From an uncultured Kiloniellaceae bacterium (GTDB taxonomy: Bacteria; Pseudomonadota; Alphaproteobacteria; Kiloniellales; Kiloniellaceae), in contig CANLSF010000001.1 in the NCBI GenBank assembly GCA_947493695.1, positions 1-64,000 of the forward strand: a stretch of 64,000 bases of DNA. Reading direction: 5' to 3'. The number at the start of each line of letters is the position of its first letter. Positions within the stretch are counted from its first letter, which is position 1. Under the pieces are notes generated by a model. That model searched no databases. It was not told the origin of the DNA and saw nothing but the letters and a program-made list of their open reading frames with translations. Shown here one piece after another: positions 1-64,000 of the stretch. Position numbers and translations under genes: made by a program.

Positions 1-431
1 ATCACCCGGTTCAGCACCTCGGGGATCCGCGAGGCATCGCGGACTTCTTCCTGATAGCAGACCATGTCGCGGAACAGAGCCATCTGCTCGACTTCCTGGA
101 AGCCGCCCTGACCGATGGTCTTGTTGGCGGCCTGCGGGGTCACCAGCAGCATCGGGGTGTGGTTCCAGTAGGCGGTCTTGATCGGTGTGACAAAGCCGGT
201 GATACCCGGACCGTTCTGGGCGATGGCCATGGCCATCTTGCCGGTCGCACGGGTGTAGCCGTCACAGATCATGCCCGCGTTGGTCTCGTGCGCGCAGTCC
301 CAGAAGCTGATACCAGCCTTGGGAAACAGATCCGAAACCGGCATCATCGCTGAACCGATAATTCCAAATGCATGCTCAATACCATGCATCTGCAAAACCT
401 TCACAAAGGCTTCTTCCGTCGTCATCTTCAT
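1..431 (-). CDS. xsc: Sulfoacetaldehyde acetyltransferase, N-terminal part
   Basis: Partial gene: the first 143 codons are present and the rest lies beyond the left edge. Xsc is a cytoplasmic thiamine-diphosphate enzyme that turns sulfoacetaldehyde and phosphate into acetyl phosphate and sulfite. The N-terminus shows the family fold, with the conserved glutamate for cofactor activation in a CAHET motif (Glu49), then DGYTRATGK and AQNGPGITGF. The start at 431 begins MKMTTEEAFVKVL, as in known Xsc proteins. It lies 91 bases downstream of tauY on the same strand, behind taurine dehydrogenase genes that make its substrate. This context separates it from acetolactate synthase, the main alternative for this enzyme family. 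Confidence 0.9.
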   Translation of the reverse strand, partial: MKMTTEEAFVKVLQMHGIEHAFGIIGSAMMPVSDLFPKAGISFWDCAHETNAGMICDGYTRATGKMAMAIAQNGPGITGFVTPIKTAYWNHTPMLLVTPQAANKTIGQGGFQEVEQMALFRDMVCYQEEVRDASRIPEVLNRV

Positions 432-522
432 AGTCGTAATCCCTCTCGTAGTCGTTTTTTGGCGGAAGAGTTTTTGCCTCGCGCCGCTGAAACAGGTTTC
501 TTGTTTGCTTTCTATCCGGCGG

Positions 523-1962
523 TCACTTCCGCTTCTCGTCGTTCAGGTAGTACCAGACATACATCGCGCGCTGCCCCATGCGCCGGAACGGTGTCAGAAC
601 GCCGTGACTGGGCAGGGGCGAGGTAAAGATCGGCAGGTTCAGTCCATCCCCTTTCCCGGCCACCATCTGGGCCATGCGGCGCCCGGCCTGCGCCGAGTAC
701 ATCACACCGTTCCCGCCATAACCCAGCGCGTAGAAAATCGACTGCTTGGGGTCGGGCTGAAAAATCCTGGGCATCATATCGTGACTGACGTCCACCCATC
801 CCCACCAGGAGTAGTCCAGATCGATCCCGCGCAGAGCCGGAAACTTCCGATATAGACCTTCCTGCAGCATCGCCAAGTGCTTCGGGTTCTCCGCATCCGC
901 ACCCGTGATCGCGCTGCGGCTGCCGATCTGAACCCGCCCGTCGGGAAGTTGCCGGTAGTAGTGGCGCAGGGTCCGCGTATCGGTCAGGACCATATTGGTC
1001 TTGAAGTTACAGGCCTCGCGCTCGTCATCGGTGAGCGGCCGGGTCACAATAGAATTGGACAGTACCGGCATCAGCCGGTTCTTTGTCCGGTTATGCAGAC
1101 CCGGCGGTGTGTATCCGGCGGTCGCCAGCGCAACGGCTCGGGCGCGGACCGTGCCACCGGGTGTGGTCAGGTGATGAACGCCGTTGACCGTTTTCCAGCC
1201 CATGACAGGACTGGAGGGATGAATGGTCGCGCCCAGTTTCCGCGCCAGCTTCATATACCCGAAGGCCAGTTTCGCCGCATGAATACCGATACCGTCCGGC
1301 TCGTGCATTGCCGCAATGCCTTCGGCTTCCCTGACGTAATCCTGATGCAGCTCGTCGCGCGACAGAACCCGGGTGCCGTAGCCGAAGGCCTTATTCAGCA
1401 ACTCGGATTCATCCTCGATCATCTTCTTCATGCGCTGATTGTGGGCGATATAAAGATGCCCGCCCCGCTGCGGGTCGCAGTCGAAATCATCCGAAAGAAT
1501 CAGATCGCGGAAGACGTCGAAAGCCTCGGAGATTTCCGCATGAAGGCCCTTGGCAACATCCAGGCCCCAGCGTTTGATCCATTGAGAGCGCTTTAAACGG
1601 CCTGAAGAGATCTGCGCCTGTCCGCCGTTGCGGGTGCTGCAGCCCCAGGCAATGGTGTTGGCTTCAAGGACCGCAGCTTTGATGCCGTGCTCCTTGGCCA
1701 GATGGATCGCGCAGCTCAGGCCGGTGTAGCCGGAGCCGACAACGACCACGTCCACGTCGGTGTCCTGTGAAATTGGGCCGTCGTCCTCGGGCGGCGCACC
1801 CGCCGTCCCGACCCAGTAGGTCGGCGCGTAATCGCGGTTATGACCGGGACCTCTGTCGACGAGCGGATCATAACGCGGATCGTAACTGCTTTTCGGCCAG
1901 TGCTTCGGACGCTTGTCGCCCGGCACGGAGGTGTCTCTTGTCAAAGTGCTTTGATCGGCCAT
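523..1962 (-). CDS. tauY: Taurine dehydrogenase large subunit, FAD-dependent oxidoreductase
   Basis: Protein of 479 residues of the D-amino-acid oxidase (DAO) family. A dinucleotide-binding GxGxxG motif lies near residues 76-81 (VGSGYTG), followed by the FAD contact region EANTIAWGCSTRNGGQ. TauY with TauX oxidises taurine to sulfoacetaldehyde and ammonia and passes electrons to the respiratory chain. I chose the start at 1962 because an AGGAGA ribosome site lies 8 bases upstream; the frame is open to 2016. The gene sits between tauX and xsc on the same strand, which is the main reason for this name. Gamma-glutamylputrescine oxidase-like enzymes look similar, so without context the call would be only a DAO-family oxidase. 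Confidence 0.82.
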   Translation of the reverse strand: MADQSTLTRDTSVPGDKRPKHWPKSSYDPRYDPLVDRGPGHNRDYAPTYWVGTAGAPPEDDGPISQDTDVDVVVVGSGYTGLSCAIHLAKEHGIKAAVLEANTIAWGCSTRNGGQAQISSGRLKRSQWIKRWGLDVAKGLHAEISEAFDVFRDLILSDDFDCDPQRGGHLYIAHNQRMKKMIEDESELLNKAFGYGTRVLSRDELHQDYVREAEGIAAMHEPDGIGIHAAKLAFGYMKLARKLGATIHPSSPVMGWKTVNGVHHLTTPGGTVRARAVALATAGYTPPGLHNRTKNRLMPVLSNSIVTRPLTDDEREACNFKTNMVLTDTRTLRHYYRQLPDGRVQIGSRSAITGADAENPKHLAMLQEGLYRKFPALRGIDLDYSWWGWVDVSHDMMPRIFQPDPKQSIFYALGYGGNGVMYSAQAGRRMAQMVAGKGDGLNLPIFTSPLPSHGVLTPFRRMGQRAMYVWYYLNDEKRK

Positions 1963-2022
1963 CAGATGTTCTCCTGACGGAGGCATCGCGCCCCGGAGTT
2001 CCGTGACGACGGACACGGCGTA

Positions 2023-2418
2023 TTACGCCTTGAAAACGGGGCGGTTCTTGCGAAGCGCCTGTTTGACGACGATTTTGCCGTTGCGGACCGTGAAGAGATC
2101 GGCCCCTTCGGCCTCAACGCGCATACCGTCCTTGTCGGTGCCGCTGAAGGTCCACTCGGAGACCGCGCGATCCTCGTAGACAAAGTGGCTGTGATGGTCC
2201 CAGTGCGCATCCGGCATAGCCGCCCAGACTCCGGAGAAGGCCGCCGCAATCGCTTCCGCGCCTTCGATCCTGGAGCCATAGACCTCCGGCCCACCAACAG
2301 GGAAGAAAACACAGTCATCGGCAAAGGCCTTCATGACACCCTCAACGTCGTGCTTGTTGAAAGCGTCGAACGTGGCGACGAGGTCCTCGACGGTAATCTG
2401 CTTGCTGCCCGAAGTCAT
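2023..2418 (-). CDS. tauX: Taurine dehydrogenase small subunit, SnoaL/NTF2-like
   Basis: A 131-residue protein with an NTF2/SnoaL-like fold pattern: an N-terminal helix with TFDAFNKHDVEGVM, then SEWTFSGT and DLFTVRNGKI strands. Proteins of this kind are annotated as TauX, the partner of the flavoprotein TauY in taurine dehydrogenase. It is 60 bases upstream of tauY on the same strand, so it is the first gene of a tauX-tauY-xsc operon. The start at 2418 is supported by a GGAAGGA ribosome site. The frame is open further upstream, but that stretch has no ribosome site. Its exact role in the complex is not shown by the sequence. Confidence 0.78.
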   Translation of the reverse strand: MTSGSKQITVEDLVATFDAFNKHDVEGVMKAFADDCVFFPVGGPEVYGSRIEGAEAIAAAFSGVWAAMPDAHWDHHSHFVYEDRAVSEWTFSGTDKDGMRVEAEGADLFTVRNGKIVVKQALRKNRPVFKA

Positions 2419-2662
2419 CGGCGTGTCCTTCCCTGCTTGTACTCTCATTGAAAAAGCCGCTACTCCAGAGCTCCTCTGGCCGGCGCCGGGAAAATGACGA
2501 CAGCCGTGCACATCGGATAGGGCCAGTTCGATAGTTCGTTAGAGCCAATATTACATTGTCGGCGGCAAAAGCCAGACACCGAGACAACTGGATCTAGTGA
2601 TTCTGGAAACTGGATCTATATCGAATGTGCCGACAAGCGTGCCTGCACGGACAGAAATTTAC

Positions 2663-2694
2663 AAAAAAAGCCCCTGTACACGAAGTACAGGGGC
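2663..2694 (-). terminator. Rho-independent terminator after the P460-like gene
   Basis: A perfect 10-bp stem (arms 2670-2679 and 2685-2694, loop ACGAA) is followed on the minus strand by seven T residues (A run at 2663-2669). It lies 62 bases past the stop of the P460-like gene and upstream of tauX, so it separates the two units. Confidence 0.9.
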
Positions 2695-2756
2695 CGAAGT
2701 TTGGAGTGGACGTTCACGTGAATTCGGCTGCAAGGGGACTTGCAGGTTAGGATCCG

Positions 2757-3338
2757 CTAGTCGCGCAGAATCGGGTAGGCATAGTCATAAACAAGATCGC
2801 TCGCCCGGGCCGGCTCATGGCAGGCGATGCATTCAGCTTTGTAGTCTTTCGTGGTAGCCTGCGTCGTGTTGTCAGCAGCAAAGAACGACCAACCCCAACC
2901 GTCACCCCAGTTCTTGTTACCCGGGAAGCGTCCCTGCGTATCTTTGACCATCACAAAGTAACCTGCTGTGGACGCCGCACTGGTGGCCGTGCCGGTGGTC
3001 AGACTCTCGGTCTTGCCATTGAAAAGCTCTTTCACCAGAACCGTGCCATCCGGAAACTTCCCGTCCCGGCGGTAGCCCTCAACAGAACTGCGCGGTGCGT
3101 AAACAACGTGAAGCCCCGTCTCCCCGCCGGTATCTGCATCACCGACAACCGACCAGGCGCCCAGCATCAAATAATCCGAACGGAAATTCTCAGGAACACG
3201 GATGGCTCCATCATCGGAAACCGCATCCGGTGCATAGCTTTTCTTGGCCATCTGGCCATACGCCGCACTGCCTGCCACGCCAGCCAGGGTCAGGAGGCTG
3301 ATCGCGCTCACGGTTAGTAGTCTTGCACTGTTTCGCAT
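2757..3338 (-). CDS. Cytochrome P460 family protein, periplasmic
   Basis: A 193-residue exported haem protein. An N-terminal signal peptide ends near SAAYGQMAKK. The single haem-attachment motif CIACH sits near the C-terminus in the context DYKAECIACHEPA. The blocks VPENFRSDYLMLGAW and GYFVMVKDTQGRFPGN and the aromatic run GDGWGWSFF match the P460 family. Members include hydroxylamine- and NO-oxidising P460s and many proteins of unknown role. The crosslinking lysine of true P460 cannot be judged by eye. The start at 3338 is the first ATG and gives a proper signal peptide; the frame is open upstream from a TTG. It is a single gene ended by the hairpin at 2663-2694. Confidence 0.75.
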   Translation of the reverse strand: MRNSARLLTVSAISLLTLAGVAGSAAYGQMAKKSYAPDAVSDDGAIRVPENFRSDYLMLGAWSVVGDADTGGETGLHVVYAPRSSVEGYRRDGKFPDGTVLVKELFNGKTESLTTGTATSAASTAGYFVMVKDTQGRFPGNKNWGDGWGWSFFAADNTTQATTKDYKAECIACHEPARASDLVYDYAYPILRD

Positions 3339-3436
3339 TACAGGATGTCTCAACTTCTTGTTTTCGAAGCTTGAACCCCGGACCGGCCAATGTTGTCCGG
3401 CCGGGATATTCAAGCCGTTTTTTTAAATTTGGAAAC

Positions 3437-3500
3437 TGGAGAGCCTGTCACGAGATAACGGAATGCCACTTATGCGTTTCCGTTCCCATCCGGCTCTCCA
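3437..3500 (-). terminator. Two-level inverted repeat downstream of the AhpD-like gene
   Basis: Outer arms TGGAGAGCC (3437-3445) and GGCTCTCCA (3492-3500) pair perfectly, and inner arms AACGGAA (3457-3463) and TTCCGTT (3478-3484) pair inside them. The structure starts 15 bases past the stop of the peroxidase-like gene. On the minus strand it is followed by a T-rich stretch but no clean T run, so a terminator is likely but not certain. Confidence 0.5.
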
Positions 3501-3514
3501 ATCAAGCTTTAGAG

Positions 3515-4069
3515 TCAGGCAGCACGCGCATCCTGAGGTGTCTGAACCACCGGAAAGTCGATGTCGGTTTCGGCAATATGATTGAAGTAGTTGGTGAAGA
3601 GATTGACACCGATGTGCGTGACGATCTCGATCACCTCGCCTTCGCTGAAGCCAACTGCGCGCAACGACTGAATGTCGGAATCTTCAACCCGCCCCCGCGT
3701 CGCGACGCTACGACGTACAAAGGACAGGGCGGCCTGGACTTTCGCATCGCTGGATTGTCCATGAAGACTGTTGGCGAGCTCCTCGGCGCTCACACCGGCA
3801 CCCTTACCGATAGCCGTATGGGCCGAAGCGCAATAGTCACAGCCATTGGCGCCAGCAACGGCCAGGGCAATCTGCTCGCGCAGTCCGGCTGGCAGCTGAC
3901 CTTTGCCAAGAGAAGCGTTCAAGGCCAGGAAGCCCTCCAGCACCTTCGGCGACTGCACCATCGTGGCAAAGATATTCGGGACAATACCCAGCGCAGACTG
4001 GACAGAGTCGAGGAGGTCTTTGGTCTCGCCGGTCGCCGTCGCGTGATCGACAGGTTGAATACGTGGCAT
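3515..4069 (-). CDS. Carboxymuconolactone decarboxylase/AhpD-like peroxidase
   Basis: A 184-residue cytoplasmic protein with the AhpD core: Glu65, then Cys77-x2-Cys80 and His84 in CDYCASAH, the proton-relay and redox-active residues of alkylhydroperoxidase AhpD-like enzymes. It probably reduces organic peroxides or related electrophiles with a thiol donor; the substrate is unknown. GAAGGAG lies upstream of the start at 4069. The gene is divergent from the TetR gene at 4359. Two 16-bp palindromes lie in its upstream region and a third stands next to tetR, so expression is probably repressed by that regulator and released by an inducing compound. Confidence 0.85.
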   Translation of the reverse strand: MPRIQPVDHATATGETKDLLDSVQSALGIVPNIFATMVQSPKVLEGFLALNASLGKGQLPAGLREQIALAVAGANGCDYCASAHTAIGKGAGVSAEELANSLHGQSSDAKVQAALSFVRRSVATRGRVEDSDIQSLRAVGFSEGEVIEIVTHIGVNLFTNYFNHIAETDIDFPVVQTPQDARAA

Positions 4070-4157
4070 AGGGAAAACTCCTTCTAATTTTTTAACTCTA
4101 CGAACTCAGGTTTTTGCAGGAACAGGACAGGGCCTTGCCTGCGGAACATTCGATATG

Positions 4158-4173
4158 GAGACAGATCTGTCTC
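4158..4173. promoter_or_regulatory. TetR-type operator, copy 1
   Basis: Perfect 16-bp palindrome GAGACAGATCTGTCTC upstream of the peroxidase-like gene. The same motif recurs at 4189 and 4327. The repeat next to a divergent TetR gene makes an operator the natural reading. Confidence 0.75.
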
Positions 4174-4188
4174 TTTCAAGAACAAAAA

Positions 4189-4204
4189 GACACAGATCTG
4201 TCTC
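4189..4204. promoter_or_regulatory. TetR-type operator, copy 2
   Basis: GACACAGATCTGTCTC has one mismatch to the perfect palindrome at 4158. The two centres are 31 bp apart, about three helical turns, so regulators could sit on the same face of the DNA. Confidence 0.72.
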
Positions 4205-4326
4205 CCTCGTCAAGCATGATGCTTAAAGAGGGCGTTCACTCTCTCGTGATTTAAAAAAGCCTAAAGTTTCGCGCAACGAGGTAGAGAGCAGTGAGAGTTG
4301 CAGGACAGGACATGAAGGCCTATATA

Positions 4327-4342
4327 GAGACAGGTCTGTTTC
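4327..4342. promoter_or_regulatory. TetR-type operator, copy 3, at the tetR start
   Basis: GAGACAGGTCTGTTTC lies 16 bases before the tetR start codon and differs from copy 1 at two positions. A bound repressor here would block tetR itself, so autoregulation is likely. Confidence 0.72.
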
Positions 4343-4358
4343 CAACCTGAGTCGAGTT

Positions 4359-4961
4359 ATGGCGCTACAGCAACGGCGAGAAGTCTTAATTGACACCGCA
4401 ATCGAGCTCTTTGCGGAGCACGGTTATCACGCGACCGGAATCGACACGATTCTGGCAAAGTCAGGCGTGTCGAAGAAGACCCTCTACCGGCACTTCCGCT
4501 CCAAAGACGAATTGATTCTGGCGGCACTTAAGAAATACGACAGTCAGTTCCGCAACAGCTTCATGCGCCAAATTGAAGAGCGCGCCGGAACGCCGCGAGA
4601 ACGTCTGCTGGCGGTCTATGATGTCGCGGCCCACTGGTTCGAGCAGAGTAATTTCTATGGCTGCATGTACATAAATGCGATTGGCGAATTTTCGGATTCG
4701 GGCACCGCAATCCGGCAAGTCTGCAAGGACTTCAAATCGCAGATCCGCAATTACATCGAAGATCTCTGCCGCAGCATGGGTGCCGAAAACCCTGTCGAGC
4801 TCGCCGAAGAGCTCGCACTGCTGATGGAAGGCGCGATCGTGACCGCCCAAGTGTCTCAGAAAAGAGGCCTGGCGGCGAAAACGGCAAAAACCGCGGCGAT
4901 GGCCTTGATTGGGCAAGCCATGCAGGATAAGGCTTCACCCAGAAACGAAATCCGACCATAG
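4359..4961 (+). CDS. TetR/AcrR family transcriptional repressor
   Basis: A 200-residue regulator. The N-terminal helix-turn-helix covers about residues 8-52, with FAEHGYHATGIDTILAKSG followed by SKKTLYRHFRSKDELI, the typical TetR signature. The C-terminal part is the ligand-binding and dimer domain. The gene is divergent from the AhpD-like gene, and three copies of one palindrome lie between and beside their starts. The ribosome site before the ATG is weak, and operator copy 3 is only 16 bases upstream, so the leader must be short. The inducer is unknown; the controlled enzyme suggests a reactive electrophile or peroxide. Confidence 0.92.
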   Translation: MALQQRREVLIDTAIELFAEHGYHATGIDTILAKSGVSKKTLYRHFRSKDELILAALKKYDSQFRNSFMRQIEERAGTPRERLLAVYDVAAHWFEQSNFYGCMYINAIGEFSDSGTAIRQVCKDFKSQIRNYIEDLCRSMGAENPVELAEELALLMEGAIVTAQVSQKRGLAAKTAKTAAMALIGQAMQDKASPRNEIRP

Positions 4962-4983
4962 CTTGTGAGATTAATTGAACCAC

Positions 4984-5421
4984 ATGCGCGATCTCTTGGG
5001 CGTGACTCTCAGCGGACGTAACACGCTATTTGTTCTACTGCTTATTCTGGGCCTCTTTGCCGGTCTATTCTTGCCGAATCTGCTCTGGCTCAGTAACTCC
5101 ACCCTGAAAATTTCTAACGGCAGCGCCTGGACACTCGAAAAGATCACAATCGAGGTGACAGGCGGGCGAGAAGACATCGAGTCTCTAACCGCCGGCGCAA
5201 AGACTATGGTGCTGCTGCCTGTCACCGGTGAATCGGACATGAAACTCCGATACCGGATCAAAACCGGCGAGACTTCAACTCAGCAGGAACAGGGCTGCAA
5301 TGCCGGTTACATCGAAGCCGGTATGTATCACGTCATTGCCGAGATTGATGCCAGCGGCGCGGCGACCTGCAGTGTCGAGCTCGCTTCACTCAGCCGGCTT
5401 CTCGTCTTCGAAATGTTTTAA
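4984..5421 (+). CDS. Membrane-anchored protein of unknown function
   Basis: I do not recognise this 145-residue protein. It has one hydrophobic segment near residues 14-35 (FVLLLILGLFAGLFLPNLL), then a soluble region rich in strand-like sequence with two cysteines (in QGCNAG and ATCSVE) that could form a disulfide outside the membrane. It starts 22 bases after the TetR gene on the same strand and may be co-transcribed with it. An in-frame TTG at 4975 is an alternative start. Role unknown. Confidence 0.6.
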   Translation: MRDLLGVTLSGRNTLFVLLLILGLFAGLFLPNLLWLSNSTLKISNGSAWTLEKITIEVTGGREDIESLTAGAKTMVLLPVTGESDMKLRYRIKTGETSTQQEQGCNAGYIEAGMYHVIAEIDASGAATCSVELASLSRLLVFEMF

Positions 5422-5574
5422 GGCCTGAGAGAATCCGGCAAAACCCACCGGCTTCCTATCCCGCCTACGATGCAATTGAACGCTTCAAAAACTTATACCC
5501 CTATACGCTTTTTGGGGAATGACCCTGCGCGCTCCAATACATAGATTCCAGTTATAAAATTGGAGGGTTCGATA

Positions 5575-5790
5575 ATGAAACATTTATTAGCTTTAAGCTT
5601 TGCGGGCGTCGTGTCGATTGCGGCGCTTGCATCATTCGCCGCCGGCGTGACGCGCGCGGCAACGGTAATTGAAACACCATCCCTTGGCGAAAAGCATCAA
5701 CCTGCCAAGCATGCGCAGGTCTCAGTCCGCTTCGTTGATCTCGAACTGATCAGGGCTACGAAAGCTCAGACTCTGCGCCCGCCAAACTGA
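5575..5790 (+). CDS. Small exported protein of unknown function
   Basis: A 71-residue product with a clear signal peptide (KHLLALSFAGVVSIAALAS) and a short mature part of about 45 residues with no recognised domain. A strong GGAGGG ribosome site precedes the ATG at 5575. A terminator follows about 100 bases downstream. The good translation signals and signal peptide make it a likely real gene despite its size. Confidence 0.55.
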   Translation: MKHLLALSFAGVVSIAALASFAAGVTRAATVIETPSLGEKHQPAKHAQVSVRFVDLELIRATKAQTLRPPN

Positions 5791-5889
5791 GCAGAGCGAA
5801 GTCTTGCTCTATTTCTGTGGAAACCTGATGCCGGCTGGGCTCCCGCCACAAAAGCAGACATGGAAAACTCTATCCCAATGACCTAACTC

Positions 5890-5946
5890 CCGGCGCCCGG
5901 ACCGAGTATTACCAAGGGTCTTCCCGCGGGTGCCGGACTTTTTTTT
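5890..5946 (+). terminator. Rho-independent terminator
   Basis: Arms CCGGCGCCCG (5890-5899) and CGGGTGCCGG (5927-5936) pair with one G-T wobble, and eight T residues follow at 5939-5946. It ends the transcript of the small exported protein at 5575-5790. Confidence 0.8.
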
Positions 5947-6074
5947 ACGACTGTGGCCGTCTTCTCGTTACCTGGTTACGGCCGCGCGCATGTCTCGTTT
6001 TACCGGATGCGATTGAACGCGACACGCGCGAGAACTTCATTGCCGGGAAACTGGAGCGCGGGCGGAGAATCAAG

Positions 6075-6317
6075 ATGACAAGATACCGTCGGCACCGCGG
6101 CGCCCTCGAAGTCGAAGCCATCAAAATAGCAAGCGTTTCGGCATATGTGCATTGCCTGGTGCCCGAGGATCTGAGCCTCGACCCGATCGAAGTTTCGCAG
6201 GCCTGGATGAACATTCACCTGCCGACAAACGGCGGTTATTTTCTGCGCTTCGAAAACGGCTTCACCGGCTTCATGCCCGCGGAGATGTTCGAGCGTGAGT
6301 TCGAACGGGTCTCCTAA
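6075..6317 (+). CDS. Small protein of unknown function, possibly PGDYG-like
   Basis: An 80-residue protein. The start VEAIKI and the end NGGYFLRFENGFTGFMPAEMFEREF loosely resemble small phage-type PGDYG proteins, which carry a final block of the form GDYIVRG-x-PCKPDIFE. This is only a resemblance by eye. A GGAG ribosome site lies upstream. The gene converges on the LysR gene and ends 9 bases from its stop. No function can be given. Confidence 0.45.
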   Translation: MTRYRRHRGALEVEAIKIASVSAYVHCLVPEDLSLDPIEVSQAWMNIHLPTNGGYFLRFENGFTGFMPAEMFEREFERVS

Positions 6318-6326
6318 AGTAGCGAC

Positions 6327-7181
6327 TCACTCAGCAGGCCTGAAGACCTTGTCGAAGGATTCACGCAGCCACAGGATGGTCGCCTGAACGCGCTTTGTCT
6401 GAACCGTATCGGGATGCGCGTGCAGATGCAGGCCGCGCACCAGGGCGGGATCGCCTTCGCCCACGCGCACCAGATCCTCATCCTGTTCGGCAAGGCACAT
6501 TGGCAAAAGGCCCTTGCCGATGCCGCTTCGCACAGCTTCATAGACGATACTTGCGTCGCTCGCGGTCAGCCTCACGGGCTCGTTCCGCCTTCGCAGCCGA
6601 CTCTGACCGCGGGTAATCTGCGGGCGCAATGCATCTTCGTCATAGAACGAGACCCACCCGAGGGAATCGCCTTCAGCCTTGCGCGAGCGATAAACACAGT
6701 AAGGCACATCCCCGAGCTTGATTGCGAAGGCGCCGTCGCGTGGTTCGACTTCGAACCACAGTGAAAGAGAGGCCTCGCCCCGGACCAGACTGCGCGGCAC
6801 ATGGGAAACGGTTCGCAGATCAAGACGCGGATGCTTTTCGAGAAACGGCGCCACTGCGATGCGCGTCAGGCGCTGGATCGTCCAGGCGTTGCCAAGCAGC
6901 CGGACAATGCCAACCGGCCCCTCATCTGCAGAAGTCACGGCATCCTTGAGTTGCTCGACCCGCCGCTCCACCTCGATCGCCTTTGCAATCGCGGCCTGGC
7001 CCGCATCGGTCAGAGCAAAGCCGGTTTTGGAGCGCACGAAGAGGATAACCCCTAGATCAGCCTCCAAAGCCGACAACCTGCGCCCGGCCGTCGACTGGTC
7101 GATACCCAGCGTATACGCGGCCTGCGTCAAGGATCCGAGACGGCTAATCGCAAGCGCCACTTTTAAGTTATCCCAGTCCAT
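6327..7181 (-). CDS. LysR family transcriptional regulator
   Basis: A 284-residue regulator with a winged helix-turn-helix at about residues 15-40 (GSLTQAAYTLGIDQSTAGRRL) and a C-terminal effector-binding region. The start at 7181 follows an AGGAG site 8 bases upstream; earlier in-frame starts lack one. A 20-bp inverted repeat ends 20 bases before this start and is a likely autoregulatory site. It is divergent from the globin gene at 7447, which is the first candidate target. Confidence 0.88.
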   Translation of the reverse strand: MDWDNLKVALAISRLGSLTQAAYTLGIDQSTAGRRLSALEADLGVILFVRSKTGFALTDAGQAAIAKAIEVERRVEQLKDAVTSADEGPVGIVRLLGNAWTIQRLTRIAVAPFLEKHPRLDLRTVSHVPRSLVRGEASLSLWFEVEPRDGAFAIKLGDVPYCVYRSRKAEGDSLGWVSFYDEDALRPQITRGQSRLRRRNEPVRLTASDASIVYEAVRSGIGKGLLPMCLAEQDEDLVRVGEGDPALVRGLHLHAHPDTVQTKRVQATILWLRESFDKVFRPAE

Positions 7182-7200
7182 ACCATCAACTCCTGGAGAC

Positions 7201-7220
7201 GTTATGCATTTTTGCATAAC
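7201..7220. promoter_or_regulatory. Inverted repeat upstream of the LysR gene
   Basis: GTTATGCA-TTTT-TGCATAAC, with perfect 8-bp arms at 7201-7208 and 7213-7220. It sits in the promoter region of the LysR gene, where regulators of this family usually bind to repress themselves. Confidence 0.55.
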
Positions 7221-7349
7221 GCTTGTGCTGATTCTAGGGTTCAACCCCAGCAACTTTAAGTGTAACTAGATACATGATGTTACCGCCCGCTGTCATCGAA
7301 GCGCCTGTAACGATGAATTCATATATGATACAAATACATATAATACAAA

Positions 7350-7368
7350 CGCTGAATTAACATCAGCG
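7350..7368. promoter_or_regulatory. Possible operator upstream of the globin gene
   Basis: Inverted repeat CGCTGA-ATTAACA-TCAGCG, 79 bases before the globin start, next to a very AT-rich stretch (7315-7350) that could hold the promoter. It may bind a regulator. I could not match it to NsrR or Fnr sites. Confidence 0.3.
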
Positions 7369-7446
7369 CACAAAAAACCACTCAGGATAGTACACTTGAA
7401 TGCGGTTTTGCATGGGCGTCGCTGATTGACGCGTTGGGAGAGGTAA

Positions 7447-7863
7447 ATGGCGCTGTCGAATCATGAAGTGCAGCTTTTGCGCGACAGCTTTCGTGATATG
7501 GCGACGAGAAGTGAACAGGCGGCGGATCGCTTCTATAAGATCCTGTTCGAGAAAGATCCCGACTCGCGCATTCTCTTTACCAATGACATCGGCCGCCAGG
7601 GCACGATGCTGATGAGCAAGCTCGGCATCATCGTCTCGGAACTGCACCATATGGAATCGCTGGCCCCCATGCTGGAGGGCCTCGCGATGCGGCACGTCGC
7701 ATATGGCGTGAAGAAGGAGCATTATCCCGTTGTCGGCGACGTACTCATCCAAGTGCTCTCGGAGATGCTTGACGACGAATTCACGCCTGAAATGGAGGCT
7801 GTCTGGGTAAAGGTTTACAGCGAACTCTCGGACCTCATGACCGAGATCGCCTATCCGGACTAA
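7447..7863 (+). CDS. Single-domain haemoglobin
   Basis: A 138-residue globin without reductase domain, like Vitreoscilla haemoglobin. The proximal histidine is His83 in LAMRHVAYGVKKEHYPVVG, aligned with the VKHCQAGVAAAHYP block of Vgb. Gln51 in GRQGTMLMSKLG fits the distal E7 position, and the N-terminal helices match. Such proteins bind O2 and NO and serve oxygen supply or NO detoxification with a separate reductase. GGGAGAGG precedes the ATG. It is divergent from a LysR gene and 114 bases upstream of an FAD oxidoreductase on the same strand. Confidence 0.85.
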   Translation: MALSNHEVQLLRDSFRDMATRSEQAADRFYKILFEKDPDSRILFTNDIGRQGTMLMSKLGIIVSELHHMESLAPMLEGLAMRHVAYGVKKEHYPVVGDVLIQVLSEMLDDEFTPEMEAVWVKVYSELSDLMTEIAYPD

Positions 7864-7977
7864 GATCCGGGGCCAGGAAACGCCACGCAGCGCATTGAAC
7901 CCGGCAAAGGACACTTTACCCGACTGCTGGAGTCTTCTATTTGGTGATGTGTAACCACAACGCACATCCGGTGCCGA

Positions 7978-9258
7978 ATGACCGCCGAAGCCCACGCAAG
8001 TTCCTACTACGCCGCAACAGCAAACCGGCAAGCCGAGTATCCTGCAGTCAGCGGCGACAGCTCCTGCGACGTCTGTGTCATCGGCGGCGGCTACAGCGGG
8101 CTTTCCTCCGCCCTTCATCTGAGCGAACGGGGCTACGACGTCATTCTGCTTGAGGCAAACCGGATCGGCTGGGGTGCGTCCGGGCGGAACGGTGGACAGG
8201 TGGGCAGCGGGCAGCGTCAGGAACAGGATGTCCTGGAGGAAATGCTCGGCAAGGCAGAGGCCCGCCGCCTCTGGGATCTGGCGGAAGAATCCAAAGCGGT
8301 GGTCAAAGGCCGGATTGCCAAGCACAAAATCGACTGCGATCTTAAACCCGGCATCCTGCATGCAGCCTACAAACCCGGTGACGCGAGCGACTTCCAACCC
8401 TACGTCGAGAAACTGGAGCAGGACTATGGCTATTCACATTTGCGTGCCCTCTCCCGGGATGAGATCGGCGGGATGCTGGGAACCAGCCTCTATCACGGCG
8501 GCATCCTCGACAGCGACGCGGCACATCTGCATCCGTTGAATTATGCCCTGGGTCTCGCCCAGGCGGCCGAAGAAGCCGGGACGCGGCTTTTCGAAGCCTC
8601 ACGTGTCACCGGTTACCAGGACGGCGCCGTCTGCCGGGTCGCCTGTAACGGCCATCAGATCATTGCCCACAACGTGGTACTGGCATGCAACGGCTACCTG
8701 GACAGGCTCGAACCGCGTCTGGCGGGCAAGATCATGCCGATCAACAATTTCATCCTGGCGACCGAGCCTCTGGGGGACGAACTCGCCAGGGAGATCATCC
8801 GCGACGATGTCGCAGTCGCCGACACCAAGTTCGTGATCGACTATTACCGTCTAAGTGCGGACAAACGCCTACTGTTCGGAGGCGGCGAGAATTACCGGCG
8901 CAGCTTTCCAAAAGACATCGCCGGTTTCGTGCGCAAGTACATGTTGCAGGTCTATCCGCAGTTGGAAACGACCCGGATCGACTATGCCTGGGGCGGCACG
9001 CTGGCGATTACCCTGAATCGCATGCCCGATTTCGGGCGTCTTTCCTCCAATGTCTACTTCGTTCAGGGGTTTTCCGGACACGGTGTCGCCATGGCCTCGC
9101 TGGCCGGCAAGCTGATTGCGGAAGCCGTCGCGGGCACTGCAGAGCGCTTCGACGTCTTTGCGCGGATTCCGACACGCCGCTTTCCCGGCGGCACTCTGCT
9201 AAGGTGGCCGGGACTCGTGCTCGGCATGCTGTATTACGCCCTGCGCGACAAGCTTTAA
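7978..9258 (+). CDS. FAD-dependent oxidoreductase, PuuB/OrdL-like
   Basis: A 426-residue DAO-family flavoprotein. CDVCVIGGGYSGLSSALHL near residues 30-48 is the dinucleotide-binding motif, followed by EANRIGWGASGRNGGQVGSGQ, typical of gamma-glutamylputrescine oxidases. The C-terminal FAD contact VQGFSGHGVAMA is also present. The family oxidises the amine of gamma-glutamylputrescine or related N-alkyl amino acids. The other putrescine genes (puuA, puuC, puuD) are not in the window, so the substrate is open. The ribosome site before the ATG at 7978 is weak. Its closest paralogue in the window is tauY. Confidence 0.8.
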   Translation: MTAEAHASSYYAATANRQAEYPAVSGDSSCDVCVIGGGYSGLSSALHLSERGYDVILLEANRIGWGASGRNGGQVGSGQRQEQDVLEEMLGKAEARRLWDLAEESKAVVKGRIAKHKIDCDLKPGILHAAYKPGDASDFQPYVEKLEQDYGYSHLRALSRDEIGGMLGTSLYHGGILDSDAAHLHPLNYALGLAQAAEEAGTRLFEASRVTGYQDGAVCRVACNGHQIIAHNVVLACNGYLDRLEPRLAGKIMPINNFILATEPLGDELAREIIRDDVAVADTKFVIDYYRLSADKRLLFGGGENYRRSFPKDIAGFVRKYMLQVYPQLETTRIDYAWGGTLAITLNRMPDFGRLSSNVYFVQGFSGHGVAMASLAGKLIAEAVAGTAERFDVFARIPTRRFPGGTLLRWPGLVLGMLYYALRDKL

Positions 9259-9270
9259 TGCCCTCGCGTG

Positions 9271-9915
9271 CTACCGGTCCCTGATTGAGCGGCAGGCGCA
9301 CCAGTGAACAATCGCGCCGTCACAGATGTTCCAGTTGCCCGCGAGCAGCGCGATGATCGGTACGCCCCGATCGGCGATATCACCGGTCAGGGACGGCACC
9401 ACACAATAGCGGCGATCGCCGACAACCCCACGCGGAACCGTGGCGGAACTGCTGGGGCTAACCGGTGGATTATAAACCGAGGAGGGAACGGACGCCGGCT
9501 TGTTGCCAAGCTTCAAGCCGGAGGGATAGGTCAAACGGTAGTTCCAGATTTCCTCACCTCCACGCACAATGACCGGCACATCCGGATTGCTGCCATCGGC
9601 CGCGATCTTGTCCAGAAGATGGTCGGGAAGCTGCTTGACGTCTTTACGCGCCTCAACGTAAGCGCCGACGGTGTCGAGCAGGCCTTCACCGTGATGGCAC
9701 CAGAAGACCATCGTCACACTCGGCGGCAGCCTGACCTTGGGATAATTCCTGTCTGTTACGGTGTTGAAGGAACCGTGTCCTGCAAAGACAACCTCCTTGG
9801 GCTTCGTATGCCCTCCGCCCAGGGCGCTGTTCATAAAATCAGCCCCCATTGGTGCTGAAATCGTAGGACCACTGCTCTCGACTTTACTGCGCGCCTTCCG
9901 CTTGAACCATGACAT
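9271..9915 (-). CDS. Protein with a Stv-like putative adhesin domain
   Basis: A 214-residue protein without signal peptide. The motifs VVFAGHGS, LPPSVTMVFWCHHGEGL and the C-terminal IVHWCACRS resemble the Stv putative adhesin domain, which occurs alone or in polymorphic toxin proteins. The match is by eye and uncertain. A GGGGGAG site lies upstream of the start. The gene converges on the FAD oxidase and stands alone. The exact role is unknown. Confidence 0.55.
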   Translation of the reverse strand: MSWFKRKARSKVESSGPTISAPMGADFMNSALGGGHTKPKEVVFAGHGSFNTVTDRNYPKVRLPPSVTMVFWCHHGEGLLDTVGAYVEARKDVKQLPDHLLDKIAADGSNPDVPVIVRGGEEIWNYRLTYPSGLKLGNKPASVPSSVYNPPVSPSSSATVPRGVVGDRRYCVVPSLTGDIADRGVPIIALLAGNWNICDGAIVHWCACRSIRDR

Positions 9916-10065
9916 AAAAAAATGCTCCCCCAGCTTTCTTCAAATGGCTAATCCGTTTTCTTTATATAAGACTGTCTGAAAAGAACGTAAAAAGCTATCA
10001 CGCTGTCGCGATCCTGATCGATGAATTTTGCAGCGGCTTCTGAGAAAACCCCAAAAGGGTCCCTG

Positions 10066-12852
10066 TCACCTCATGCCGTTGGCCCTGACAATCATCTTGT
10101 AAGCCCATTTCTCAAGCTCAAGCACGAGCAGGACGACGACACCCAGAGCGACAATCTGCAGACCTTGTGTCAAACTCAGTGGTGCAACACCGAAGAGTCT
10201 GTTCATGAAGGGAACATAGGTGAAGAGCATCTGAAGAACGACCACGACGCCCACGGCGATCCACACAGCCGGAGTTCCGAACAAACCGCGCAAGGTGATC
10301 GACGATCCTTTCAGATAGCGGACCGAGAACAGGTAGAAGATCTCCAGAGTCACCAGAGTATTCACTGCAACCGCACGGGCTTCGCTCACCGAAACACCAT
10401 CCGTCCGGGCAAAGCTGTAGGCGCCGAAGATTGCACTGGTAAATAAAAGGGACACAAATATGGTTCGCCAGAGGAGAAAGGGCGAGAGAATGGCTTCCTG
10501 CGCGGCGCGTGGTGCACGCCGCATAATAGTTGCTTCACCTGGTTCGAAGGCCAGGGCCAGTGCGAGGGTCACAGCCGTAACCATATTGATCCAGAGAATC
10601 TGAACCGCGGTGATCGGCAAACTGGTTCCCAGGAGAATAGCCCCGATCAGGACAAAGGCTTCAGCACCGTTGGTCGGCAGGATAAAAAGGATCGCCTTTT
10701 TCAGATTGTCGTACACCCGCCGCCCTTCGCGCACCGCCTCTGCGATCGTTGCGAAGTTATCGTCCGCCAACACCATCTCGGCGGCTTCCTTGGCCGCCTC
10801 GCTGCCGTTATGCCCCATGGCAATGCCAACATCGGCGCGTTTGAGCGCAGGCGCGTCGTTGACGCCGTCCCCGGTCATGGCCACAACCGCGCCCCCAGCC
10901 TGAAGCGCCTGGACCAGACGCAGCTTGTGGGCCGGGCTGGTACGGGCAAAGACCGCGGTTTCCCGGACACATGACTGAAGATCCCTATCACTCACGGCAT
11001 CGAGTTCCTGTCCGGTCAAAACCCTATCCGCATTTTCCAGACCAAGTTGACGCGCCACTGCAGCAGCCGTTCCGGCATGATCACCGGTGATCATCTTGAC
11101 TTGAATTCCGGCTGCGCGACAGTCGGCGACAGCCGCAATCGCCTCTTCGCGCGGCGGATCGATCAAACCGAATAATCCTAGAAACGTGAGTCCGTCCTCA
11201 ACATCATCGAATTTGAGATCAATCTGCGAAGACCCGGCGGGCTTCGCCGCGACGGCAAGAACCCGTTGTCCGCGTGCGGCGATTTTCTCGGCGGTCTCGC
11301 TCCAGTATTGCCGGTCGAGCGCAGCATCGCTATCGCCGTCTCTCTGCCAAGAACACATTTCCAGCAGGCGCTCGGGCGCTCCCTTGACCAGGATCCGGAC
11401 ATGCCCCTCGTGGTCATGGTGCAGACTGGCCATAAAGCGATGCTGAGAATCGAAGGGAATCGCATCACGTCGCGGCCAGGTTCGTCGCTCGAACGCCAGA
11501 TCACTGCCCGCCTTCGCCGCGGCAACGACAAGCGCGCCCTCGGTCGGATCTCCATCGATTATCCATCGGCCTTCGGTTTCCCGCAGTTCCGCGTCGTTGC
11601 ACAAAAGGCCAACCAGGCAGACTTCGCGCAGCAGGGGATAAGCCCCAGGCTCAATATCCGCTCCCTCGAGAGAGAAAAGCCCCTGTGGTGCATAGCCGAC
11701 ACCGCCAACATCGAAGATCCGCCGTTCGGTCGCAATGGATGCCACCGTCATCTCATTCCGGGTCAAGGTTCCGGTCTTGTCCGAACATATCACGGAAACC
11801 GAACCCAGTGTCTCGATTGCCGGGAGCCTGCGCACGATCGCGTTGCGCCCTGCCATGCTCTGCACGCCGATCGCGAGGGTAATGGTCAGGATGGCCGGCA
11901 ACCCCTCGGGAATCGCAGCCACGGACAAGCCCACCACCGCCATGAAGATCTCGGAAAAACCGTAGCTCCGAACCAAAAGCCCGAAGGCCAGGACGAGCGC
12001 CGCAAGACCAAGAATACCGCCGGTCAACCACTTGGCGAAAATGGCCATCTGGCGCAGCAACGGCGTTTGCAGCGTGGTCACCTCAGTCAGCATCCCGCTG
12101 ATCTGACCGATCTCTGTAACCGCGCCGGTGGCGACCACAATGCCCTTCGCCTGACCGTAGGTCACCAGCGTGCCGCTGAAGGCCATCGAAAGCCGATCGC
12201 CCAGGGCTGCAGCAATCGGCGCAACCTGAGTGCCCTTCGTCACGGGAACGGATTCACCCGTCAGCACCGATTCGTCAATCTTGAGGCCCCGGATATCGAA
12301 AAGACGCAGGTCGGCGGGTACCCGGTCTCCGGCCTCGATCAGGACCACATCGCCGGGCACAAGGTCCCGGGCAGAGACTGTGAGGCGCGCGTCTGCCCGG
12401 ATCACACTGGCGGAGGGCGCAAGCATGCCCCGGATCGCCTCGAGAGCCCGCTCTGCCTTGCCTTCCTGCAGAAATCCGATCAAGGCGTTTATCAGGACCA
12501 CGGCCAGGATAACCTGAGCATCGATCCAATGCCCCAGCGCAGCGGTGATCAGGGCCGCACCGAGCAAAACGTAAATCAGCAGACTCTGGAACTGCGCCAA
12601 AAGCCTTAAAGCCGCACCGCGCCGTTTCGCCTGGGGTAGAAGATTCGGACCGAAGGCGCTCAGGCGCCGACTGCTTTCCTGCGCGGTGAGACCATTCAGC
12701 CCGCTGTCCTGAAGCGCCATGACTTCAGTTACGGAAAGCGCATGCCAGGGACGCTTGCGGTTGGGGGCACAGAAGTTTTCAGACTGAGGTGGTGACTGCC
12801 TGCGCTCAGATGAAGACTGCATCTCTCCGCCCCCTAGACCGCGATCCTCCAT
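10066..12852 (-). CDS. P-type cation-transporting ATPase, P2 class
   Basis: A 928-residue membrane ATPase with all key motifs: TGES at 198-201, the PEGLPA metal-site loop near 315, the phosphorylated Asp358 in DKTGTLT, TGDH, and GDGVNDAPALKRADVG. There is an N-terminal cation-ATPase domain and a C-terminal block of membrane helices. The PEGLPA sequence and overall form fit the Ca2+/Mn2+-type or Na+/K+-like P2 pumps; the ion is unknown. Another start is ATG at 12822. It lies 23 bases after the universal stress protein gene on the same strand, and the pair is likely driven from the promoter with the Fnr box at 13866. Confidence 0.9.
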   Translation of the reverse strand: MEDRGLGGGEMQSSSERRQSPPQSENFCAPNRKRPWHALSVTEVMALQDSGLNGLTAQESSRRLSAFGPNLLPQAKRRGAALRLLAQFQSLLIYVLLGAALITAALGHWIDAQVILAVVLINALIGFLQEGKAERALEAIRGMLAPSASVIRADARLTVSARDLVPGDVVLIEAGDRVPADLRLFDIRGLKIDESVLTGESVPVTKGTQVAPIAAALGDRLSMAFSGTLVTYGQAKGIVVATGAVTEIGQISGMLTEVTTLQTPLLRQMAIFAKWLTGGILGLAALVLAFGLLVRSYGFSEIFMAVVGLSVAAIPEGLPAILTITLAIGVQSMAGRNAIVRRLPAIETLGSVSVICSDKTGTLTRNEMTVASIATERRIFDVGGVGYAPQGLFSLEGADIEPGAYPLLREVCLVGLLCNDAELRETEGRWIIDGDPTEGALVVAAAKAGSDLAFERRTWPRRDAIPFDSQHRFMASLHHDHEGHVRILVKGAPERLLEMCSWQRDGDSDAALDRQYWSETAEKIAARGQRVLAVAAKPAGSSQIDLKFDDVEDGLTFLGLFGLIDPPREEAIAAVADCRAAGIQVKMITGDHAGTAAAVARQLGLENADRVLTGQELDAVSDRDLQSCVRETAVFARTSPAHKLRLVQALQAGGAVVAMTGDGVNDAPALKRADVGIAMGHNGSEAAKEAAEMVLADDNFATIAEAVREGRRVYDNLKKAILFILPTNGAEAFVLIGAILLGTSLPITAVQILWINMVTAVTLALALAFEPGEATIMRRAPRAAQEAILSPFLLWRTIFVSLLFTSAIFGAYSFARTDGVSVSEARAVAVNTLVTLEIFYLFSVRYLKGSSITLRGLFGTPAVWIAVGVVVVLQMLFTYVPFMNRLFGVAPLSLTQGLQIVALGVVVLLVLELEKWAYKMIVRANGMR

Positions 12853-12875
12853 TCAGCAGATCCCAATCCAAGAAG

Positions 12876-13721
12876 CTAATGCGACATGAACAGAGGCACC
12901 GGCATATGCTGCAGGAGTTCATGGGTCACGCCACCCAGTACGATCTCACGCAGACGCGAACGGCCATACGCCCCCATCACGATCGTATCGACCGCATTGT
13001 CCGACACGTAGGCCAGAATAGCATCCGCAACGCTGACCTGGTCGGTGGTGACCTTGTCGACGGTGACCTTGATGTTGTGGCGCGCCAGATGCCGACCAAT
13101 GTCGGCCCCGGGCCGTTCGCCATGGGCGCCGCGCCCCACGACCGGATTGACGGAGAGAACGGTAACGGTCTTTGCCTGCTTGAGCAGCGGCAGTGCATCG
13201 CCAACCGCCCGTGCGGACTCCCGTCCGGGGTTCCAGGCGATCAGAACGTGCTCGCCGAGGGTTTTCCCGGCACCGATATACGGCACCATCAGAACCGGCC
13301 GGCCAGCTGCCAACATCACATCCTCTGGCAGTCTCGTACCGCCAAGGGGCTCACTCTTGCGGTCATCAACCTGCCCGAGCACCACCAGATCGGCGTAACG
13401 GGACATTTCTGCGATGGTGCGTGCCGCCTCTACATCCGTGGTTTTAACCACATGGCAATCGCTGTTCACTCCGGCACGTTCGACGGCCTTACGAAAGCCA
13501 TCCACGAGCAGGTCGGCCCGCTCATGCTCGCGCTGCCGCATCTGCTTGATGATATCATCGGGCACGTGGACTTCCATGTAGGTCGCCATGGTAATACCCG
13601 CATCCAAAGCCAGTCCCGTCAGATGAGCGTCATGAGACCGTGCCAATTCGATGGCCGCCTGGACCCGTTTCTCACAGGCTGCGGAGTCATCGAGATAAAC
13701 AAGAATGTCTTTGTAGGTCAT
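12876..13721 (-). CDS. Universal stress protein, two tandem UspA domains
   Basis: A 281-residue cytoplasmic protein. The first UspA unit begins MTYKDILVYLDDSAACEKR; the second begins near LGEHVLIAWNPGRESARAV and ends with the ATP-binding-type motif VMGAYGRSRLREIVLGGVTHELL. Twin-domain Usp proteins often support survival at low oxygen. The start at 13721 has a GGAG site 7 bases upstream. It is first in an operon with the P-type ATPase, and a Fnr/FixK box lies 145 bases upstream, so induction under oxygen limitation is likely. Confidence 0.9.
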   Translation of the reverse strand: MTYKDILVYLDDSAACEKRVQAAIELARSHDAHLTGLALDAGITMATYMEVHVPDDIIKQMRQREHERADLLVDGFRKAVERAGVNSDCHVVKTTDVEAARTIAEMSRYADLVVLGQVDDRKSEPLGGTRLPEDVMLAAGRPVLMVPYIGAGKTLGEHVLIAWNPGRESARAVGDALPLLKQAKTVTVLSVNPVVGRGAHGERPGADIGRHLARHNIKVTVDKVTTDQVSVADAILAYVSDNAVDTIVMGAYGRSRLREIVLGGVTHELLQHMPVPLFMSH

Positions 13722-13865
13722 AGTCGCTCCGGTGGTTACAGATTTTAGTAAGGTGGGACTGGAAACAAACCGTTCCCGCATGAGCCGAGCGAAAATCTCA
13801 AAGTGCGAGAATGCCGCTCGCTGAACCCGATATAGAAATCCTAAAGCGCCGCCGATCCCCCAGCA

Positions 13866-13879
13866 TTGATGCACGTCAA
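13866..13879. promoter_or_regulatory. Fnr/FixK-type box between the Usp and DUF2189 genes
   Basis: TTGAT-GCAC-GTCAA matches the consensus TTGAy-N4-rTCAA. It lies in the divergent region and could drive the Usp-ATPase unit (minus), the DUF2189 gene (plus) or both. Confidence 0.75.
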
Positions 13880-13982
13880 TGATGATCTGCGCATCCTGGG
13901 CGAGATTAACTTCTAGGGGGATACCGCCGCGTTGCGTTATCCTTCCCTTGTCATGCGCAAACGGGAAATAGGGAGGAAATCA

Positions 13983-14780
13983 ATGATATCGCAGGACACC
14001 GCTACTCAGGTCAGCGGTCACCCCCAACGCTTCACCATCCGAACCGTGTCCATGGAGCAGCCCTGGAAATGGCTGGCGGCCGGTTGGAGCGACCTCTGGC
14101 GCGCGCCTGGCGTATCCCTTGCCTACGGCGCTCTTCTGACCATCGTCAGCTTCTGTGTCTCGGCGGGCCTGTTCCTTTCCGGCCTCGAGTACCTGCTTCT
14201 GCCGATGATCGCCGGCTTTATGCTCCTGGGGCCAATGCTTGCGGTTGGCCTTTATGAAATCAGCCGACGGCACGCGCATAATGAAGACGTCGATCTGAAA
14301 AGCGCGCTCTTTGTCAAAACCCGCTCCCCTGGCCAGCTCGCCTATATCGGTGTTCTTCTGACCCTCATGATCCTGGCCTGGATCCGGATCGCCACGCTGC
14401 TTTTCGCCCTCTTTTTCGGCACTCTGGAAATCCCCCCCCTGGAAGAAGCCACCCAGCTACTGCTCTTTACTTTCGAAGGGCTCTCCATGCTGGCCGTTGG
14501 AACCGCCGTCGGCGGGTTCTTCGCCGCCGTGGTCTTTTCGGTCAGCGTCATTTCGATTCCCCTACTTGTGTTTCATGATGTGGACGCGGTGACCGCCATT
14601 CTCGTCAGCCTGAAGGCCGTGCGGGACAATCTGAAAGCCATGATCGTCTGGGCCTGGCTGGTTGCCATGGTCACGGCCTTCGGACTGGTCACTCTCTTCG
14701 CGGGCCTGATCATCACTTTCCCGCTGATCGGCCACGCCACCTGGTACGCCTATCGCGATCTGGTTCAGGAAACGCGCTAA
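13983..14780 (+). CDS. DUF2189 domain membrane protein
   Basis: A 265-residue inner-membrane protein with about six hydrophobic helices. It opens with a short cytoplasmic part (RFTIRTVSMEQPWKWLAAGW), followed by the DUF2189 pattern including GPMLAVGLYEISRR and the closing GHATWYAYRDLV. The function of the family is unknown. GGGAGGAA precedes the start at 13983; an ATG at 13932 is less likely. An Fnr box lies about 100 bases upstream, and DUF2189 genes near cbb3 genes fit a link with low-oxygen respiration. A strong terminator follows. Confidence 0.88.
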   Translation: MISQDTATQVSGHPQRFTIRTVSMEQPWKWLAAGWSDLWRAPGVSLAYGALLTIVSFCVSAGLFLSGLEYLLLPMIAGFMLLGPMLAVGLYEISRRHAHNEDVDLKSALFVKTRSPGQLAYIGVLLTLMILAWIRIATLLFALFFGTLEIPPLEEATQLLLFTFEGLSMLAVGTAVGGFFAAVVFSVSVISIPLLVFHDVDAVTAILVSLKAVRDNLKAMIVWAWLVAMVTAFGLVTLFAGLIITFPLIGHATWYAYRDLVQETR

Positions 14781-14810
14781 GGCATAGGCCTGCTTGCGCA
14801 GAAAGAAAGA

Positions 14811-14840
14811 GACTAGCGGGTACTCTCGCTAGTCTTTTTT
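14811..14840 (+). terminator. Rho-independent terminator of the DUF2189 gene
   Basis: Perfect 8-bp stem GACTAGCG (14811-14818) and CGCTAGTC (14827-14834), followed by six T residues. The 3' arm and T run overlap the last codons of ccoS on the other strand. Confidence 0.9.
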
Positions 14841-14999
14841 CTTGCCTGTATCCGTCTCGTCATCGTCATCAAAAAGGATACGGTGGGCGGCACCATCCAG
14901 ATCATCGAACTGCCCGGATCGGAGTGACCAGAAGAAGGCTGCGACGCCCAGAAGGCCGAGAAAGAGTGCAGCTGGGATAAGGTAGCTCAGCGCCGTCAT
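14829..14999 (-). CDS. ccoS: cbb3-type cytochrome oxidase assembly protein CcoS
   Basis: A 56-residue protein with one N-terminal membrane helix (IPAALFLGLLGVAAFFWSLRSGQFDDLDG), the hallmark of CcoS, then an acidic and lysine-rich tail. CcoS is needed to insert haem and copper cofactors into the cbb3 oxidase. Its ATG overlaps the ccoI stop as ATGA, so the two are translationally coupled. It is the last gene of the ccoNOQPGHIS operon. Its final codons lie inside the terminator of the convergent DUF2189 gene. Confidence 0.92.
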   Translation of the reverse strand: MTALSYLIPAALFLGLLGVAAFFWSLRSGQFDDLDGAAHRILFDDDDETDTGKKKD

Positions 15000-17344
15000 A
15001 GGAACGCCCGATCCGCCGGGGACGGCGAAGTTGCAGGCGCAACAGGGTCAGATGCGGGCGTGGTATGAGGCGCGCCCCGCCGCTTCATCGCGTAGAGTCT
15101 GAGGGAATTCACCGTCACAATGATAGAGGACGCCGACATTGCGACGGCGGCCACCAGAGGCGTGACAAATCCGGCAACGGCGAAAGGCACGGCAATCGCA
15201 TTGTACGAAAAGGCCAGGGCGAAATTCTGCAGCACCAGGCGCCGCGCCGATCCGGCGACATTATGCACTTCGACCAGCGCGTCCAGACTGTCCCCCTGAA
15301 AGATCATATCCGCCGCCGTCTGGCTGACCGCAGAGGCATCGGCCGGGGAAATCGAGACAAAGGCCTCTGCCAAAGCGGGCGCATCGTTCAGACCATCGCC
15401 TACCATCAGGACGCGCTTACCCTGCGCGGCGAGTGCTTTCAAACGGGCGATCTTGGCGTCGGGCCGGCATTCCGCGTGCCAGGTGTCGATACCCAGGCTA
15501 TTCGCCACCTGCCGGACCGGGCCGGATCGGTCTCCGGACAGCAACTCAACAGCAAGCCCGCGTTTCTTAAGAGCGTCGATACTAGCCCGCGCGTCGGGCC
15601 TCAGCTCGTCGCGGAAGCGAAACCCGAGCGGCGCTTCGCCTTCACACGAAAGCCAGAGCTCCATATCGAGATCGCTACCATCCGATGAAGGCCCTTGGGC
15701 AGCATCGACACCGCACCAGACCCGGTTGCCGAGACGAACTTCGGAACCATTTACCGCGACAGAAAGCCCCATACCGGGCGTCTCAGAAACGGTCTGCGAC
15801 AATGCCGGCACGGGCCCCTGGGCGCGGGCAGCCCGGTAGAGTGCACGCGCGAGCGGGTGTTTGCTGGCGGCGGCAAGACCGGCTGCAAGCTGAAGCCGCT
15901 GCGGCGCGATGCCATCCAGGTTGACCAGCTCCGGGTGTCCAAGGGTGAGCGTTCCGGTCTTGTCGAAGACCACCACATCGGCCTGCGCCAGACGTTCCAA
16001 GCCGTCCGACGCCTTAACCAGGATACCCTTGCGCAGGAGGCGGTCGACCGCGGCAACCTGAACCGCCGGAACCGCCAATCCCAGGGCACAGGGGCAGGTG
16101 ATGATCAGCACGGCCACGGAAATCATGAGAGAAAGCTGCCAATCGAGATCGCCGATCCAGAGCCAACCCAAAAAGGTTGCCGCCGCCAGAATATGGACAA
16201 CCGGCGAATAGGCGCGCGCAACCCGGTCGGCGAGCCGCTGGTACCGCGCCCGGCCTTGCTCGGCAGCTTCCATGAGATTGACGATCTCAGCCAGCAGCGT
16301 GGTGTCTTCGGTCGAGGTCACGCGGATCCGCAATGCGCCGTTCAGATTCAGAGTTCCGGCGAAAACCTCCGTCCCCGCCGTGACGGTCCGAGGCAGGGAT
16401 TCGCCTGTTACCAGCGCTGTGTCCACATCGGAATGACCCTGTTCAACAGAGCCGTCGACGGGAATCCGTTCCCCTGCAGCCACCGCAACCAGCATACCCG
16501 GCTCGACCTGCGCCGCCGCGATACGGCGTTGAGACCCGTCAGCATCGATCACCATGGCGCTCGCGGCCCGCATGGCCATGAGGTTTTCCGCTGCGGAGCG
16601 CGCCTTGCCGCGAATCCGCAGATCCAGATAGCGCCCGATCAGAAGGAAAAACAGCAACGTAACCGCCGCATCGAAGTACACATGCTCGCCACCGCGCATG
16701 GTCTCTGCCAGCGACATCCCCGCCGCCAGCGTCACCCCAAGCGAGATCGGCACATCCATGTTGAGATGACCGCTGCGCAGCGCCCCGACCGCTGAGCGGA
16801 AAAAGGGCCGCCCGGCAATGACGACGGTTGGCAGGGCAATCAGCGCCGACACCCAGTGCATCATGACGCGGGTCGCAGGCCCCATGTCGGAAACCAGCCC
16901 GCTCCAGACCGAGACCGACAGCAGCATGACGTTGGCCGCGGCAAACCCGGCAAGCGCCACAGCCCGCAGCAACTCCCGCTCTTCCCGGTCGCCGGCCTGA
17001 ACCTGACTGCCGCTGTCGAGCGGCGCCAGCCGGTATCCCATGTCAGTGACCGTCGCAACGATCGTCCCAAGCGGTGTCGCATCTTCACGCCAGCGCAGGA
17101 AGAGGCGGCGGGTACTGAGATTGACCCGGGCCTGCTCGATGCCTGGCAGCGCTGCGAGACCTTTTTCGATCTGATTGATACAGCTCGGGCAGTGCAGGTT
17201 CGAAACGCCCAGACTCAGATCGTAGCGATCCTCCTCAAGGCAGCGCGCAAACGACCAGGCCGTTGCCAGTAAACCTTCATGCTCGTGCCGCTCGGCCTCG
17301 TTCGCGAGATCCACAGGAGGACAGCAATCCATACCGGCACTCAT
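14996..17344 (-). CDS. ccoI: Copper-exporting P1B-type ATPase CcoI/FixI
   Basis: A 782-residue heavy-metal ATPase that supplies copper for the cbb3 oxidase. An N-terminal metal-binding domain has Cys52-x2-Cys55 (LHCPSC). The membrane CPC motif in ITCPCALG, the phosphorylated Asp in DKTGTLT, and GDGLNDAPAL are all present. The extra N-terminal DCCPP segment is typical of CcoI/FixI. Its start overlaps the ccoH stop by ATGA and its stop overlaps the ccoS start, which shows tight coupling in the cco operon. Position and motifs separate it from CopA. Confidence 0.95.
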   Translation of the reverse strand: MSAGMDCCPPVDLANEAERHEHEGLLATAWSFARCLEEDRYDLSLGVSNLHCPSCINQIEKGLAALPGIEQARVNLSTRRLFLRWREDATPLGTIVATVTDMGYRLAPLDSGSQVQAGDREERELLRAVALAGFAAANVMLLSVSVWSGLVSDMGPATRVMMHWVSALIALPTVVIAGRPFFRSAVGALRSGHLNMDVPISLGVTLAAGMSLAETMRGGEHVYFDAAVTLLFFLLIGRYLDLRIRGKARSAAENLMAMRAASAMVIDADGSQRRIAAAQVEPGMLVAVAAGERIPVDGSVEQGHSDVDTALVTGESLPRTVTAGTEVFAGTLNLNGALRIRVTSTEDTTLLAEIVNLMEAAEQGRARYQRLADRVARAYSPVVHILAAATFLGWLWIGDLDWQLSLMISVAVLIITCPCALGLAVPAVQVAAVDRLLRKGILVKASDGLERLAQADVVVFDKTGTLTLGHPELVNLDGIAPQRLQLAAGLAAASKHPLARALYRAARAQGPVPALSQTVSETPGMGLSVAVNGSEVRLGNRVWCGVDAAQGPSSDGSDLDMELWLSCEGEAPLGFRFRDELRPDARASIDALKKRGLAVELLSGDRSGPVRQVANSLGIDTWHAECRPDAKIARLKALAAQGKRVLMVGDGLNDAPALAEAFVSISPADASAVSQTAADMIFQGDSLDALVEVHNVAGSARRLVLQNFALAFSYNAIAVPFAVAGFVTPLVAAVAMSASSIIVTVNSLRLYAMKRRGAPHTTPASDPVAPATSPSPADRAFL

Positions 17345-17898
17345 GGGACGTTAATCCGTTTTTCGACACCGAAGACAAACCCGGCCTGCTCCGCATCGTC
17401 CTCAACAACGATGTCACGCCGGTTGGGATCACGCTGCGCGCTCAAACGCACCAGCCAGTTACCTTTCAAGGGAAAGGCAACGTTTGTCGCGTAGCGACCG
17501 GCACCAACCGCCTCCAGCTTGAGGGGACGATCGAAGCCTTCATTGGTGGGGCGCCAGATCTGGCCCGCGACAATCAGCCCCTCCAGGAGATTTCCATCAC
17601 GGTCCCGCATTTCGAGGCTTATCCGGCCCTGGCTCTCGCCCTGGGCATTGGAGCCGTTCTCCGAGGCCGTAAAGCTGAAGCTCTCCTGCCAACCAAGGGC
17701 GTCGCGCTGGGCCATGGCCTCAAGCGTGGAGTTGTAGCGCAGGCCGCGTTGATAAGGGTCCTGGGTGCTCAGGCCGCTCCAGCTGTCCAGAGCCAGAAAC
17801 ACCATCACTCCATTGACCGCGAATACGACCCCGAAGAAAGCGGCAATCACACCAAAGATGTGATAGCCGTTCAGGCTTTGCGGCAAGCTCATCCTCAT
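17341..17898 (-). CDS. ccoH: FixH/CcoH family protein for cbb3 oxidase assembly
   Basis: A 185-residue protein with one membrane helix near residues 13-37 (YHIFGVIAAFFGVVFAVNGVM) and a periplasmic domain with the FixH pattern, including SLEMRDRDGNLLEGL and LKGNWLVRLSAQRD. FixH/CcoH helps assemble or stabilise the cbb3 oxidase. It overlaps ccoG and ccoI by 4 bases each. Confidence 0.93.
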   Translation of the reverse strand: MRMSLPQSLNGYHIFGVIAAFFGVVFAVNGVMVFLALDSWSGLSTQDPYQRGLRYNSTLEAMAQRDALGWQESFSFTASENGSNAQGESQGRISLEMRDRDGNLLEGLIVAGQIWRPTNEGFDRPLKLEAVGAGRYATNVAFPLKGNWLVRLSAQRDPNRRDIVVEDDAEQAGFVFGVEKRINVP

Positions 17899-19373
17899 CG
17901 TGCGGGCCCTCTGAAAATGCTGTCATGACGGGTATCGCCGGTTGTCGAGAGATCGGTCACAACAAAGGTAAAGGGAAGGGAGTCATCTTCCATTCCCCCC
18001 TTGGGCAGGGTTACAAAAACCCGGAAGCTGGCAAGGCGGTCCGATTTAACCGTGAGGGCTTCAGGCTCCGACCCGACAACCTGGAGACCTGCGTCGTTCA
18101 TCCCCTCCACCGTCAGGCGGAAGTCCTTCGCATCGTGGTCTTTGTTCAGGATCTTCACCGTGTAACCGTTGCGGATCGAGCCGTCGGACAGGGTTACGAA
18201 CAAAGGATTTCGGTCGCGCAGAATATTGACGTCGACGGCAGAACGACTCACCAGCGAAACCAGCATCACAGCCCCCACCAGAAGCAGGATTGCCATATAC
18301 AATATACTGCGCGGGCGCAGCAGTCGAATACGCGCTTTACCACCATGGGAACTTTGATCAACGTTCGCCAGCGTATCATAGGCGATCAGGCCCCGGGGCA
18401 GACCGACCTTGTCCATCACGTTGTCGCAGGCGTCGATACAGAGCGCACAGGTTATGCACTCCAACTGCTGACCATCGCGAATATCGATCCCCATCGGACA
18501 GACCGCAACGCATTGGTTACAATCGATGCAGTCCCCCAGATTTTCCGTGGGGGTGTTCTTGCGCCGCGGCCCACGAGGCTCACCGCGGTAATCGCGGTAG
18601 GTAACGGTCAGAGAGTCTTCGTCCAGCATCGCCGCCTGAATCCGCGGCCAGGGGCACATGTAGGTGCAGACCTGCTCCCGCGCATGTCCGCCGAAGAGAT
18701 AGGTCGTTCCGGTCAGCACCCCGATTGTGGCGTAGGCAACGAACGGCGCTTCAAGCGTAAAGAGTTGCGGCAGGAACGTCGGCGCGTCGGCAAAGTAAAA
18801 CACCCAAGCGCCGCCGGTCGCCATAGCAATCACCAGCCAAATGGAATGCTTGAGGAGCTTTTTGGCGATCTTCGAGCCTGTCCACGACGTCGCTTCCAGC
18901 CGCATCTGCGCACCGCGATCGCCTTCGATCATCCGCTCGACGGCGAAGAAAAGATCAGTCCAGACCGTTTGCGGGCAGGTGTATCCGCACCAGACCCGTC
19001 CAGCGAGCGCCGTCACCAGAAAAAGCGAGATGGCGGCGATGATCAGCAGACCGGTCAGGTAGTAGACTTCCTGCGGCCAGATCTCGATAAAGAAGAAATA
19101 AAAGCGTCGCGCGGGTATATCGATCAGGATTGCCTGGTCCGGCAGATTGGGACCACGGTCCCAGCGGATCCAGGGTGCCAGATAATACACCGACAGGGTA
19201 AGCCCGAGAATGAACCACTTCAGGCGGCGAAAGGTGCCCGAAACGCTCTTGGGGTAGATTTTCTCACGCTTCTGATAGAGTGAGCGCTGCTCGGCCGTGT
19301 TGACAGCCGTGGCCTGGCTGCGTTCGACACCGCCGCCACCGTCGTAGGCCTGTTCTCTGACTTGATCCACCAT
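17895..19373 (-). CDS. ccoG: CcoG/FixG iron-sulfur protein
   Basis: A polytopic membrane protein of about 492 residues with two ferredoxin-like cysteine clusters, CIDCNQCVAVCP and CITCALCIDACD, and two extra motifs, CGYTCPQ and CTYMCPW. CcoG reduces copper(II) for delivery to the cbb3 oxidase. A C-terminal periplasmic Ig-like FixG domain is present. The start is uncertain: I chose ATG at 19373 for a normal family length; the frame is open to 19478. A gap of 295 bases with a stable hairpin separates it from ccoP. Confidence 0.92.
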   Translation of the reverse strand: MVDQVREQAYDGGGGVERSQATAVNTAEQRSLYQKREKIYPKSVSGTFRRLKWFILGLTLSVYYLAPWIRWDRGPNLPDQAILIDIPARRFYFFFIEIWPQEVYYLTGLLIIAAISLFLVTALAGRVWCGYTCPQTVWTDLFFAVERMIEGDRGAQMRLEATSWTGSKIAKKLLKHSIWLVIAMATGGAWVFYFADAPTFLPQLFTLEAPFVAYATIGVLTGTTYLFGGHAREQVCTYMCPWPRIQAAMLDEDSLTVTYRDYRGEPRGPRRKNTPTENLGDCIDCNQCVAVCPMGIDIRDGQQLECITCALCIDACDNVMDKVGLPRGLIAYDTLANVDQSSHGGKARIRLLRPRSILYMAILLLVGAVMLVSLVSRSAVDVNILRDRNPLFVTLSDGSIRNGYTVKILNKDHDAKDFRLTVEGMNDAGLQVVGSEPEALTVKSDRLASFRVFVTLPKGGMEDDSLPFTFVVTDLSTTGDTRHDSIFRGPAR

Positions 19374-19597
19374 CACCTTAACTCGCCCCGTCTCAGCGGG
19401 ACCATGTGTGCGAAGCGTTACCGGAGCACGGTCCTTCCCGATCAAAACCATCAGGAAATCGTACCGTCCTCCAACCAAGTGAGTCTGAGACTAAGTCACG
19501 CTTCACAGAGTGTCAGTGAAAAGCGACTTGTCCCGATCTCACGAACATCCTCAACGAAACCCGTCAAGGACGTGAAACGCCCCCTTCACAGTGCAAT

Positions 19598-19650
19598 ACG
19601 AGGTCTGATTTTCATTTTTCACCACCCCGGAGAAAACCGTCAGACCTCGT
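19598..19650 (-). repeat. Stable hairpin between ccoP and ccoG
   Basis: Perfect 11-bp arms, ACGAGGTCTGA (19598-19608) and TCAGACCTCGT (19640-19650), with further partial pairing outside. There is no T run. Its position in the ccoP-ccoG gap suggests an mRNA processing or stability element that separates structural from assembly genes. This is an inference. Confidence 0.6.
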
Positions 19651-19668
19651 TATCGCACAGCGCGTTCT

Positions 19669-20538
19669 TTATTCACCGCCCCCGAGAGAATGAACATGAA
19701 CCGCCAGCTGCTTGATCGTAACTGGATCCAGTCTTGCGTTCCATGCAGGCATCGCGCCCCCACGGCCAGTGTTGATACTGGTGATCACCGACGCTTCGTC
19801 ACCGCCATAAAGCCAGAGACTATCCGCCAGATTGGGCGCACCGAGATCCTGATTGCCTGTTCCGTCTTCCTGATGGCATGCGGAGCAATTATCTACATAA
19901 ATCTCTTGCCCCCGTGCCGCCGCTTCCGCGTCGCTCGAACTGCCGGAGAGTGACAGCACGTAGGCCGCCGTATCGCGGATTTCTTCCCGGCTCAGCAGTT
20001 CGTCCCGACCAAACGCCGGCATGTCGCTGACCCGGGTGTCGTCATGGTCGGACCGGATGCCGTAGAGGATTGTGTCCTGGATCGCCTCCAGGCTGCCACC
20101 CCAGATCCAGTCATCGTCGTTCAGGTTGGGATAACCGACCGAGCCGGCTGCCCCCTGACCGTGGCATTGCGAGCAGTTGACTGCGAAGGCCGAACGTCCG
20201 CCCGCCTGGGCAAAGGCAAAAAGATCGGCATCATCCCGGATTTCTTCCAGCTCAGCCGCCGCAATCCGGTCCAGGAACACGGACTGACGTTCCTGTGCCG
20301 CTGCGACACTCTCGGTCAGGTTTGCCCGGCTGGAATACTCGAGATAGCCGCGGGTATGATCTGAGATCAGCGGCCAGGTTGGCATGAAGATCCAATAGAC
20401 AAACGCCCAGATACAGCAGACGTAGAAGGTCCAGAGCCACCAGCGTGGCAGAGGATTGTTGAGCTCCTTAATGCCGTCCCACTCATGACCCGTGGTGTCG
20501 ACACCGGTGACTTCATCCGTTTCTTTCATTCCAGCCAC
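19669..20538 (-). CDS. ccoP: cbb3 cytochrome oxidase subunit III, di-haem CcoP
   Basis: About 289 residues. One N-terminal membrane anchor (LPRWWLWTFYVCCIWAFVYWI) is followed by two cytochrome c domains with CSQCH and CSACH haem sites, each with a downstream methionine (MPAFGRDE and MPAWNARL). CcoP passes electrons to CcoO and CcoN. I chose a GTG start at 20538 because a GGAGGAGG site is 7 bases upstream. A TTG at 20544 and an ATG at 20529 are alternatives. Confidence 0.95.
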   Translation of the reverse strand: MAGMKETDEVTGVDTTGHEWDGIKELNNPLPRWWLWTFYVCCIWAFVYWIFMPTWPLISDHTRGYLEYSSRANLTESVAAAQERQSVFLDRIAAAELEEIRDDADLFAFAQAGGRSAFAVNCSQCHGQGAAGSVGYPNLNDDDWIWGGSLEAIQDTILYGIRSDHDDTRVSDMPAFGRDELLSREEIRDTAAYVLSLSGSSSDAEAAARGQEIYVDNCSACHQEDGTGNQDLGAPNLADSLWLYGGDEASVITSINTGRGGAMPAWNARLDPVTIKQLAVHVHSLGGGE

Positions 20539-20540
20539 GG

Positions 20541-20690
20541 TCAATCCTCCTCCAGCGGCATTCTGGCCGCATGATCGAACTTCTTCTTGTTGCGCGGCCA
20601 GAGGGCGTAGACCAACACGATCGCGAACAGCACCATCAGATAAATCAGACCGTAGGTCTCACTTGCGTAGAGCACTTCATGGTAATTCAT
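20541..20690 (-). CDS. ccoQ: cbb3 oxidase subunit CcoQ
   Basis: A 49-residue peptide with one membrane helix (GLIYLMVLFAIVLVYALWP) and a basic NKKKFD segment after it, as in CcoQ, which stabilises the oxidase. It lies between ccoO (11-base gap) and ccoP, and its end carries the ribosome site of ccoP. Confidence 0.93.
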   Translation of the reverse strand: MNYHEVLYASETYGLIYLMVLFAIVLVYALWPRNKKKFDHAARMPLEED

Positions 20691-20701
20691 GGCATCACTC
20701 C

Positions 20702-21430
20702 TCAGCGCAGGTTTTCTTCAGGCTGGTAGCTGTCGAAATCGACCAGCGTTCCCAGCATCTGAAGATAAGCGACCATGGCATCCAGCTCGGATACGAACGC
20801 GGGATTGCCGTCGAAGTCGGCAACCACCGCCTTGGGATAGCGGGCCATGAGCTCGTCAACACCGTCGGCGTCCGGATCGCTTTGCGCCATCAGATCGACA
20901 TATGCGGCCTCGACCATCTCGTCGCTGTAGGGCACGCCCACACCGATGTTGGCCTTCAGGTGGTTGGCAATGTCATCGGTCCTGATCGCCGTGGTCGCCA
21001 GATGCGGATAACCAGGCATGATCGATTCCGGCACCACCGCGCGCGGATTGATCATGTGCGCAACATGCCATTCGTTCGAATAGCGTCCGCCGACCCGGGC
21101 AAGATCGGGCCCGGTGCGCTTTGAGCCCCACTGGAAAGGATGGTCGTACATGCTTTCCGCGGCCAGGCTGTAGTGGCCATACCGCTCGGCCTCGTCACGC
21201 AGCGGACGGATCATCTGACTGTGACAGTTGTAGCAGCCTTCACGGATGTAGATGTTGCGACCGACCAGTTCGAGCGGGGTGTAAGGGCGCATGCCCTTCA
21301 CCTTCTCAATCGTGCTTTCGAGGTAAAACAGCGGGGCAATCTCAATCAGTCCGCCGATCGAGACCACGACCAGAATAAGAACCATGAGAAGGCTCGAGTT
21401 TTTCTCGATGATTTCATGTTTTGCTAACAT
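20702..21430 (-). CDS. ccoO: cbb3 oxidase mono-haem subunit CcoO
   Basis: A 242-residue membrane-anchored cytochrome c. An N-terminal helix ([18 protein letters not shown]) is followed by the haem motif [11 protein letters not shown] and the CcoO block [21 protein letters not shown]. The second ligand methionine is likely in SIMPGYPHL. It is the electron-transfer partner of CcoN. Confidence 0.97.
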
Positions 21431-21447
21431 AGCTATCTCCGAACCTT

Positions 21448-23121
21448 CTATTCCGCGGGAGCCGCAACCGGCTGACCGGCTGCAGGACGCGTCGTGGTGA
21501 TCTGATCTTTCTCATCGCGCAGATCGCCGCGGGCGGTGCGCCAAAGGTTGTAGACCATGACCAGGGCTCCGATGAGGAAGAGGGCTCCGCCACCGGCACG
21601 AATGACATAGAAGGGATGCATGGCCTCCACCGTTTCCACGAAGGAGTATTCCAGGAACCCAAGGCTGTCGTAGGCACGCCACATCAAGCCCTGCAGAATT
21701 CCCGAAACCCACATGGCCGTGATGTAGAGCACGATGCCGATGGTCGAGATCCAGAAGTGGACCGAGACCAGTTGCATCGAATAGAGGCGCTCACGTTTCC
21801 AGAGGATCGGCATCAGGTGATACATCGCGCCGAAGCTGACGTATGCAACCCAGCCCAAGGCACCGGAATGGACGTGACCGATTGTCCAGTCCGTGTAGTG
21901 GCTGAGCGAGTTCACCGCCTTGATCGACATCAGCGGTCCTTCGAAGGTGCTCATCCCGTAGAAGGCAACGGAAACCACAAGCATACGCAGAACCGGATCG
22001 GTGCGGAGCTTGTCCCAGGCGCCGGACAGCGTCATCAGGCCGTTGATCATTCCGCCCCAGGACGGCATCCACAGCATGATCGAGAAGGTCATGCCCAGGG
22101 TCTGCGCCCAGTCCGGCAGCGCCGTGTAGTGCAGATGATGCGGTCCAGCCCAGATATAGAGGAAGATCAGTGACCAGAAGTGAATGATCGAAAGCCGGTA
22201 GGAATACACCGGCCGCTCCGCACGTTTCGGCACGAAGTAATACATGATGCCCAGGAAACCCGCGGTCAGGAAGAAACCAACCGCGTTATGGCCGTACCAC
22301 CACTGGGTCAAAGCATCCTGCACCCCGGAGAAGAGCGCGTAGCTCTTGGTTTCAGCGAGAGAAACCGGCAGGGACAGGTTGTTGACGATATGCAACAGCG
22401 CAATGGTCACGATAAAGGCAAGGTAGAACCAGTTGGCCACATAAATATGCGGCTCTTTGCGCTTCCAGAGCGTGCCCAGGAAGACCAGCAGGTAGACAAC
22501 CCAGACAAAAGTCAGCCAGAGATCGGCGTACCATTCCGGCTCGGCATACTCTTTCGACTGCGTCACGCCGAGCACATAGCCCGAAGCTGCGATGACGATA
22601 AAGAGCTGGTAGCCCCAGAAGACAAACCAGGGCGCAACCTCGCCTGCCAGCCGCGCGCGGCAGGTCCGCTGCACCACGAAGAAGGAGGTCGCGATCAGGA
22701 CGTTGCCGCCGAAGGCAAAAATCACCGCCGAGGTATGAACCGGCCGCAAGCGCCCGAACGTCGTCCAGGGCAGGTCCAGGTTCAATTCGGGGAAGGCCAG
22801 TTGCAGCGCAATGATCAGCCCCACAAGAAACCCAACAACACCCCAGAAAGCCGAGGCAATAACGCCCGCCTTCACAACACCTTCGTTGTATTCGATTTTC
22901 GAGGGATCGGCGGCGACCGTAGGCACCGCGTTGTAGTGCTTATGGATCAGCAGGAATACGCCGGTGACGCAGGCCAGCAGAAAGAGCAGGCCATGAAATG
23001 CCATATAAGGATCAGCAGACTTGGCCATAAGCAAAAGGCCGAGCAGCGAGCCGGCTGCCAGAGCAACGCCAACGACATAGGTTGTCGGGTGTACTTTAGC
23101 GGCATGTTGGGAAGGATTCAT
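21448..23121 (-). CDS. ccoN: cbb3 oxidase catalytic subunit CcoN
   Basis: A 557-residue polytopic haem-copper oxidase subunit I. Histidine motifs for haem and CuB are visible in [40 protein letters not shown] and [10 protein letters not shown]. It reduces oxygen to water with high affinity at low oxygen. The start at 23121 has a GGGGGAA site; the frame is open to 23187. It leads the operon ccoNOQP-GHIS. A Fnr/FixK box lies 116 bases upstream. Confidence 0.97.
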
Positions 23122-23236
23122 CGGTTCCCCCGGGATGCAGACAAAAAAAGCACCAGAGGTGACGAAGTTTGGCGTCGCCTCTGGCACAAGGAGGTGAGAG
23201 ATGCATATGTTTTAAATCGACCGGCGCGCGCATCCA

Positions 23237-23250
23237 TTGACATAAATCAA
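23237..23250 (-). promoter_or_regulatory. Fnr/FixK-type box upstream of ccoN
   Basis: TTGAC-ATAA-ATCAA fits the consensus. If it activates from position -41.5, transcription would start near 23202 and give a leader of about 80 bases before ccoN. Confidence 0.85.
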
Positions 23251-23720
23251 CACTGCCCGAATTCGTGAGACTTAAAAGGAGTGCATGCGGGCTTTGAGCG
23301 CGCAGAGAAAGAGACTGAAGTGCAAATCTTCTGATTCGATTCCACAGCGATTCGCTTTCCATCTAAGGAAGAAATCAAAAATACCATAGCATACCGCCTT
23401 ACAAAGGCGAACCGCGTCTTGAAGTTGAACAGGGAAACTCGTTGGCCGGAAGTTACTAAAGTAGGAGGCCTGCTGCCAAGGGACCCACGTCGCGGCATAA
23501 TGTCGCCGTATGCGCGAGTCTGCGGCAATCCGTCGCGGAACCACCCGATCAAGGCATTGAAAAACCTCTCGAAGAAATACACTCTATAGATGAAACTCAT
23601 CTATAAGCACGCCGACGTTCTTGTTTTTTCCCGTCGATACCCGCAGCATAAGCGGGCTTATTGTTCACCAGAGGGTCGTTGTGTCCGTTGGGTCGAACAC
23701 AGCATAGAAAATAGAGGGGA
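23251..23720. other. Intergenic region between the ccoN promoter and the FecR gene
   Basis: I see no convincing gene, RNA or repeat here. A minus-strand open frame of about 117 codons (23247-23600) has no ribosome site, unusual composition and overlaps the ccoN promoter, so I left it out. The promoter of the FecR gene should lie near the right end. Confidence 0.5.
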
Positions 23721-24167
23721 ATGAGGGTGCGATTAGTCAAACATCTCGCAATCCTGCTGCTGTTCCTGCAAGCAGGATCCGCGTGGGCCGATGATGCAAT
23801 CGGCTATATCAAAAGTGCAGAAGGAACGACTCTGGTCACACGTGACGCAGAGACCATGCCTATTACGCTCGGTGATCCGGTTTTCGTCGCCGATCTGCTG
23901 ATCGTGAAAGGCAGCGGGTCGATGGGAATTACCTTTATCGATAACTCCCAGCTTTCGATGGGATCGGGATCGCAACTCAAGCTGACCAGTTTTGAATTCG
24001 TGCCGAAGGAAGAGAAGCTTTCTTTCGTCACTGAACTCCTGAAGGGCACGCTGCTTTACGTGTCGGGCGTAATTGCCAAGCTGTCGCCTGATTCCGTGTC
24101 CGTTGTTACACCTGTCGCGACTCTCTCGGTTCGTGGCACCAAGTTCCTGGTACGTGTCGATGATTGA
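23721..24167 (+). CDS. FecR domain periplasmic protein
   Basis: A 148-residue protein with a signal peptide (HLAILLLFLQAGSAWADD) and a FecR-type beta domain: IGYIKSAEGTTLVTRD, the GDPVFVADLLIVKGSGSMGITFIDNS block, and VVTPVATLSVRGTKFLVRV at the end. Standalone FecR proteins of this kind are not TonB-linked sigma regulators; they often stand near OmpA and CHASE2 genes, and their role is unclear. The ATG at 23721 has AGAGGGGA upstream. Its stop overlaps the next gene by 8 bases, so the two are coupled. Confidence 0.85.
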   Translation: MRVRLVKHLAILLLFLQAGSAWADDAIGYIKSAEGTTLVTRDAETMPITLGDPVFVADLLIVKGSGSMGITFIDNSQLSMGSGSQLKLTSFEFVPKEEKLSFVTELLKGTLLYVSGVIAKLSPDSVSVVTPVATLSVRGTKFLVRVDD

Positions 24168-24804
24168 TCATTCCATGACAAGCCCATCTATGGCACCTGA
24201 GCTGCGCGCAATCCGCCCGTGGCTCGCCGCCCTGACCCTGCTGGTCCTTTCGGCCTGCGCGCCGAACAACCTCTTTGTGCTGCTGGAGGACGACAACGGG
24301 AAGGTCGGTTCTATCCAGGTCGAGAACGACGCCGGCGCTCAAACCCTCAATCAGGCGGGCCAGGCAACGGGCCTGGACCGGGCCGGACAGGAACCGGTAG
24401 AGCCTTTCGTTCTTGAAGAGGATGAAATACGCGATGTCTTCGGCGAAGTTCTGGACGCCCAACCGGAACCTCCGGTCACCTTCCTGCTTTACTTCCGGAC
24501 AGGAACCTCGGAACTCACGGATGAGTCCCAGGCGTTAATCCCTGAGATTTTACGCACGATCGATGGGCGCGAAACCCCGCCGCGGATCGCCGTGGTAGGA
24601 CACACAGACACCGTTGGTGCCGCGAGTGTCAATGCATCACTCTCACTGGAGCGAGCACGAACCGTCCGCGATCTGCTGTTACGGCAGGCTCTTGATCCAG
24701 AAATGGTCGAGTTGACGTCGCACGGCGAAGGCAATCCGCTGATCCCGACCGCCGACGAAACCTCCGAACCGAGGAATCGGCGGGTCGAGGTGACGATCCG
24801 TTAG
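24160..24804 (+). CDS. OmpA family lipoprotein
   Basis: About 214 residues. An N-terminal lipobox LVLSACAP marks an outer-membrane lipoprotein. The C-terminal OmpA peptidoglycan-binding domain has the typical VVGHTDTVGAASVNASLSLERA and ends with NRRVEVTI. It anchors the outer membrane to peptidoglycan. The start at 24160 overlaps the FecR gene; ATG at 24175 is an alternative. The pair is ended by a hairpin at 24834-24862. Confidence 0.88.
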   Translation: MIDHSMTSPSMAPELRAIRPWLAALTLLVLSACAPNNLFVLLEDDNGKVGSIQVENDAGAQTLNQAGQATGLDRAGQEPVEPFVLEEDEIRDVFGEVLDAQPEPPVTFLLYFRTGTSELTDESQALIPEILRTIDGRETPPRIAVVGHTDTVGAASVNASLSLERARTVRDLLLRQALDPEMVELTSHGEGNPLIPTADETSEPRNRRVEVTIR

Positions 24805-24833
24805 CTAACCCGGAGCCAGCGGTAACGAAAGAA

Positions 24834-24862
24834 GGGCGCTGCCAGTCAAACCGGCAGCGCCC
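24834..24862. terminator. Hairpin between convergent genes
   Basis: Perfect 10-bp stem GGGCGCTGCC (24834-24843) and GGCAGCGCCC (24853-24862) with a 9-base loop. It lies between the convergent OmpA lipoprotein and AsmA genes and probably ends both transcripts. The T tract is weak on either side. Confidence 0.65.
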
Positions 24863-24898
24863 TCTATTCATTCCAACAGGCATTGACGCCCAGGATGC

Positions 24899-26941
24899 TT
24901 AGTTCCCGAACAAACCTTTCAAGGCCTTACCGGCATCCTCGGGGATCTTGACCCCACCGCCTTCTCCGTCACCGCCTTTGAGGACGCCTTCAAGCGCTTT
25001 ACCCGTATCGCCACCGAGGCTCTCCAAGGCCTTACCTGGGTCTTTTGCAAGACCTTCGATGGCTCCGGCCAAATCAGGTTTGTAGGACAGGTTATGCCAG
25101 GGACCTGAGACAAGAACCGGCACCGCGAGACCGCTCGCATCACCATCGCTGCCCTGACCTTCGAGGCTGGCGACCGCTTTGGGTTCAACCCGATAGTCTA
25201 CGGTACGCTTTGGCAGGTCCGACGTCCCTTTGCCTTCAACACGCAACAGCGGGCTGAGCAACTTCAGGTCCTGATTGTTCAGCAGACCCTGCTTGATGTC
25301 GAAGCTGCCCGACAGTTCCGCGAAATCGGTCTTCTGGGTCTCGCTCGCGCCGGGATCGAGAAAGGCATTTGCCGCATTTCGCACCATCGCAGCAAGGTTG
25401 ATCCCCTTGATGGCACCGTCATTGAAGGTCACTGCGCCCTTGCCATTCAGGTTTTCAACCATCTGACGCTGCGATCCGCCCTTGGCTGTCACGGCAATTT
25501 CCATATTGCCGGTTCCCGACAAACGGTCGAAACCTGCCGCATCAGTCAGAAGCGGTTCCGCAGCAATTCCGGACATCGAAAAGCTTTTCGAGATAGCGGG
25601 GACGGCGTTTCGGCCATCGACCGTGAACTTCCCTGTGCCTTTGCCGTCATAGAGGTTCAGCTCGGTTAGATCGACACCCAGTAGTCCGTCCTTCAAGCCG
25701 ACATTCAGGGCGCTCTGTCCGACTTTGATCTCCTGGACCAGAATACCCGCAACCGTCAGGGCAAAGTTGGCATTGACCGCTTGAAGGCCGCTGACATCGA
25801 TCGGATCGTCGCTCCAGTCGGCTGGCTTCGCATCACCTGCGCCCGCGGAACTTCCAGTTCCACCGGACGAGCTGCCGCCTGCCGCCTCGCCCTCTTTCGC
25901 GGGGGGAAGGTAAGGATTGAGGTCAAGGACTCCCAGGTTCAGCTCCGCATCGATCTGCGGTTTCGCACCTGCGGTCGCAATCGAAACCCGTCCGTCACCG
26001 GCAATCTCGTCAATTCCGATTTTTGCATCGTTGAAGCTATAGGTCGCGCCGTCCACATTCACGTTGCCCGCCAGGTTGAAGGGCCCGAGACCGGAACCTT
26101 CAAACTCAATGGGATTGCCGGTCCAGGCGGCAAGGTCGCGAATCGATGGCGTCGAGACATCCAGCGCGCCGGCCACCAGCAGCTTGGCCGCCGTGGCGAC
26201 TGAGCCTTCGAAGCTCAGTTTGATCACGTCGGTGCCGACCGACAAGGCAACGGGCGCCTCTTCACCAGTGGTCAAACCGCGCGGCTTTTCGCTGCTCACT
26301 GCAAGTTCGATGGTCTTTGCATTCCACTGCAGCGATCCATCAGCCGTGAAAGGGCTGTCCAGGTCCGTCAAGGTGACCGCAAGGTTGATATCCGAGATTT
26401 CCTGTGTGGTTCCCGAGGCGGCATCCGTGAACTTCAGATTGCCGTTCACGAGCTGAATGTCGCCAAGGCTCAGATCACTGATCGCGGAACCGCCGCTACC
26501 TTCCGAACTCTCGGTATCGCCCGATGGCGCCGCCGCAGCGTCAGCCGCCGGTGCCTGGGCAAACTCCCAATTGGGTTTTCCGTTTTCATCGATTTCAAGA
26601 TTGATCACCGGATCAACCAACACGAATTCGTCAACCTGCACATTGCCTGTAAGCAACGGAAGGATCTGCAGCTTGAGGCGCAGGGCCTGCAATGACGCCA
26701 TGTTTGGTTCTGCCGCACCCTCAGCATTCGCGAAGGTGATTTCTTCGGCAACGAGTTCGAGGCTCGGAATGACCGATACACTCAGATCCCCTGCGATGGT
26801 GAGCTTGCGACCGGTCGCACTCTCAACCGCGTCGGTCACCCGGGTCTTTATTTCTTCCTTGGGAACAAACAAGGGGATAGCCACAACAGCGGCGATCAAA
26901 ACGACGACCAGGACGCCAATGCCGATCAGGACCTTTTTCAT
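24899..26941 (-). CDS. AsmA family protein
   Basis: A 680-residue envelope protein with a single N-terminal membrane anchor (VLIGIGVLVVVLIAAVVAIPLFV) and a large periplasmic part with the AsmA repeat-like strands (SATGRKLTIAGDLSVSVIPSL, near residues 42-62) and a C-terminal AsmA domain with NGKGAVTFNDGAIKGINLA. AsmA-like proteins affect outer-membrane assembly and lipid transfer. A Gly/Ser/Ala-rich low-complexity stretch is near residues 350-365. It appears as a single gene. Confidence 0.9.
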   Translation of the reverse strand: MKKVLIGIGVLVVVLIAAVVAIPLFVPKEEIKTRVTDAVESATGRKLTIAGDLSVSVIPSLELVAEEITFANAEGAAEPNMASLQALRLKLQILPLLTGNVQVDEFVLVDPVINLEIDENGKPNWEFAQAPAADAAAAPSGDTESSEGSGGSAISDLSLGDIQLVNGNLKFTDAASGTTQEISDINLAVTLTDLDSPFTADGSLQWNAKTIELAVSSEKPRGLTTGEEAPVALSVGTDVIKLSFEGSVATAAKLLVAGALDVSTPSIRDLAAWTGNPIEFEGSGLGPFNLAGNVNVDGATYSFNDAKIGIDEIAGDGRVSIATAGAKPQIDAELNLGVLDLNPYLPPAKEGEAAGGSSSGGTGSSAGAGDAKPADWSDDPIDVSGLQAVNANFALTVAGILVQEIKVGQSALNVGLKDGLLGVDLTELNLYDGKGTGKFTVDGRNAVPAISKSFSMSGIAAEPLLTDAAGFDRLSGTGNMEIAVTAKGGSQRQMVENLNGKGAVTFNDGAIKGINLAAMVRNAANAFLDPGASETQKTDFAELSGSFDIKQGLLNNQDLKLLSPLLRVEGKGTSDLPKRTVDYRVEPKAVASLEGQGSDGDASGLAVPVLVSGPWHNLSYKPDLAGAIEGLAKDPGKALESLGGDTGKALEGVLKGGDGEGGGVKIPEDAGKALKGLFGN

Positions 26942-27064
26942 TCTTCTATCCTTCGTTTACGAGAACATTTTCGTATGAGAACACTGCCCTTTGCGAGACC
27001 ACGGCCTTTCGCCCGAAACGGGCAACTGGAAAGCGGACACATTCTGCAGGTTCCCGAAGCAGGA

Positions 27065-27250
27065 CTAAAGCCCGGCTTCCTTGATTTTCTTATCCGTCTC
27101 GTAACTGCTGAGCGCATAAACCGCCCAGATAGCAGCCGGAATCCAACCAATTAGCGTAATCTGCAAGATCAGGCAGATGATACCCGCGATCGGGCGACCA
27201 ATGGTGAAAAACAGCAGCCAGGGAAGAAGCAGCGCAATCAGAAGTCTCAC
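27065..27250 (-). CDS. YqaE/Pmp3 family membrane peptide
   Basis: A 61-residue membrane peptide with two hydrophobic helices. It contains the Pmp3 family pattern GRPIAGIICLILQITLIGWIP followed by AAIWAVYAL. Members are linked to membrane potential and stress. I chose a GTG start at 27250 because AGAGGA lies 7 bases upstream and the size then fits the family; the frame is open to 27343. Confidence 0.85.
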   Translation of the reverse strand: MRLLIALLLPWLLFFTIGRPIAGIICLILQITLIGWIPAAIWAVYALSSYETDKKIKEAGL

Positions 27251-27403
27251 AAACCAGTCCTCTACAATAACCAAAACACTTTTATACAGCGCCCGCAAAG
27301 CAGCGGGCTCTCCGGATACACCGGATTGCAGGAAGCCTGCCACGGGAAACGCCTGGCCGGCGCTCCTGTGGCAGGTTCCGCAATACAGTCTACAGGCTCA
27401 AAT

Positions 27404-28273
27404 TCAGTTGTTCGATACCTTAACCACCACACGGCGATTCAACGGCTCTTTCATATCATCCACAGTTGCGATCGCTGGATCTTTTTCACCCAGGCTGATC
27501 ATTTTGACATCATTCGTGACGATGCCCTGATCGCCCATCGCCTTGGCGACAGCATTCGCGCGTTCGACCGACAGAAGGTTATTATACTCATCAGAGCCTG
27601 CCCGGTCGGTGTGACTTGTCAGTGACACTTTCGCATCGTTGGCCTTTGCATAGGTTACAATTTCTTCGATCTTCTGTGCATCTGCATCGTTCAGGTTTGC
27701 ACTGTCGAAATCGAAGTAGAGAACCCAGCTCTTGTCCGCCGGTGCGGGCGTTGGTTCGACCTTAGGTGCGGCAGCAACTTCTTTCGGCTCTTCCAGATCG
27801 GTTTCGACCTTGGCGATTGCAGATGAGAAACCGGCCTGACAGGCGTCGATGTCTTCAGGTTGACGGTTTTCCTCCTGTTCCTGCATCCAGCAGTCAAACA
27901 TCACCTGTGCTTCCGCAGCACTTTGCGGCGATTTGGCCGCTGCGCCAGCCGCCATCGCTGCCATAAGACGCTCACGTGAAGCGCTCAACAACCCGACCCG
28001 ATCCTCCGGAAGATCCCGGTCCGAGATCTCGTCGGGCGTCACTTCGGCACCGGTTCCTGCAAGACTGGCCTTCTGTGCAAAGACGTCAGAGTCCGAAAAA
28101 TCGTATTCGGCATACTCACCCTCGGATAGGCCGAGGTAACCGTCATACAGGCTCTTCGAAAATTCACTGCCGGTCGGCGTCTGATCTTTGGCGCTCTCCA
28201 GTCCTGTGCCGGCGCAGCCAACCAGTGCCAATGATCCCATACCCGCCAAGATGACGTTTGCGATCTTATTCAT
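27404..28273 (-). CDS. OmpA family lipoprotein
   Basis: A 289-residue lipoprotein with the lipobox LALVGCAG. A middle region rich in Ala, Glu and Pro (APKVEPTPAPADK) is followed by an OmpA domain starting VLYFDFDSANLN and containing SLTSHTDRAGSDEYNNLLS and ending NRRVVVKV. It probably tethers the outer membrane to the cell wall. It is a second, distant paralogue of the lipoprotein at 24160-24804. Confidence 0.9.
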   Translation of the reverse strand: MNKIANVILAGMGSLALVGCAGTGLESAKDQTPTGSEFSKSLYDGYLGLSEGEYAEYDFSDSDVFAQKASLAGTGAEVTPDEISDRDLPEDRVGLLSASRERLMAAMAAGAAAKSPQSAAEAQVMFDCWMQEQEENRQPEDIDACQAGFSSAIAKVETDLEEPKEVAAAPKVEPTPAPADKSWVLYFDFDSANLNDADAQKIEEIVTYAKANDAKVSLTSHTDRAGSDEYNNLLSVERANAVAKAMGDQGIVTNDVKMISLGEKDPAIATVDDMKEPLNRRVVVKVSNN

Positions 28274-28771
28274 TTCTTAATCCCTCCGTGTTGATATGCA
28301 ATGTACCGCTTAGTTTATTGTCGGCGCGTAATCCCCTCGGCTTCCTCTGCTCGCAAAACAGATCCCGTGCGCGATGCTTCCCATTAGAAGCAATCAAACG
28401 CCCGGCTTTTCATCTCCTCTTTTCGCCGTCTACCCAGACATCTCAGCCTGGTGTTTCCCGGGGGCCTGCACCGGCTTCAGCGGCCGGCGCCGCATTGCTG
28501 CGGCCCTACTCTGCTACCACCCTACTGTTTCAAACGAATTCCAATAGTAGGGAAATATACGTAGATCAAATGCCGGAAACATCAATTCCTGCGCGTGAAA
28601 CTTCAAAAACAAGATATCAATAGGATTTGAATCTGGGTGCGATTTTTTGCTGACCCAGGCGAAATGCAAAGACATGCTTGAATGCTTGGTGAAAACGATC
28701 AGGCTCTGGAGTGCGATCGTTCTTGACCTTAGACAAGAAGAGACTGATTCACGTTTTGTCTGTCTCTGGAG
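28274..28771. other. Gene-free region with a 19-bp direct repeat
   Basis: No gene is supported here. GTGAAAACGATCAGGCTCT occurs at 28689-28707 and again at 28775-28793, where it covers the last six codons of the lone receiver gene. The adjoining CTCTGGAGT is also repeated. It looks like a small local duplication. The rest probably holds the promoter of the OmpA lipoprotein. Confidence 0.5.
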
Positions 28772-29191
28772 TCAGTGAAAACGATCAGGCTCTTGCAGGC
28801 TGCGGCGAGAGGCAATGCCGTTATTCAGAATATCGAAGATCTTGTTGCCATCCAGCGGCTTGAGCAGAAGAGCAAGGGCACCGGCACGTTTGGCTTCGGC
28901 ACGAACGGCTTCACTCGGACGTCCGGTCATCAGGATGACCGGGTCTTCAAAACCTTCCGCAGTGAGTTGCTGCAGAACCGAGATCCCGTTTACGCCCGGA
29001 AGATGGACATCGAGCATGACACAATCACACTTTGTGTGTGGATAGCTTGCCAGAAACTCTTCGCCCGACGCGTAGGTCAGGACGTTGATGTCATCTGTTT
29101 CCAGTAATATTCGGAGGGAATCCCGAACCGCATCGTCGTCGTCCACGACAACGACCACTGCGGCGTTCCCCTCACATCCACAACTATTCAT
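28772..29191 (-). CDS. Single-domain response regulator, CheY/FixJ receiver type
   Basis: A 139-residue protein that is only a receiver domain. The acidic pocket is VVDDDDAV, the phosphorylation site Asp61 is in VMLDVHLPG, with Thr in LMTGRPS and Lys in LLKPLDG. No output domain follows. It resembles the receiver of the neighbouring FixJ-like protein and lies 92 bases downstream of it on the same strand, so it may be a second target of the CHASE2 kinase or a phosphate sink. Confidence 0.9.
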   Translation of the reverse strand: MNSCGCEGNAAVVVVVDDDDAVRDSLRILLETDDINVLTYASGEEFLASYPHTKCDCVMLDVHLPGVNGISVLQQLTAEGFEDPVILMTGRPSEAVRAEAKRAGALALLLKPLDGNKIFDILNNGIASRRSLQEPDRFH

Positions 29192-29283
29192 GGCGGAGAG
29201 CTTAAGCAGGTTTCAAGATGCAACAAATAGGGGAATCTACGTATCTACCGGCAATCACGCAGCAATCCTGGCTTCTTACGCTT

Positions 29284-29940
29284 TTATTCCTCATTCAGCT
29301 GCAGTCCGGCACTCAAGGCCATTCTAACCAGATGAGAGAGAGACTTGGCTTTCATCTTGTCCATCACGCGGGCCCGGTGGACTTCGACGGTACGTGGACT
29401 GATGCCCAGCTCATAGGCGATGATCTTGTTGGGACGGCCGATAATGAGCTGATCCAGAACATCGCGTTCGCGGGGCGTGAGCGCTTCGATTCGCTCGAGC
29501 ACTTCATTGTCGCTGTTATCGCTGCCGGGCTCCTTTACCTCTGCGGCCTCGTTACGCTGGGACCAGGCACGTTCGAGGCTGTCCATAAGGGCATCGTCAG
29601 AAAAGGGTTTCTCAAGAAAGTCTGATGCCCCGGCCTTCATCGCCTTGACCGCCATGGGTACGTCGCCATGACCGGTAATGATTATCACGGCGAGCTCCGG
29701 ATTGGCCTTGGCCAGGCGCGCCTGAATCTCCAACCCGTCAACATCAGGCATGCGGACATCCAGCAGCACGCACCCGGCCTCCATCTTGTCCGCGACACTC
29801 AGAAAAGCCGTTCCCGATTCAAAGATTTCGGGTTCGTAGTCATAGGATTCAGCTAAAATCTGCAGTGAATCACGTACAGCTTCGTCATCATCGACGATGT
29901 AAATCTTACGCTTGCTCGTTTCGTTTGGTTTCTCAGACAT
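29284..29940 (-). CDS. FixJ-type response regulator, receiver plus LuxR helix-turn-helix
   Basis: A 218-residue regulator. Receiver residues 12-125 have the acidic pair in YIVDDDEA, Asp61 in VLLDVRMPDVDG, and Lys in FLEKPFSD. The LuxR-type DNA-binding domain starts with LTPRERDVLDQLIIGRPNKIIAYELGIS, split here as LTPRERDVLDQL and RPNKIIAYELGIS, and ends RARVMDKMKAKSL. It lies 8 bases downstream of the CHASE2 histidine kinase, its probable partner. FixJ proteins often activate fixK/fnr and cbb3 genes, but here the input sensor is different from FixL. Confidence 0.93.
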   Translation of the reverse strand: MSEKPNETSKRKIYIVDDDEAVRDSLQILAESYDYEPEIFESGTAFLSVADKMEAGCVLLDVRMPDVDGLEIQARLAKANPELAVIIITGHGDVPMAVKAMKAGASDFLEKPFSDDALMDSLERAWSQRNEAAEVKEPGSDNSDNEVLERIEALTPRERDVLDQLIIGRPNKIIAYELGISPRTVEVHRARVMDKMKAKSLSHLVRMALSAGLQLNEE

Positions 29941-29948
29941 AAACGACC

Positions 29949-32018
29949 CTATTGTGCGACCGGAAGCGTGAAATGAAATGCTGCTCCCCCATCAGCGCTT
30001 TTGCTCAACCACATTTCGCCACCGTGCATCTCGATAATCGAGTGGCAAATCGACAATCCAATTCCCATTCCCGAATCCTTTGTCGTTACGAAGGACTGGA
30101 ACAGCTTCTCCTCCACTTCCGGTGCAACCCCCGGGCCTGAATCCGCAACAACGATCTCCAGGCTTTCCACCGATTTCCTGGAGGCTTCGATCGTGACACG
30201 GCGCAGATTGGATTCACTTACCGCCTCAACGGCGTTGCGGACCAGATTCACAATAACTTGTTGCACTTGAATTCTATTGACGTCAACCGGCGGCAGATTC
30301 GCGTCGAGCCTGCTGACGACCTCGACGCGATTACGCATGGACCCGACTTGCCCCAACAAAACCGCTTCCTCGACAATCGCACCCAGGTGCACCGGCGCAC
30401 GCGTTGCCTCGCGTTTCTCGAAAGTATCACGCAGACCGCGAATAATGCCACCCGCCCGTTCCGCCTGCGTGAGCGCTTTCGACATCATGGAGCCAACCCG
30501 TTCAATTGTCTCAGGTGTCGCAGCGTTTTCCACACCCGAAACGTCACGGGTCGCAGAAGCCTTGGCGATCACGCGGCGACCCGCCTGAATGTAATTGATG
30601 ATCGCAGTGAGCGGCTGGTTCAATTCATGTGCAAGCGCCGAGGAAAGCTGGCTCATCGCGCTGACCCGGCTGACATTGATCAACTCGTCCTGCAGTTCAC
30701 GCAGTCGTACTTCGCGACGCCGCCTCTCCCTTTCCTCGCGCAGAAATCCGCCACTGATCAGAAAAACGTAGAGCAAGAGCGCAACGAAGAGAGGATAGGT
30801 CGCATCAAGCAGCGTGGCCTTTAGCGCAAACAACAGCCAGGAAAGGCTGACAACCGCAACGCAGAGAACCAGGAAAAACACGATCGTGGAAATCGCTTTT
30901 CCCCGGGAATGTGCCGACACCAGGAATATACAGATGATCAGCATGATCGCGATCTCACCCGCGACGGCAAAACTGGGTCGCAGCAGCAGGCCGCCGGTCA
31001 GCAGTGTCTCGAGCAACTGTGCATGGATTTCGACGCCTGACATATTGACACCGACTGGTGTTGCCGAAACATCGCCGAGCCCGGCTGCCGTAGTGCCGAT
31101 CAGCACAAATTTACCCGCCAGCAGACCAGGATCGATATTTCCTTTCAGGACATCGCGTGCCGAGATGAACCGCGCGGGGTCGGGCCGAGAAAAATGTGGC
31201 CAGAACTGCCCGTTACTGTCGGTGGGCACGAATTGACCGGCGAAAGATATTCCGGCGATACCAGCCTGTTCCGTGTAAACCGAGACCGAGTCGCCACCCG
31301 CCGCCATCCGCAGCAATTCCACGGAAAGCGCCGGCAGGAGCGACTCGTTTACGCGCACAACAGCCGGTAAACGCCGCACAACCCCGTAACGGCGTCCCGC
31401 GAGGCTCAAAACCCCCTGGCCCCGGCTTTCGGCGCTCAGTTCGGCAATGTTCTGGACCACAGCGGAGTAGCGAACCAGGAAGTCGCGCGGGTCGTTCCCC
31501 TTCTCGAAAATCGGTGTCCTCAAAGGCAAGGACCCGTCCTGAGGAAGCATATTCGGCGAAAGTGCGATCCCGAGCACCACGGGCGCACCGGAAATCGAAG
31601 TCGCCAGAACCGCATCGTTGGACGGCAACACATTCAAGGCCGTCTGCAGATCCGCGGAGAGTTCCTGATAGTGCTGAAGCAGGCTCTCCGGGGAAAGCCG
31701 ATCCTTGTCGGGAAAAAGAACATCAAAGCCAATACCATGGACGTCGGCTCCCGCCGCGAAATCAACCAGATCTGCGAGCAGGTTGCGCGGCCATGGCCAC
31801 TGACCAAACGCACTCATACTGGCCTCGTCGATATCAATTACAACGACGGGATAGCTGTCGATCTGCCTGGGAGTCATTTCCTGATATAGATCGAAGAGTT
31901 TCAGGCGGAGTTGTTCAACCGGCCAGGGGTCGAAAATGCGCAAGGCGATGGCCAGCGGCAGGAGAACCAGCGCAACGCGCCAGTTACGAAATATCAGGAC
32001 GAAAGACCGAGGAAGCAT
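29949..32018 (-). CDS. CHASE2 domain sensor histidine kinase
   Basis: About 689 residues: an N-terminal membrane segment, an extracytoplasmic CHASE2 domain (about residues 40-335, with VVVIDIDEASM, FGQWPWPR and GKFVLIGTTAAGLGD), three membrane helices, then a kinase core. The phosphoacceptor is His464 in SALAHELNQPLTA, of the FixL type, followed by the ATP site motifs NLVRNAVEA, VADSGPGV and GMGIGLSICHSI. The ligand of the CHASE2 domain is unknown. The ATG at 32018 has no clear ribosome site; a TTG at 32054 is an alternative. It leads an operon with the FixJ-like regulator. Confidence 0.92.
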   Translation of the reverse strand: MLPRSFVLIFRNWRVALVLLPLAIALRIFDPWPVEQLRLKLFDLYQEMTPRQIDSYPVVVIDIDEASMSAFGQWPWPRNLLADLVDFAAGADVHGIGFDVLFPDKDRLSPESLLQHYQELSADLQTALNVLPSNDAVLATSISGAPVVLGIALSPNMLPQDGSLPLRTPIFEKGNDPRDFLVRYSAVVQNIAELSAESRGQGVLSLAGRRYGVVRRLPAVVRVNESLLPALSVELLRMAAGGDSVSVYTEQAGIAGISFAGQFVPTDSNGQFWPHFSRPDPARFISARDVLKGNIDPGLLAGKFVLIGTTAAGLGDVSATPVGVNMSGVEIHAQLLETLLTGGLLLRPSFAVAGEIAIMLIICIFLVSAHSRGKAISTIVFFLVLCVAVVSLSWLLFALKATLLDATYPLFVALLLYVFLISGGFLREERERRRREVRLRELQDELINVSRVSAMSQLSSALAHELNQPLTAIINYIQAGRRVIAKASATRDVSGVENAATPETIERVGSMMSKALTQAERAGGIIRGLRDTFEKREATRAPVHLGAIVEEAVLLGQVGSMRNRVEVVSRLDANLPPVDVNRIQVQQVIVNLVRNAVEAVSESNLRRVTIEASRKSVESLEIVVADSGPGVAPEVEEKLFQSFVTTKDSGMGIGLSICHSIIEMHGGEMWLSKSADGGAAFHFTLPVAQ

Positions 32019-32331
32019 AACCGCCGAAGTATCCGTTCCACTGCGCAAAAACAAAGACCGAGAGAAGACCCGCGTTCGTTTGGAGTGTCCGAAGAGGACT
32101 TAAAGTCTTGATTGTGCCAACCAGAGACGCGACTCAGCGTCCGCTGGGATAAACACAGCAACATCTTGCCTTTAAGCTACTCCGCAGACTCGCGCCGAGA
32201 CAAAGAGAATCATACCTGGAAACACACAAAATATGCGTGTTTTCCTAAATATCTCACTTAAAGCAATGTTAAACCCAGTGCCGTCTAAAGGTCGGTCTCG
32301 CTTTTAAGGCCCTATGTCCGCGACGGTGCGT
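32019..32331. other. Region upstream of the CHASE2 kinase
   Basis: No gene is seen. The stretch near 32210-32280 is AT-rich and may hold the kinase promoter. I found no Fnr-type box here. Confidence 0.4.
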
Positions 32332-32835
32332 TTAGACACTGTGAGGAGCCAAGAGCTTGCAATAACCCCAGGGCTCACGGCGGTGACCGGCTGCGGCAAA
32401 AAGCTCGGCAAAGGGCATGGAGGGGTCTTCGCAGGAGGGTGGCATGACAGTCACGGTGTGAATGGCCGAACAGCTGTTGGTCTCAGCCAGATCATCCATG
32501 GTTTCCACAATCGTGCGCAGAGTCTGACAACGCTGATGCTCAAACAGGGCCAGGGTCACCAGGTCTCTCGCGACAAGCACACGGCCGTGTTGCAGATTAA
32601 GTTCAATAAGATAACCGAAAAGACCGGCGATATGCTGTGACGCGTCCTCAATCAACAGAATACCGCTGGGCTCCGTCACTTCACTCTGCGTGCGGTAGGC
32701 GACGTAACGCTCCCATCCGTCAAATGACAGGTTCGGGTTCACCAGCTGCATGATTGGAAAGGCCTGGGCCATCCGATCAGCCGTCAATTTGCGCGCCTGC
32801 AACTCCATCTCCAGCGATCCGTCCTCTCGGTTCAT
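32332..32835 (-). CDS. Protein of unknown function, GNAT-like
   Basis: A 167-residue soluble protein I cannot assign. The order LTADRMAQAFPIMQLVNPNL, GILLIEDASQHIAGLFGYL and a helix around TLRTIVETMDDLAE resembles a divergent acetyltransferase fold, but no acetyl-CoA motif is clear. It is divergent from fnr, with a Fnr-type box 46 bases upstream of its start, so it may belong to the low-oxygen regulon. Confidence 0.65.
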   Translation of the reverse strand: MNREDGSLEMELQARKLTADRMAQAFPIMQLVNPNLSFDGWERYVAYRTQSEVTEPSGILLIEDASQHIAGLFGYLIELNLQHGRVLVARDLVTLALFEHQRCQTLRTIVETMDDLAETNSCSAIHTVTVMPPSCEDPSMPFAELFAAAGHRREPWGYCKLLAPHSV

Positions 32836-32880
32836 CCTGCGCCAACCGATGAACGATGCTGTGCTACATTCCGCTTGTCT

Positions 32881-32894
32881 TTGACATGCATCAA
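32881..32894. promoter_or_regulatory. Fnr/FixK-type box between fnr and the unknown gene
   Basis: TTGAC-ATGC-ATCAA matches the consensus. Its centre is 48.5 bases before the fnr start and 52.5 before the divergent start. It could provide autoregulation of fnr. Confidence 0.8.
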
Positions 32895-32935
32895 AGATAG
32901 TCCAGCACCTGGAAAAATGCCTCTGCCGCGGTTAA

Positions 32936-33817
32936 ATGCGCGTTACGGAATATGATAATTCCGCGAGATACCACATTTCTGTTGTAACCCCCTTCGCTAC
33001 GAGTGAAACTTTGGTTGAGACTAAACCCAGGCCAATTGAGGTGGACAGACCTTTGACAGGACCCAATGAGCGAGGCACTGGCGCGGTAAATTTCCTGCGC
33101 GATGCAATTCCGCGCCCGCAAGCCGGCAACAACTCGCCGTGCGCCGCCTGCCCTGTCCGCGATCTGAGTTTCTGCAATGCCCTGAGCGATGAAGAGCTCG
33201 ATCATCTGAACAGAGTCTCCTCCGACGTTGCGCTGACCTCCGGACAGAGCCTGTTCGACGAAGGTGCGCCCGCAGATCATGTTTTCAACGTCACGTCAGG
33301 CGCGATGAAGGTATACAAGCTTCTGTCGGACGGTCGCAGGCAGATTACCGGCTTTCTGTTTCCGGGAGATTTCCTGGGATTGTCGACCCGCGACGCCTAT
33401 GCCTACAGCGCGGAAGCCGTCTGCAGCACCGAACTCTGCCGCTTTAACCGGCAAAAGCTGGAAAACCTGCTGAAAGACTTCCCAAAGGTGGAACGGCGCC
33501 TGCTGGGTATCGCCAACGATGAGCTGGCTTTGGCACAGGACCAGATGCTGATTCTGGGCCGGAAAACCGCGAAAGAGAAGATCGCGTCCTTCCTGTTGAT
33601 GCTCTCCAAACGGGCCGAAAAGAGCGGTGGACAGTCCAATCCCATCGCGCTGCCGATTACCAGAACCGACATGGCGGATTACCTGGGCCTGACGACAGAA
33701 ACGGTCAGCCGCACGATCACGCAGCTCAAGACGTCCGGCCTGATCACCTTGATGCAGGGCAACGAGGTTCGGCTGGAAAATCGCGAGGCGCTAGAGGAAA
33801 TGGCCGAAGGCGAATAA
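32936..33817 (+). CDS. fnr: Crp/Fnr family oxygen-sensing regulator, FnrN/FnrL type
   Basis: Up to 293 residues. Cys69-x2-Cys72-x7-Cys80 matches the FnrN/FnrL cluster spacing; Cys163 or Cys168 would be the fourth ligand of a [4Fe-4S] cluster. A cyclic-nucleotide-like barrel follows (GQSLFDEGAPADHVFNV), then a helix-turn-helix with TTETVSRTITQLK, whose Glu and Ser-Arg contacts recognise TTGA half-sites. The N-terminus before Cys69 is longer than usual, so the true start may be downstream. The gene is divergent from an unknown protein, with an Fnr box between. It is the likely regulator of the boxes at ccoN, Usp/DUF2189 and hemN. Confidence 0.9.
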   Translation: MRVTEYDNSARYHISVVTPFATSETLVETKPRPIEVDRPLTGPNERGTGAVNFLRDAIPRPQAGNNSPCAACPVRDLSFCNALSDEELDHLNRVSSDVALTSGQSLFDEGAPADHVFNVTSGAMKVYKLLSDGRRQITGFLFPGDFLGLSTRDAYAYSAEAVCSTELCRFNRQKLENLLKDFPKVERRLLGIANDELALAQDQMLILGRKTAKEKIASFLLMLSKRAEKSGGQSNPIALPITRTDMADYLGLTTETVSRTITQLKTSGLITLMQGNEVRLENREALEEMAEGE

Positions 33818-33986
33818 GTCTTTCCACCAAGGGTAATCAACAGATTTCGGACTTTCCGTAGCAGGGTATGATCGGCAATATATGCGCCGGTCTTAAACCG
33901 CTAAACCTATGCTGAGCGTAGGCTTATGGCGCGAACAGGTAAGCCTCAAACTTAATGAGGCTACATATCCTCACGGGAGATACATC

Positions 33987-34940
33987 ATGATTCGATCCTT
34001 GCTTTCCGGCGCAGCTGCCTGCGCCATTCTGGCATTCGGCTTCTCGGCCCAGGCCGAAACCCGGGTAACATACAAATCCGCCAAGTCGACGTCCTCCTAC
34101 TACCAGATGGCCGTTCAGATCTCGGAGGCGATGAAAAGCGGCACCGACGGCGACATCATCGTCACGGTCGAGGAAAGCCAGGGCTCGGTCCAGAACGTCA
34201 AGGAAGCCGGGAACCGGCAGGGCAACTACGTCTTCACGACCCCGCCCGTCCTGGTCAAGCTGGCCCAGGGCGGCAAGAAGATGTTTGAGAATGACAGTGC
34301 CGACTACGGCAAGATCCGCTCGCTCTTCGTCATCCCCTCCCTCACCATGCACTTCGTGGTTAGCGAAGGATCGGAAGTCGCAGAGTTCAGCGATCTGGAC
34401 GGCAAGGACTTCGTGATCGGCAAAGGCAGCTTCGGCGCGCGGGAAGCCGCAAAGTACTTCGGCATGTTCGGCCTGGAAGGCAAGGTCAACCTTGTTGACG
34501 CGGAACTCAACTCCGCCGTTCCGGCCCTTAAAAACGGTCAGGTCGATGGCTTCGCAACCGCAGGCTCCTACCCTGCGCCGAATGTGATCGAGGCCGCCGC
34601 AGGCTCCAAGATCCGTTTGCTGTCGCTCAGCGACGAGCAGGTCGCACAGACCAAGCGCACGCCGCTCGTGATCCCAGCCGGCACCTACCCGGGCGTGGAT
34701 TACGACGTCACCACCACCTCGTTGCCGGTCGGCGCCTACACCACGACCGCGATGGACGATGCCACGGCCTACGCACTGACCAAGACCTATTGGGAAGGTA
34801 AAGCCAAGATGGGCGGCGCGAATCCCTGGTGGAACGGCGTTGCACCGGAAATGCTCTCCAGCATGGCTGCAAAGCTGCACCCCGGCGCCCTCAAGTACTA
34901 CATGGAAGCCGGTGTCCAGGTCGCAGATCACCTGAAGTAA
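33987..34940 (+). CDS. TAXI family TRAP transporter solute-binding protein
   Basis: A 317-residue periplasmic receptor with a signal peptide (LLSGAAACAILAFGFSAQAE). The TAXI fold signature includes TYKSAKSTSSYYQMAVQ, then DYGKIRSLFVIPSLTMHFVV and DGFATAGSYPAP. It binds an unknown organic acid and hands it to the permease at 35031. GGGAGA precedes the ATG at 33987. A small hairpin (33942-33962) lies in the leader, and a very stable one follows the gene. Confidence 0.9.
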   Translation: MIRSLLSGAAACAILAFGFSAQAETRVTYKSAKSTSSYYQMAVQISEAMKSGTDGDIIVTVEESQGSVQNVKEAGNRQGNYVFTTPPVLVKLAQGGKKMFENDSADYGKIRSLFVIPSLTMHFVVSEGSEVAEFSDLDGKDFVIGKGSFGAREAAKYFGMFGLEGKVNLVDAELNSAVPALKNGQVDGFATAGSYPAPNVIEAAAGSKIRLLSLSDEQVAQTKRTPLVIPAGTYPGVDYDVTTTSLPVGAYTTTAMDDATAYALTKTYWEGKAKMGGANPWWNGVAPEMLSSMAAKLHPGALKYYMEAGVQVADHLK

Positions 34941-34966
34941 GCAGCATAAACTTCAATACTCCAGTG

Positions 34967-35005
34967 GGCAGTCGTTCCTGACGAAAAAAGTCAGGAACGA
35001 CTGCC
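34967..35005 (+). repeat. Very stable hairpin between TRAP receptor and permease genes
   Basis: A perfect 16-bp stem (34967-34982 with 34990-35005) and a 7-base A-rich loop, but no T run. It probably protects the receptor mRNA or slows readthrough, so that receptor is made in excess of permease. This role is inferred. Confidence 0.8.
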
Positions 35006-35030
35006 TTCCGGACTCTCCGGTAGCTCCTTC

Positions 35031-36860
35031 ATGGCCTCATTCCTGTCCGCGCAACCGTCGGAACCCGTCACTCCGGCGTCAGACAGCGGCTTTCCGACCT
35101 GGAGTCTGGCCATCCTCGGCTTTGCCAGCGTCGCCTTTCATCTTTACCTGATCTTTTCAGGCCTGATCCCGAACCTGATCAGCCGCCCGGTCCATATGGC
35201 CCTGGCCTTGCCCTGGGTCTTCATCATTGGTGCTCAGGCGGGAAGCTGGTCCCGAAAAAGCGGCATCCTGCTCTGTCTCGCTGGCTGGGCAGCCTGCGGC
35301 TATATCGTCCTCAACCGCCAGCAACTTGACGATCAATACGGGTCGCTGCAGGGCGAAATCCAGTTTGCGGTCGCGCTGGTCCTGATCGCCATCACTCTGG
35401 AGATGGCCCGCCGCGCCGTAAAACTGGCGCTCCCGATCGTCGCGCTTGCCGCCATTCTCTACGGTTTGTTCGGACAACATATCCCCGGCGAATTCGGCCA
35501 TGCCGGCCTTCCCGCCGCCAGCCTTCTGGGCACCTTGACCATCGCCGAGGGCGGAATCTGGGGATCCTTGACCGGCGTATCGGTCAATGTGGTCGCGATC
35601 TTTGTCATACTGGGGGCTGTGGTCGGTGCCGGTGAAGGCGGTTTCGGCTTCATGTCGCTCGCGACGGTCCTCGCAGGCCGCCTGCGCGCAGGCGCCGCCA
35701 AGGTCTCGGTCCTGGCCTCCGCCTTCTTCGGATCGATCTCAGGATCGGCCTCCGCCAATGTGGCCTCCACGGGTGCCATCACGCTCCCCGCCATGAAGCG
35801 CCTGGGCTACCCGCCCTCCTTCGCCGCCGCCGTTGAGGCAGTGGCCTCCAGCGGCGGACAGATCATGCCGCCCCTGATGGGCGCAGGGGCTTTCGTGATG
35901 GTCGAGCTGCTGCGCGTGCAGTATCTGGACATCATGACCGCGGCCATTCTGCCCGCCCTGCTGTTTTTCTGGGCTGCCTGGGCCGGCGTGGACCGTTTTG
36001 CCCTGCGCTACGGCCTGCGGGGGATGCGGCCGGACGAACTCCCCACCCGTTCCGATGTGGTCAGCAGTGTTCCCTTCTTCCTGGTGCCCTTCGGGACTCT
36101 GCTGCTCATTCTCTTCACCACCGGTTACACTCCGCAGTTCGCCGCTGCCGTCGCCATTCTCGCTGCGGCCCTGTTGCTGGTCACGGATCGCCGCCTCAAT
36201 GTTTCGCTCATCGCCTGGGGCAAGCGTCTGACCACAGCGGCCATCGAATCAGGCCGTCAGATTTCGGGTATTGCCGCAATCATCATCTGCGCAGGTCTTG
36301 TGATCGGCGTGCTCAATATGACCGGTCTGGGCGTAAAGGTGACTTCGGTCATCGTGGGGCTCTCCGGCGGTGAGCTCTGGCTGGCCCTTCTGCTGACCGC
36401 GCTGGCCTGTCTGATTCTGGGAATGGAAGTCCCGACCACAGCGGCCTATGTGATCTGCGTTTCGGTGGCGGGCCCGGCTTTGCAGGAACTGGGACTCCCC
36501 GCCCTACACGCGCATCTTTTTGTCTTCTGGTATGCTCTGCTTTCGACCATCACCCCGCCGGTGTGCGGGGCGGTCTTCATCGCCGCGGGCATGGCGGGCG
36601 CCCCCTGGCTCTCGGTTGCAGGTCAGGCAATGCGGATCGGCCTGGGACTCTACCTCGTGCCCCTGGCCTTCGTATTCAATCCGGCTCTGATCTATCCGGA
36701 CGTGTCCCTGCTGCTGGCACTTGCCGCGCTCTTTAAGATCGGCCTGGGTCTCTGGTTGATCTGCCGGGCGCTGATCGATCCGCCGAAACCCTTCTGGCGC
36801 GCGCCACTTATGGCCGCTGCAGGGATCGCAGTGGTCTTCGGCTTCGGACTGGGCAGTTAA
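35031..36860 (+). CDS. TRAP transporter fused permease, TAXI type
   Basis: A 609-residue polytopic protein that fuses the small (4TM) and large (12TM) TRAP permease parts, as is usual in TAXI systems. The family pattern is visible in GAVVGAGEGGFGFMSLA, FFGSISGSASANVASTGAIT and GMEVPTTAAYV. It works with the receptor at 33987 to import its ligand with Na+ or H+. The ribosome site is weak, which fits lower expression than the receptor. Confidence 0.93.
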   Translation: MASFLSAQPSEPVTPASDSGFPTWSLAILGFASVAFHLYLIFSGLIPNLISRPVHMALALPWVFIIGAQAGSWSRKSGILLCLAGWAACGYIVLNRQQLDDQYGSLQGEIQFAVALVLIAITLEMARRAVKLALPIVALAAILYGLFGQHIPGEFGHAGLPAASLLGTLTIAEGGIWGSLTGVSVNVVAIFVILGAVVGAGEGGFGFMSLATVLAGRLRAGAAKVSVLASAFFGSISGSASANVASTGAITLPAMKRLGYPPSFAAAVEAVASSGGQIMPPLMGAGAFVMVELLRVQYLDIMTAAILPALLFFWAAWAGVDRFALRYGLRGMRPDELPTRSDVVSSVPFFLVPFGTLLLILFTTGYTPQFAAAVAILAAALLLVTDRRLNVSLIAWGKRLTTAAIESGRQISGIAAIIICAGLVIGVLNMTGLGVKVTSVIVGLSGGELWLALLLTALACLILGMEVPTTAAYVICVSVAGPALQELGLPALHAHLFVFWYALLSTITPPVCGAVFIAAGMAGAPWLSVAGQAMRIGLGLYLVPLAFVFNPALIYPDVSLLLALAALFKIGLGLWLICRALIDPPKPFWRAPLMAAAGIAVVFGFGLGS

Positions 36861-36884
36861 GCTAAGGGCCTGGTCAAGGGAGAA

Positions 36885-36921
36885 GCCGGGTTCCGGTGCC
36901 TCACGGGCATCAGAACCCGGC
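36885..36921. terminator. Hairpin between convergent permease and VOC genes
   Basis: Arms GCCGGGTTC (36885-36893) and GAACCCGGC (36913-36921) pair perfectly, with more pairing inside. It lies between the two gene ends without a T run and probably ends both transcripts. Confidence 0.6.
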
Positions 36922-36932
36922 GCAAGCCTCTC

Positions 36933-37334
36933 CTAGTCCTCGCATTCCTTTACGGAATAGGTGATCAGGCAGATGGCGGCGCCTGAAGGATCTGCAATCG
37001 AGGCAATGCGCCCGACTTCGGGAACATCAAGAGGTGGCATCAGGACACTTCCCCCTGCTGCCGTCGCCATTTCCAGACGTTTATCGACATCGTCGACAGT
37101 CACATAGACCGCCCAATGTGCGGGTGCTCCCTTGGCTTCTTCCGGCATGGCCATCAGACCGCCGACCGACGTCTCCCCGGCTTTGATAATCGTGTAGGTG
37201 CCACCGTCCGCCATGGACATGGACTCGGTCGTCCATCCCACCACGTCGGTGTAAAAGGCTTTGGCTTTTTCAACATCGTCCGTGCGCAGCTCTGACCAGC
37301 TGAAGGCACCGTGAGTCTGAAAGGGATCAATCAT
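36933..37334 (-). CDS. VOC family protein (glyoxalase/dioxygenase fold)
   Basis: A 133-residue protein with the paired beta-alpha-beta VOC fold: GAFSWSELRTDDVEKAKAFY, then HWAVYVTVDDVDKRLEMA, VGRIASIADPSGAAICLI. Members bind a metal and act on diverse small molecules or confer antibiotic resistance. The substrate is unknown. Confidence 0.88.
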   Translation of the reverse strand: MIDPFQTHGAFSWSELRTDDVEKAKAFYTDVVGWTTESMSMADGGTYTIIKAGETSVGGLMAMPEEAKGAPAHWAVYVTVDDVDKRLEMATAAGGSVLMPPLDVPEVGRIASIADPSGAAICLITYSVKECED

Positions 37335-37509
37335 GTAATGCTCCTGTCTGCGTAATTTGTAATCTCGCGGATATGACCGTCGCCAGTATTAAACAGTCCT
37401 TCCCATAAGGAAGACCAATTTAGACCGACCTTCGACCTGCTCCACATACTATAGACGTGCAACCTGACAGGATTCCGACAGAGTGAGAAAAATAAACAGA
37501 GGATGATGC

Positions 37510-38775
37510 CTATCCTGCGAGATCCTGTGCGCGAAGTGCCTTGATCTGTACCATCAGGAAGTTACGCTCACTCGGATTGCGGGTCAGCAACAGGGCCTGC
37601 TCGAAAGCTGCAATCGCTTCGGAGGTGCGACCACATTCGCGCAGGAGAGCAGCCCGCACGGAATGAAAATACTGATAGCGGCGCATATCGGCCAGGTCTT
37701 CGATGGTTGCAAGCAGATCCAGACCGGCCTGAGCCCCCTCAGCCTTTGAGACTGCTGCGGCACGATTAAGAGTGACGACAGGTGAAGGCTGCCGGCGTTC
37801 GAGGGCTGCATAGAGCTCGGCAATCTGTGGCCAATCGGTTTTCTGAGGATCCAGAGCCTGACAGTGGAGTGCCGCGATTGCCGCCTGAATCTGGTAGGGT
37901 CCGGGGCGTTTCTGGTGCAGGGCTTTTTCGACCAGTGACTGACCCTCGGCGATCATACCGGCGTCCCAAAGCCTTCTGTCCTGCTGATCCAGCGCCACGA
38001 ACTGTCCCTCGACGTCCAGTCTGGCGCGATGACGGGAATGCTGCAAAAGCAGCAACGCAAGGAGACCGGACACTTCAGGCTCCCCCCGAAACAACCGCAC
38101 AAGCATCCGCGCCAGACGGATCCCCTCTTTGCAGAGATCCGTCCTGATCAGCTTGCCATCCCCGGACGAGGCATATCCCTCGTTGAAAATCAGATAGACC
38201 ACGCTCAGCACAGCCTCAAGACGTTCCGGCAGATCCGCCGGACGCGGCACTTCGTAGGGAATGCCTGCATCTGCGATCTTACGCTTCGCGCGGATCAGGC
38301 GCTGCTCCATGGTCTTCACAGGCACCAGGAACCCGCTGGCGATCTCGGCGACACTCAAGCCGGCGATGGTCTTAAGGGTTAGGGCGGTCTGCACCGGACG
38401 GGCCAGGGCCGGATGACAACAGGTAAAGATCAGACGCAGGAGATCGTCCTGGATATGCAGATCCAGGACAGCCTCTTCCATGTTCTCTTCCGCAAGATCT
38501 CCGACCCGCGCATTCTCAGCAAGATCCTGCTGGGATTCGCTATAGCGGGTCTCGAGCACCCGCCGGCGTTGTCGATCGATCGCTTTATTGCGGGCGGTCG
38601 TGATCAACCACGCCACCGGGTTCTCCGGCGTACCCGATCTCGGCCAATGGTCCAAAGCCTGAGCGACCGCATCCTGCAGGCTTTCTTCGGCAAGATCGAT
38701 ATCACCGAGAATCCGGATCAGCGTGGCAAGCGCCCGTCGGCTGTCTGAGCGCACAATGGCGGCGACGGCGTCCAT
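37510..38775 (-). CDS. ECF-type sigma factor, ECF42-like with C-terminal TPR-like extension
   Basis: A 421-residue sigma factor. The sigma-2 region is near residues 8-75 (GDIDLAEESLQDAVAQALDHWP then NPVAWLITTARNKAIDRQRR). Sigma-4 follows at about 130-175 (LTLKTIAGLSVAEIASGFLVPVKTMEQRLIRAKRKI). The long C-terminal part has helical repeats, as in group ECF42, which lacks an anti-sigma factor and is next to YCII genes. The YCII gene lies 9 bases upstream, as in that group. The signal it answers is unknown. Confidence 0.9.
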   Translation of the reverse strand: MDAVAAIVRSDSRRALATLIRILGDIDLAEESLQDAVAQALDHWPRSGTPENPVAWLITTARNKAIDRQRRRVLETRYSESQQDLAENARVGDLAEENMEEAVLDLHIQDDLLRLIFTCCHPALARPVQTALTLKTIAGLSVAEIASGFLVPVKTMEQRLIRAKRKIADAGIPYEVPRPADLPERLEAVLSVVYLIFNEGYASSGDGKLIRTDLCKEGIRLARMLVRLFRGEPEVSGLLALLLLQHSRHRARLDVEGQFVALDQQDRRLWDAGMIAEGQSLVEKALHQKRPGPYQIQAAIAALHCQALDPQKTDWPQIAELYAALERRQPSPVVTLNRAAAVSKAEGAQAGLDLLATIEDLADMRRYQYFHSVRAALLRECGRTSEAIAAFEQALLLTRNPSERNFLMVQIKALRAQDLAG

Positions 38776-38784
38776 TCGTCTTGC

Positions 38785-39192
38785 TTACGTTAAGGTCTCA
38801 TACTGCTCGGTGCCGATCCCCGTGGCCTCATTCGGCGTCACGACCTCACCATAAGCGACCGGACGGATCTCGATGGCGCCGGTGGCGGCATGGGGAAGTT
38901 GCCGCGCGTATTCCATCGCTTCATCCAGGTTCGCACAATCAAGCAGATAGAAGCCGCCGAACTGCTCCTTGGTTTCCGCAAAAGGTCCGTCGATCACGCC
39001 CACGCTCTCGTCCTTTGCCCGTAAAGTCGTCGCAGAGGAGGTCGGCATCAACTTGGTTGCGCCGACGAACTGACCTTTTGATTTGGCCTCTTCCTGCATC
39101 CGGCCATGGGCCGCAATGACCTCTGCCTGTTCACTTTCACTGTAGGCTTCCGTGAAGTCTTCGGCTTGATAGATCAGCAGTGCGTAAAGCAT
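38785..39192 (-). CDS. YCII-related (DGPF) protein paired with the ECF sigma factor
   Basis: A 135-residue protein of the YCII family with the signature IDGPFAETKEQFGGFYLLD. The DGPF class is the usual partner of ECF42 sigma factors and may tune their activity; this is known for the family and not shown here. The start at 39192 follows AAGGAAAT. It lies just upstream of the sigma gene and probably shares its promoter. Confidence 0.9.
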   Translation of the reverse strand: MLYALLIYQAEDFTEAYSESEQAEVIAAHGRMQEEAKSKGQFVGATKLMPTSSATTLRAKDESVGVIDGPFAETKEQFGGFYLLDCANLDEAMEYARQLPHAATGAIEIRPVAYGEVVTPNEATGIGTEQYETLT

Positions 39193-39228
39193 GTTCCGAT
39201 TTCCTTGTATGTCTTTGGCTACCTTATA

Positions 39229-39254
39229 GACGAAACAGGAGCCTGAAGTCCGAC
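39229..39254 (-). promoter_or_regulatory. Candidate ECF-type promoter for the YCII-sigma unit
   Basis: On the minus strand GTCGGA (39254-39249) and CGTC (39232-39229) are 16 bases apart, which resembles ECF promoter elements in spacing and sequence. It lies 37 bases before the start of the YCII gene. The match is weak and by eye. Confidence 0.3.
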
Positions 39255-39456
39255 GCCGAAGATCTTTTTTTCGTAAGATCGCGTCCAACTCTTGATTCCG
39301 ATAAAGCAAAAAAGTCCCGGACAGGGGCGAAATCCTGTAATTTTAGGGTTCGACTGTCGTTTTTGACGGCTTTTTCACGCCCTGCCCTACGGCAAGATCA
39401 CGCGCCGGCCTTACAACCTATGACCTCAAGAGAACAAATGGCCCAGGAGAGATTAC

Positions 39457-40803
39457 ATGTCCGCTAAAGACCCACAGGGTTACAGTCTGACCGGCGCGAA
39501 CGAGAAGGCATCCGAGCTTTACGCGCAGGCCCTGACGGAGCTGCAGTGCTATTCGAACGACCCGGTGGAAACAATTGACGCCGCACTTGCCGAGAGCCCG
39601 AACTTTGTCATGGCGCACTGCCTTCGCGCCTATCTGCACCTTCTCTCCACAGAGCGGGCGGCCGTGCCAGAGGCACAGGCCAGTTTCAAGTCCGTAACGC
39701 CCCTGCCTGCCAACGACCGGGAAGCCGGACACATTGCCGCCATCCAGAATTTCCTCGAGGGTGATATGCACAGGGGCATCGAGGCCCTTGATGCCGTTCT
39801 TGTCGATTATCCCCTGGATATTGTTGCCTTACAGACAGCCCATCTCTGCGACTTCCTGGTGGGCGACGCCCGTAGCCTGCGCGACCGCGTTGCACGCCAG
39901 TTACCGCAGTGGTCGAGCGCTGTGCAGGGCTATCACGCCCTGCTCGGCATGTACGCCTTTGGACTGGAGGAAATGGGCGACTATCGCCGCGCGGAAGACT
40001 ATGGGCATCAAGCCATTGAGCTGAACACCCGCGATGCCTGGGCGCAGCACGCCGTCGCCCACGTCTATGAAATGGAAGGCCGCCAGCAGCAGGGTATCGA
40101 CTGGATGGAGAGCCGCCAGGTTCAGTGGTCCAAGGACAACTTCATGGCGGTTCACAACTGGTGGCATCTGGCGATGTATTATCTGGATCTCGGCCAGATT
40201 GAACGGGTTCTGGACATCTACGACAACCGAATTCGCGCAGATCAATCCGAAGTCGCCATGGACATGCTCGATGCCTCGGCCATGCTCTGGCGCCTGCATC
40301 TGCGCGGCGTCGACGTCGGTGACCGCTGGAATGAAATCGCCGGTGTCTGGGCTCCGGTCGCCGAAGACGCCTATTACGCCTTCAACGACTTCCACGCCAT
40401 GATGGCCTTCGCCGGATCTGGTAATTCTGAAGCCGCCAACCGGGTTCTCGCGGCCCAGAGCGCGCGGATCGGCAAGGGCGGAAGCAACGACGCCATGACC
40501 GCCCAGGTCGGCTATCCGCTGTGCCAGGCGTTTCATGCCTTCAGCAACGGCGATTATGCGCGCACGATCGAGCTGATCCAGCCCGTCCGCACTTTCGCCA
40601 ATCGCTTCGGCGGCAGTCACGCCCAACGCGACGTCATTGATCTGACCCTGATCGAAGCGGCCTTTCGAGATGGCCAGCACGGGTTGGCACGGGCTCTATC
40701 GAATGAACGCATGGCGCTCAAACCGACCAGTCCGCTGAACGCGAAGTTCCGGCGCCGACTGACAGAGGAAAGCAGGCCCAAAGAAACGGTCAGCGTGGCC
40801 TGA
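39457..40803 (+). CDS. TPR protein, TTC38-like
   Basis: A 448-residue soluble protein built of helical repeats. The pattern AVAHVYEMEGRQQQGIDWM and the run VHNWWHLAMYYLDLG match the TTC38 (tetratricopeptide repeat 38) family, whose function is unknown. No signal peptide is seen. It stands alone between the YCII-sigma unit and a second TPR gene. Confidence 0.85.
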   Translation: MSAKDPQGYSLTGANEKASELYAQALTELQCYSNDPVETIDAALAESPNFVMAHCLRAYLHLLSTERAAVPEAQASFKSVTPLPANDREAGHIAAIQNFLEGDMHRGIEALDAVLVDYPLDIVALQTAHLCDFLVGDARSLRDRVARQLPQWSSAVQGYHALLGMYAFGLEEMGDYRRAEDYGHQAIELNTRDAWAQHAVAHVYEMEGRQQQGIDWMESRQVQWSKDNFMAVHNWWHLAMYYLDLGQIERVLDIYDNRIRADQSEVAMDMLDASAMLWRLHLRGVDVGDRWNEIAGVWAPVAEDAYYAFNDFHAMMAFAGSGNSEAANRVLAAQSARIGKGGSNDAMTAQVGYPLCQAFHAFSNGDYARTIELIQPVRTFANRFGGSHAQRDVIDLTLIEAAFRDGQHGLARALSNERMALKPTSPLNAKFRRRLTEESRPKETVSVA

Positions 40804-40998
40804 TCCTTCGGGAGGGGAGCAGTCCGGATCGATCCGACGCTCCCCTCTCACCTCTCCTGAGAAGACGTGTTTAACGGCCTGTGAGAAGAGGCCGAAGGGC
40901 CGCGCTGTGTCTGCACGTCTTTTCCTGCCGGCCGCATAAATTCCATCACTCAACGGAACAGGCTTCCCCGATCAGTTCCGAACCCAAGGACCAAAACT

Positions 40999-42867
40999 AT
41001 GACCGACTGGAAAGTTCCAGCGCTGACACTGGCGGCGACCGCGCTCACGGTCGCAAGCAGCCTTACCCCCACTTCGGAAGGATCTCAGGCTGAGGTTCTG
41101 CACAAGACCCAGATTGCCTCGGCGGCCACGGCCTCGCAAAGCGACCTCTTCGATCCGCGCATCATCGCGGGCTCGATCTGCCGAGGAAAAGCCGCCCGCA
41201 AAGCCCTGGGCAGCGCGGCGCCACAGCCTGCCCGCGCCCTTCTGGCGGGCCTGAAAAACAGTCAGACGGCGGAAGGACGCACACCCAAAATGCCGCTGCT
41301 TGACGGCCTCGGTGATCTTACGATCAAAATCACCACCGAAAATCCGGAGGCCCAACGCTATTTCGACCAGGGTCTTCGTCTTGCCTACGGCTTCAACCAC
41401 GCCGACGCCATCCGCTCCTTCAAGCAGGCGCAGAAGCTTGATCCCGGCTGCGCGCTGTGTTTCTGGGGCGAAGCCTGGGCGCTCGGACCGAACGTCAACG
41501 TTCCCATGCAACCTGAAGCCCGGAAACCGGCCTCCACAGCCATGACATTGGCGCGCAATCTGGCGGCAGGTGCCAGCAGTAGAGAGCAGGCCCTGATCGC
41601 GGCGCTCGATACCCGTTACTTCGATGCCTCGAACGCCGATCCTTCAGACCAGGAAGACCCGGGACGCCGGATCCTGGATCAGAATTATGCCAACGCCATG
41701 GGGGCCGTCCACCGGCGCTTTCCTGACGATGACGACATCGCGGTCATGTTTGCCGAAGCAATGATGAACCTCTCACCCTGGGATTATTGGGAAGCAGATG
41801 CCAAAACCCCCAAGGGCCGAACCTTTGAGATCGTATCTCTGTTGGAAGAGGTGCTCGCCCGCAACCCTGATCATGCCGCCGCAATCCATCTCTACATTCA
41901 CATTGTCGAGGCCTCCAGCACACCGGAACGGGCCGAGAAGCACGCGGACCGCCTGGGCCGCCTGATGCCCGGGGCAGGTCACATCGTCCATATGCCCTCG
42001 CACATCTACACCCGGGTCGGTCGCTACATCGATTCCGTGCGGGTTAACCAGGCCGCGATCGAAGCCGACGAGGCTCTGATCGCAAAACTTGAATCCAGCG
42101 GGATCTATCCCCTGGTTTACTACCCGCACAATGTCCATTTCGTCATGACCTCGGCGCAGATGGCCGGTGCAGGCGAAACCGTGCTGAAAGCCGCGAGCAA
42201 GCTGGATGCCGTGCTGCCGATGCAAGCCGCGCAGGCCATCCCGCTGGTGCAACCGATCAAGGCAGCACCGATCCTGGCATTGGCCCAGTTCGGCAGTCCG
42301 GCGGAAGTTCTGGCAATCCCCGATCCCGGAGAGACCGTTCCCTTCATCAGGGCAATGTGGCACTACGCCCGGGGGACGGCCTTGGTCACGCGCGGAGAGA
42401 TCGATGCTGCCCGCACAGAAGCCGCCGCAATCGAAGAGATCAACGCCCGGACGGATTTCACGCCGCTGATCGAATCCGCCGTACCCGGCCCAGAGGTCGT
42501 CGCCCTTGCCCGTCACGTTCTGCTCGGCCGTATAGCGCAGGCGGAAGAGAAACATGATGACGCTGTCAACAGCTTCACTGCCGCTGTCGAGATCCAGTCC
42601 GGTCTGCCTTACATGGAGCCGCCCTACTGGTACTATCCCGTCAATCAGTCGCTGGGTGCGGCTTTGCTTCAAAGCGGCCGCCCGGACGACGCCGAACGGG
42701 CCTTCAAAGCCGCGCTCTACGAAACGCCGAACAACGGATGGGCGCTCTACGGTCTGGGCGAAACCTACAAGCTTATGGGCGACACGAAAGCCGCCGCTGA
42801 AATGGATCGTTTGCTCAACGCAGCCTGGGCAGGAGATCGAAAAAACCTGAGTCTCTCACGCCTCTAG
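40999..42867 (+). CDS. TPR-repeat protein, probably exported
   Basis: A 622-residue protein with a possible N-terminal export signal (ALTLAATALTVASSL). TPR units are seen at about residues 115-150 (AQRYFDQGLRLAYGFNHADAI) and again near the C-terminus (NGWALYGLGETYKLMGDTKAA). The motif HMPSHIYTRVGRY and the CALCFWG block match a widespread family of unknown function. AAGGA lies before the start. A strong terminator follows. Confidence 0.85.
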   Translation: MTDWKVPALTLAATALTVASSLTPTSEGSQAEVLHKTQIASAATASQSDLFDPRIIAGSICRGKAARKALGSAAPQPARALLAGLKNSQTAEGRTPKMPLLDGLGDLTIKITTENPEAQRYFDQGLRLAYGFNHADAIRSFKQAQKLDPGCALCFWGEAWALGPNVNVPMQPEARKPASTAMTLARNLAAGASSREQALIAALDTRYFDASNADPSDQEDPGRRILDQNYANAMGAVHRRFPDDDDIAVMFAEAMMNLSPWDYWEADAKTPKGRTFEIVSLLEEVLARNPDHAAAIHLYIHIVEASSTPERAEKHADRLGRLMPGAGHIVHMPSHIYTRVGRYIDSVRVNQAAIEADEALIAKLESSGIYPLVYYPHNVHFVMTSAQMAGAGETVLKAASKLDAVLPMQAAQAIPLVQPIKAAPILALAQFGSPAEVLAIPDPGETVPFIRAMWHYARGTALVTRGEIDAARTEAAAIEEINARTDFTPLIESAVPGPEVVALARHVLLGRIAQAEEKHDDAVNSFTAAVEIQSGLPYMEPPYWYYPVNQSLGAALLQSGRPDDAERAFKAALYETPNNGWALYGLGETYKLMGDTKAAAEMDRLLNAAWAGDRKNLSLSRL

Positions 42868-42903
42868 AACCCTCTAACTCTACTCCCCCTGTCTCTTACT
42901 TAC

Positions 42904-42943
42904 CCGGCTCCGCCTCTCTTCCACGGCGGAGCCGGTTTTTTTT
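42904..42943 (+). terminator. Strong Rho-independent terminator
   Basis: Perfect 11-bp stem CCGGCTCCGCC (42904-42914) and GGCGGAGCCGG (42925-42935), followed by eight T residues. It ends the TPR transcript. Confidence 0.95.
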
Positions 42944-42966
42944 AAGTATGCTCAAAGAGTGATTGC

Positions 42967-43749
42967 CTAGAGCGAACGTGGGTCCTTGATCATGGCAAGA
43001 GGCTCTTCCGCTAAAAAGTCACCAACCAGCCGGTTGAAGAGGTCGGGCTTCTCCATATGCACATTGTGAGCACAACCGGGAACGACGGCGAGTGAGCACT
43101 TGGGTATGGTCTTCCAGAGAGCTTCGGGTTGCGGCCAGGAATAGGACCGGTCTTTATCACCCCACAACACCAGGGTCGGTGACTTGATTGCAGACAGCGC
43201 ATTGCGGCCATCCCAATGCTCCATTGCGATCAGTCCATTCAGTGCGGTCTGAAGCGATGCCTTACGGCCCTCCTGCGCGCAGACCGGAAAGCCCTCCGCA
43301 TCACTGCCATCGAGGAACCATGTCGCGGCAATCCGAAGAGCCGTCGCCTCGACACCTTCGATGGAAAGGCGGCGTCGGGAGTCCTCCATTGTCTCGAAAC
43401 GCTCCGGCAGCTTCCCGAGCGGTCCCGTGCCATAGAGGATCAGGCGGGATATCCTTTCACCTGCAAGGGCCACCATCTGCTGCACGACCATGCCACCCAT
43501 CGAGTGCCCCAGGAGATGAAAACGCTCAATACCCAGATCGCTGAGCAGGTCGAGAATATTCTGCGCATGTTCGTTGATAGTTTCCGGTGAAACCAATTGA
43601 CTGCTTTCACCAAAGCCGGCCAGATCCGGCGCGATCACGTCATAGCGATTTGCAAACGCAGCGATCTGGTTCGACCACATGGCCGAGCCACCCAAATATC
43701 CATGAACCAGAACCAGCGGAAAGCCCGCGCCCTCGCGGCGATAATGCAA
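42967..43749 (-). CDS. Alpha/beta hydrolase
   Basis: A 260-residue hydrolase. The nucleophile elbow is GHSMGG (Ser near residue 82), an oxyanion region VHGYLGG is near residue 15, and the catalytic His lies in PGCAHNVH near the end. The start is a TTG at 43749 with AGAGGGG 7 bases upstream. It lies 24 bases after the TRAP large permease on the same strand, so it belongs to that operon. The substrate is unknown; a role in processing the imported compound is possible. Confidence 0.85.
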   Translation of the reverse strand: MHYRREGAGFPLVLVHGYLGGSAMWSNQIAAFANRYDVIAPDLAGFGESSQLVSPETINEHAQNILDLLSDLGIERFHLLGHSMGGMVVQQMVALAGERISRLILYGTGPLGKLPERFETMEDSRRRLSIEGVEATALRIAATWFLDGSDAEGFPVCAQEGRKASLQTALNGLIAMEHWDGRNALSAIKSPTLVLWGDKDRSYSWPQPEALWKTIPKCSLAVVPGCAHNVHMEKPDLFNRLVGDFLAEEPLAMIKDPRSL

Positions 43750-43773
43750 CAGTGAACCCCTCTTACTGAGCCG

Positions 43774-45075
43774 TCATCGCATCACGCCGGGCAGCCAGAG
43801 CGCCGTATCGGGCAGGATGATCAAAACGGCGATCAAAGTCACCAGCGCCAGGATAAACGGAAGACAGCCGATGATGACATCGCCAATCGAGACTGATCCA
43901 CGCCCTATCCCCTGAATGACATAGAGGTTGAGTCCAACGGGTGGGGTCAGCACCGCGATCTCCATCGTAATGGTATAGACGACACCGAACCAGATCAGAT
44001 CGAAACCGGCCGCGTGCATCAACGGAAAGATCGTCGGCAGTGTGATAAAGGTCATGGAGACCGGCTCCAGGAACATACCGAGGACGATGTAGAAGACCAG
44101 CACGATGGTCAGCACCAGATAGGGCGACAGATCGAAGGACAAAAAGAGTTCGGTGAACTGCTGCGGCACCCGGAAATAAGTGAGCACAAAGCCGAAGAGC
44201 ACACCGGCTGAGAGCAGAAGGCCGAGATAGCCCATGGTGCGCATGGTTGCGAAGAGCGCATCGACAAATCCTGCCGTGCTCAAGCCTCCAACCGCGAAGG
44301 CAAGAATAACCGTCAGAAGCGCCGCCACCGCCGCCGCTTCGGTCGGTGTGGCGATGCCGCTGTAGATCGAAACGGTGATCACCAGACCGATCAGCAGGAT
44401 CGGACCGAGTGTAAACGACAGCTGCTTTATGGTCATCGCAACGCTAGATTCCGAAGAGGGAATATCCTCGGGCTTCAAGCGCCCCCAAACAACGACGACG
44501 AGAACAAATAAGGAAATGAGAATAATCCCGGGGACGATTCCCGCGATGAAAAGCTCGCCGATCGACTGGTCAGTGACGATGCCGTAAAACAGCAGGATCA
44601 GGCTCGGCGGAATGAGCACACTCAGGGTGCCGCCCGCCGCGAGCACACCACTGGAGAGTCGCCGGTCGTAACCGAGCTTGAGCATCTCGGGCAACGCGAC
44701 GCCGCCGATGGTCAGGGCACCGACCATGGAAGACCCGCAGACCGCGCCGAACCCGGCGCAGGCGCCGATGCTGCCATAGGCAGCGGAGCCACGCACTCGG
44801 ACACCCTGATGCATAAACATGTAAAGATTTGGCCCAATATTGGACCGGCCTATCAGTTCCCCCAGGAAGACGAACAGCGGCACGGCCAGCAGGATGTAAT
44901 CAATCCAAACGCCCCAGAGTTTGAGTTCACTGCTCACCAGCGATGTGGAAAAATCCTGTATCTGCCATAGAAACGGCAGCGACGCCGCGGCCAACGCAAA
45001 GGGAATGGGAAGCCCGAAGGCAATAAACAGCATCAGGAGTGCAAGGAGCCCGATTCCAACTTCATACCATTCCAT
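43774..45075 (-). CDS. TRAP transporter large permease subunit (DctM type)
   Basis: A 433-residue polytopic protein with the DctM pattern: GSSMVGALTIGGVALPEMLKLGY, GGTLSVLIPPSLILLFYG and TPTEAAAVAAL. It forms the channel of a TRAP importer together with the small subunit at 45062 and the receptor at 45716. Its start overlaps the small subunit by 14 bases. Confidence 0.95.
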   Translation of the reverse strand: MEWYEVGIGLLALLMLFIAFGLPIPFALAAASLPFLWQIQDFSTSLVSSELKLWGVWIDYILLAVPLFVFLGELIGRSNIGPNLYMFMHQGVRVRGSAAYGSIGACAGFGAVCGSSMVGALTIGGVALPEMLKLGYDRRLSSGVLAAGGTLSVLIPPSLILLFYGIVTDQSIGELFIAGIVPGIILISLFVLVVVVWGRLKPEDIPSSESSVAMTIKQLSFTLGPILLIGLVITVSIYSGIATPTEAAAVAALLTVILAFAVGGLSTAGFVDALFATMRTMGYLGLLLSAGVLFGFVLTYFRVPQQFTELFLSFDLSPYLVLTIVLVFYIVLGMFLEPVSMTFITLPTIFPLMHAAGFDLIWFGVVYTITMEIAVLTPPVGLNLYVIQGIGRGSVSIGDVIIGCLPFILALVTLIAVLIILPDTALWLPGVMR

Positions 45076-45598
45076 CGGCTGGCTCCTCGTCTAAGTGACT
45101 TGGCGTGACGGGCGTAACAAACAGGAGTGCCAGTCTCAACGCCGTATAGAGTGTGAAGAGCACCAGCGCAGCGGCACCCGGCGCCCAGAAAAGGTAACGC
45201 GGCCAGAGCAGGATCTCGGACGCGGCGCCGGACTGGAAAGACCGGACCGTGGCCTCGACGCCAGCCAGGGAAAAGAAACCGCCAATCGCAAGCATCAGAG
45301 CCATATTGATGATATCGACGATGCGGCGCAGTCTTGGCGTCAAGCTGTCGACCAGCATAGTGACTTTCGGGTAGGCATCTTCCTTCAACGCAAAGGCAAG
45401 GCCTGCAAAAGCAACGGGAAACAACAGCAAAGCTGTGGCTTCGGTGACCGTGCCGTCAGGCGAATTGAAGGCATAGCGCACAATGACGCCGTAGGAGATC
45501 CAGCACATCTGGATCACAATGATTGCCGCACCCAGCCCTGCCAGCCACACGACCGAACGCTCGAACGCCGAACACCATCGTTCCAAGAGAGAAAGCAT
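45062..45598 (-). CDS. TRAP transporter small permease subunit (DctQ type)
   Basis: A 178-residue protein with four membrane helices and the DctQ pattern around VIVRYAFNSPDGTVTEATALL and KVTMLVDSL. It pairs with the large subunit encoded next, which overlaps its end by 14 bases. Confidence 0.92.
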   Translation of the reverse strand: MLSLLERWCSAFERSVVWLAGLGAAIIVIQMCWISYGVIVRYAFNSPDGTVTEATALLLFPVAFAGLAFALKEDAYPKVTMLVDSLTPRLRRIVDIINMALMLAIGGFFSLAGVEATVRSFQSGAASEILLWPRYLFWAPGAAALVLFTLYTALRLALLFVTPVTPSHLDEEPADGMV

Positions 45599-45639
45599 TT
45601 CGTATCAACCCCGAGTGAAACCCCGCTAAAATCGGCGAT

Positions 45640-45680
45640 TGGCCCACACGCGCGACTCTTCCGGTCGGAAGTGTGGGCCA
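45640..45680 (-). repeat. Hairpin between TRAP receptor and small permease genes
   Basis: Perfect 10-bp arms TGGCCCACAC (45640-45649) and GTGTGGGCCA (45671-45680) without a T run. It sits directly after the receptor gene, like the hairpin in the TAXI transporter, and may raise receptor mRNA over permease mRNA. Confidence 0.75.
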
Positions 45681-45715
45681 GCCAGATCAACGTTGTGGAG
45701 CAATGCTCCAGACCG

Positions 45716-46711
45716 TCAGGGCGCGTGCTTTGCGAAAAGATCTCTGATCTTCCCGGCCAGCTCGCCACCACAGGCGTTATCGACTTCCTTGTCCCAAGAG
45801 CCCTGAACGGAATTGATCAAGGCCATGCGGTTGTCCTGAGGAATGGTCACGGCTGCACCGCCACCCTTCATTACGGCATCGCCGACCCGCTCATTGACCC
45901 AGGATTCGTAACGTGGTTTCAGCCAGACTTCCGATTCATGTCCGGCTTCCAAAACCGCCTTCTGATCCTCTGGCGAGAGGGACTCGAACTTGGATTTGTT
46001 CATCATGTAGGAGATGTTGCCATAGAAGAGATTGGCATTGACCATATAAGGCATCACCGACCAGAGCTTCCAGGAACTATAGGTCGCGACCCCCATGTTG
46101 ATACCATCGACCACACCGCGTTCGGCGGACTGAAACACTTCTTTTGGCGCAACGAAGACCGGCTTGCCGCCCCAGGCTTCGATCATCATCGAGACCAGCG
46201 GGCCGATTGAACGGACCAGCTTGCCGTCGAGCTTGCCGATATCCTCGACACGCTCTTCGAACCACCATTCCTGGTCGTAGGAATAGTTCGAATTGATGAT
46301 GGGAACGAGGTTGGTTTTGGCCGCTTCCGGCTTGATCAGCTCTGCGAATTCACCATCAAGTTCGATCTGGCCTTCCAGATTGATGGCCGCCGGGTAAAGC
46401 GAGGTCACCCGATAGCAAGGCAAACGCTTGTCCGCCGGAATCCAGCTGATGTCAGAGACACCGCCTTGAACAGCATCTACGCCCTCACTCCAGCCATGCA
46501 GAGTCGCAGAAGGGAAAATCTGAACCTTGACCCGCCCATCGGTTTTCGCTTCCACCAGTTCGCCGAACTTTTGAAAACCCTGGTAACGCACGTCGATTTC
46601 GTTGACGTAAGTCGACAGACGAATTGTGGTTTCCGCCGCCGCCACCGAGGCCCCCATAGCCGCCGAAACTGCACAGCCGGAAAGTACATATTTGAACGTT
46701 GTTTTTAGCAT
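45716..46711 (-). CDS. TRAP transporter solute-binding protein (DctP type)
   Basis: A 331-residue periplasmic receptor with a signal peptide (YVLSGCAVSAAMGASVAAAE). It carries the DctP pattern, including RVKVQIFPSATLHGWSEGVDAV and GKPVFVAPKEVFQSAERGVVDG. Start at 46711 with GGGAGA upstream. It lies between the PLP lyase gene and the permeases, so its ligand is probably the substrate of that enzyme, perhaps cysteate. This is inferred. Confidence 0.92.
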   Translation of the reverse strand: MLKTTFKYVLSGCAVSAAMGASVAAAETTIRLSTYVNEIDVRYQGFQKFGELVEAKTDGRVKVQIFPSATLHGWSEGVDAVQGGVSDISWIPADKRLPCYRVTSLYPAAINLEGQIELDGEFAELIKPEAAKTNLVPIINSNYSYDQEWWFEERVEDIGKLDGKLVRSIGPLVSMMIEAWGGKPVFVAPKEVFQSAERGVVDGINMGVATYSSWKLWSVMPYMVNANLFYGNISYMMNKSKFESLSPEDQKAVLEAGHESEVWLKPRYESWVNERVGDAVMKGGGAAVTIPQDNRMALINSVQGSWDKEVDNACGGELAGKIRDLFAKHAP

Positions 46712-46823
46712 TGTTATCTCCCAGTTAACGCGATGAAAGTCTCCCTCGTGGTCCAGTCCCGGCTCTTGCTTCACCAGGTAAATTTGAATCGTCCCACGTT
46801 GTTATTGCTTTTGTGTTTTCGCT

Positions 46824-47834
46824 TTATGCCGCCTTTTGTCGTGAGAAGAGATGCGGATAGGCAAATAACGCCGACGCGCCGCCAGTGTGAATGAACACGA
46901 CATTTTCACCCTTCTTAAGCTCTCCGGCGCGGATCAGGCCAATCATCCCGGCCATCCCCTTGCCCGAGTAAACCGGGTCCAGGAAAATACCTTCGTCGGC
47001 TGCCAGCAGCGAAATGGCATCAACCATCGCATCGGTCGGCTGCCCATAGCCTGGCCCAACGTACTCGTCGTAGGCCTCGATCAAATCCCTGCTCAGATCG
47101 CCCTTAACACCCAAAAGTTCAGAGGTCCTGCACGCGAGCTTATAAACGTTGTCGATCTGCTTTTCGCGGCTCGCACGCACCGAGATCCCCTCGACCCTGA
47201 CCGGTGCATTCATGGCATGAAGTCCGGCAACCAGTCCGGCCTGTGTTCCGGCGCTGCCCGTTGCGTGAACAATACGATCGATCTTGAGGTTCTGACTATC
47301 GGCCTGCTGAAGCAGCTCCGCAGCGCAGGAAGCGTAGCCAAGCGCGCCGATGGCATTCGAACCGCCGCCGGGAATAACATATGGCTTCAGTCCCCTATCG
47401 CGCAGTCGTTCGCCCAGGGCTTCAGCTTCGGCGTTCATATCCAGACCTTCATCACGGTACTCGTATTCGCAACGCAGCATATCGTCGAGAAGGACGTTCC
47501 CGGCGGCCTCGTAGTCGTCGCCCATGTTGGTGACGCGGCGCTCCAGCAAAGCATGGCACTTCATACCGACACGCCGCGCAGCCGCGGCGGTCTGCCGGAC
47601 ATGGTTGGATTGCGTCGCGCCCTGGGTCACCAGAGTGTCCGCGCCCTGCGCAACGGCATCGGCAACCAGAAACTCGAGCTTCCGGGTCTTGTTTCCACCG
47701 GTCGCTAGTCCGGTGCAGTCGTCACGCTTGATGTAGATCTCCGGACCATCGAGCGTCCGAGAGAGGTTTTCCAGTTTCTCCAGAGGAGTAGGAAAATGAC
47801 CGAGGGAAATCCGATTGAAGCGCGCCAAATGCAT
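46824..47834 (-). CDS. cuyA: PLP-dependent D-cysteine desulfhydrase-like enzyme, probable L-cysteate sulfo-lyase
   Basis: A 336-residue fold-type II PLP enzyme. The cofactor lysine is in [11 protein letters not shown], with [17 protein letters not shown] and [16 protein letters not shown]. These fit the ACC deaminase/D-cysteine desulfhydrase family. CuyA, which turns L-cysteate into pyruvate, ammonia and sulfite, belongs here, begins with MHLARF-like sequence, and is found near TRAP genes in marine alphaproteobacteria. The taurine genes at the left edge show that the cell deals with sulfonates. D-cysteine desulfhydrase is the main alternative. Start at 47834 chosen from the MHLARF start and an AGGG site; the frame is open to 47873. 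Divergent from a LysR gene. Confidence 0.72.
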
Positions 47835-48038
47835 GAGAGATGCCCTATCCATTTTTAAACCGGCAAATTCCACATTGCCGTAGGGAGAAAGCCTAGACCG
47901 CAGAGCATACGTCGTATAATTCTTTGTCTACATTACAGTATTCCGATTTTGCATAACGAATAAACTGAGCGACAATCTGACAGCATCCGCGTGGCAAAAA
48001 TCGCGGCGTCGGCGAAAAACCACCAGAGGGAGACAGCG

Positions 48039-48932
48039 TTGGATATCAATTGGCTGGAAGATTTTGTCTGTCTTGCCCGCACGCTCAATTTCACCCGTGC
48101 GGCAGAAGAACGGAACATCACCCAATCGGCCTTCAGCCGCAGGATAAAGGCGCTCGAAATCTGGGTCGGCGCCGCATTAATCGACCGGACATCCTTCCCG
48201 GCTAAGCTTTCCGATGCCGGCGAAGAGTTTCTACCGACCGCAAAAACCATCGTGAAGGAGTTACTGGAAGCCCGCGACGATCTGCGTGCACGCGAACGCG
48301 GCGGCTTAAAGTTTTACACTTTCGCGGCTCCCCATTCGATCTCCATCACACACCTGGCACCTATTCTGCGTCAGTTGCAGGGCGGTCTGAAAATCCGCTC
48401 ACGGGTCATGTCCGATAATCTGCACACCTGTTGCGAGCTGGTATCCGAAGGCGTTTGCGATTTTCTGGTCTGCTATCGCCATCCGAAGATTCCGATCACG
48501 CTCGACGAGCAGCTTTTTAAGAGACTCAACATCGGGACCGAGCGTCTGATTCCCGTCACCGTTCCCGACCACTCCGGGCGCCCCAGATGGACGCTCCCTG
48601 GCGACCGGAGAGCACCCATACCCAAACTGGGCTATGCAAAGGGCTCGTTTTTTGGCGCCGTCGTCGACCAGCTGCTCAAAAGTCATAAGGCCGCGCTGGA
48701 TGTCCGGCATATCGATGCTTTTGCCGAGGCCCTCAAAAGCCTCGCACTGGAAGGACAGGGAATCGCCTGGTTGCCGGAAAGTTCGGTGCAGCAATCGCTC
48801 GAGTCCGGGGATTTGCTGCGGGCCGGTCCGGAACAATGGGATGCGTCATTGTCCTTGTCGATCTATTCTGCGGTCGACGACCTCGACGATACCGGCCTTG
48901 AGATATGGAATTTTCTCTCCAGATTGCCATAA
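48039..48932 (+). CDS. LysR family regulator, divergent from cuyA
   Basis: A 297-residue regulator starting MDINWLEDFVCLARTLNFTRAAEERNI with the winged helix-turn-helix near residues 12-40 and the effector domain after residue 90. I chose the TTG at 48039 because GAGGGAG lies 6 bases upstream and the start matches the family; an in-frame GTG at 47991 is possible. It is divergent from the PLP lyase and TRAP genes, the usual arrangement for a LysR regulator with its target operon. Confidence 0.9.
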   Translation: MDINWLEDFVCLARTLNFTRAAEERNITQSAFSRRIKALEIWVGAALIDRTSFPAKLSDAGEEFLPTAKTIVKELLEARDDLRARERGGLKFYTFAAPHSISITHLAPILRQLQGGLKIRSRVMSDNLHTCCELVSEGVCDFLVCYRHPKIPITLDEQLFKRLNIGTERLIPVTVPDHSGRPRWTLPGDRRAPIPKLGYAKGSFFGAVVDQLLKSHKAALDVRHIDAFAEALKSLALEGQGIAWLPESSVQQSLESGDLLRAGPEQWDASLSLSIYSAVDDLDDTGLEIWNFLSRLP

Positions 48933-49008
48933 GCCTGATCGGCTCCTTTGCATCTGGCTGAAACGCGAACCAACCTGCCGCTCAATAAGCTGCAGAACAA
49001 ATTTCACG

Positions 49009-49920
49009 TCATTCCGGCGGCTTTGAAATCACATCACGCAGCCATTGAAATGCCGGGTCGGTATCTGAGCGTTGGTGCCATACGATGGAGAATTGGAATC
49101 CACCTGCCGGAAACGGTGTCTCCCGGACCTCCAGGTTATGGAGCTTCGCGAGGGGTTCCAAAATGGATCTCGGTTCAGTCGCAATCAAGTCGGATCCCGA
49201 CAGTACCCGCCCGACAACCAGGAAATGCGGAGCCGTCACTGTCACACGCCTTTTGCGTCCGGTCCTCGCCAAGGCCCTATCGATCATACCCGTCGCCTCA
49301 CCCGCGAGCGAAACATGCAGATGCTGGGCTTCAAGGTAGTTGTCGAGGTCGATCTGCTCGTTGCTGAAGGCCGGGTGTCCCGAACGTGCTGCGCACACGA
49401 AGTCTTCGTCCGATAAAACCATTCGTCTCAGGTCTGCCGGCGGTTCTTTAAACGTACCGATGATCGCCTCTACCTCGCCTCGCCGTAACATACCGAAACC
49501 TATCGCCCAGCTGGTATGTCGGCTGCGAAGAGTCAAACGGCCCGAGGATGCTTCACAATAGCTTGTCAGCACTGGCAGATAGATAGAGGCCGCATAGTCC
49601 GACATCCCGATAACGAACTGCCGGACATCGGACTGGGGGTCGAAGCCGGAACGGCCATCGACTAATCCGTTCAGTTCCTGCAACGTGTTGGCAACCCCGG
49701 GTGCCAGGCTCGCCGCTTTGCTGGTGAGAATCATCTGACCTTCGGATCTGACGAACAACGGATCGTCCCAGACCGTCCTGAGCCTATTGAGCGCATGGCT
49801 TACCGCCGATTGGGTCAAGCCCAGCCTCTCCGCCGTTCTAACGACACTGCCCTCCTCAACCAGGGTTCCAAACACCAGGAGCGCGGTTATGTCGAGAGAT
49901 CTTATCTTCGTTTTGTTCAT
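49009..49920 (-). CDS. LysR family transcriptional regulator
   Basis: A 303-residue regulator. The helix-turn-helix is near residues 20-45 (GSVVRTAERLGLTQSAVSHAL), and the effector domain follows, beginning DPQSDVRQFVIGMSDYAA. It is divergent from the secreted CMD-domain gene at 49999, which is its first candidate target. The AT-rich gap between them holds CATATTATATATG, a possible operator. Confidence 0.92.
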   Translation of the reverse strand: MNKTKIRSLDITALLVFGTLVEEGSVVRTAERLGLTQSAVSHALNRLRTVWDDPLFVRSEGQMILTSKAASLAPGVANTLQELNGLVDGRSGFDPQSDVRQFVIGMSDYAASIYLPVLTSYCEASSGRLTLRSRHTSWAIGFGMLRRGEVEAIIGTFKEPPADLRRMVLSDEDFVCAARSGHPAFSNEQIDLDNYLEAQHLHVSLAGEATGMIDRALARTGRKRRVTVTAPHFLVVGRVLSGSDLIATEPRSILEPLAKLHNLEVRETPFPAGGFQFSIVWHQRSDTDPAFQWLRDVISKPPE

Positions 49921-49998
49921 ATTATATATGTTACGAATGAATTTCTCTCATATCAATGCTTCATCTATTTTGCATCCGATCAAACACATCGGAGACCT

Positions 49999-50493
49999 AT
50001 GATGATGAGAAACTACAAAGCCTTAACTCTTGTACTGGCCGGAGCGGCATACCTTTGGAGCGCTGCCGCTCAAGCAAATGAAGGTAGCTGCGATATGACT
50101 CAAGACCGATATGAACGGGGGCTGGAACGGCTCGACGAAATCACACAGGGGCAGGGCCAGGCAGTGGCTGAAGCACTATCCCGCACCTCTCCTGATTTAA
50201 CCCGTTACATTATTGAATACGGTTACGGCGAAGTGTTCTGCCGCCCTGGCCTTACCGACAAACAGCGGGAACTTGCGGTCATTTCGGCACTCGCCGCCAT
50301 GGGTTACCCTGCACCTGAACTACGGGTTCATATCCACGCTGCTTTGAATGTCGGCGCCTCTCGTGAAGAAGTGGTTGAAACAATGATTGTGATGTCGGTT
50401 TACGCGGGTTTTCCTGCCTCTATTCACGGTGTCAAGGCGGCAGAGGCCGTGTTTGCAGAGCGCGATGCCAAAGAAGGGGCAACCCTGGACTGA
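49999..50493 (+). CDS. Exported carboxymuconolactone decarboxylase-like protein
   Basis: A 164-residue protein with a signal peptide (LTLVLAGAAYLWSAAAQANE) and a CMD domain: GEVFCRPGLTDKQRELAVISALAAMGYPAPELRVHIHAALNVGASREEVVETMI. Shorter motifs are RPGLTDKQRELAVIS and HIHAALNVGAS. Exported CMD proteins are less common than cytoplasmic ones; the function is unknown. The CxxC of AhpD is absent. The ATG repeats at 49999, 50002 and 50005, with GGAG just upstream. Divergent from a LysR gene. Confidence 0.85.
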   Translation: MMMRNYKALTLVLAGAAYLWSAAAQANEGSCDMTQDRYERGLERLDEITQGQGQAVAEALSRTSPDLTRYIIEYGYGEVFCRPGLTDKQRELAVISALAAMGYPAPELRVHIHAALNVGASREEVVETMIVMSVYAGFPASIHGVKAAEAVFAERDAKEGATLD

Positions 50494-50950
50494 TGCACGA
50501 CGAAAAATGCGCAGAGCCGGTTCAGGATCTGCGATGACAGCCCTGGTCTAAGTTCGAAACCCGGCTCAGTTACTAACACTGGATCCACTATAGCCCCCCC
50601 AAACACGATAGATGAGCGCAACCTTGAGGTCGGTTGTACAGCGTTTTACCGGCAGGGTCGGCGTTTCCGGAAACTCAAAGAAGAAGGCCAGTGTCTGAAG
50701 ATCCGGCTTACGAGTGATCGTGGCAGCTCCAACCCTACCGGTTGTCTGAAACAGGACTTCTCTAACTCCCATTTTCCGTTTTGACAGATTTTTCACGCTT
50801 TCCCCCGGCCCAGGTCTTGGAAAAATCACAGCGGGTTCACGGCAAATGTAGAAAATAGTCATCAACAGAATGGCGGGCTGTGGCCTGCAAGCGCAGTTGC
50901 GCTCACCGCCACGCGTCCGCACGACTGATACGAGACGAAAGGATGGGCTC
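50494..50950. other. Region between the CMD gene and the DUF1127 gene
   Basis: This stretch holds the possible small gene listed at 50566-50862 on the minus strand and otherwise nothing I recognise. The promoter of the DUF1127 gene should lie near 50870-50950. Confidence 0.4.
50566..50862 (-). CDS. Possible small protein of unknown function
   Basis: A 98-residue open frame starting MTIFYICREPAVIFP. It has no recognised domain; later residues include RKPDLQTLAFFFEFPETPTLP. It is divergent from the DUF1127 gene and has no clear ribosome site. It may be real or a chance frame. Confidence 0.25.
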   Translation of the reverse strand: MTIFYICREPAVIFPRPGPGESVKNLSKRKMGVREVLFQTTGRVGAATITRKPDLQTLAFFFEFPETPTLPVKRCTTDLKVALIYRVWGGYSGSSVSN

Positions 50951-51475
50951 ATGTCCGCTTCAAAGCGCGGTGCAGGGTGGCGGCACGCCGTTAGATGCAC
51001 CAGTCGTTTTATAGCATCCGCAGCAAGAACACTGATCGCTGGGGTTAAAACCGCGGTCGCAGAGTACAAAGCAATTCAGACACAGAAGCGCCGAATGATC
51101 AGTCTGCGCGGTTTGGGCGATCACACCCTGCGTGATATCGGGTTGGTCAGGGATCGCTTCACGGGAACAGTCCTGAACGCCGTCAGTGGGGAGGTGGCTG
51201 ATCTCGAACAGCGGCAGATAGAGACGACCGGCGCTGCGCGATCCGACACCCCGGCGCTCAGCCGCCACGTCATGGTCGAGCGGCGTCTGGCTGAGCGGCG
51301 CGCTGTGGGGCAGCGACGTATTGCACAGCGAACGCCTGTTGCGCAGCAAGCCGACCGGGCTGCAACGGCACATCCGGTGCAAGACAGGCGCGCGTATGAC
51401 CGCCGTGCCTCAAGTCATCGTGTCATCGATTGCCGAAACCTCTTTTCCGGGCGAGCCCGGTTCCTGCCGGCCTGA
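50951..51475 (+). CDS. DUF1127 domain protein with long Arg-rich tail
   Basis: A 174-residue protein. The DUF1127 motif RRMISLRGLGDHTLRDIGL is near residues 65-85. DUF1127 proteins are often small Arg-rich peptides tied to RNA and phosphate or nitrogen metabolism. Here a long tail rich in Arg, Ala and Gln follows (ERRLAERRAVGQRRIAQR), which is not usual. The start at 50951 is the first ATG with a likely ribosome site. Confidence 0.7.
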   Translation: MSASKRGAGWRHAVRCTSRFIASAARTLIAGVKTAVAEYKAIQTQKRRMISLRGLGDHTLRDIGLVRDRFTGTVLNAVSGEVADLEQRQIETTGAARSDTPALSRHVMVERRLAERRAVGQRRIAQRTPVAQQADRAATAHPVQDRRAYDRRASSHRVIDCRNLFSGRARFLPA

Positions 51476-51554
51476 CCCGAATCTTGATAACGTCGCTGGC
51501 CCGTTCCCGACAATGGAGGCTCTGTCGGAGCGGCGGCGAAAGCTCTCGGGGACA

Positions 51555-51577
51555 CGCCGAACGCGGTATTCGGCGTT
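51555..51577 (+). terminator. Hairpin after the DUF1127 gene
   Basis: Perfect 8-bp stem ACGCCGAA (51555-51562) and TTCGGCGT (51570-51577) with a 7-base loop. No T run follows directly, so it may be a terminator of low strength. Confidence 0.45.
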
Positions 51578-51770
51578 CCTCCGCAAACTCCCCGAAGTAC
51601 AAGTTAGATGTCGATTTGCTACTTATGGTATAGATATTAACCATAACTTCGCACAAAAATTCCGAAATTGACGACAGGACAATTGCGGTCATACGCATAA
51701 ATTGATTAGCCTACGAATTAGAAGAACCAAAACCGAAGCAAAATTCGGGCAGATTGACGGGAGGGATGCA

Positions 51771-52256
51771 ATGCGCCGCATCATCTATCTATTGGCCATA
51801 ACGCTCGCCATGGCCGGCGGCGCCGGCATAGCGCCGGAACCGGCCTACGCGGAAAAAAATGCGCGCTTCCAGGATCAGGAGGAACGCAGAAACATGCTGC
51901 TGGGAACATGGTTCGGCGAGACGCCGCCAACTGCGGGCGGCCGGATTCAGTGGATCGTCGATCGAAAGAGAGATGGGACCTACAGCACCCAGTTTCGCAT
52001 CTACGCGCCGGACGGACGCTACCGCAATCACATGGAAACCGGCATCTGGGGTGTTTCGGGACCGGTTTACTTTTCCGCAACCCAGGGCTGGCGGCAGGGC
52101 GATCAGGTCGTCGGAACCGACACTGCCAAAGCGCGGTTTTACGATGCCTATGAAATACAGACTTTAAAGTCGAAGCTCTTTGAATACCGGCATTACGTGA
52201 CCGGGAACAACTACAGGGTCCGTAAGGTGCGCAACGGCTTCACCTTCCCCAAATAG
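51771..52256 (+). CDS. Exported protein of unknown function
   Basis: A 161-residue protein with a signal peptide (IIYLLAITLAMAGGAGIAPEPAYA). The mature part contains LLGTWFGETPPTAGGRIQWIV, a start like that of lipocalin-type beta barrels, and several strands after it. GGGAGGG precedes the start at 51771. The function is unknown. Confidence 0.7.
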   Translation: MRRIIYLLAITLAMAGGAGIAPEPAYAEKNARFQDQEERRNMLLGTWFGETPPTAGGRIQWIVDRKRDGTYSTQFRIYAPDGRYRNHMETGIWGVSGPVYFSATQGWRQGDQVVGTDTAKARFYDAYEIQTLKSKLFEYRHYVTGNNYRVRKVRNGFTFPK

Positions 52257-52296
52257 CGGGCGTGGGCGGTCTTGGAGCCGGCCTTCCGCTTTCTGA

Positions 52297-52497
52297 TTAT
52301 AAATAACTCAGGGAGCACTCCACGCCGCTGGCGGAATGATTTTGCGGTATATCCTTACAGGGCCGGGCCTTGTCGATGGCCTGCCGGACGTCGGTCTGTG
52401 TGAGACCGTCGCGTTGCAACAGAAGATCCACGATGGGGTCTTCGAAAAAAGTTTCGAGAGTTGGTTCTTCGCCTTGCTTGCTCCAACGACCTCTCAT
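52297..52497 (-). CDS. Small protein of unknown function
   Basis: A 66-residue protein, or 79 residues from ATG at 52536. The central part EDPIVDLLLQRDGLTQTDVRQAI resembles small alphaproteobacterial proteins with a DPIV-x3-L-x-RDG motif and no known role. I chose 52497 because GGAAG lies 6 bases upstream. Confidence 0.5.
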   Translation of the reverse strand: MRGRWSKQGEEPTLETFFEDPIVDLLLQRDGLTQTDVRQAIDKARPCKDIPQNHSASGVECSLSYL

Positions 52498-52536
52498 AAT
52501 ACGCTTCCACCCTTTACTGTGCTCTTCGATGCTCAT

Positions 52537-52967
52537 GATGTAGGCATCAAACGCGACGAAACATCACCTCAGATGGTGATCGTTTTGTGGCAGTTTCTGG
52601 AAGCTTTGAAGTCCGCCGCGAACCCTACATCTATCTGAATAAACTGATAGATCGGCAATCCCTAACAAATGGTTAACAAAGATGGTTGAAACCTTAATTA
52701 CCTGGTTGAAAACGACATCAACCTCTGGGCAATCAAGTGCGGTTACAGCGTCATATCTCAACACTTACAGGGTTTGAGGCCGTCGAACAGCCGATCGCAA
52801 CGCCGTCTCGCCCCCTCTCAACGATCGCAAGGGGATTGCCTCCCGGGGCGGGGGCTCATGAACTGAACGCGCAGAACCAGGAAAAGAATTTTTGTGATTT
52901 ATTCGTTAAAAAATGCGGTCCCTGAATTCGAAACCGCGATCCATGAAGGTATAGGTTCGAACCCAGA
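52537..52967. other. Gene-free region
   Basis: I see no gene or RNA here. The stretch GGTTCGAACCC near 52954 resembles a tRNA T-loop, but no acceptor, D or anticodon stem fits around it. Confidence 0.45.
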
Positions 52968-52986
52968 TGCGCCATCAACTGGCGCA
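52968..52986 (-). terminator. Hairpin after the YceI-cytochrome gene
   Basis: Perfect 7-bp stem TGCGCCA (52968-52974) and TGGCGCA (52980-52986) with a 5-base loop, 18 bases past the stop codon. No T run follows. Confidence 0.45.
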
Positions 52987-53004
52987 GAAACAGGGTGAAG
53001 CTCC

Positions 53005-53970
53005 TTATTTTGCGCCTTCAGCAAGATAGGCGATAATGTCGTCGATATCTTTTTGCTTCTTCAGTTTCGCGACCATCTTGGTTCCGGGCACATATTCCTT
53101 CGGATTCTTCAGAAACTCGCCAAGGGCTTCGGGTGTCCAGACAATGGCGGTCGAGGCCATGGCCTTGGAATAGTTGTAGCCCTCGATGCTGCCCGCGGCA
53201 CGTCCGACAACGCCAACGAGGTGAGGCCCAACCTTGTTCTTTTCGCTCGTCGCTTCGTGGCAGGCTTTGCAACGCCGGAAGGCTTTTGCACCGGCTGCGG
53301 GATCTCCCGCAACCGTTGCTGCCGCCGCGACCGCAGAGACCTTAAGTCCTGCGGGCACGACTGCCGGGGATACCGCCGCACTCTTTTCATCGGCGGTGAA
53401 AACGAGGCGAAGCGAAATCGGCGCAGCCTGGGCAATAGAGCTCAGCTTGGCAGCTTCACGGAGCTTTTCGACGCCGTCGGTCAGACCGAAGTCGGCAACG
53501 TTGAGCATGAGCAGTTCATCGCTTGTCACCAGAACCTTGCCGTCGCTCAATCGCGCCACGAAGAGGCTGGCTTCAATGTCACCGCTTTGACCGGCAAGCG
53601 AGAGATTGGCCGTGACGTCCATCGTCATGGTATCACCGGCTTTCAGCGCTTCCAGCTTCTTCATATCTAGCTGGGTGGTGATGATCGCGTTCGGGAACTG
53701 TACCGCGTCGAAGACCCAGTTCAGCATGCGCTCGTTGCGGATATCGATCCAAGTTTCGACACTTGCAACGTCGATCTCGATTTTTACCGCGCCATCCGCG
53801 GCAACCTTACCGCTGACCGCACCGAAGTGATGCACTTCACCCACGGTCCCTTTTTTGACCGATCCAAAAGAAATTTTCGAGTCGTCGGAAGACAGACTCC
53901 AGCTTTCCGCCTGCGCCGTTCCCGTAAGAACCGCCAGGGCAAAAACCGCACTCGCAAAGGCTTTAATCAT
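53005..53970 (-). CDS. YceI domain fused to a class I cytochrome c
   Basis: A 321-residue periplasmic protein with a signal peptide (ASAVFALAVLTGTAQA). Residues 22-193 are a YceI-like lipocalin barrel (ESWSLSSDDSKISFGSVK, KIEIDVASVETWIDIR). After an Ala/Val/Pro-rich linker, residues 222-320 form a mono-haem cytochrome c with Cys234-x2-Cys237-His238 and the likely ligand Met299 in VPGTKMVAKL. YceI proteins bind isoprenoids or quinone-like lipids, so the fusion may couple such a ligand to electron transfer. A single gene ended by the hairpin at 52968. Confidence 0.88.
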   Translation of the reverse strand: MIKAFASAVFALAVLTGTAQAESWSLSSDDSKISFGSVKKGTVGEVHHFGAVSGKVAADGAVKIEIDVASVETWIDIRNERMLNWVFDAVQFPNAIITTQLDMKKLEALKAGDTMTMDVTANLSLAGQSGDIEASLFVARLSDGKVLVTSDELLMLNVADFGLTDGVEKLREAAKLSSIAQAAPISLRLVFTADEKSAAVSPAVVPAGLKVSAVAAAATVAGDPAAGAKAFRRCKACHEATSEKNKVGPHLVGVVGRAAGSIEGYNYSKAMASTAIVWTPEALGEFLKNPKEYVPGTKMVAKLKKQKDIDDIIAYLAEGAK

Positions 53971-54181
53971 ATTCCTGTTTCCTCTCTGTCCAGCCCCTTA
54001 ACGTACCGGCATCATACTCAAAATCCGGTTCTCCGACACACGGGGCAATGATCAATTTACAGGACGCAAACACACCACCTGGCGTTTTATTCGTTTTTTT
54101 TTGCAGAAAGATGGCGGAACAGCCGGTTTTAAGAATCGCGGCTCATCTTGAGCAGGAAGGCGGATGCTTCGTGAGAGGAAG

Positions 54182-54208
54182 GCTCAAGGACGCAAAACGC
54201 CCTTGAGC
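54182..54208 (-). terminator. Hairpin after the cupredoxin-like gene
   Basis: GCTCAAGG (54182-54189) pairs with CCTTGAGC (54201-54208), with one mismatch and two more pairs inside. It lies 23 bases past the stop, without a T run. Confidence 0.5.
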
Positions 54209-54230
54209 AGCAGGAGAGAGGTTTCGGTGT

Positions 54231-54740
54231 TCAGCCTTCGACCCGGAGCTGATAGTCGGGCGTCGGGTTGAGCGGACAGGAGAAAACGTAGTCGCCTTCT
54301 TCCAGAGTGACCTCATAGTCCGCTGTGACCCCCTCGCTCAGGCCGGCTCCCGATACATTCGGCAGCATGGCCCGGTTCGCAAGCCCGTCACCACGAAGCC
54401 AGAAACCGAGATTATAGGGGACATTCTTGTTGGTAACCCGGAAGATGTATTTGCCAGGCTTCAGAGTCATTTTCTTGGACTTTTCCACCCGCTCCTTACC
54501 GTTTGCATCGTTGATCTTCATGCAATCCGCCCGCTTGGCCGCCGTAAAGCCGTGATCAACGCCCTCGGTCTCCAGGAACTGACAGGGGGTCTGGGTCAGG
54601 ACGATCACGGTCGCATCACTTGACGCCTTCAGTTCACCGCTCATCGTCATGGCACCGAGCGCAAGCGTCGCTGCGCCAAGGATAGCGGCAAGTCCATGGC
54701 GGGCTCCTGTTGCAGACGTGTTGTTGGAAGCATGGTTCAT
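54231..54740 (-). CDS. Cupredoxin-like protein with incomplete copper site
   Basis: A 169-residue exported protein with a signal sequence (GLAAILGAATLALGAMTMSG) and a C-terminal cupredoxin-type barrel: KPGKYIFRVTNKNVPYNLGFWL and EEGDYVFSCPLNPTPDYQL. In blue copper proteins the first ligand would be His near residue 109 and the C-terminal ligands Cys, His and Met. Here residue 109 is Tyr, Cys155 is present, and no His follows, so a normal type 1 copper site is unlikely. The start at 54740 follows GGAGAA. It is divergent from hemN, with an Fnr box between the two. Confidence 0.75.
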   Translation of the reverse strand: MNHASNNTSATGARHGLAAILGAATLALGAMTMSGELKASSDATVIVLTQTPCQFLETEGVDHGFTAAKRADCMKINDANGKERVEKSKKMTLKPGKYIFRVTNKNVPYNLGFWLRGDGLANRAMLPNVSGAGLSEGVTADYEVTLEEGDYVFSCPLNPTPDYQLRVEG

Positions 54741-54925
54741 CGGGGTTTTCTCCAGAGTAGCAATTGCCTGATCTATGCAGCCAGGCATCCGGCGGGGCGG
54801 GTATCGGAGGCATTGAAGCTCGCGATAGATAAAAATAATGAAGGAAAATGTTAAAAACCCCTTTAATGCCGCTTGCCATCTCAGGTGGTGCAGGCATCAA
54901 AAATCTGTGAGGAACGTGACCTGAG

Positions 54926-54939
54926 TTGATCGAAATCAA
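54926..54939 (+). promoter_or_regulatory. Fnr/FixK-type box upstream of hemN
   Basis: TTGAT-CGAA-ATCAA is a full match to the consensus. Its centre is 41.5 bases before the hemN start codon. Confidence 0.9.
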
Positions 54940-54973
54940 GGCGGCTCGTCCGGCGCACCCATAGCTTCTCGCC

Positions 54974-56323
54974 ATGGACAAGACCCTCGCCAAATACCGC
55001 GACGCCCGGCTACCGCGCTACACCAGCTATCCGACTGCGCCGCATTTCACGCCTGAAGTCACTTCCGTGGACTACTCCGCCTGGCTCGGCGCGATCGGAG
55101 CGGATCAGAAGCTTTCGCTATATCTGCATATCCCTTTCTGCAGTCAGATGTGCTGGTACTGCGGCTGTCACACCAAGGTCGTCAACGGCTATACGCCGGT
55201 GGCCAACTACGTCACGCTGCTGCGCCAGGAGATCGAGATGGTCGCGGCGGCGTTGCCCGGACGCCGTCAGGTCGGCCATATTCACTGGGGTGGCGGTACG
55301 CCGAACCTTCTAACCGACGAGGATTTCGCCGGTCTGATGGATTTGCTGCGCAGACATTTCGATCTTACCCCCGACGCGGAGGTCGCCGTCGAGGTCGACC
55401 CGCGCAGGCTTGGAAAGACCCAGGCCAAAGCTCTTGCGGCGGCAGGGGTCAACCGGGCCAGCCTGGGGGTCCAGGACTTCAACAAGGATGTTCAGGAAGC
55501 CATCAACCGGGTTCAGCCCTTTGAAATGGTCGAGAAATGCGTCGCGGATCTGCGGGCCGCTGGCATCCCTTCGATCAATTTCGATCTGCTTTATGGTCTT
55601 CCGAGCCAGGATCTGAGCAAGCTGGAACGCAATCTGCGCCTGAGCGCCGCGCTGCGCCCCGACCGGATTGCCCTTTTCGGCTATGCACATGTGCCCTGGA
55701 TGAAAAAGCACCAGCAGCTGATCGACGAAGCGACCCTGCCCGACGGCCCCGCACGCGTGAAGCAGGCCGGCTTCTCCTCGAAAATGCTGGACTGGCTCGG
55801 GTACACACAGATTGGCCTGGATCACTTCGCACTGCCGGAAGACCCCATGGCCAAGGCCCTGTCCAACGGGAATCTGCATCGCAATTTCCAGGGCTACACG
55901 CTTGACGACGCGGAGGTTCTCATCGGCTTCGGCGCATCCGCCATCGGTAGCCTGCCGCAGGGCTACATCCAGAACAGCCCAGACTTCGTGGCCTATGCCA
56001 AGTCCATCCGGAACGGCAGCTTCGCCGTTGCACGTGGCCGGGAGCTAAACGACGACGATCGTCTACGCCGTCGTGCCATTGAAGAGCTGATGTGTCACGG
56101 CGAACTGGACGTTTCCGCCCTTTGCAATGCCGGGCATGTCGACAGCAAGGCATTCGATAAGGAACTGGACGAGCTGGCACCTCTGATCACCGACGGCCTT
56201 GTCGAACTTACGGATCAGAAAATCACCGTGACGGATCGGGGGCAGCCGCTTGTCCGTGCCGTTTGCGCCGTCTTCGACAGCTATCTGGAACAGAGCGAGA
56301 CGCGGCACTCACGGGCGATCTGA
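54974..56323 (+). CDS. hemN: Oxygen-independent coproporphyrinogen III oxidase
   Basis: A 449-residue radical SAM enzyme of haem synthesis. The [4Fe-4S] cysteines are Cys56, Cys60 and Cys63 in HIPFCSQMCWYCGCH, with RYTSYPTAPHF near the start and the HIHWGGGTPN motif. It oxidises coproporphyrinogen III to protoporphyrinogen IX without oxygen, in the cytoplasm. The Fnr box 41.5 bases before the ATG indicates anaerobic or microaerobic induction, in line with the cco genes. Confidence 0.97.
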   Translation: MDKTLAKYRDARLPRYTSYPTAPHFTPEVTSVDYSAWLGAIGADQKLSLYLHIPFCSQMCWYCGCHTKVVNGYTPVANYVTLLRQEIEMVAAALPGRRQVGHIHWGGGTPNLLTDEDFAGLMDLLRRHFDLTPDAEVAVEVDPRRLGKTQAKALAAAGVNRASLGVQDFNKDVQEAINRVQPFEMVEKCVADLRAAGIPSINFDLLYGLPSQDLSKLERNLRLSAALRPDRIALFGYAHVPWMKKHQQLIDEATLPDGPARVKQAGFSSKMLDWLGYTQIGLDHFALPEDPMAKALSNGNLHRNFQGYTLDDAEVLIGFGASAIGSLPQGYIQNSPDFVAYAKSIRNGSFAVARGRELNDDDRLRRRAIEELMCHGELDVSALCNAGHVDSKAFDKELDELAPLITDGLVELTDQKITVTDRGQPLVRAVCAVFDSYLEQSETRHSRAI

Positions 56324-56357
56324 TCGCGCGCAAGCGCCGCATGAAATTCGCTATTGT

Positions 56358-56582
56358 CTATTTGTGGCGTGACTTGGCCTTGCGAAACCGCAGCACAAGA
56401 TAGCCTGCGGCGACGACCGCAAGCACAAGTCCGCCGACGTGAAAGGGTTCCTGAGCGAAGTGAGCGACGAAAGCGTTCACGTCCATACCGCCATGATCCC
56501 CGGGATGGGCCGCGAGAGGGCTTGCGACCAGGGCCGTGGCGGCAGCAACGGCGCTCGAAAGGGCGAAAATCTTAGTGGTCAT
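56358..56582 (-). CDS. Small HPGDH-containing membrane protein, last gene of the guanidine operon
   Basis: A 74-residue protein with a signal peptide ending in a His-rich motif AHPGDHGGMDVNAF, then one membrane helix (VGGLVLAVVAAGYLVL) and a basic tail. The HPGDH start of the mature protein resembles that of nickel/cobalt transporters of the HupE/UreJ type, but the rest of that family is absent. It overlaps the end of the His-rich protein gene by 11 bases, so the two are coupled. A role in nickel uptake or binding is only inferred from context. Confidence 0.65.
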   Translation of the reverse strand: MTTKIFALSSAVAAATALVASPLAAHPGDHGGMDVNAFVAHFAQEPFHVGGLVLAVVAAGYLVLRFRKAKSRHK

Positions 56583-57075
56583 GAGTCTCTTCCTGTTCTG
56601 AAATGTCGACGCGTTCGGCAAGCATCGGCACAAGATCGATATCCTCCCGCTCTGTCAACGATACATAGGTAAATGTCATGCTCTCCCGGCTTTCAATCAT
56701 CTTGCCGGGAAACGGCATGTAAAGCAGTTCGCGCGACGCGAAGGCCGGCGACGCGGTACCGATTTGCCAGTTGGCGACGATGGCGGCATCGACCAGACAC
56801 ATGGTCAAACCGTCGGAGCCTTTGCGCCGGAAGGGAATACCTGCGAGACGCAGATAGCTGGTCTTGTCTTCCGCTGCGCGGAAACCTTCCAGGAAGCTGG
56901 TCGCCAGAACTTTGACTTCCTCCGCCCGCTCCTTATCCGATTGGCCGTGCACATGACTGTGCAGATGTTCCGTGCCGTCGTGGCAGTGGTTATGACCGAC
57001 ACCAGGATGTGAATGTCCATGATGACCGTGTTCGTGAAGATGGTGGTGTGCAGAGCTGGTTTCGAGCTTCGTCAT
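56572..57075 (-). CDS. His-rich protein, candidate nickel-handling factor of the guanidine operon
   Basis: A 167-residue protein. The first 43 residues hold 16 histidines (HHHLHEHGHHGHSH, then HNHCHDGTEHLHSHVHG), a likely metal store like those of HypB or UreE. The rest (EEVKVLATSFLEGFRAAEDKTS and on) is not a family I know. It starts one base after the stop of the guanidine hydrolase gene, with AGGTGG as ribosome site. Known nickel-delivery proteins of guanidine hydrolase (GhaA, GhaB) are HypA/HypB-like; this protein has no GTPase motif and no HypA zinc site, so it would be a different solution. Inferred from context. Confidence 0.75.
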   Translation of the reverse strand: MTKLETSSAHHHLHEHGHHGHSHPGVGHNHCHDGTEHLHSHVHGQSDKERAEEVKVLATSFLEGFRAAEDKTSYLRLAGIPFRRKGSDGLTMCLVDAAIVANWQIGTASPAFASRELLYMPFPGKMIESRESMTFTYVSLTEREDIDLVPMLAERVDISEQEETHDH

Positions 57076-57076
57076 G

Positions 57077-58318
57077 TCAAGCCACCTCTGGGCCCGCGGG
57101 GATGGTGACCGGCTTGTCGATCAGGCCCTTGTGCGCCCCCATCTTGCCGTGAGCCACCAGTGTGCCCAGTACATCGACGATGACTCGGGTCGCCAGAAGC
57201 GCGGTAATGTCCGAAGTATCGTAAGGGGGTGAAACCTCAACGACTTCCAGACCGCAGATGCCTTCTTTGGCAACGAGAGAAACCAGTTCCAGCGCTTCAC
57301 GGGGCAGGAAGCCGCCCGGTTCCGGCCAGCCGGTCCCCGGCACGAACCCGGCATCGACGCAATCGATATCGAAGGAGAGGTAAACCGCGTCGGCATCTTT
57401 CCAGGCCAGCTCCAATGCCCGCGCCGCGGTCTCGGCCAGGCCCATTTCCTCGACATCGCGCATGGTAAAGATGCTGGTGTTACGCTTGCGCGCTTCCTCG
57501 ACGCCTTCGCGCGGCACCTGCCAGCCGCCAATGCCGATCTGCACCAGATTGACTGCCGGCACATTGGCCAGATCGGTGGCGTGATACCAGGGTGTCGTGT
57601 GCATGCGTTCGTCCAGGTCCTTTTCCTGGATGTCCACATGGCGATCGAAGTGAACGATCCCGATCCGCTTGGAGGTGCACTGCGCAATCCCCCGCACACA
57701 GGGGAAGCCGATGGAATGATCGCCGCCGATGATGATCGGCAAAGCCCCCGAAGAGGCAACATGGCTGACCGCGCGGGTGACCTGATCGAAGGTCTTTTCG
57801 ATATTGGCCGGAATGGTGAAAACATCACCCACGTCGCAGAGGGTCATCTGCTCGCGCAGATCAACGCCCATCTCGTAGTTATAGGGCGTGTAGAGCGCGG
57901 AAATCTTGCGCACGCCCTGCGGACCGAAACGCGTCCCCGGCCGGTAGGTGGTGCCACCATCAAAAGGCACGCCCAGAATTGCCGCATCGTAATTGCCGAC
58001 GGCCGTCACGTCCTCGATGTAGGGTGCCTTTAGAAAGGTATTGATCCCGGCGTAGTGCGGCAGTTCGCCCCGGGCGAAGGTCGGAATGGATTTGTCGGTC
58101 AGGGAGTCCGAGCCGGTCAGGCCCATGCGCAGAGCCCATTGCTTTTCCTTTTCCCAGGCTGCCGTCGGTAGATCCTTTTCCTTCTCCGCAGCCCGCCAGC
58201 CACGTAGCTGCAGCTTATCGAAGTCCGGATGATGGTGACGAACGGCAGCACGCTCTCCACCAATCGGTCCGGCGACCCGATGTCCACGACGGGTTACTCT
58301 GTTAAATCTGTCCTGCAT
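57077..58318 (-). CDS. gdmH: Ureohydrolase, probable nickel-dependent guanidine hydrolase
   Basis: A 413-residue arginase/agmatinase family enzyme. Metal ligands fit His201 in IIGGDHS, Asp225, His227 and Asp229 in HFDRHVD, and Asp317, Asp319 in SFDIDCVD. Arg in HFDRHVD, where agmatinases have Ala, and blocks like IPTFARGELPHYAGINTFLKAP and VPGTGWPEPGG match the cyanobacterial guanidine hydrolase GdmH as I recall it. It would cleave guanidine to urea and ammonia. The operon is preceded by a guanidine-I riboswitch and an ABC importer, which strongly supports this over agmatinase. The extra N-terminal region of about 70 residues is also typical of GdmH. Confidence 0.85.
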   Translation of the reverse strand: MQDRFNRVTRRGHRVAGPIGGERAAVRHHHPDFDKLQLRGWRAAEKEKDLPTAAWEKEKQWALRMGLTGSDSLTDKSIPTFARGELPHYAGINTFLKAPYIEDVTAVGNYDAAILGVPFDGGTTYRPGTRFGPQGVRKISALYTPYNYEMGVDLREQMTLCDVGDVFTIPANIEKTFDQVTRAVSHVASSGALPIIIGGDHSIGFPCVRGIAQCTSKRIGIVHFDRHVDIQEKDLDERMHTTPWYHATDLANVPAVNLVQIGIGGWQVPREGVEEARKRNTSIFTMRDVEEMGLAETAARALELAWKDADAVYLSFDIDCVDAGFVPGTGWPEPGGFLPREALELVSLVAKEGICGLEVVEVSPPYDTSDITALLATRVIVDVLGTLVAHGKMGAHKGLIDKPVTIPAGPEVA

Positions 58319-58336
58319 CGAAGGAAGTCCTTTGTT

Positions 58337-59122
58337 TTACGGGTTGGGTCGAGAGGGAAGAAGCTCGTCCAGCGAAGGCCGCGAGCTCTCCCGGTCATTT
58401 GTGAGAGGAAGGTCGTAGGTCACGGTTGCGCCGAAAGCGTCCGGCGCGTGAGGGTCATGACGCAGCTTGTCAAACACCAGCATGCGGGTGCCGAGCTTGA
58501 AAGCCTCGTTGATGTCGTGGGTCACCATGAAGACGGTCATGGAAAGCTCCTCCCAGAGGCCGAGCAGTAACTCGTGCATATCGGCCCGGATCCCCGGGTC
58601 GAGTGCGCCGAAAGGTTCGTCCAGCAGGAGAATATCGGGTTTCTTCAAGAGCGCCTGGGCAATGGCAAGCCGTTGTTGCATGCCACCGGAAAGCTGCGCC
58701 GGGTAACGCTTACGGGCAGGCGCCAATCCGATCTTTTCCAGCGTCTCGCTCACCATTTCGCGTGCAGCTTTGCGGTCCTGACCGAACAAACGGCCGGTCC
58801 AGCGGGACGCCTCGAATTCCGAGGCCATGATCAGGTTGTCTTCGACACTCAGGTGCGGAAAGACGGAATAGCGTTGAAAGACGATGCCCCGGTCCGGCGT
58901 GGGTTCCGGCGGGATGGGCGTGCCGTTCAGCTCAATCGCGCCACGCGTCGGCGTTTCCTGGGACAGCAACAGGCGCAGGAATGTCGACTTCCCGCAGCCG
59001 GATGCTCCGACAATGGTGCAGAAAGCGCCCTGCTCCACCTCAAGGTTCACACGCTCCAGAACCAGAGACTCGCCATAGGACATGGAAAGGTCCCGAATCC
59101 GGATCTGAGGCGCGGCGCTCAC
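58337..59122 (-). CDS. ABC transporter ATP-binding protein, guanidine operon
   Basis: A 261-residue ATPase of the nitrate/sulfonate/taurine importer group. Walker A is GASGCGKST at residues 39-47, the signature is LSGGMQQR, Walker B is ILLLDEP, and the switch His is in VTHDINEA. The start is GTG at 59122, which overlaps the permease stop as GTGA; the frame is open far upstream but that part lies over the permease. It powers the importer likely to carry guanidine. Confidence 0.93.
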   Translation of the reverse strand: MSAAPQIRIRDLSMSYGESLVLERVNLEVEQGAFCTIVGASGCGKSTFLRLLLSQETPTRGAIELNGTPIPPEPTPDRGIVFQRYSVFPHLSVEDNLIMASEFEASRWTGRLFGQDRKAAREMVSETLEKIGLAPARKRYPAQLSGGMQQRLAIAQALLKKPDILLLDEPFGALDPGIRADMHELLLGLWEELSMTVFMVTHDINEAFKLGTRMLVFDKLRHDPHAPDAFGATVTYDLPLTNDRESSRPSLDELLPSRPNP

Positions 59123-59940
59123 AGGCTGTCCCCCTTCAGGTGATGCCAGGGGAAGGCCCGCTTGGAGAGCAGACGCAGCAAGCGGTCGATGATGAAAGCC
59201 AACAGCGTAATCCAGGCCACGTAAGGCAAAATCACATCCATCGCCAGATAGCGGCGCACCAGGAAAATGCGGTAACCGAGCCCAGAGGTAGAGGCGATGG
59301 CCTCGGCTGAGACCAGAAAGATCCAGGCCGGCACCAGACCGAGCCGAACCGCTGTTATCAGTTGCGGCAAAGTCTGCGGCAGCACGATCCTGGTCACCAT
59401 CTGCCAGACAGAGGCCCCCAGGGTCTCGGCCTTGATGATCATTTCGCGCGGGATATCCATCACTGCCTGCGAAATGCCCCGGACCATCACCGGCGCGGTT
59501 CCGATGACGATCAGCATGATCTTGGAGACTTCGCCCAGGCCGAAGATGATAAAGAGAATCGGCAGGATGGTAATCGGGGGGATCAGCGAAAAGGTCGCGA
59601 CAAAGGGCGCCATCCCGCTGCGGACATGAGCGACAAACCCGATCGAAATCCCGAGTATCAGGGCAATCGCCGTCGAAATCAGCATCCCGGATCCGAGCCG
59701 CCAGAGACTGTCCCAGGTATCCAGCCACAGCAGATAGTTGCCCGAGCGCCGGTCCGCCTCGAAGGCCATACGCAGGAACGCCGAGCCGATGTCGCTAAGT
59801 GACGGCAACAGCTTATCCGCTGGGTTTTCCAGACGCCGGTAGTGACTGGCCACCGCATAGGCGACCAACACAGCGAGGAAGGGAATCAGACCCAGCAGAA
59901 AGGCCACTGGTGGGCTCGGTTTTCGGTTGGTGATGCGCAT
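59119..59940 (-). CDS. ABC transporter permease, guanidine operon
   Basis: A 273-residue inner-membrane permease with six hydrophobic segments. It contains the coupling-loop pattern AETLGASVWQMVTRIVLPQTLPQL. It resembles SsuC/TauC-type permeases. Such transporters are commonly found behind guanidine-I riboswitches. It overlaps the ATPase gene by 4 bases and lies 84 bases downstream of the binding protein. Confidence 0.93.
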   Translation of the reverse strand: MRITNRKPSPPVAFLLGLIPFLAVLVAYAVASHYRRLENPADKLLPSLSDIGSAFLRMAFEADRRSGNYLLWLDTWDSLWRLGSGMLISTAIALILGISIGFVAHVRSGMAPFVATFSLIPPITILPILFIIFGLGEVSKIMLIVIGTAPVMVRGISQAVMDIPREMIIKAETLGASVWQMVTRIVLPQTLPQLITAVRLGLVPAWIFLVSAEAIASTSGLGYRIFLVRRYLAMDVILPYVAWITLLAFIIDRLLRLLSKRAFPWHHLKGDSL

Positions 59941-60024
59941 GCTTGCAATCTCCGCCTACCCCGCCCAGCCTCACACGGAGGCCGGACGGCGCAGAACAGA
60001 TCCTATTCAGAGAGCGCCCAAACT

Positions 60025-61095
60025 CTAGAGAGCGCCATCAGCGGCCATCTGCATGTAGGTGCTGTCAAACCGCAGTTTGACATTGTTGGGATCGCCGTAT
60101 GTCGCCCCACCCGGGAAAGCGACACCGACAAATTCCGGACTTGGCGCGCCTTCGCCCAGAATGCCCTTGTCGAACAGAAACTCTGCGACGAATTTCATGG
60201 TTTTGGGCAGCTCAGACGACTGACTGAAGATCACCGCATCCGCAGGCTTGTAGAACATCTCTGTGGTCGCAAGTTGCGCGTCGTAGCCGGCAAGATCAGT
60301 GCCCGAGGCCTCGGCCATCGCCGTACGCGCGGCCTTACCCTCGACAGTGTCCGACGCCATAAGCGCGGCCACTTCATACCAGGCACCGGTCAGGGCTTTA
60401 CCGAAAGCGGGGTTAGCTTCCAGGGTTTCAGTATTGACCATCATCACATCGATGATTTCACCGGGGATACCAGCACTGTCAAAGACCTTGGTCGCGCCCT
60501 TTTGCGCTTCGATTTCAGAGAGCAGAGGATTCCAGGTAACGACGGAAGTCACATCAGACGTGCTGTAGGCCGCAATCATGTCGGCATCAGAGGTGTTGAC
60601 GACGGTCACGTCCCGTTCGGCCAGGCCGACGGAATCCAGAGCACGGGCGAGCAGGTAGTGGGAAACGGAGAGCTCGACCAGATTCACACTCTGTCCCTTT
60701 ATTTCCTGCAGCTTGCCTTTGTCTTTCAGGATGATCCCATCGTTGCCGTTGGAATAGTCGCCAACAATCAACGCAGTGGTATCGACCCCGCCACCGGCAG
60801 GAATGGAAAGCGCATCCATGTTGGTCATGGAACAGCCGTCGTAGGCACCTGCGGTGTACTGATTGATAGATTCGACGTAGTCGTTGATCTGCACAATCTC
60901 GACATCGATTTCGTATTTATCGGCCCATTTCTTCATGATGCCGGAATCCTGCAGGTAACCCCACGGCATCCAGCCGACATAGATTGACCAGCAGACTTTG
61001 AATTCGGTTTTTTCAGTGGCCGTTGCGGCGGGCGGCGAGACCGTGAAGGTCAGGGCCGCGGCAAGGCAAATGGCTTTGGTGAACATCCGTAACAT
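60025..61095 (-). CDS. ABC transporter substrate-binding protein, probable guanidine receptor
   Basis: A 356-residue periplasmic receptor of the NMT1/TauA type with a signal peptide (MFTKAICLAAALTFTVSPPAATA). Blocks VCWSIYVGWMPWGYLQDSG and GAYDGCSMTNMDALSIPAGGGVDTTAL are visible. The start at 61095 has GGAGAAG 9 bases upstream; ATG at 61086 is an alternative. It is the first gene after the riboswitch, so guanidine is the likely ligand. The related riboswitch-linked receptors were first annotated as nitrate/sulfonate binding proteins. Confidence 0.9.
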   Translation of the reverse strand: MLRMFTKAICLAAALTFTVSPPAATATEKTEFKVCWSIYVGWMPWGYLQDSGIMKKWADKYEIDVEIVQINDYVESINQYTAGAYDGCSMTNMDALSIPAGGGVDTTALIVGDYSNGNDGIILKDKGKLQEIKGQSVNLVELSVSHYLLARALDSVGLAERDVTVVNTSDADMIAAYSTSDVTSVVTWNPLLSEIEAQKGATKVFDSAGIPGEIIDVMMVNTETLEANPAFGKALTGAWYEVAALMASDTVEGKAARTAMAEASGTDLAGYDAQLATTEMFYKPADAVIFSQSSELPKTMKFVAEFLFDKGILGEGAPSPEFVGVAFPGGATYGDPNNVKLRFDSTYMQMAADGAL

Positions 61096-61151
61096 GGCTA
61101 TGCGCTTCTCCTGTTCGTTGGGCCGACACCTTATGGAGCGGCCTTGCAACC

Positions 61152-61197
61152 AGGTTCTGCGCGCACACACCGGGAGAAGGCTTGCGCGCGCAAACCT
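61152..61197 (-). promoter_or_regulatory. Hairpin in the riboswitch expression platform
   Basis: Between the aptamer and the first gene, arms at 61184-61197 and 61152-61164 pair over about 11 bp. There is no T run. The loop contains CTTCTCC (61173-61179), complementary to the ribosome site GGAGAAG of the first gene (61105-61111). This suggests control of translation. Confidence 0.6.
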
Positions 61198-61206
61198 ATG
61201 CAGTTT

Positions 61207-61309
61207 ACTCCCGGGTTTTTATCCCGCCGTGTCACCGGATCTATGTCATGGGTATCCGGTTTGCGCCTCTCGGTCCTGCATCGGAAACAGATCGGAACCC
61301 TAGGCGCGC
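61207..61309 (-). promoter_or_regulatory. Guanidine-I (ykkC) riboswitch aptamer
   Basis: On the minus strand the RNA begins GCGCCTAGGGTTCCG and later has GGACCGAGAGGCGC, which closes stem P1 (GCGCC with GGCGC, 61303-61307 with 61263-61267). A second stem ACCGGAT/ATCCGGT follows, and then ACACGGCGGGATAAAAACCC and GGGAG. These match the conserved parts CUAGGGUUCCG, GGUCCGAGAG and ACGGAGGGACAAAAGCCCGGGAG of the guanidine-I class. It lies 112 bases upstream of the binding-protein gene and faces the operon. Confidence 0.93.
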
Positions 61310-61562
61310 TGCATTGCCTTCACTTCGCAATGTCTGTGCCAAACTGGAGCAGCGTCGACTTTTGCGATCCTTTTCAAACCGATAGCCAGATACCGACCAG
61401 TAGAACACCTCAAACAGGCGACAGAACCGCGTCGCCAGTGATCAAAAATTGTCGCATTGCACAATTAGTAAGCAGAAACTTCGCCGCCAACGCGCAAGCT
61501 GATCTGTCCCGCGCCCTGCCACGTATCACCAGAGAGAAAAATTAATCTGCACCAAAAGCCCT

Positions 61563-63131
61563 ATGATCATGCCCAACAGAGAGCCGGCTCTTCAAATCGT
61601 CTGGTTCAAGCGCGATCTGCGCATCGAAGACCACCGTCCGCTTGCCAAAGCCGCGGCCAGAGGGCCTGTGTTGCCGCTGGCCGTGATCGAACCGGAGCTC
61701 TGGCAACAAGCGGACATGTCAGGCCGTCAGTGGGCTTTTGCAGCAGAGTGTCTTTATGAGCTGCAAGAGTCTCTCGCAGCTCTTGGGCAGCCTCTCATTG
61801 TTCGGACTGGCCGCATCACCGAAGTCTTGGATGAAATTGCGCGCGTCCACACCATCGCAGCGCTCTGGTCTCACGAGGAAACCGGTAATCTCTGGACGTT
61901 TGAGCGCGACAAGCAGGTCGACACCTGGTGTCGTGCCGCCGGTGTCCCCTGGTACCAGGAGCGTCAAAGCGGCGTGATACGCCGCCTGAAGTCCAGGGAT
62001 GGCTGGGCACGACGCTGGGACAGCTTTATGGCTGAAGCCGCCGCCGCGGCTCCAGCTCTACTGCAGCCTCTCTCGGGGTTCGAACCCGGAGACATACCGA
62101 GTGCCGGCGAAATTGGTGTGACCCCGGACGTCTGCCCCGCGCGACAGAACGGGGGACGCCGGAATGGTTTAGAACGGCTCGACAGTTTTCTCCACGACCG
62201 GGGCGAACCCTACCGGACCGCAATGTCGAGCCCCTTGACCGCTTTTCAGGCCTGTTCCCGGCTTTCGCCTCATCTGGCCTGGGGCAGCCTCTCGCCGCGC
62301 GAGATTGCGCAGGCCACCTGGGCCAGGCAGCGCGCACTGAAGACTGCGCCAAAAGGCACCACCGGCTCGTGGCGCGGCGCGCTCAGTTCCTTCACAGGAC
62401 GCCTGCATTGGCACTGCCACTTCATGCAGAAGCTGGAGGATGAGCCGGACCTGGAAGTCACGAATCTGCACCGGGCCTACGATGAATTGCGCCCGAAGGA
62501 GCCCGACACGGCGAGACTCGCCGCCTGGCAAAAGGGCGAGACCGGCCTGCCCTTTGTCGACGCCTGTATGCGTGCGCTGGCCGCGAGTGGCTGGATGAAT
62601 TTTCGCATGCGCGCCATGCTGATGGCAGTTGCCAGCCAACATCTCTGGCTGGACTGGCGTAAGCCGGGCGAACATCTGGCGCGCCTCTTCACCGACTATG
62701 AGCCGGGCATCCACTGGCCGCAGGTTCAAATGCAGTCAGGCACGACAGGCATCAACACGGTACGGATCTATAATCCGGTCAAGCAAGGGCACGATCAGGA
62801 TCCGGACGGCAGCTTTACCCGCCGCTGGCTGCCGGAACTTGCGGAGATTCCAGATGTGGCGCTTCAAGAGCCCTGGAAGTGGGACGGCGCAGATCGGGTC
62901 CTGGGCAAGCATTATCCCTTTCCGATCATCGATCATCTGTCAGCCGCAAAGGAAGCGCGCCAAAAAGTATGGGCGCTGCGGCGCGGACCCGCCTTCAGGG
63001 AAGCTGCGGACAAGATCCAGAACAAACACGGCAGCCGCAAAAGCGGCATTCCCAATACCGGGCGGAAATCCCGCAAGAAAGAAGATCCGGCTCAATTGAG
63101 CTTGCTGCCGAGTGAAGAGTCCCAGATATGA
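61563..63131 (+). CDS. Cryptochrome/photolyase family protein
   Basis: A 522-residue flavoprotein. The N-terminal photolyase domain starts IVWFKRDLRIEDHRPLAKAA. The FAD-binding part shows GETGLPFVDACMRALAASGWMNFRMRAMLMAVASQHL (seen as GLPFVDACMRALAASGWMN and FRMRAMLMAVASQHLWLDW) and the end of the pocket near YEPGIHWPQVQMQSG. It repairs UV-damaged DNA or senses light; the exact class is not clear from sequence alone. It overlaps the DUF2256 gene by ATGA. A second photolyase-type gene converges on the pair. Confidence 0.9.
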   Translation: MIMPNREPALQIVWFKRDLRIEDHRPLAKAAARGPVLPLAVIEPELWQQADMSGRQWAFAAECLYELQESLAALGQPLIVRTGRITEVLDEIARVHTIAALWSHEETGNLWTFERDKQVDTWCRAAGVPWYQERQSGVIRRLKSRDGWARRWDSFMAEAAAAAPALLQPLSGFEPGDIPSAGEIGVTPDVCPARQNGGRRNGLERLDSFLHDRGEPYRTAMSSPLTAFQACSRLSPHLAWGSLSPREIAQATWARQRALKTAPKGTTGSWRGALSSFTGRLHWHCHFMQKLEDEPDLEVTNLHRAYDELRPKEPDTARLAAWQKGETGLPFVDACMRALAASGWMNFRMRAMLMAVASQHLWLDWRKPGEHLARLFTDYEPGIHWPQVQMQSGTTGINTVRIYNPVKQGHDQDPDGSFTRRWLPELAEIPDVALQEPWKWDGADRVLGKHYPFPIIDHLSAAKEARQKVWALRRGPAFREAADKIQNKHGSRKSGIPNTGRKSRKKEDPAQLSLLPSEESQI

Positions 63132-63277
63132 AGCAACGCAAAAAAGCGGACCTCCCCAGCAAGGTCTGCCCGATCTGCGAACGCAGTTTTACCTGGCGCA
63201 AAAAGTGGACAAAGGACTGGGACCAGGTCCGCTATTGCTCGGAGCGTTGCCGTCGCAGCCCTAAAAATCAGGCGTAA
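63128..63277 (+). CDS. DUF2256 zinc-ribbon peptide
   Basis: A 49-residue basic peptide with CPICERSFTWRKKW and YCSERCRR, four cysteines that fit a zinc ribbon, the DUF2256 family. DUF2256 genes are typical neighbours of cryptochrome/photolyase genes. Its ATG overlaps the photolyase stop codon, so translation is coupled. Function unknown; nucleic acid binding or partner of the photolyase is possible. Confidence 0.93.
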   Translation: MKQRKKADLPSKVCPICERSFTWRKKWTKDWDQVRYCSERCRRSPKNQA

Positions 63278-63283
63278 CTCAGA

Positions 63284-64000
63284 TCAAGCCGCCGTCTCGG
63301 GTGAGGTCTTGACCGCCTCATAGCCCGCAAGCGCCGCAGCGCGGGCTGTAGCGTGATCGACGATCGGCTTCGGGTAATCTTGGCCCAACCTGATACCGGC
63401 GGCGGCCAGTTCCAGGTCGGTCATCTCAAAGGGCGCATGGATAGACTTGTTGTCCAGATCCGACAGCTCGGGACAGAAGCGCCGCACGTAAATCCCGTCC
63501 GGATCGAACTTCCGGCCCTGGGTCATGGGATTGAAGATCCGGAAATAGGGGGCCGCGTCCGCACCGCTTCCTGCCACCCACTGCCAGCTCGCCGAGTTGT
63601 TCGCGAGATCCGCATCCAGCAGCGTGTCGCGGAACCAGGCCTCGCCGTGTTTCCAATGCAGGCGCAGATGCTTGATCAGGAAGCTGGCCACCACCATCCG
63701 CACCCGATTGTGCATGTAGCCGGTCTGCCAGAGCTCGCGCATACCCGCATCGACGATGGGATAGCCGGTCATCCCGCGCTGCCAGGCTCGCAGGTCCTCT
63801 GCGCTCTCCCGCCAGGGATAGTTGTCGAAGGCCGGGCGCCAGTTCTTATCGGGCAGGCTCGGGAAGTGATAAAGCAGGTGATGTGAGAACTCGCGCCAGC
63901 CCACCTCGCTCAGAAACTTCCCGGCGTCCTTGCTTATCTCCGGGCAGCCTTCTTCCAGAAAGCGGGTGCGCGCCCAGATCTGTCGCGGCGAGATCTCACC
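63284..64000 (-). CDS. Deoxyribodipyrimidine photolyase, C-terminal part
   Basis: The last 238 codons of a photolyase; the N-terminus lies beyond the right edge and the frame is open to the end. The FAD and DNA-binding part shows GWREFSHHLLYHFPSLP, GMTGYPIVDAGMRELWQTGYMHNRVRM (as GYPIVDAGMRELWQTGYMH and NRVRMVVASFLIKHL), and DADLANNSASWQWVAGSGADAAPYFRIFNP. These match class I CPD photolyases. Light-dependent repair of pyrimidine dimers is expected. It converges on the DUF2256 gene with a gap of six bases. Confidence 0.93.
   Translation of the reverse strand, partial: GEISPRQIWARTRFLEEGCPEISKDAGKFLSEVGWREFSHHLLYHFPSLPDKNWRPAFDNYPWRESAEDLRAWQRGMTGYPIVDAGMRELWQTGYMHNRVRMVVASFLIKHLRLHWKHGEAWFRDTLLDADLANNSASWQWVAGSGADAAPYFRIFNPMTQGRKFDPDGIYVRRFCPELSDLDNKSIHAPFEMTDLELAAAGIRLGQDYPKPIVDHATARAAALAGYEAVKTSPETAA

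Follow-up and report, generated by a model that had tools for sequence, protein, structure and literature searches.

The window, a stretch of 64,000 nt from an uncultured Kiloniellaceae bacterium, carries on its minus strand a guanidine-I (ykkC) riboswitch aptamer (61206-61314) followed by a proposed expression platform (61099-61214) and an operon. The genes are, in order: P0001, encoding the substrate-binding protein of an importer (60025-61095); P0002, an ABC permease (59119-59940); P0003, an ABC ATPase (58337-59122) whose GTG start overlaps the permease stop; P0004, a GdmH-like guanidine hydrolase (57077-58318); P0005, referred to here as P5 (56572-57075); and P6 (56358-56582), whose first 11 nt lie within the end of P5. 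The initial annotation had recognized the aptamer, the ABC importer, an HFDRHVD-bearing ureohydrolase and an alphaproteobacterial host, all of which were borne out by our searches, the nearest kin of the locus being Kiloniellaceae/Denitrobaculum at 95%. Its description of an uptake and hydrolysis unit is supported but is incomplete, as the last two genes of the operon were omitted. The span that it proposed (56358-61309) covers these two genes without mention and ends 5 nt short of the 5′ end of the aptamer. The part of the operon comprising the riboswitch, importer and guanidinase is of an already known kind; anything new resides in P5 and P6.

The aptamer was identified using the Rfam model RF00442, which scores 72.5 bits at 61314-61206 on the minus strand (E 5.8e-11; gathering cut-off 63). 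The match spans the full length of the model (positions 1-107 of 107) and is the only one in the window to exceed its Rfam gathering cut-off. Among the best 80 of 584 related loci, aptamer equivalents were found in 72 with model R1, which was made from 7 aptamers including the window's own. Seven of the remaining 8 loci have less than 3 kb of upstream sequence, and in L046 model R1 finds no aptamer despite 9 kb upstream.

The leader could switch between two states. In the off state, the 3′ strand of the aptamer (61214-61208) would pair with 61176-61170, while in the on state 61202-61198 would pair with 61166-61162. Furthermore, 61167-61161 can potentially pair with the spacer 61105-61099, which lies between the ribosome site (61112-61106) and the start codon. 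The proposed platform is based on three results. CTCCCGG occurs in 44 of 73 leaders vs. 33 of 1460 shuffles. The leader-spacer duplex gives z < -1.64 in 32 of 41 leaders, after the removal of 3 of 44 (L013, L028 and L039), in which a ribosome site and start could not be located by the script. Finally, 93-95% of cells are paired in the proposed pairings vs. 14-57% in slid versions; the alignment used (A3) left out 4 of the 41 leaders (L036, L051, L057 and L058), of which the first three have z above 0, so that the pair counts lean towards the model. Covariation in the proposed pairings is no better than with shuffled letters, and energy folding does not tell the on and off states apart. A translational switch fits the leader better than an intrinsic terminator, given that no run of five T occurs within the 160 nt scanned past the window aptamer.

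The binding protein (61095-60025) matches TIGR03427 with 563.6 bits (cut-off 333.9), as well as PF13379 and PF09084. The permease matches PF00528 (76.7 bits) and the ATPase PF00005 (115.3 bits), so that an NMT1-type binding protein, a BPD permease and an ABC ATPase occur together, as expected of an SsuABC/TauABC-like importer.

The adjoining ureohydrolase (PF00491, 265.3 bits) has as its best PDB matches the two solved guanidinases, 7esr/7oi1 (E 9e-163) and 9fek (E 1.5e-159), with the next ureohydrolase family far weaker (E 7e-50). The sequence search gives 545 and 535 bits, respectively, and then 173, in line with the earlier placement of the enzyme among guanidinases rather than agmatinases. 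Assignment as an agmatinase was rejected: TIGR01230 is missed narrowly (173.1 vs. 174.3) and PRK02190 clearly (215.6 vs. 302), and the PDB search favours guanidinases. The HFDRHVD motif is found in the window enzyme and in both solved guanidinases, and HFDRH(I/A/V)D in 81/81 sequences (the window plus the best 80 of 584 loci). Motifs were read for 4 of the 9 ureohydrolase paralogs in the same genome (HIDAHSD, HFDAHTD, HIDAHCD and HFDAHVD), and all four have Ala where the guanidinase motif has Arg. In addition, T124 and W331 of the window enzyme correspond to the two published specificity residues, Thr97 and Trp305 of the Synechocystis enzyme (PMC11410670). From its close homology to two characterized enzymes, we infer that the window enzyme is a guanidine hydrolase with a nickel centre.

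P5 (167 aa) consists of a His-rich tail and a conserved domain of about 100 residues that lacks a family name. Across 81 sequences (the window plus the best 80 of 584), the tail is 40% His with a median of 17 His, its HNH and LHSH parts are at least 90% conserved, and D70, P110 and P123 of the folded domain are invariant in 81/81. The conserved domain of the window P5 holds no His. The tail varies in length and place among members: it is nearly lost in L061, L063 and L064 (3 His each) and found at the C-terminus in L072, both of which are observations that speak against a role in nickel delivery. Among known nickel proteins, UreE, HypB and HypA included, some are rich in His and some have a folded domain joined to a His-rich tail. 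P5 would act in a comparable way, although none of the 81 members (the window plus the best 80 of 584) matches a Pfam/NCBIfam nickel chaperone family (HypA, UreE, HypB or others) at E 0.1. Weak matches (best E 0.016 and 0.0023) are to zinc and nickel transport families as well as to unrelated ones. Foldseek searches with two P5 models gave 0 PDB matches at E 0.001 or better; distant fold similarity to COMMD-like proteins or to cystatins, with best E values of 0.19 and 0.16, fell short of significance and was discarded, and a PHROGs search gave no match. In two annotated plasmid records, P5 is labelled only ‘hypothetical protein’.

P5 comes after gdmH in 80/80 alphaproteobacterial loci from several orders (weakest E 2.2e-15), which are the best 80 of 584 matches and thus no unbiased sample. 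The P5 starts in these loci were set by a script, which took the first in-frame ATG onwards of a point 20 nt upstream of the gdmH stop codon, so that the short gdmH-P5 gaps and the invariant M1 arise partly by construction. P5 also accompanies gdmH in 11/11 gdmH genomes of a class sample (n=385) and in 7/7 of a phylum sample (n=398); the two samples share two gdmH genomes, for 16 distinct ones in all. Neither sample contains an intact P5 without gdmH. In the class sample, 13 genomes have P5 and 11 of these have gdmH. Two candidates for a gdmH-free P5 were rejected, G125 being only a fragment with its N-terminal part gone, and G365 a remnant into which part of a binding-protein gene runs, with gdmH gone. 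The phylum-sample match G579 (E 6.1e-4), covering just model positions 9-56 in the His-rich part, was not counted. None of 4 actinobacterial loci has P5 within 6 kb of gdmH; these P5-less loci, like the chaperone-independent activity of the comammox guanidinase (see below), are at odds with nickel delivery by P5.

P6 (74 aa) has a signal-like N-terminus, an AHPGDHGG motif and one hydrophobic segment. A P6-like gene occupies the same spot in 36/81 cases by a simple rule (the window plus the best 80 of 584) and in 26/80 of these loci by sequence similarity. No Pfam model, PF04955 (HupE/UreJ) included, matches the window P6 above its cut-off, and the L072 homolog of P6 scores 13.5 bits against PF04955, under the cut-off of 23. 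A HupE nickel-transporter gene (HupE_UreJ) lies directly 3′ of P5 in 3/3 Sinorhizobium fredii plasmids examined and directly after P5 in G532. Overall, HupE is beside P5 in 1/16 gdmH genomes and 3/5 alphaproteobacterial plasmid loci, and near it in 0/80 of the best 80 of 584 GTDB matches.

Urease is encoded in the same genome, so that urea can be used, and is present in 16/16 gdmH genomes vs. 100/357 class genomes. HypA (PF01155) is undetected in 11 of the 16 gdmH genomes, the window's own included, and the remaining 5 carry it on a different contig from gdmH; an operon-borne HypA as the nickel source was rejected for this genome, which has no PF01155 match. HypB, UreE, UreG and SlyD could be other suppliers of nickel.

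Among known systems, Synechocystis sp. PCC 6803 shares the guanidine-I riboswitch, ABC importer and nickel guanidinase (PMC12186494, PMC8390497), and its GdmH (Sll1077) is the best PDB match of the window enzyme. GdmH needs GhaAB (PMC11271267), and hypA/hypB are found with gdmH analogs (PMC8390497). Where Synechocystis has the HypA/HypB-type GhaA/GhaB, the window has P5 and P6, in a genome without a PF01155 match. The operon of Nitrospira inopinata shares the riboswitch and a guanidinase with the Thr and Trp residues, but has an APC permease in place of the ABC importer; this comammox guanidinase is reported to function without a known chaperone, and its route of nickel loading is described as unclear given that the genome yielded no such chaperones (PMC11410670). 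The MefH/DmgH operons for metformin and dimethylguanidine hydrolysis share a nickel ureohydrolase, nickel helpers of their own (hypA, hypB) and hupE; they differ in their two-subunit enzyme and in having hypA and hypB upstream, and excerpts of the report mention no P5-like gene (PMC11399263). One study found that extracts of E. coli showed metformin hydrolase activity irrespective of co-expressed chaperones (PMC11271267), which likewise counts against nickel delivery by P5.

We consider it likely that the locus is a guanidine-induced operon in which the riboswitch, importer and nickel guanidinase are joined by P5, which hands nickel to the enzyme. Guanidine would bind the leader aptamer and favour the leader fold in which the first gene's ribosome site is free, and the importer, judging from its homology and the riboswitch, would carry guanidine into the cell. 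The GdmH-like enzyme would then convert it to urea and ammonia, and the urease encoded elsewhere in the genome would split the urea. Made in lockstep with the enzyme, P5 would bind Ni2+ via its His-rich tail and pass it to GdmH via its conserved domain, the role taken by GhaA/GhaB in cyanobacteria. Entry of nickel into the cell might be aided by P6 or, in a few relatives, by HupE. Nickel delivery to the guanidinase appears to be the best reading of P5, with confidence lowered because HupE, the neighbour that points most directly to nickel, is rare. It is an evenly balanced question whether P5 represents a novel family of nickel metallochaperones that acts independently of HypA/HypB, has a fold outside the PDB, is dedicated to the alphaproteobacterial guanidinase and is substrate-induced via the riboswitch, with P6 as a minimal stand-in for HupE. 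P5 is a compact candidate for guanidinase nickel loading without HypA/HypB-type helpers in Alphaproteobacteria and, if it does load nickel, would be a useful co-expression partner for producing active guanidinase.

It seems unlikely that P5 instead partners the guanidinase in a structural or regulatory capacity (in stability, assembly or inhibition), with the His tail secondary: the one-to-one linkage with gdmH, the His-free domain of the window P5, the nearly tail-less members and the rarity of HupE beside P5 would all suit such a partner, but HupE does follow P5 in some operons, HypA is undetected in most gdmH genomes, and HNH and LHSH within the tail are themselves conserved. Still less probable is a known guanidine operon in which P5 only stores or buffers nickel, without specific hand-over. 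The variable length and place of the tail and the activity of the comammox guanidinase in the absence of a known chaperone (PMC11410670) are consistent with such a store; however, conservation also extends to the folded domain, with its three invariant residues, and intact P5 occurs only beside gdmH in the class and phylum samples. It is very improbable that the operon serves a different substrate, for instance urea or a substituted guanidine, with free guanidine acting only as inducer: TIGR03427 bears the name ‘putative urea ABC transporter substrate-binding protein’ and the metformin and dimethylguanidine hydrolases are homologous (PMC11399263), but the metformin hydrolase subunits reach at most 140.4 bits against the window enzyme vs. 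535-545 for the guanidinases, both specificity residues are kept, and the guanidine-I aptamer is present.

The operon lies on the minus strand and runs from a guanidine-I aptamer (61314-61206) through genes for a binding protein, a permease and an ATPase to the ureohydrolase gene gdmH (58318-57077), followed by P5 (57075-56572, 167 residues) and P6 (56582-56358). The probable explanation is a guanidine-induced operon in which P5 delivers nickel to the guanidinase. No other Rfam match in the window reaches its gathering cut-off; the aptamer scores 72.5 bits against 63 (E 5.8e-11). The importer is recognized by matches of the binding protein to TIGR03427 at 563.6 bits (a family named 'putative urea ABC transporter substrate-binding protein'), of the permease to PF00528 and of the ATPase to PF00005; both the riboswitch and the importer proposed in the initial annotation are thus borne out. 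The P5 start follows the gdmH stop after a single base, and the 3′ end of P5 overlaps P6 by 11 nt. Units of riboswitch, importer and guanidinase are already known, according to PMC8390497, PMC12186494 (section 6) and PMC11410670. No P5-like gene turned up in a literature search, mostly of records without full texts or supplements; the work of Funck et al. (2022), the original one on GdmH and known to us via citing papers, may already mention such a gene. P5 is the part of the operon worth testing.

Beside the riboswitch lie two convergent frames of the DNA photolyase family (61563-63131, plus strand, and 63284-63904, minus strand), both with PF03441, which is the sole domain listed for the latter. 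A HemN-type radical SAM gene (54974-56323, plus strand) converges with the end of the operon, and the protein encoded at 53005-53970 (minus strand) combines YceI-like (PF04264) and cytochrome c (PF00034) domains.

The ureohydrolase, which matches PF00491, had been proposed to be of the GdmH type, and in sequence searches it does go with the guanidinases: its best PDB chains are 7esr/7oi1 from Synechocystis (545 bits) and 9fek from N. inopinata (535 bits), compared with 173 bits each for the next chains, proclavaminate amidinohydrolase and guanidinobutyrase. The PDB names 7esr/7oi1 and 9fek 'probable/putative agmatinase 2'; PMC11410670 identifies them as guanidinases and, in section 5, gives Thr97 and Trp305 as the Synechocystis specificity residues, whose counterparts in the window are T124 and W331. 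Among 81 sequences (the window plus 80 loci, the best of 584 matches across GTDB genomes), TGWPEPGG and HFDRHxD are kept in all and GTTYR in 80, the exception being locus L088. The agmatinase equivalog was rejected, the enzyme scoring 173.1, narrowly below the cut-off of 174.3. The window's own genome holds ten ureohydrolase-family matches, gdmH among them, and the paralogs share at most 37% identity with it.

In the best 80 of the 584 loci, the binding protein, permease and ATPase were found upstream of gdmH in 76, 78 and 77 cases, respectively, by scripted position limits under which some misses reflect cut contigs. A covariance model built from seven aptamers, the window's included, matches the window and 72 of these 80 loci, one of the 72 being cut by a contig end. 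No aptamer was found in the remaining eight, seven of which have less than 3 kb of upstream sequence and one of which (L046) has 9 kb. In the two closest GTDB relatives, L010 (5899-6121) and L011 (5878-6100), with 95% GdmH identity, the aptamer match spans 223 nt against 109 nt in the window; judged by eye, the surplus of about 114 nt sits inside one stem-loop.

In all 80 of these best loci the gene right after gdmH is a P5 homolog (weakest E 2.2e-15), and in 77 P5 starts within -20 to +15 nt of the gdmH stop, the start codons having been picked by script near that stop. Class and phylum samples are less biased tests of the linkage. Among 385 genomes of the class sample, gdmH occurs in 11 (E 1e-90) and P5 in 13 (E 1e-5), and all 11 gdmH genomes carry an adjacent P5. 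The other two P5 genomes have no gdmH. G125 (L103) has a P5 fragment lacking the N-terminal part; the fragment's neighbour is permease-like and contains a His-rich loop. In G365 (L104), a P5 remnant is joined to part of the binding-protein gene, an arrangement that could be an assembly fault. Among 398 genomes of the phylum sample, gdmH occurs in seven (E 1e-80), each with P5 within about 0.4 kb (E 0.001); an eighth P5 match covers the His-rich part only. The samples share G000 and G107, leaving 16 distinct gdmH genomes, all of the window's class, some of which may overlap the 80 loci. gdmH was also found in 11 plasmid records (E 1e-80), nine of which were inspected (L091-L093, L130-L135); the remaining two, H7 and H8, are from S. 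fredii. P5 follows gdmH in all five alphaproteobacterial plasmids inspected, and none was found within 6 kb of gdmH in the four actinobacterial ones.

P5 has no match in Pfam or NCBIfam up to E 1, nor in PHROGs. Scanned singly, the 81 aligned members gave only weak matches, to a few families that include several of metal transporters (best Pfam E 0.016, a viral movement protein family; best NCBIfam E 0.0023, ZrgA). Their N-terminal part (median length 40) is 40% His, with a median of 17 His; the tail is nearly gone (3 His) in L061, L063 and L064, and in L072 the His run sits at the C-terminus. Besides the start Met, D70, P110 and P123 are invariant, and 34 further positions are conserved in at least 90% of members, including HNH (28-30) and LHSH (38-41) in the tail. 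AlphaFold predicts a confident domain from residue 51 to 150 (block means 91-97); the L061 model has the same helix/strand order except for one short strand, and neither model has a PDB structural match at E 0.001.

Several observations bear on nickel. hypA and hypB are reported to accompany gdmH analogs (PMC8390497), GhaAB are said to be required for GdmH activation (PMC11271267), and genes for nickel helpers and for HupE are reported to adjoin that of metformin hydrolase (PMC11399263); co-expressed chaperones left metformin hydrolase activity unchanged in E. coli extracts, and a chaperone knockout did not grow on metformin (PMC11271267). HypA (PF01155) was not found in 11 of the 16 gdmH genomes, the window's own included, and in the other five it lies on a different contig from gdmH. 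A HupE_UreJ gene immediately follows P5 in the three S. fredii plasmids inspected and in G532 (PF04955 confirmed for L091, L134 and L122). No HupE relative was found in the best 80 loci, and among the 16 gdmH genomes HupE is beside P5 in G532 only and somewhere in 11; this rarity slightly lowers our confidence in the preferred explanation and the probability of a novel case. P6 occupies HupE's position in the window. Its 74 residues include a signal-like N-terminus, the motif AHPGDHGG and a single hydrophobic segment, and it falls below every Pfam cut-off; a P6-like gene follows P5 in 36 of the 81 sequences by a simple rule and in 26 of the 80 loci by sequence similarity. We give roughly even chances to P5 being a HypA/HypB-independent nickel metallochaperone family with a new fold and P6 a stand-in for HupE.

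Many leaders are conserved past the aptamer. CTCCCGG, the complement of the aptamer's last conserved strand CCGGGAG, occurs in 44 of 73 leaders versus 33 of 1460 composition shuffles; it is absent from leaders of rhodobacterial loci (e.g. L071, L083, L089) and of Pelagibius (L060, L062, L066). The next strand (TGTGCGC in the window) complements the spacer that separates the ribosome site from the start codon, and this duplex has z < -1.64 in 32 of 41 leaders and > 0 in four, kinship uncorrected (-1.26 in the window). We propose a coherent two-state switch: without guanidine, CCGGGAG would pair with CTCCCGG and the second strand would mask the spacer; with guanidine, the aptamer would retain CCGGGAG and the second strand would pair with TGCAC/TGCAT right behind the aptamer. 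Both folds fit pair counts in 37 leaders (93.4% and 94.8% of cells versus 14-57% when slid), the folds having been derived from the same leaders after exclusion of three poorly fitting ones. Covariation in these folds is not above shuffles, and energy folding does not separate the two states.

Urease was found in all 16 gdmH genomes, with one urease alpha match in the window's own. The class-sample background is 100 of 357 genomes (E 1e-30), and these 100 include every one of the 11 genomes in which the first class sample had gdmH (rough hypergeometric value 5.5e-7, kinship ignored). On the plasmid of the actinobacterium Rubrobacter indicoceani (L130), a gdmH-like gene without P5 adjoins a sodium:solute symporter gene and has a urease cluster only a few genes away; this different layout could serve the same pathway. 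In Pelagibius litoralis (L062), a strong 5_ureB_sRNA match (RF02514; 18405-18692, minus strand) lies about 8 kb downstream of gdmH.
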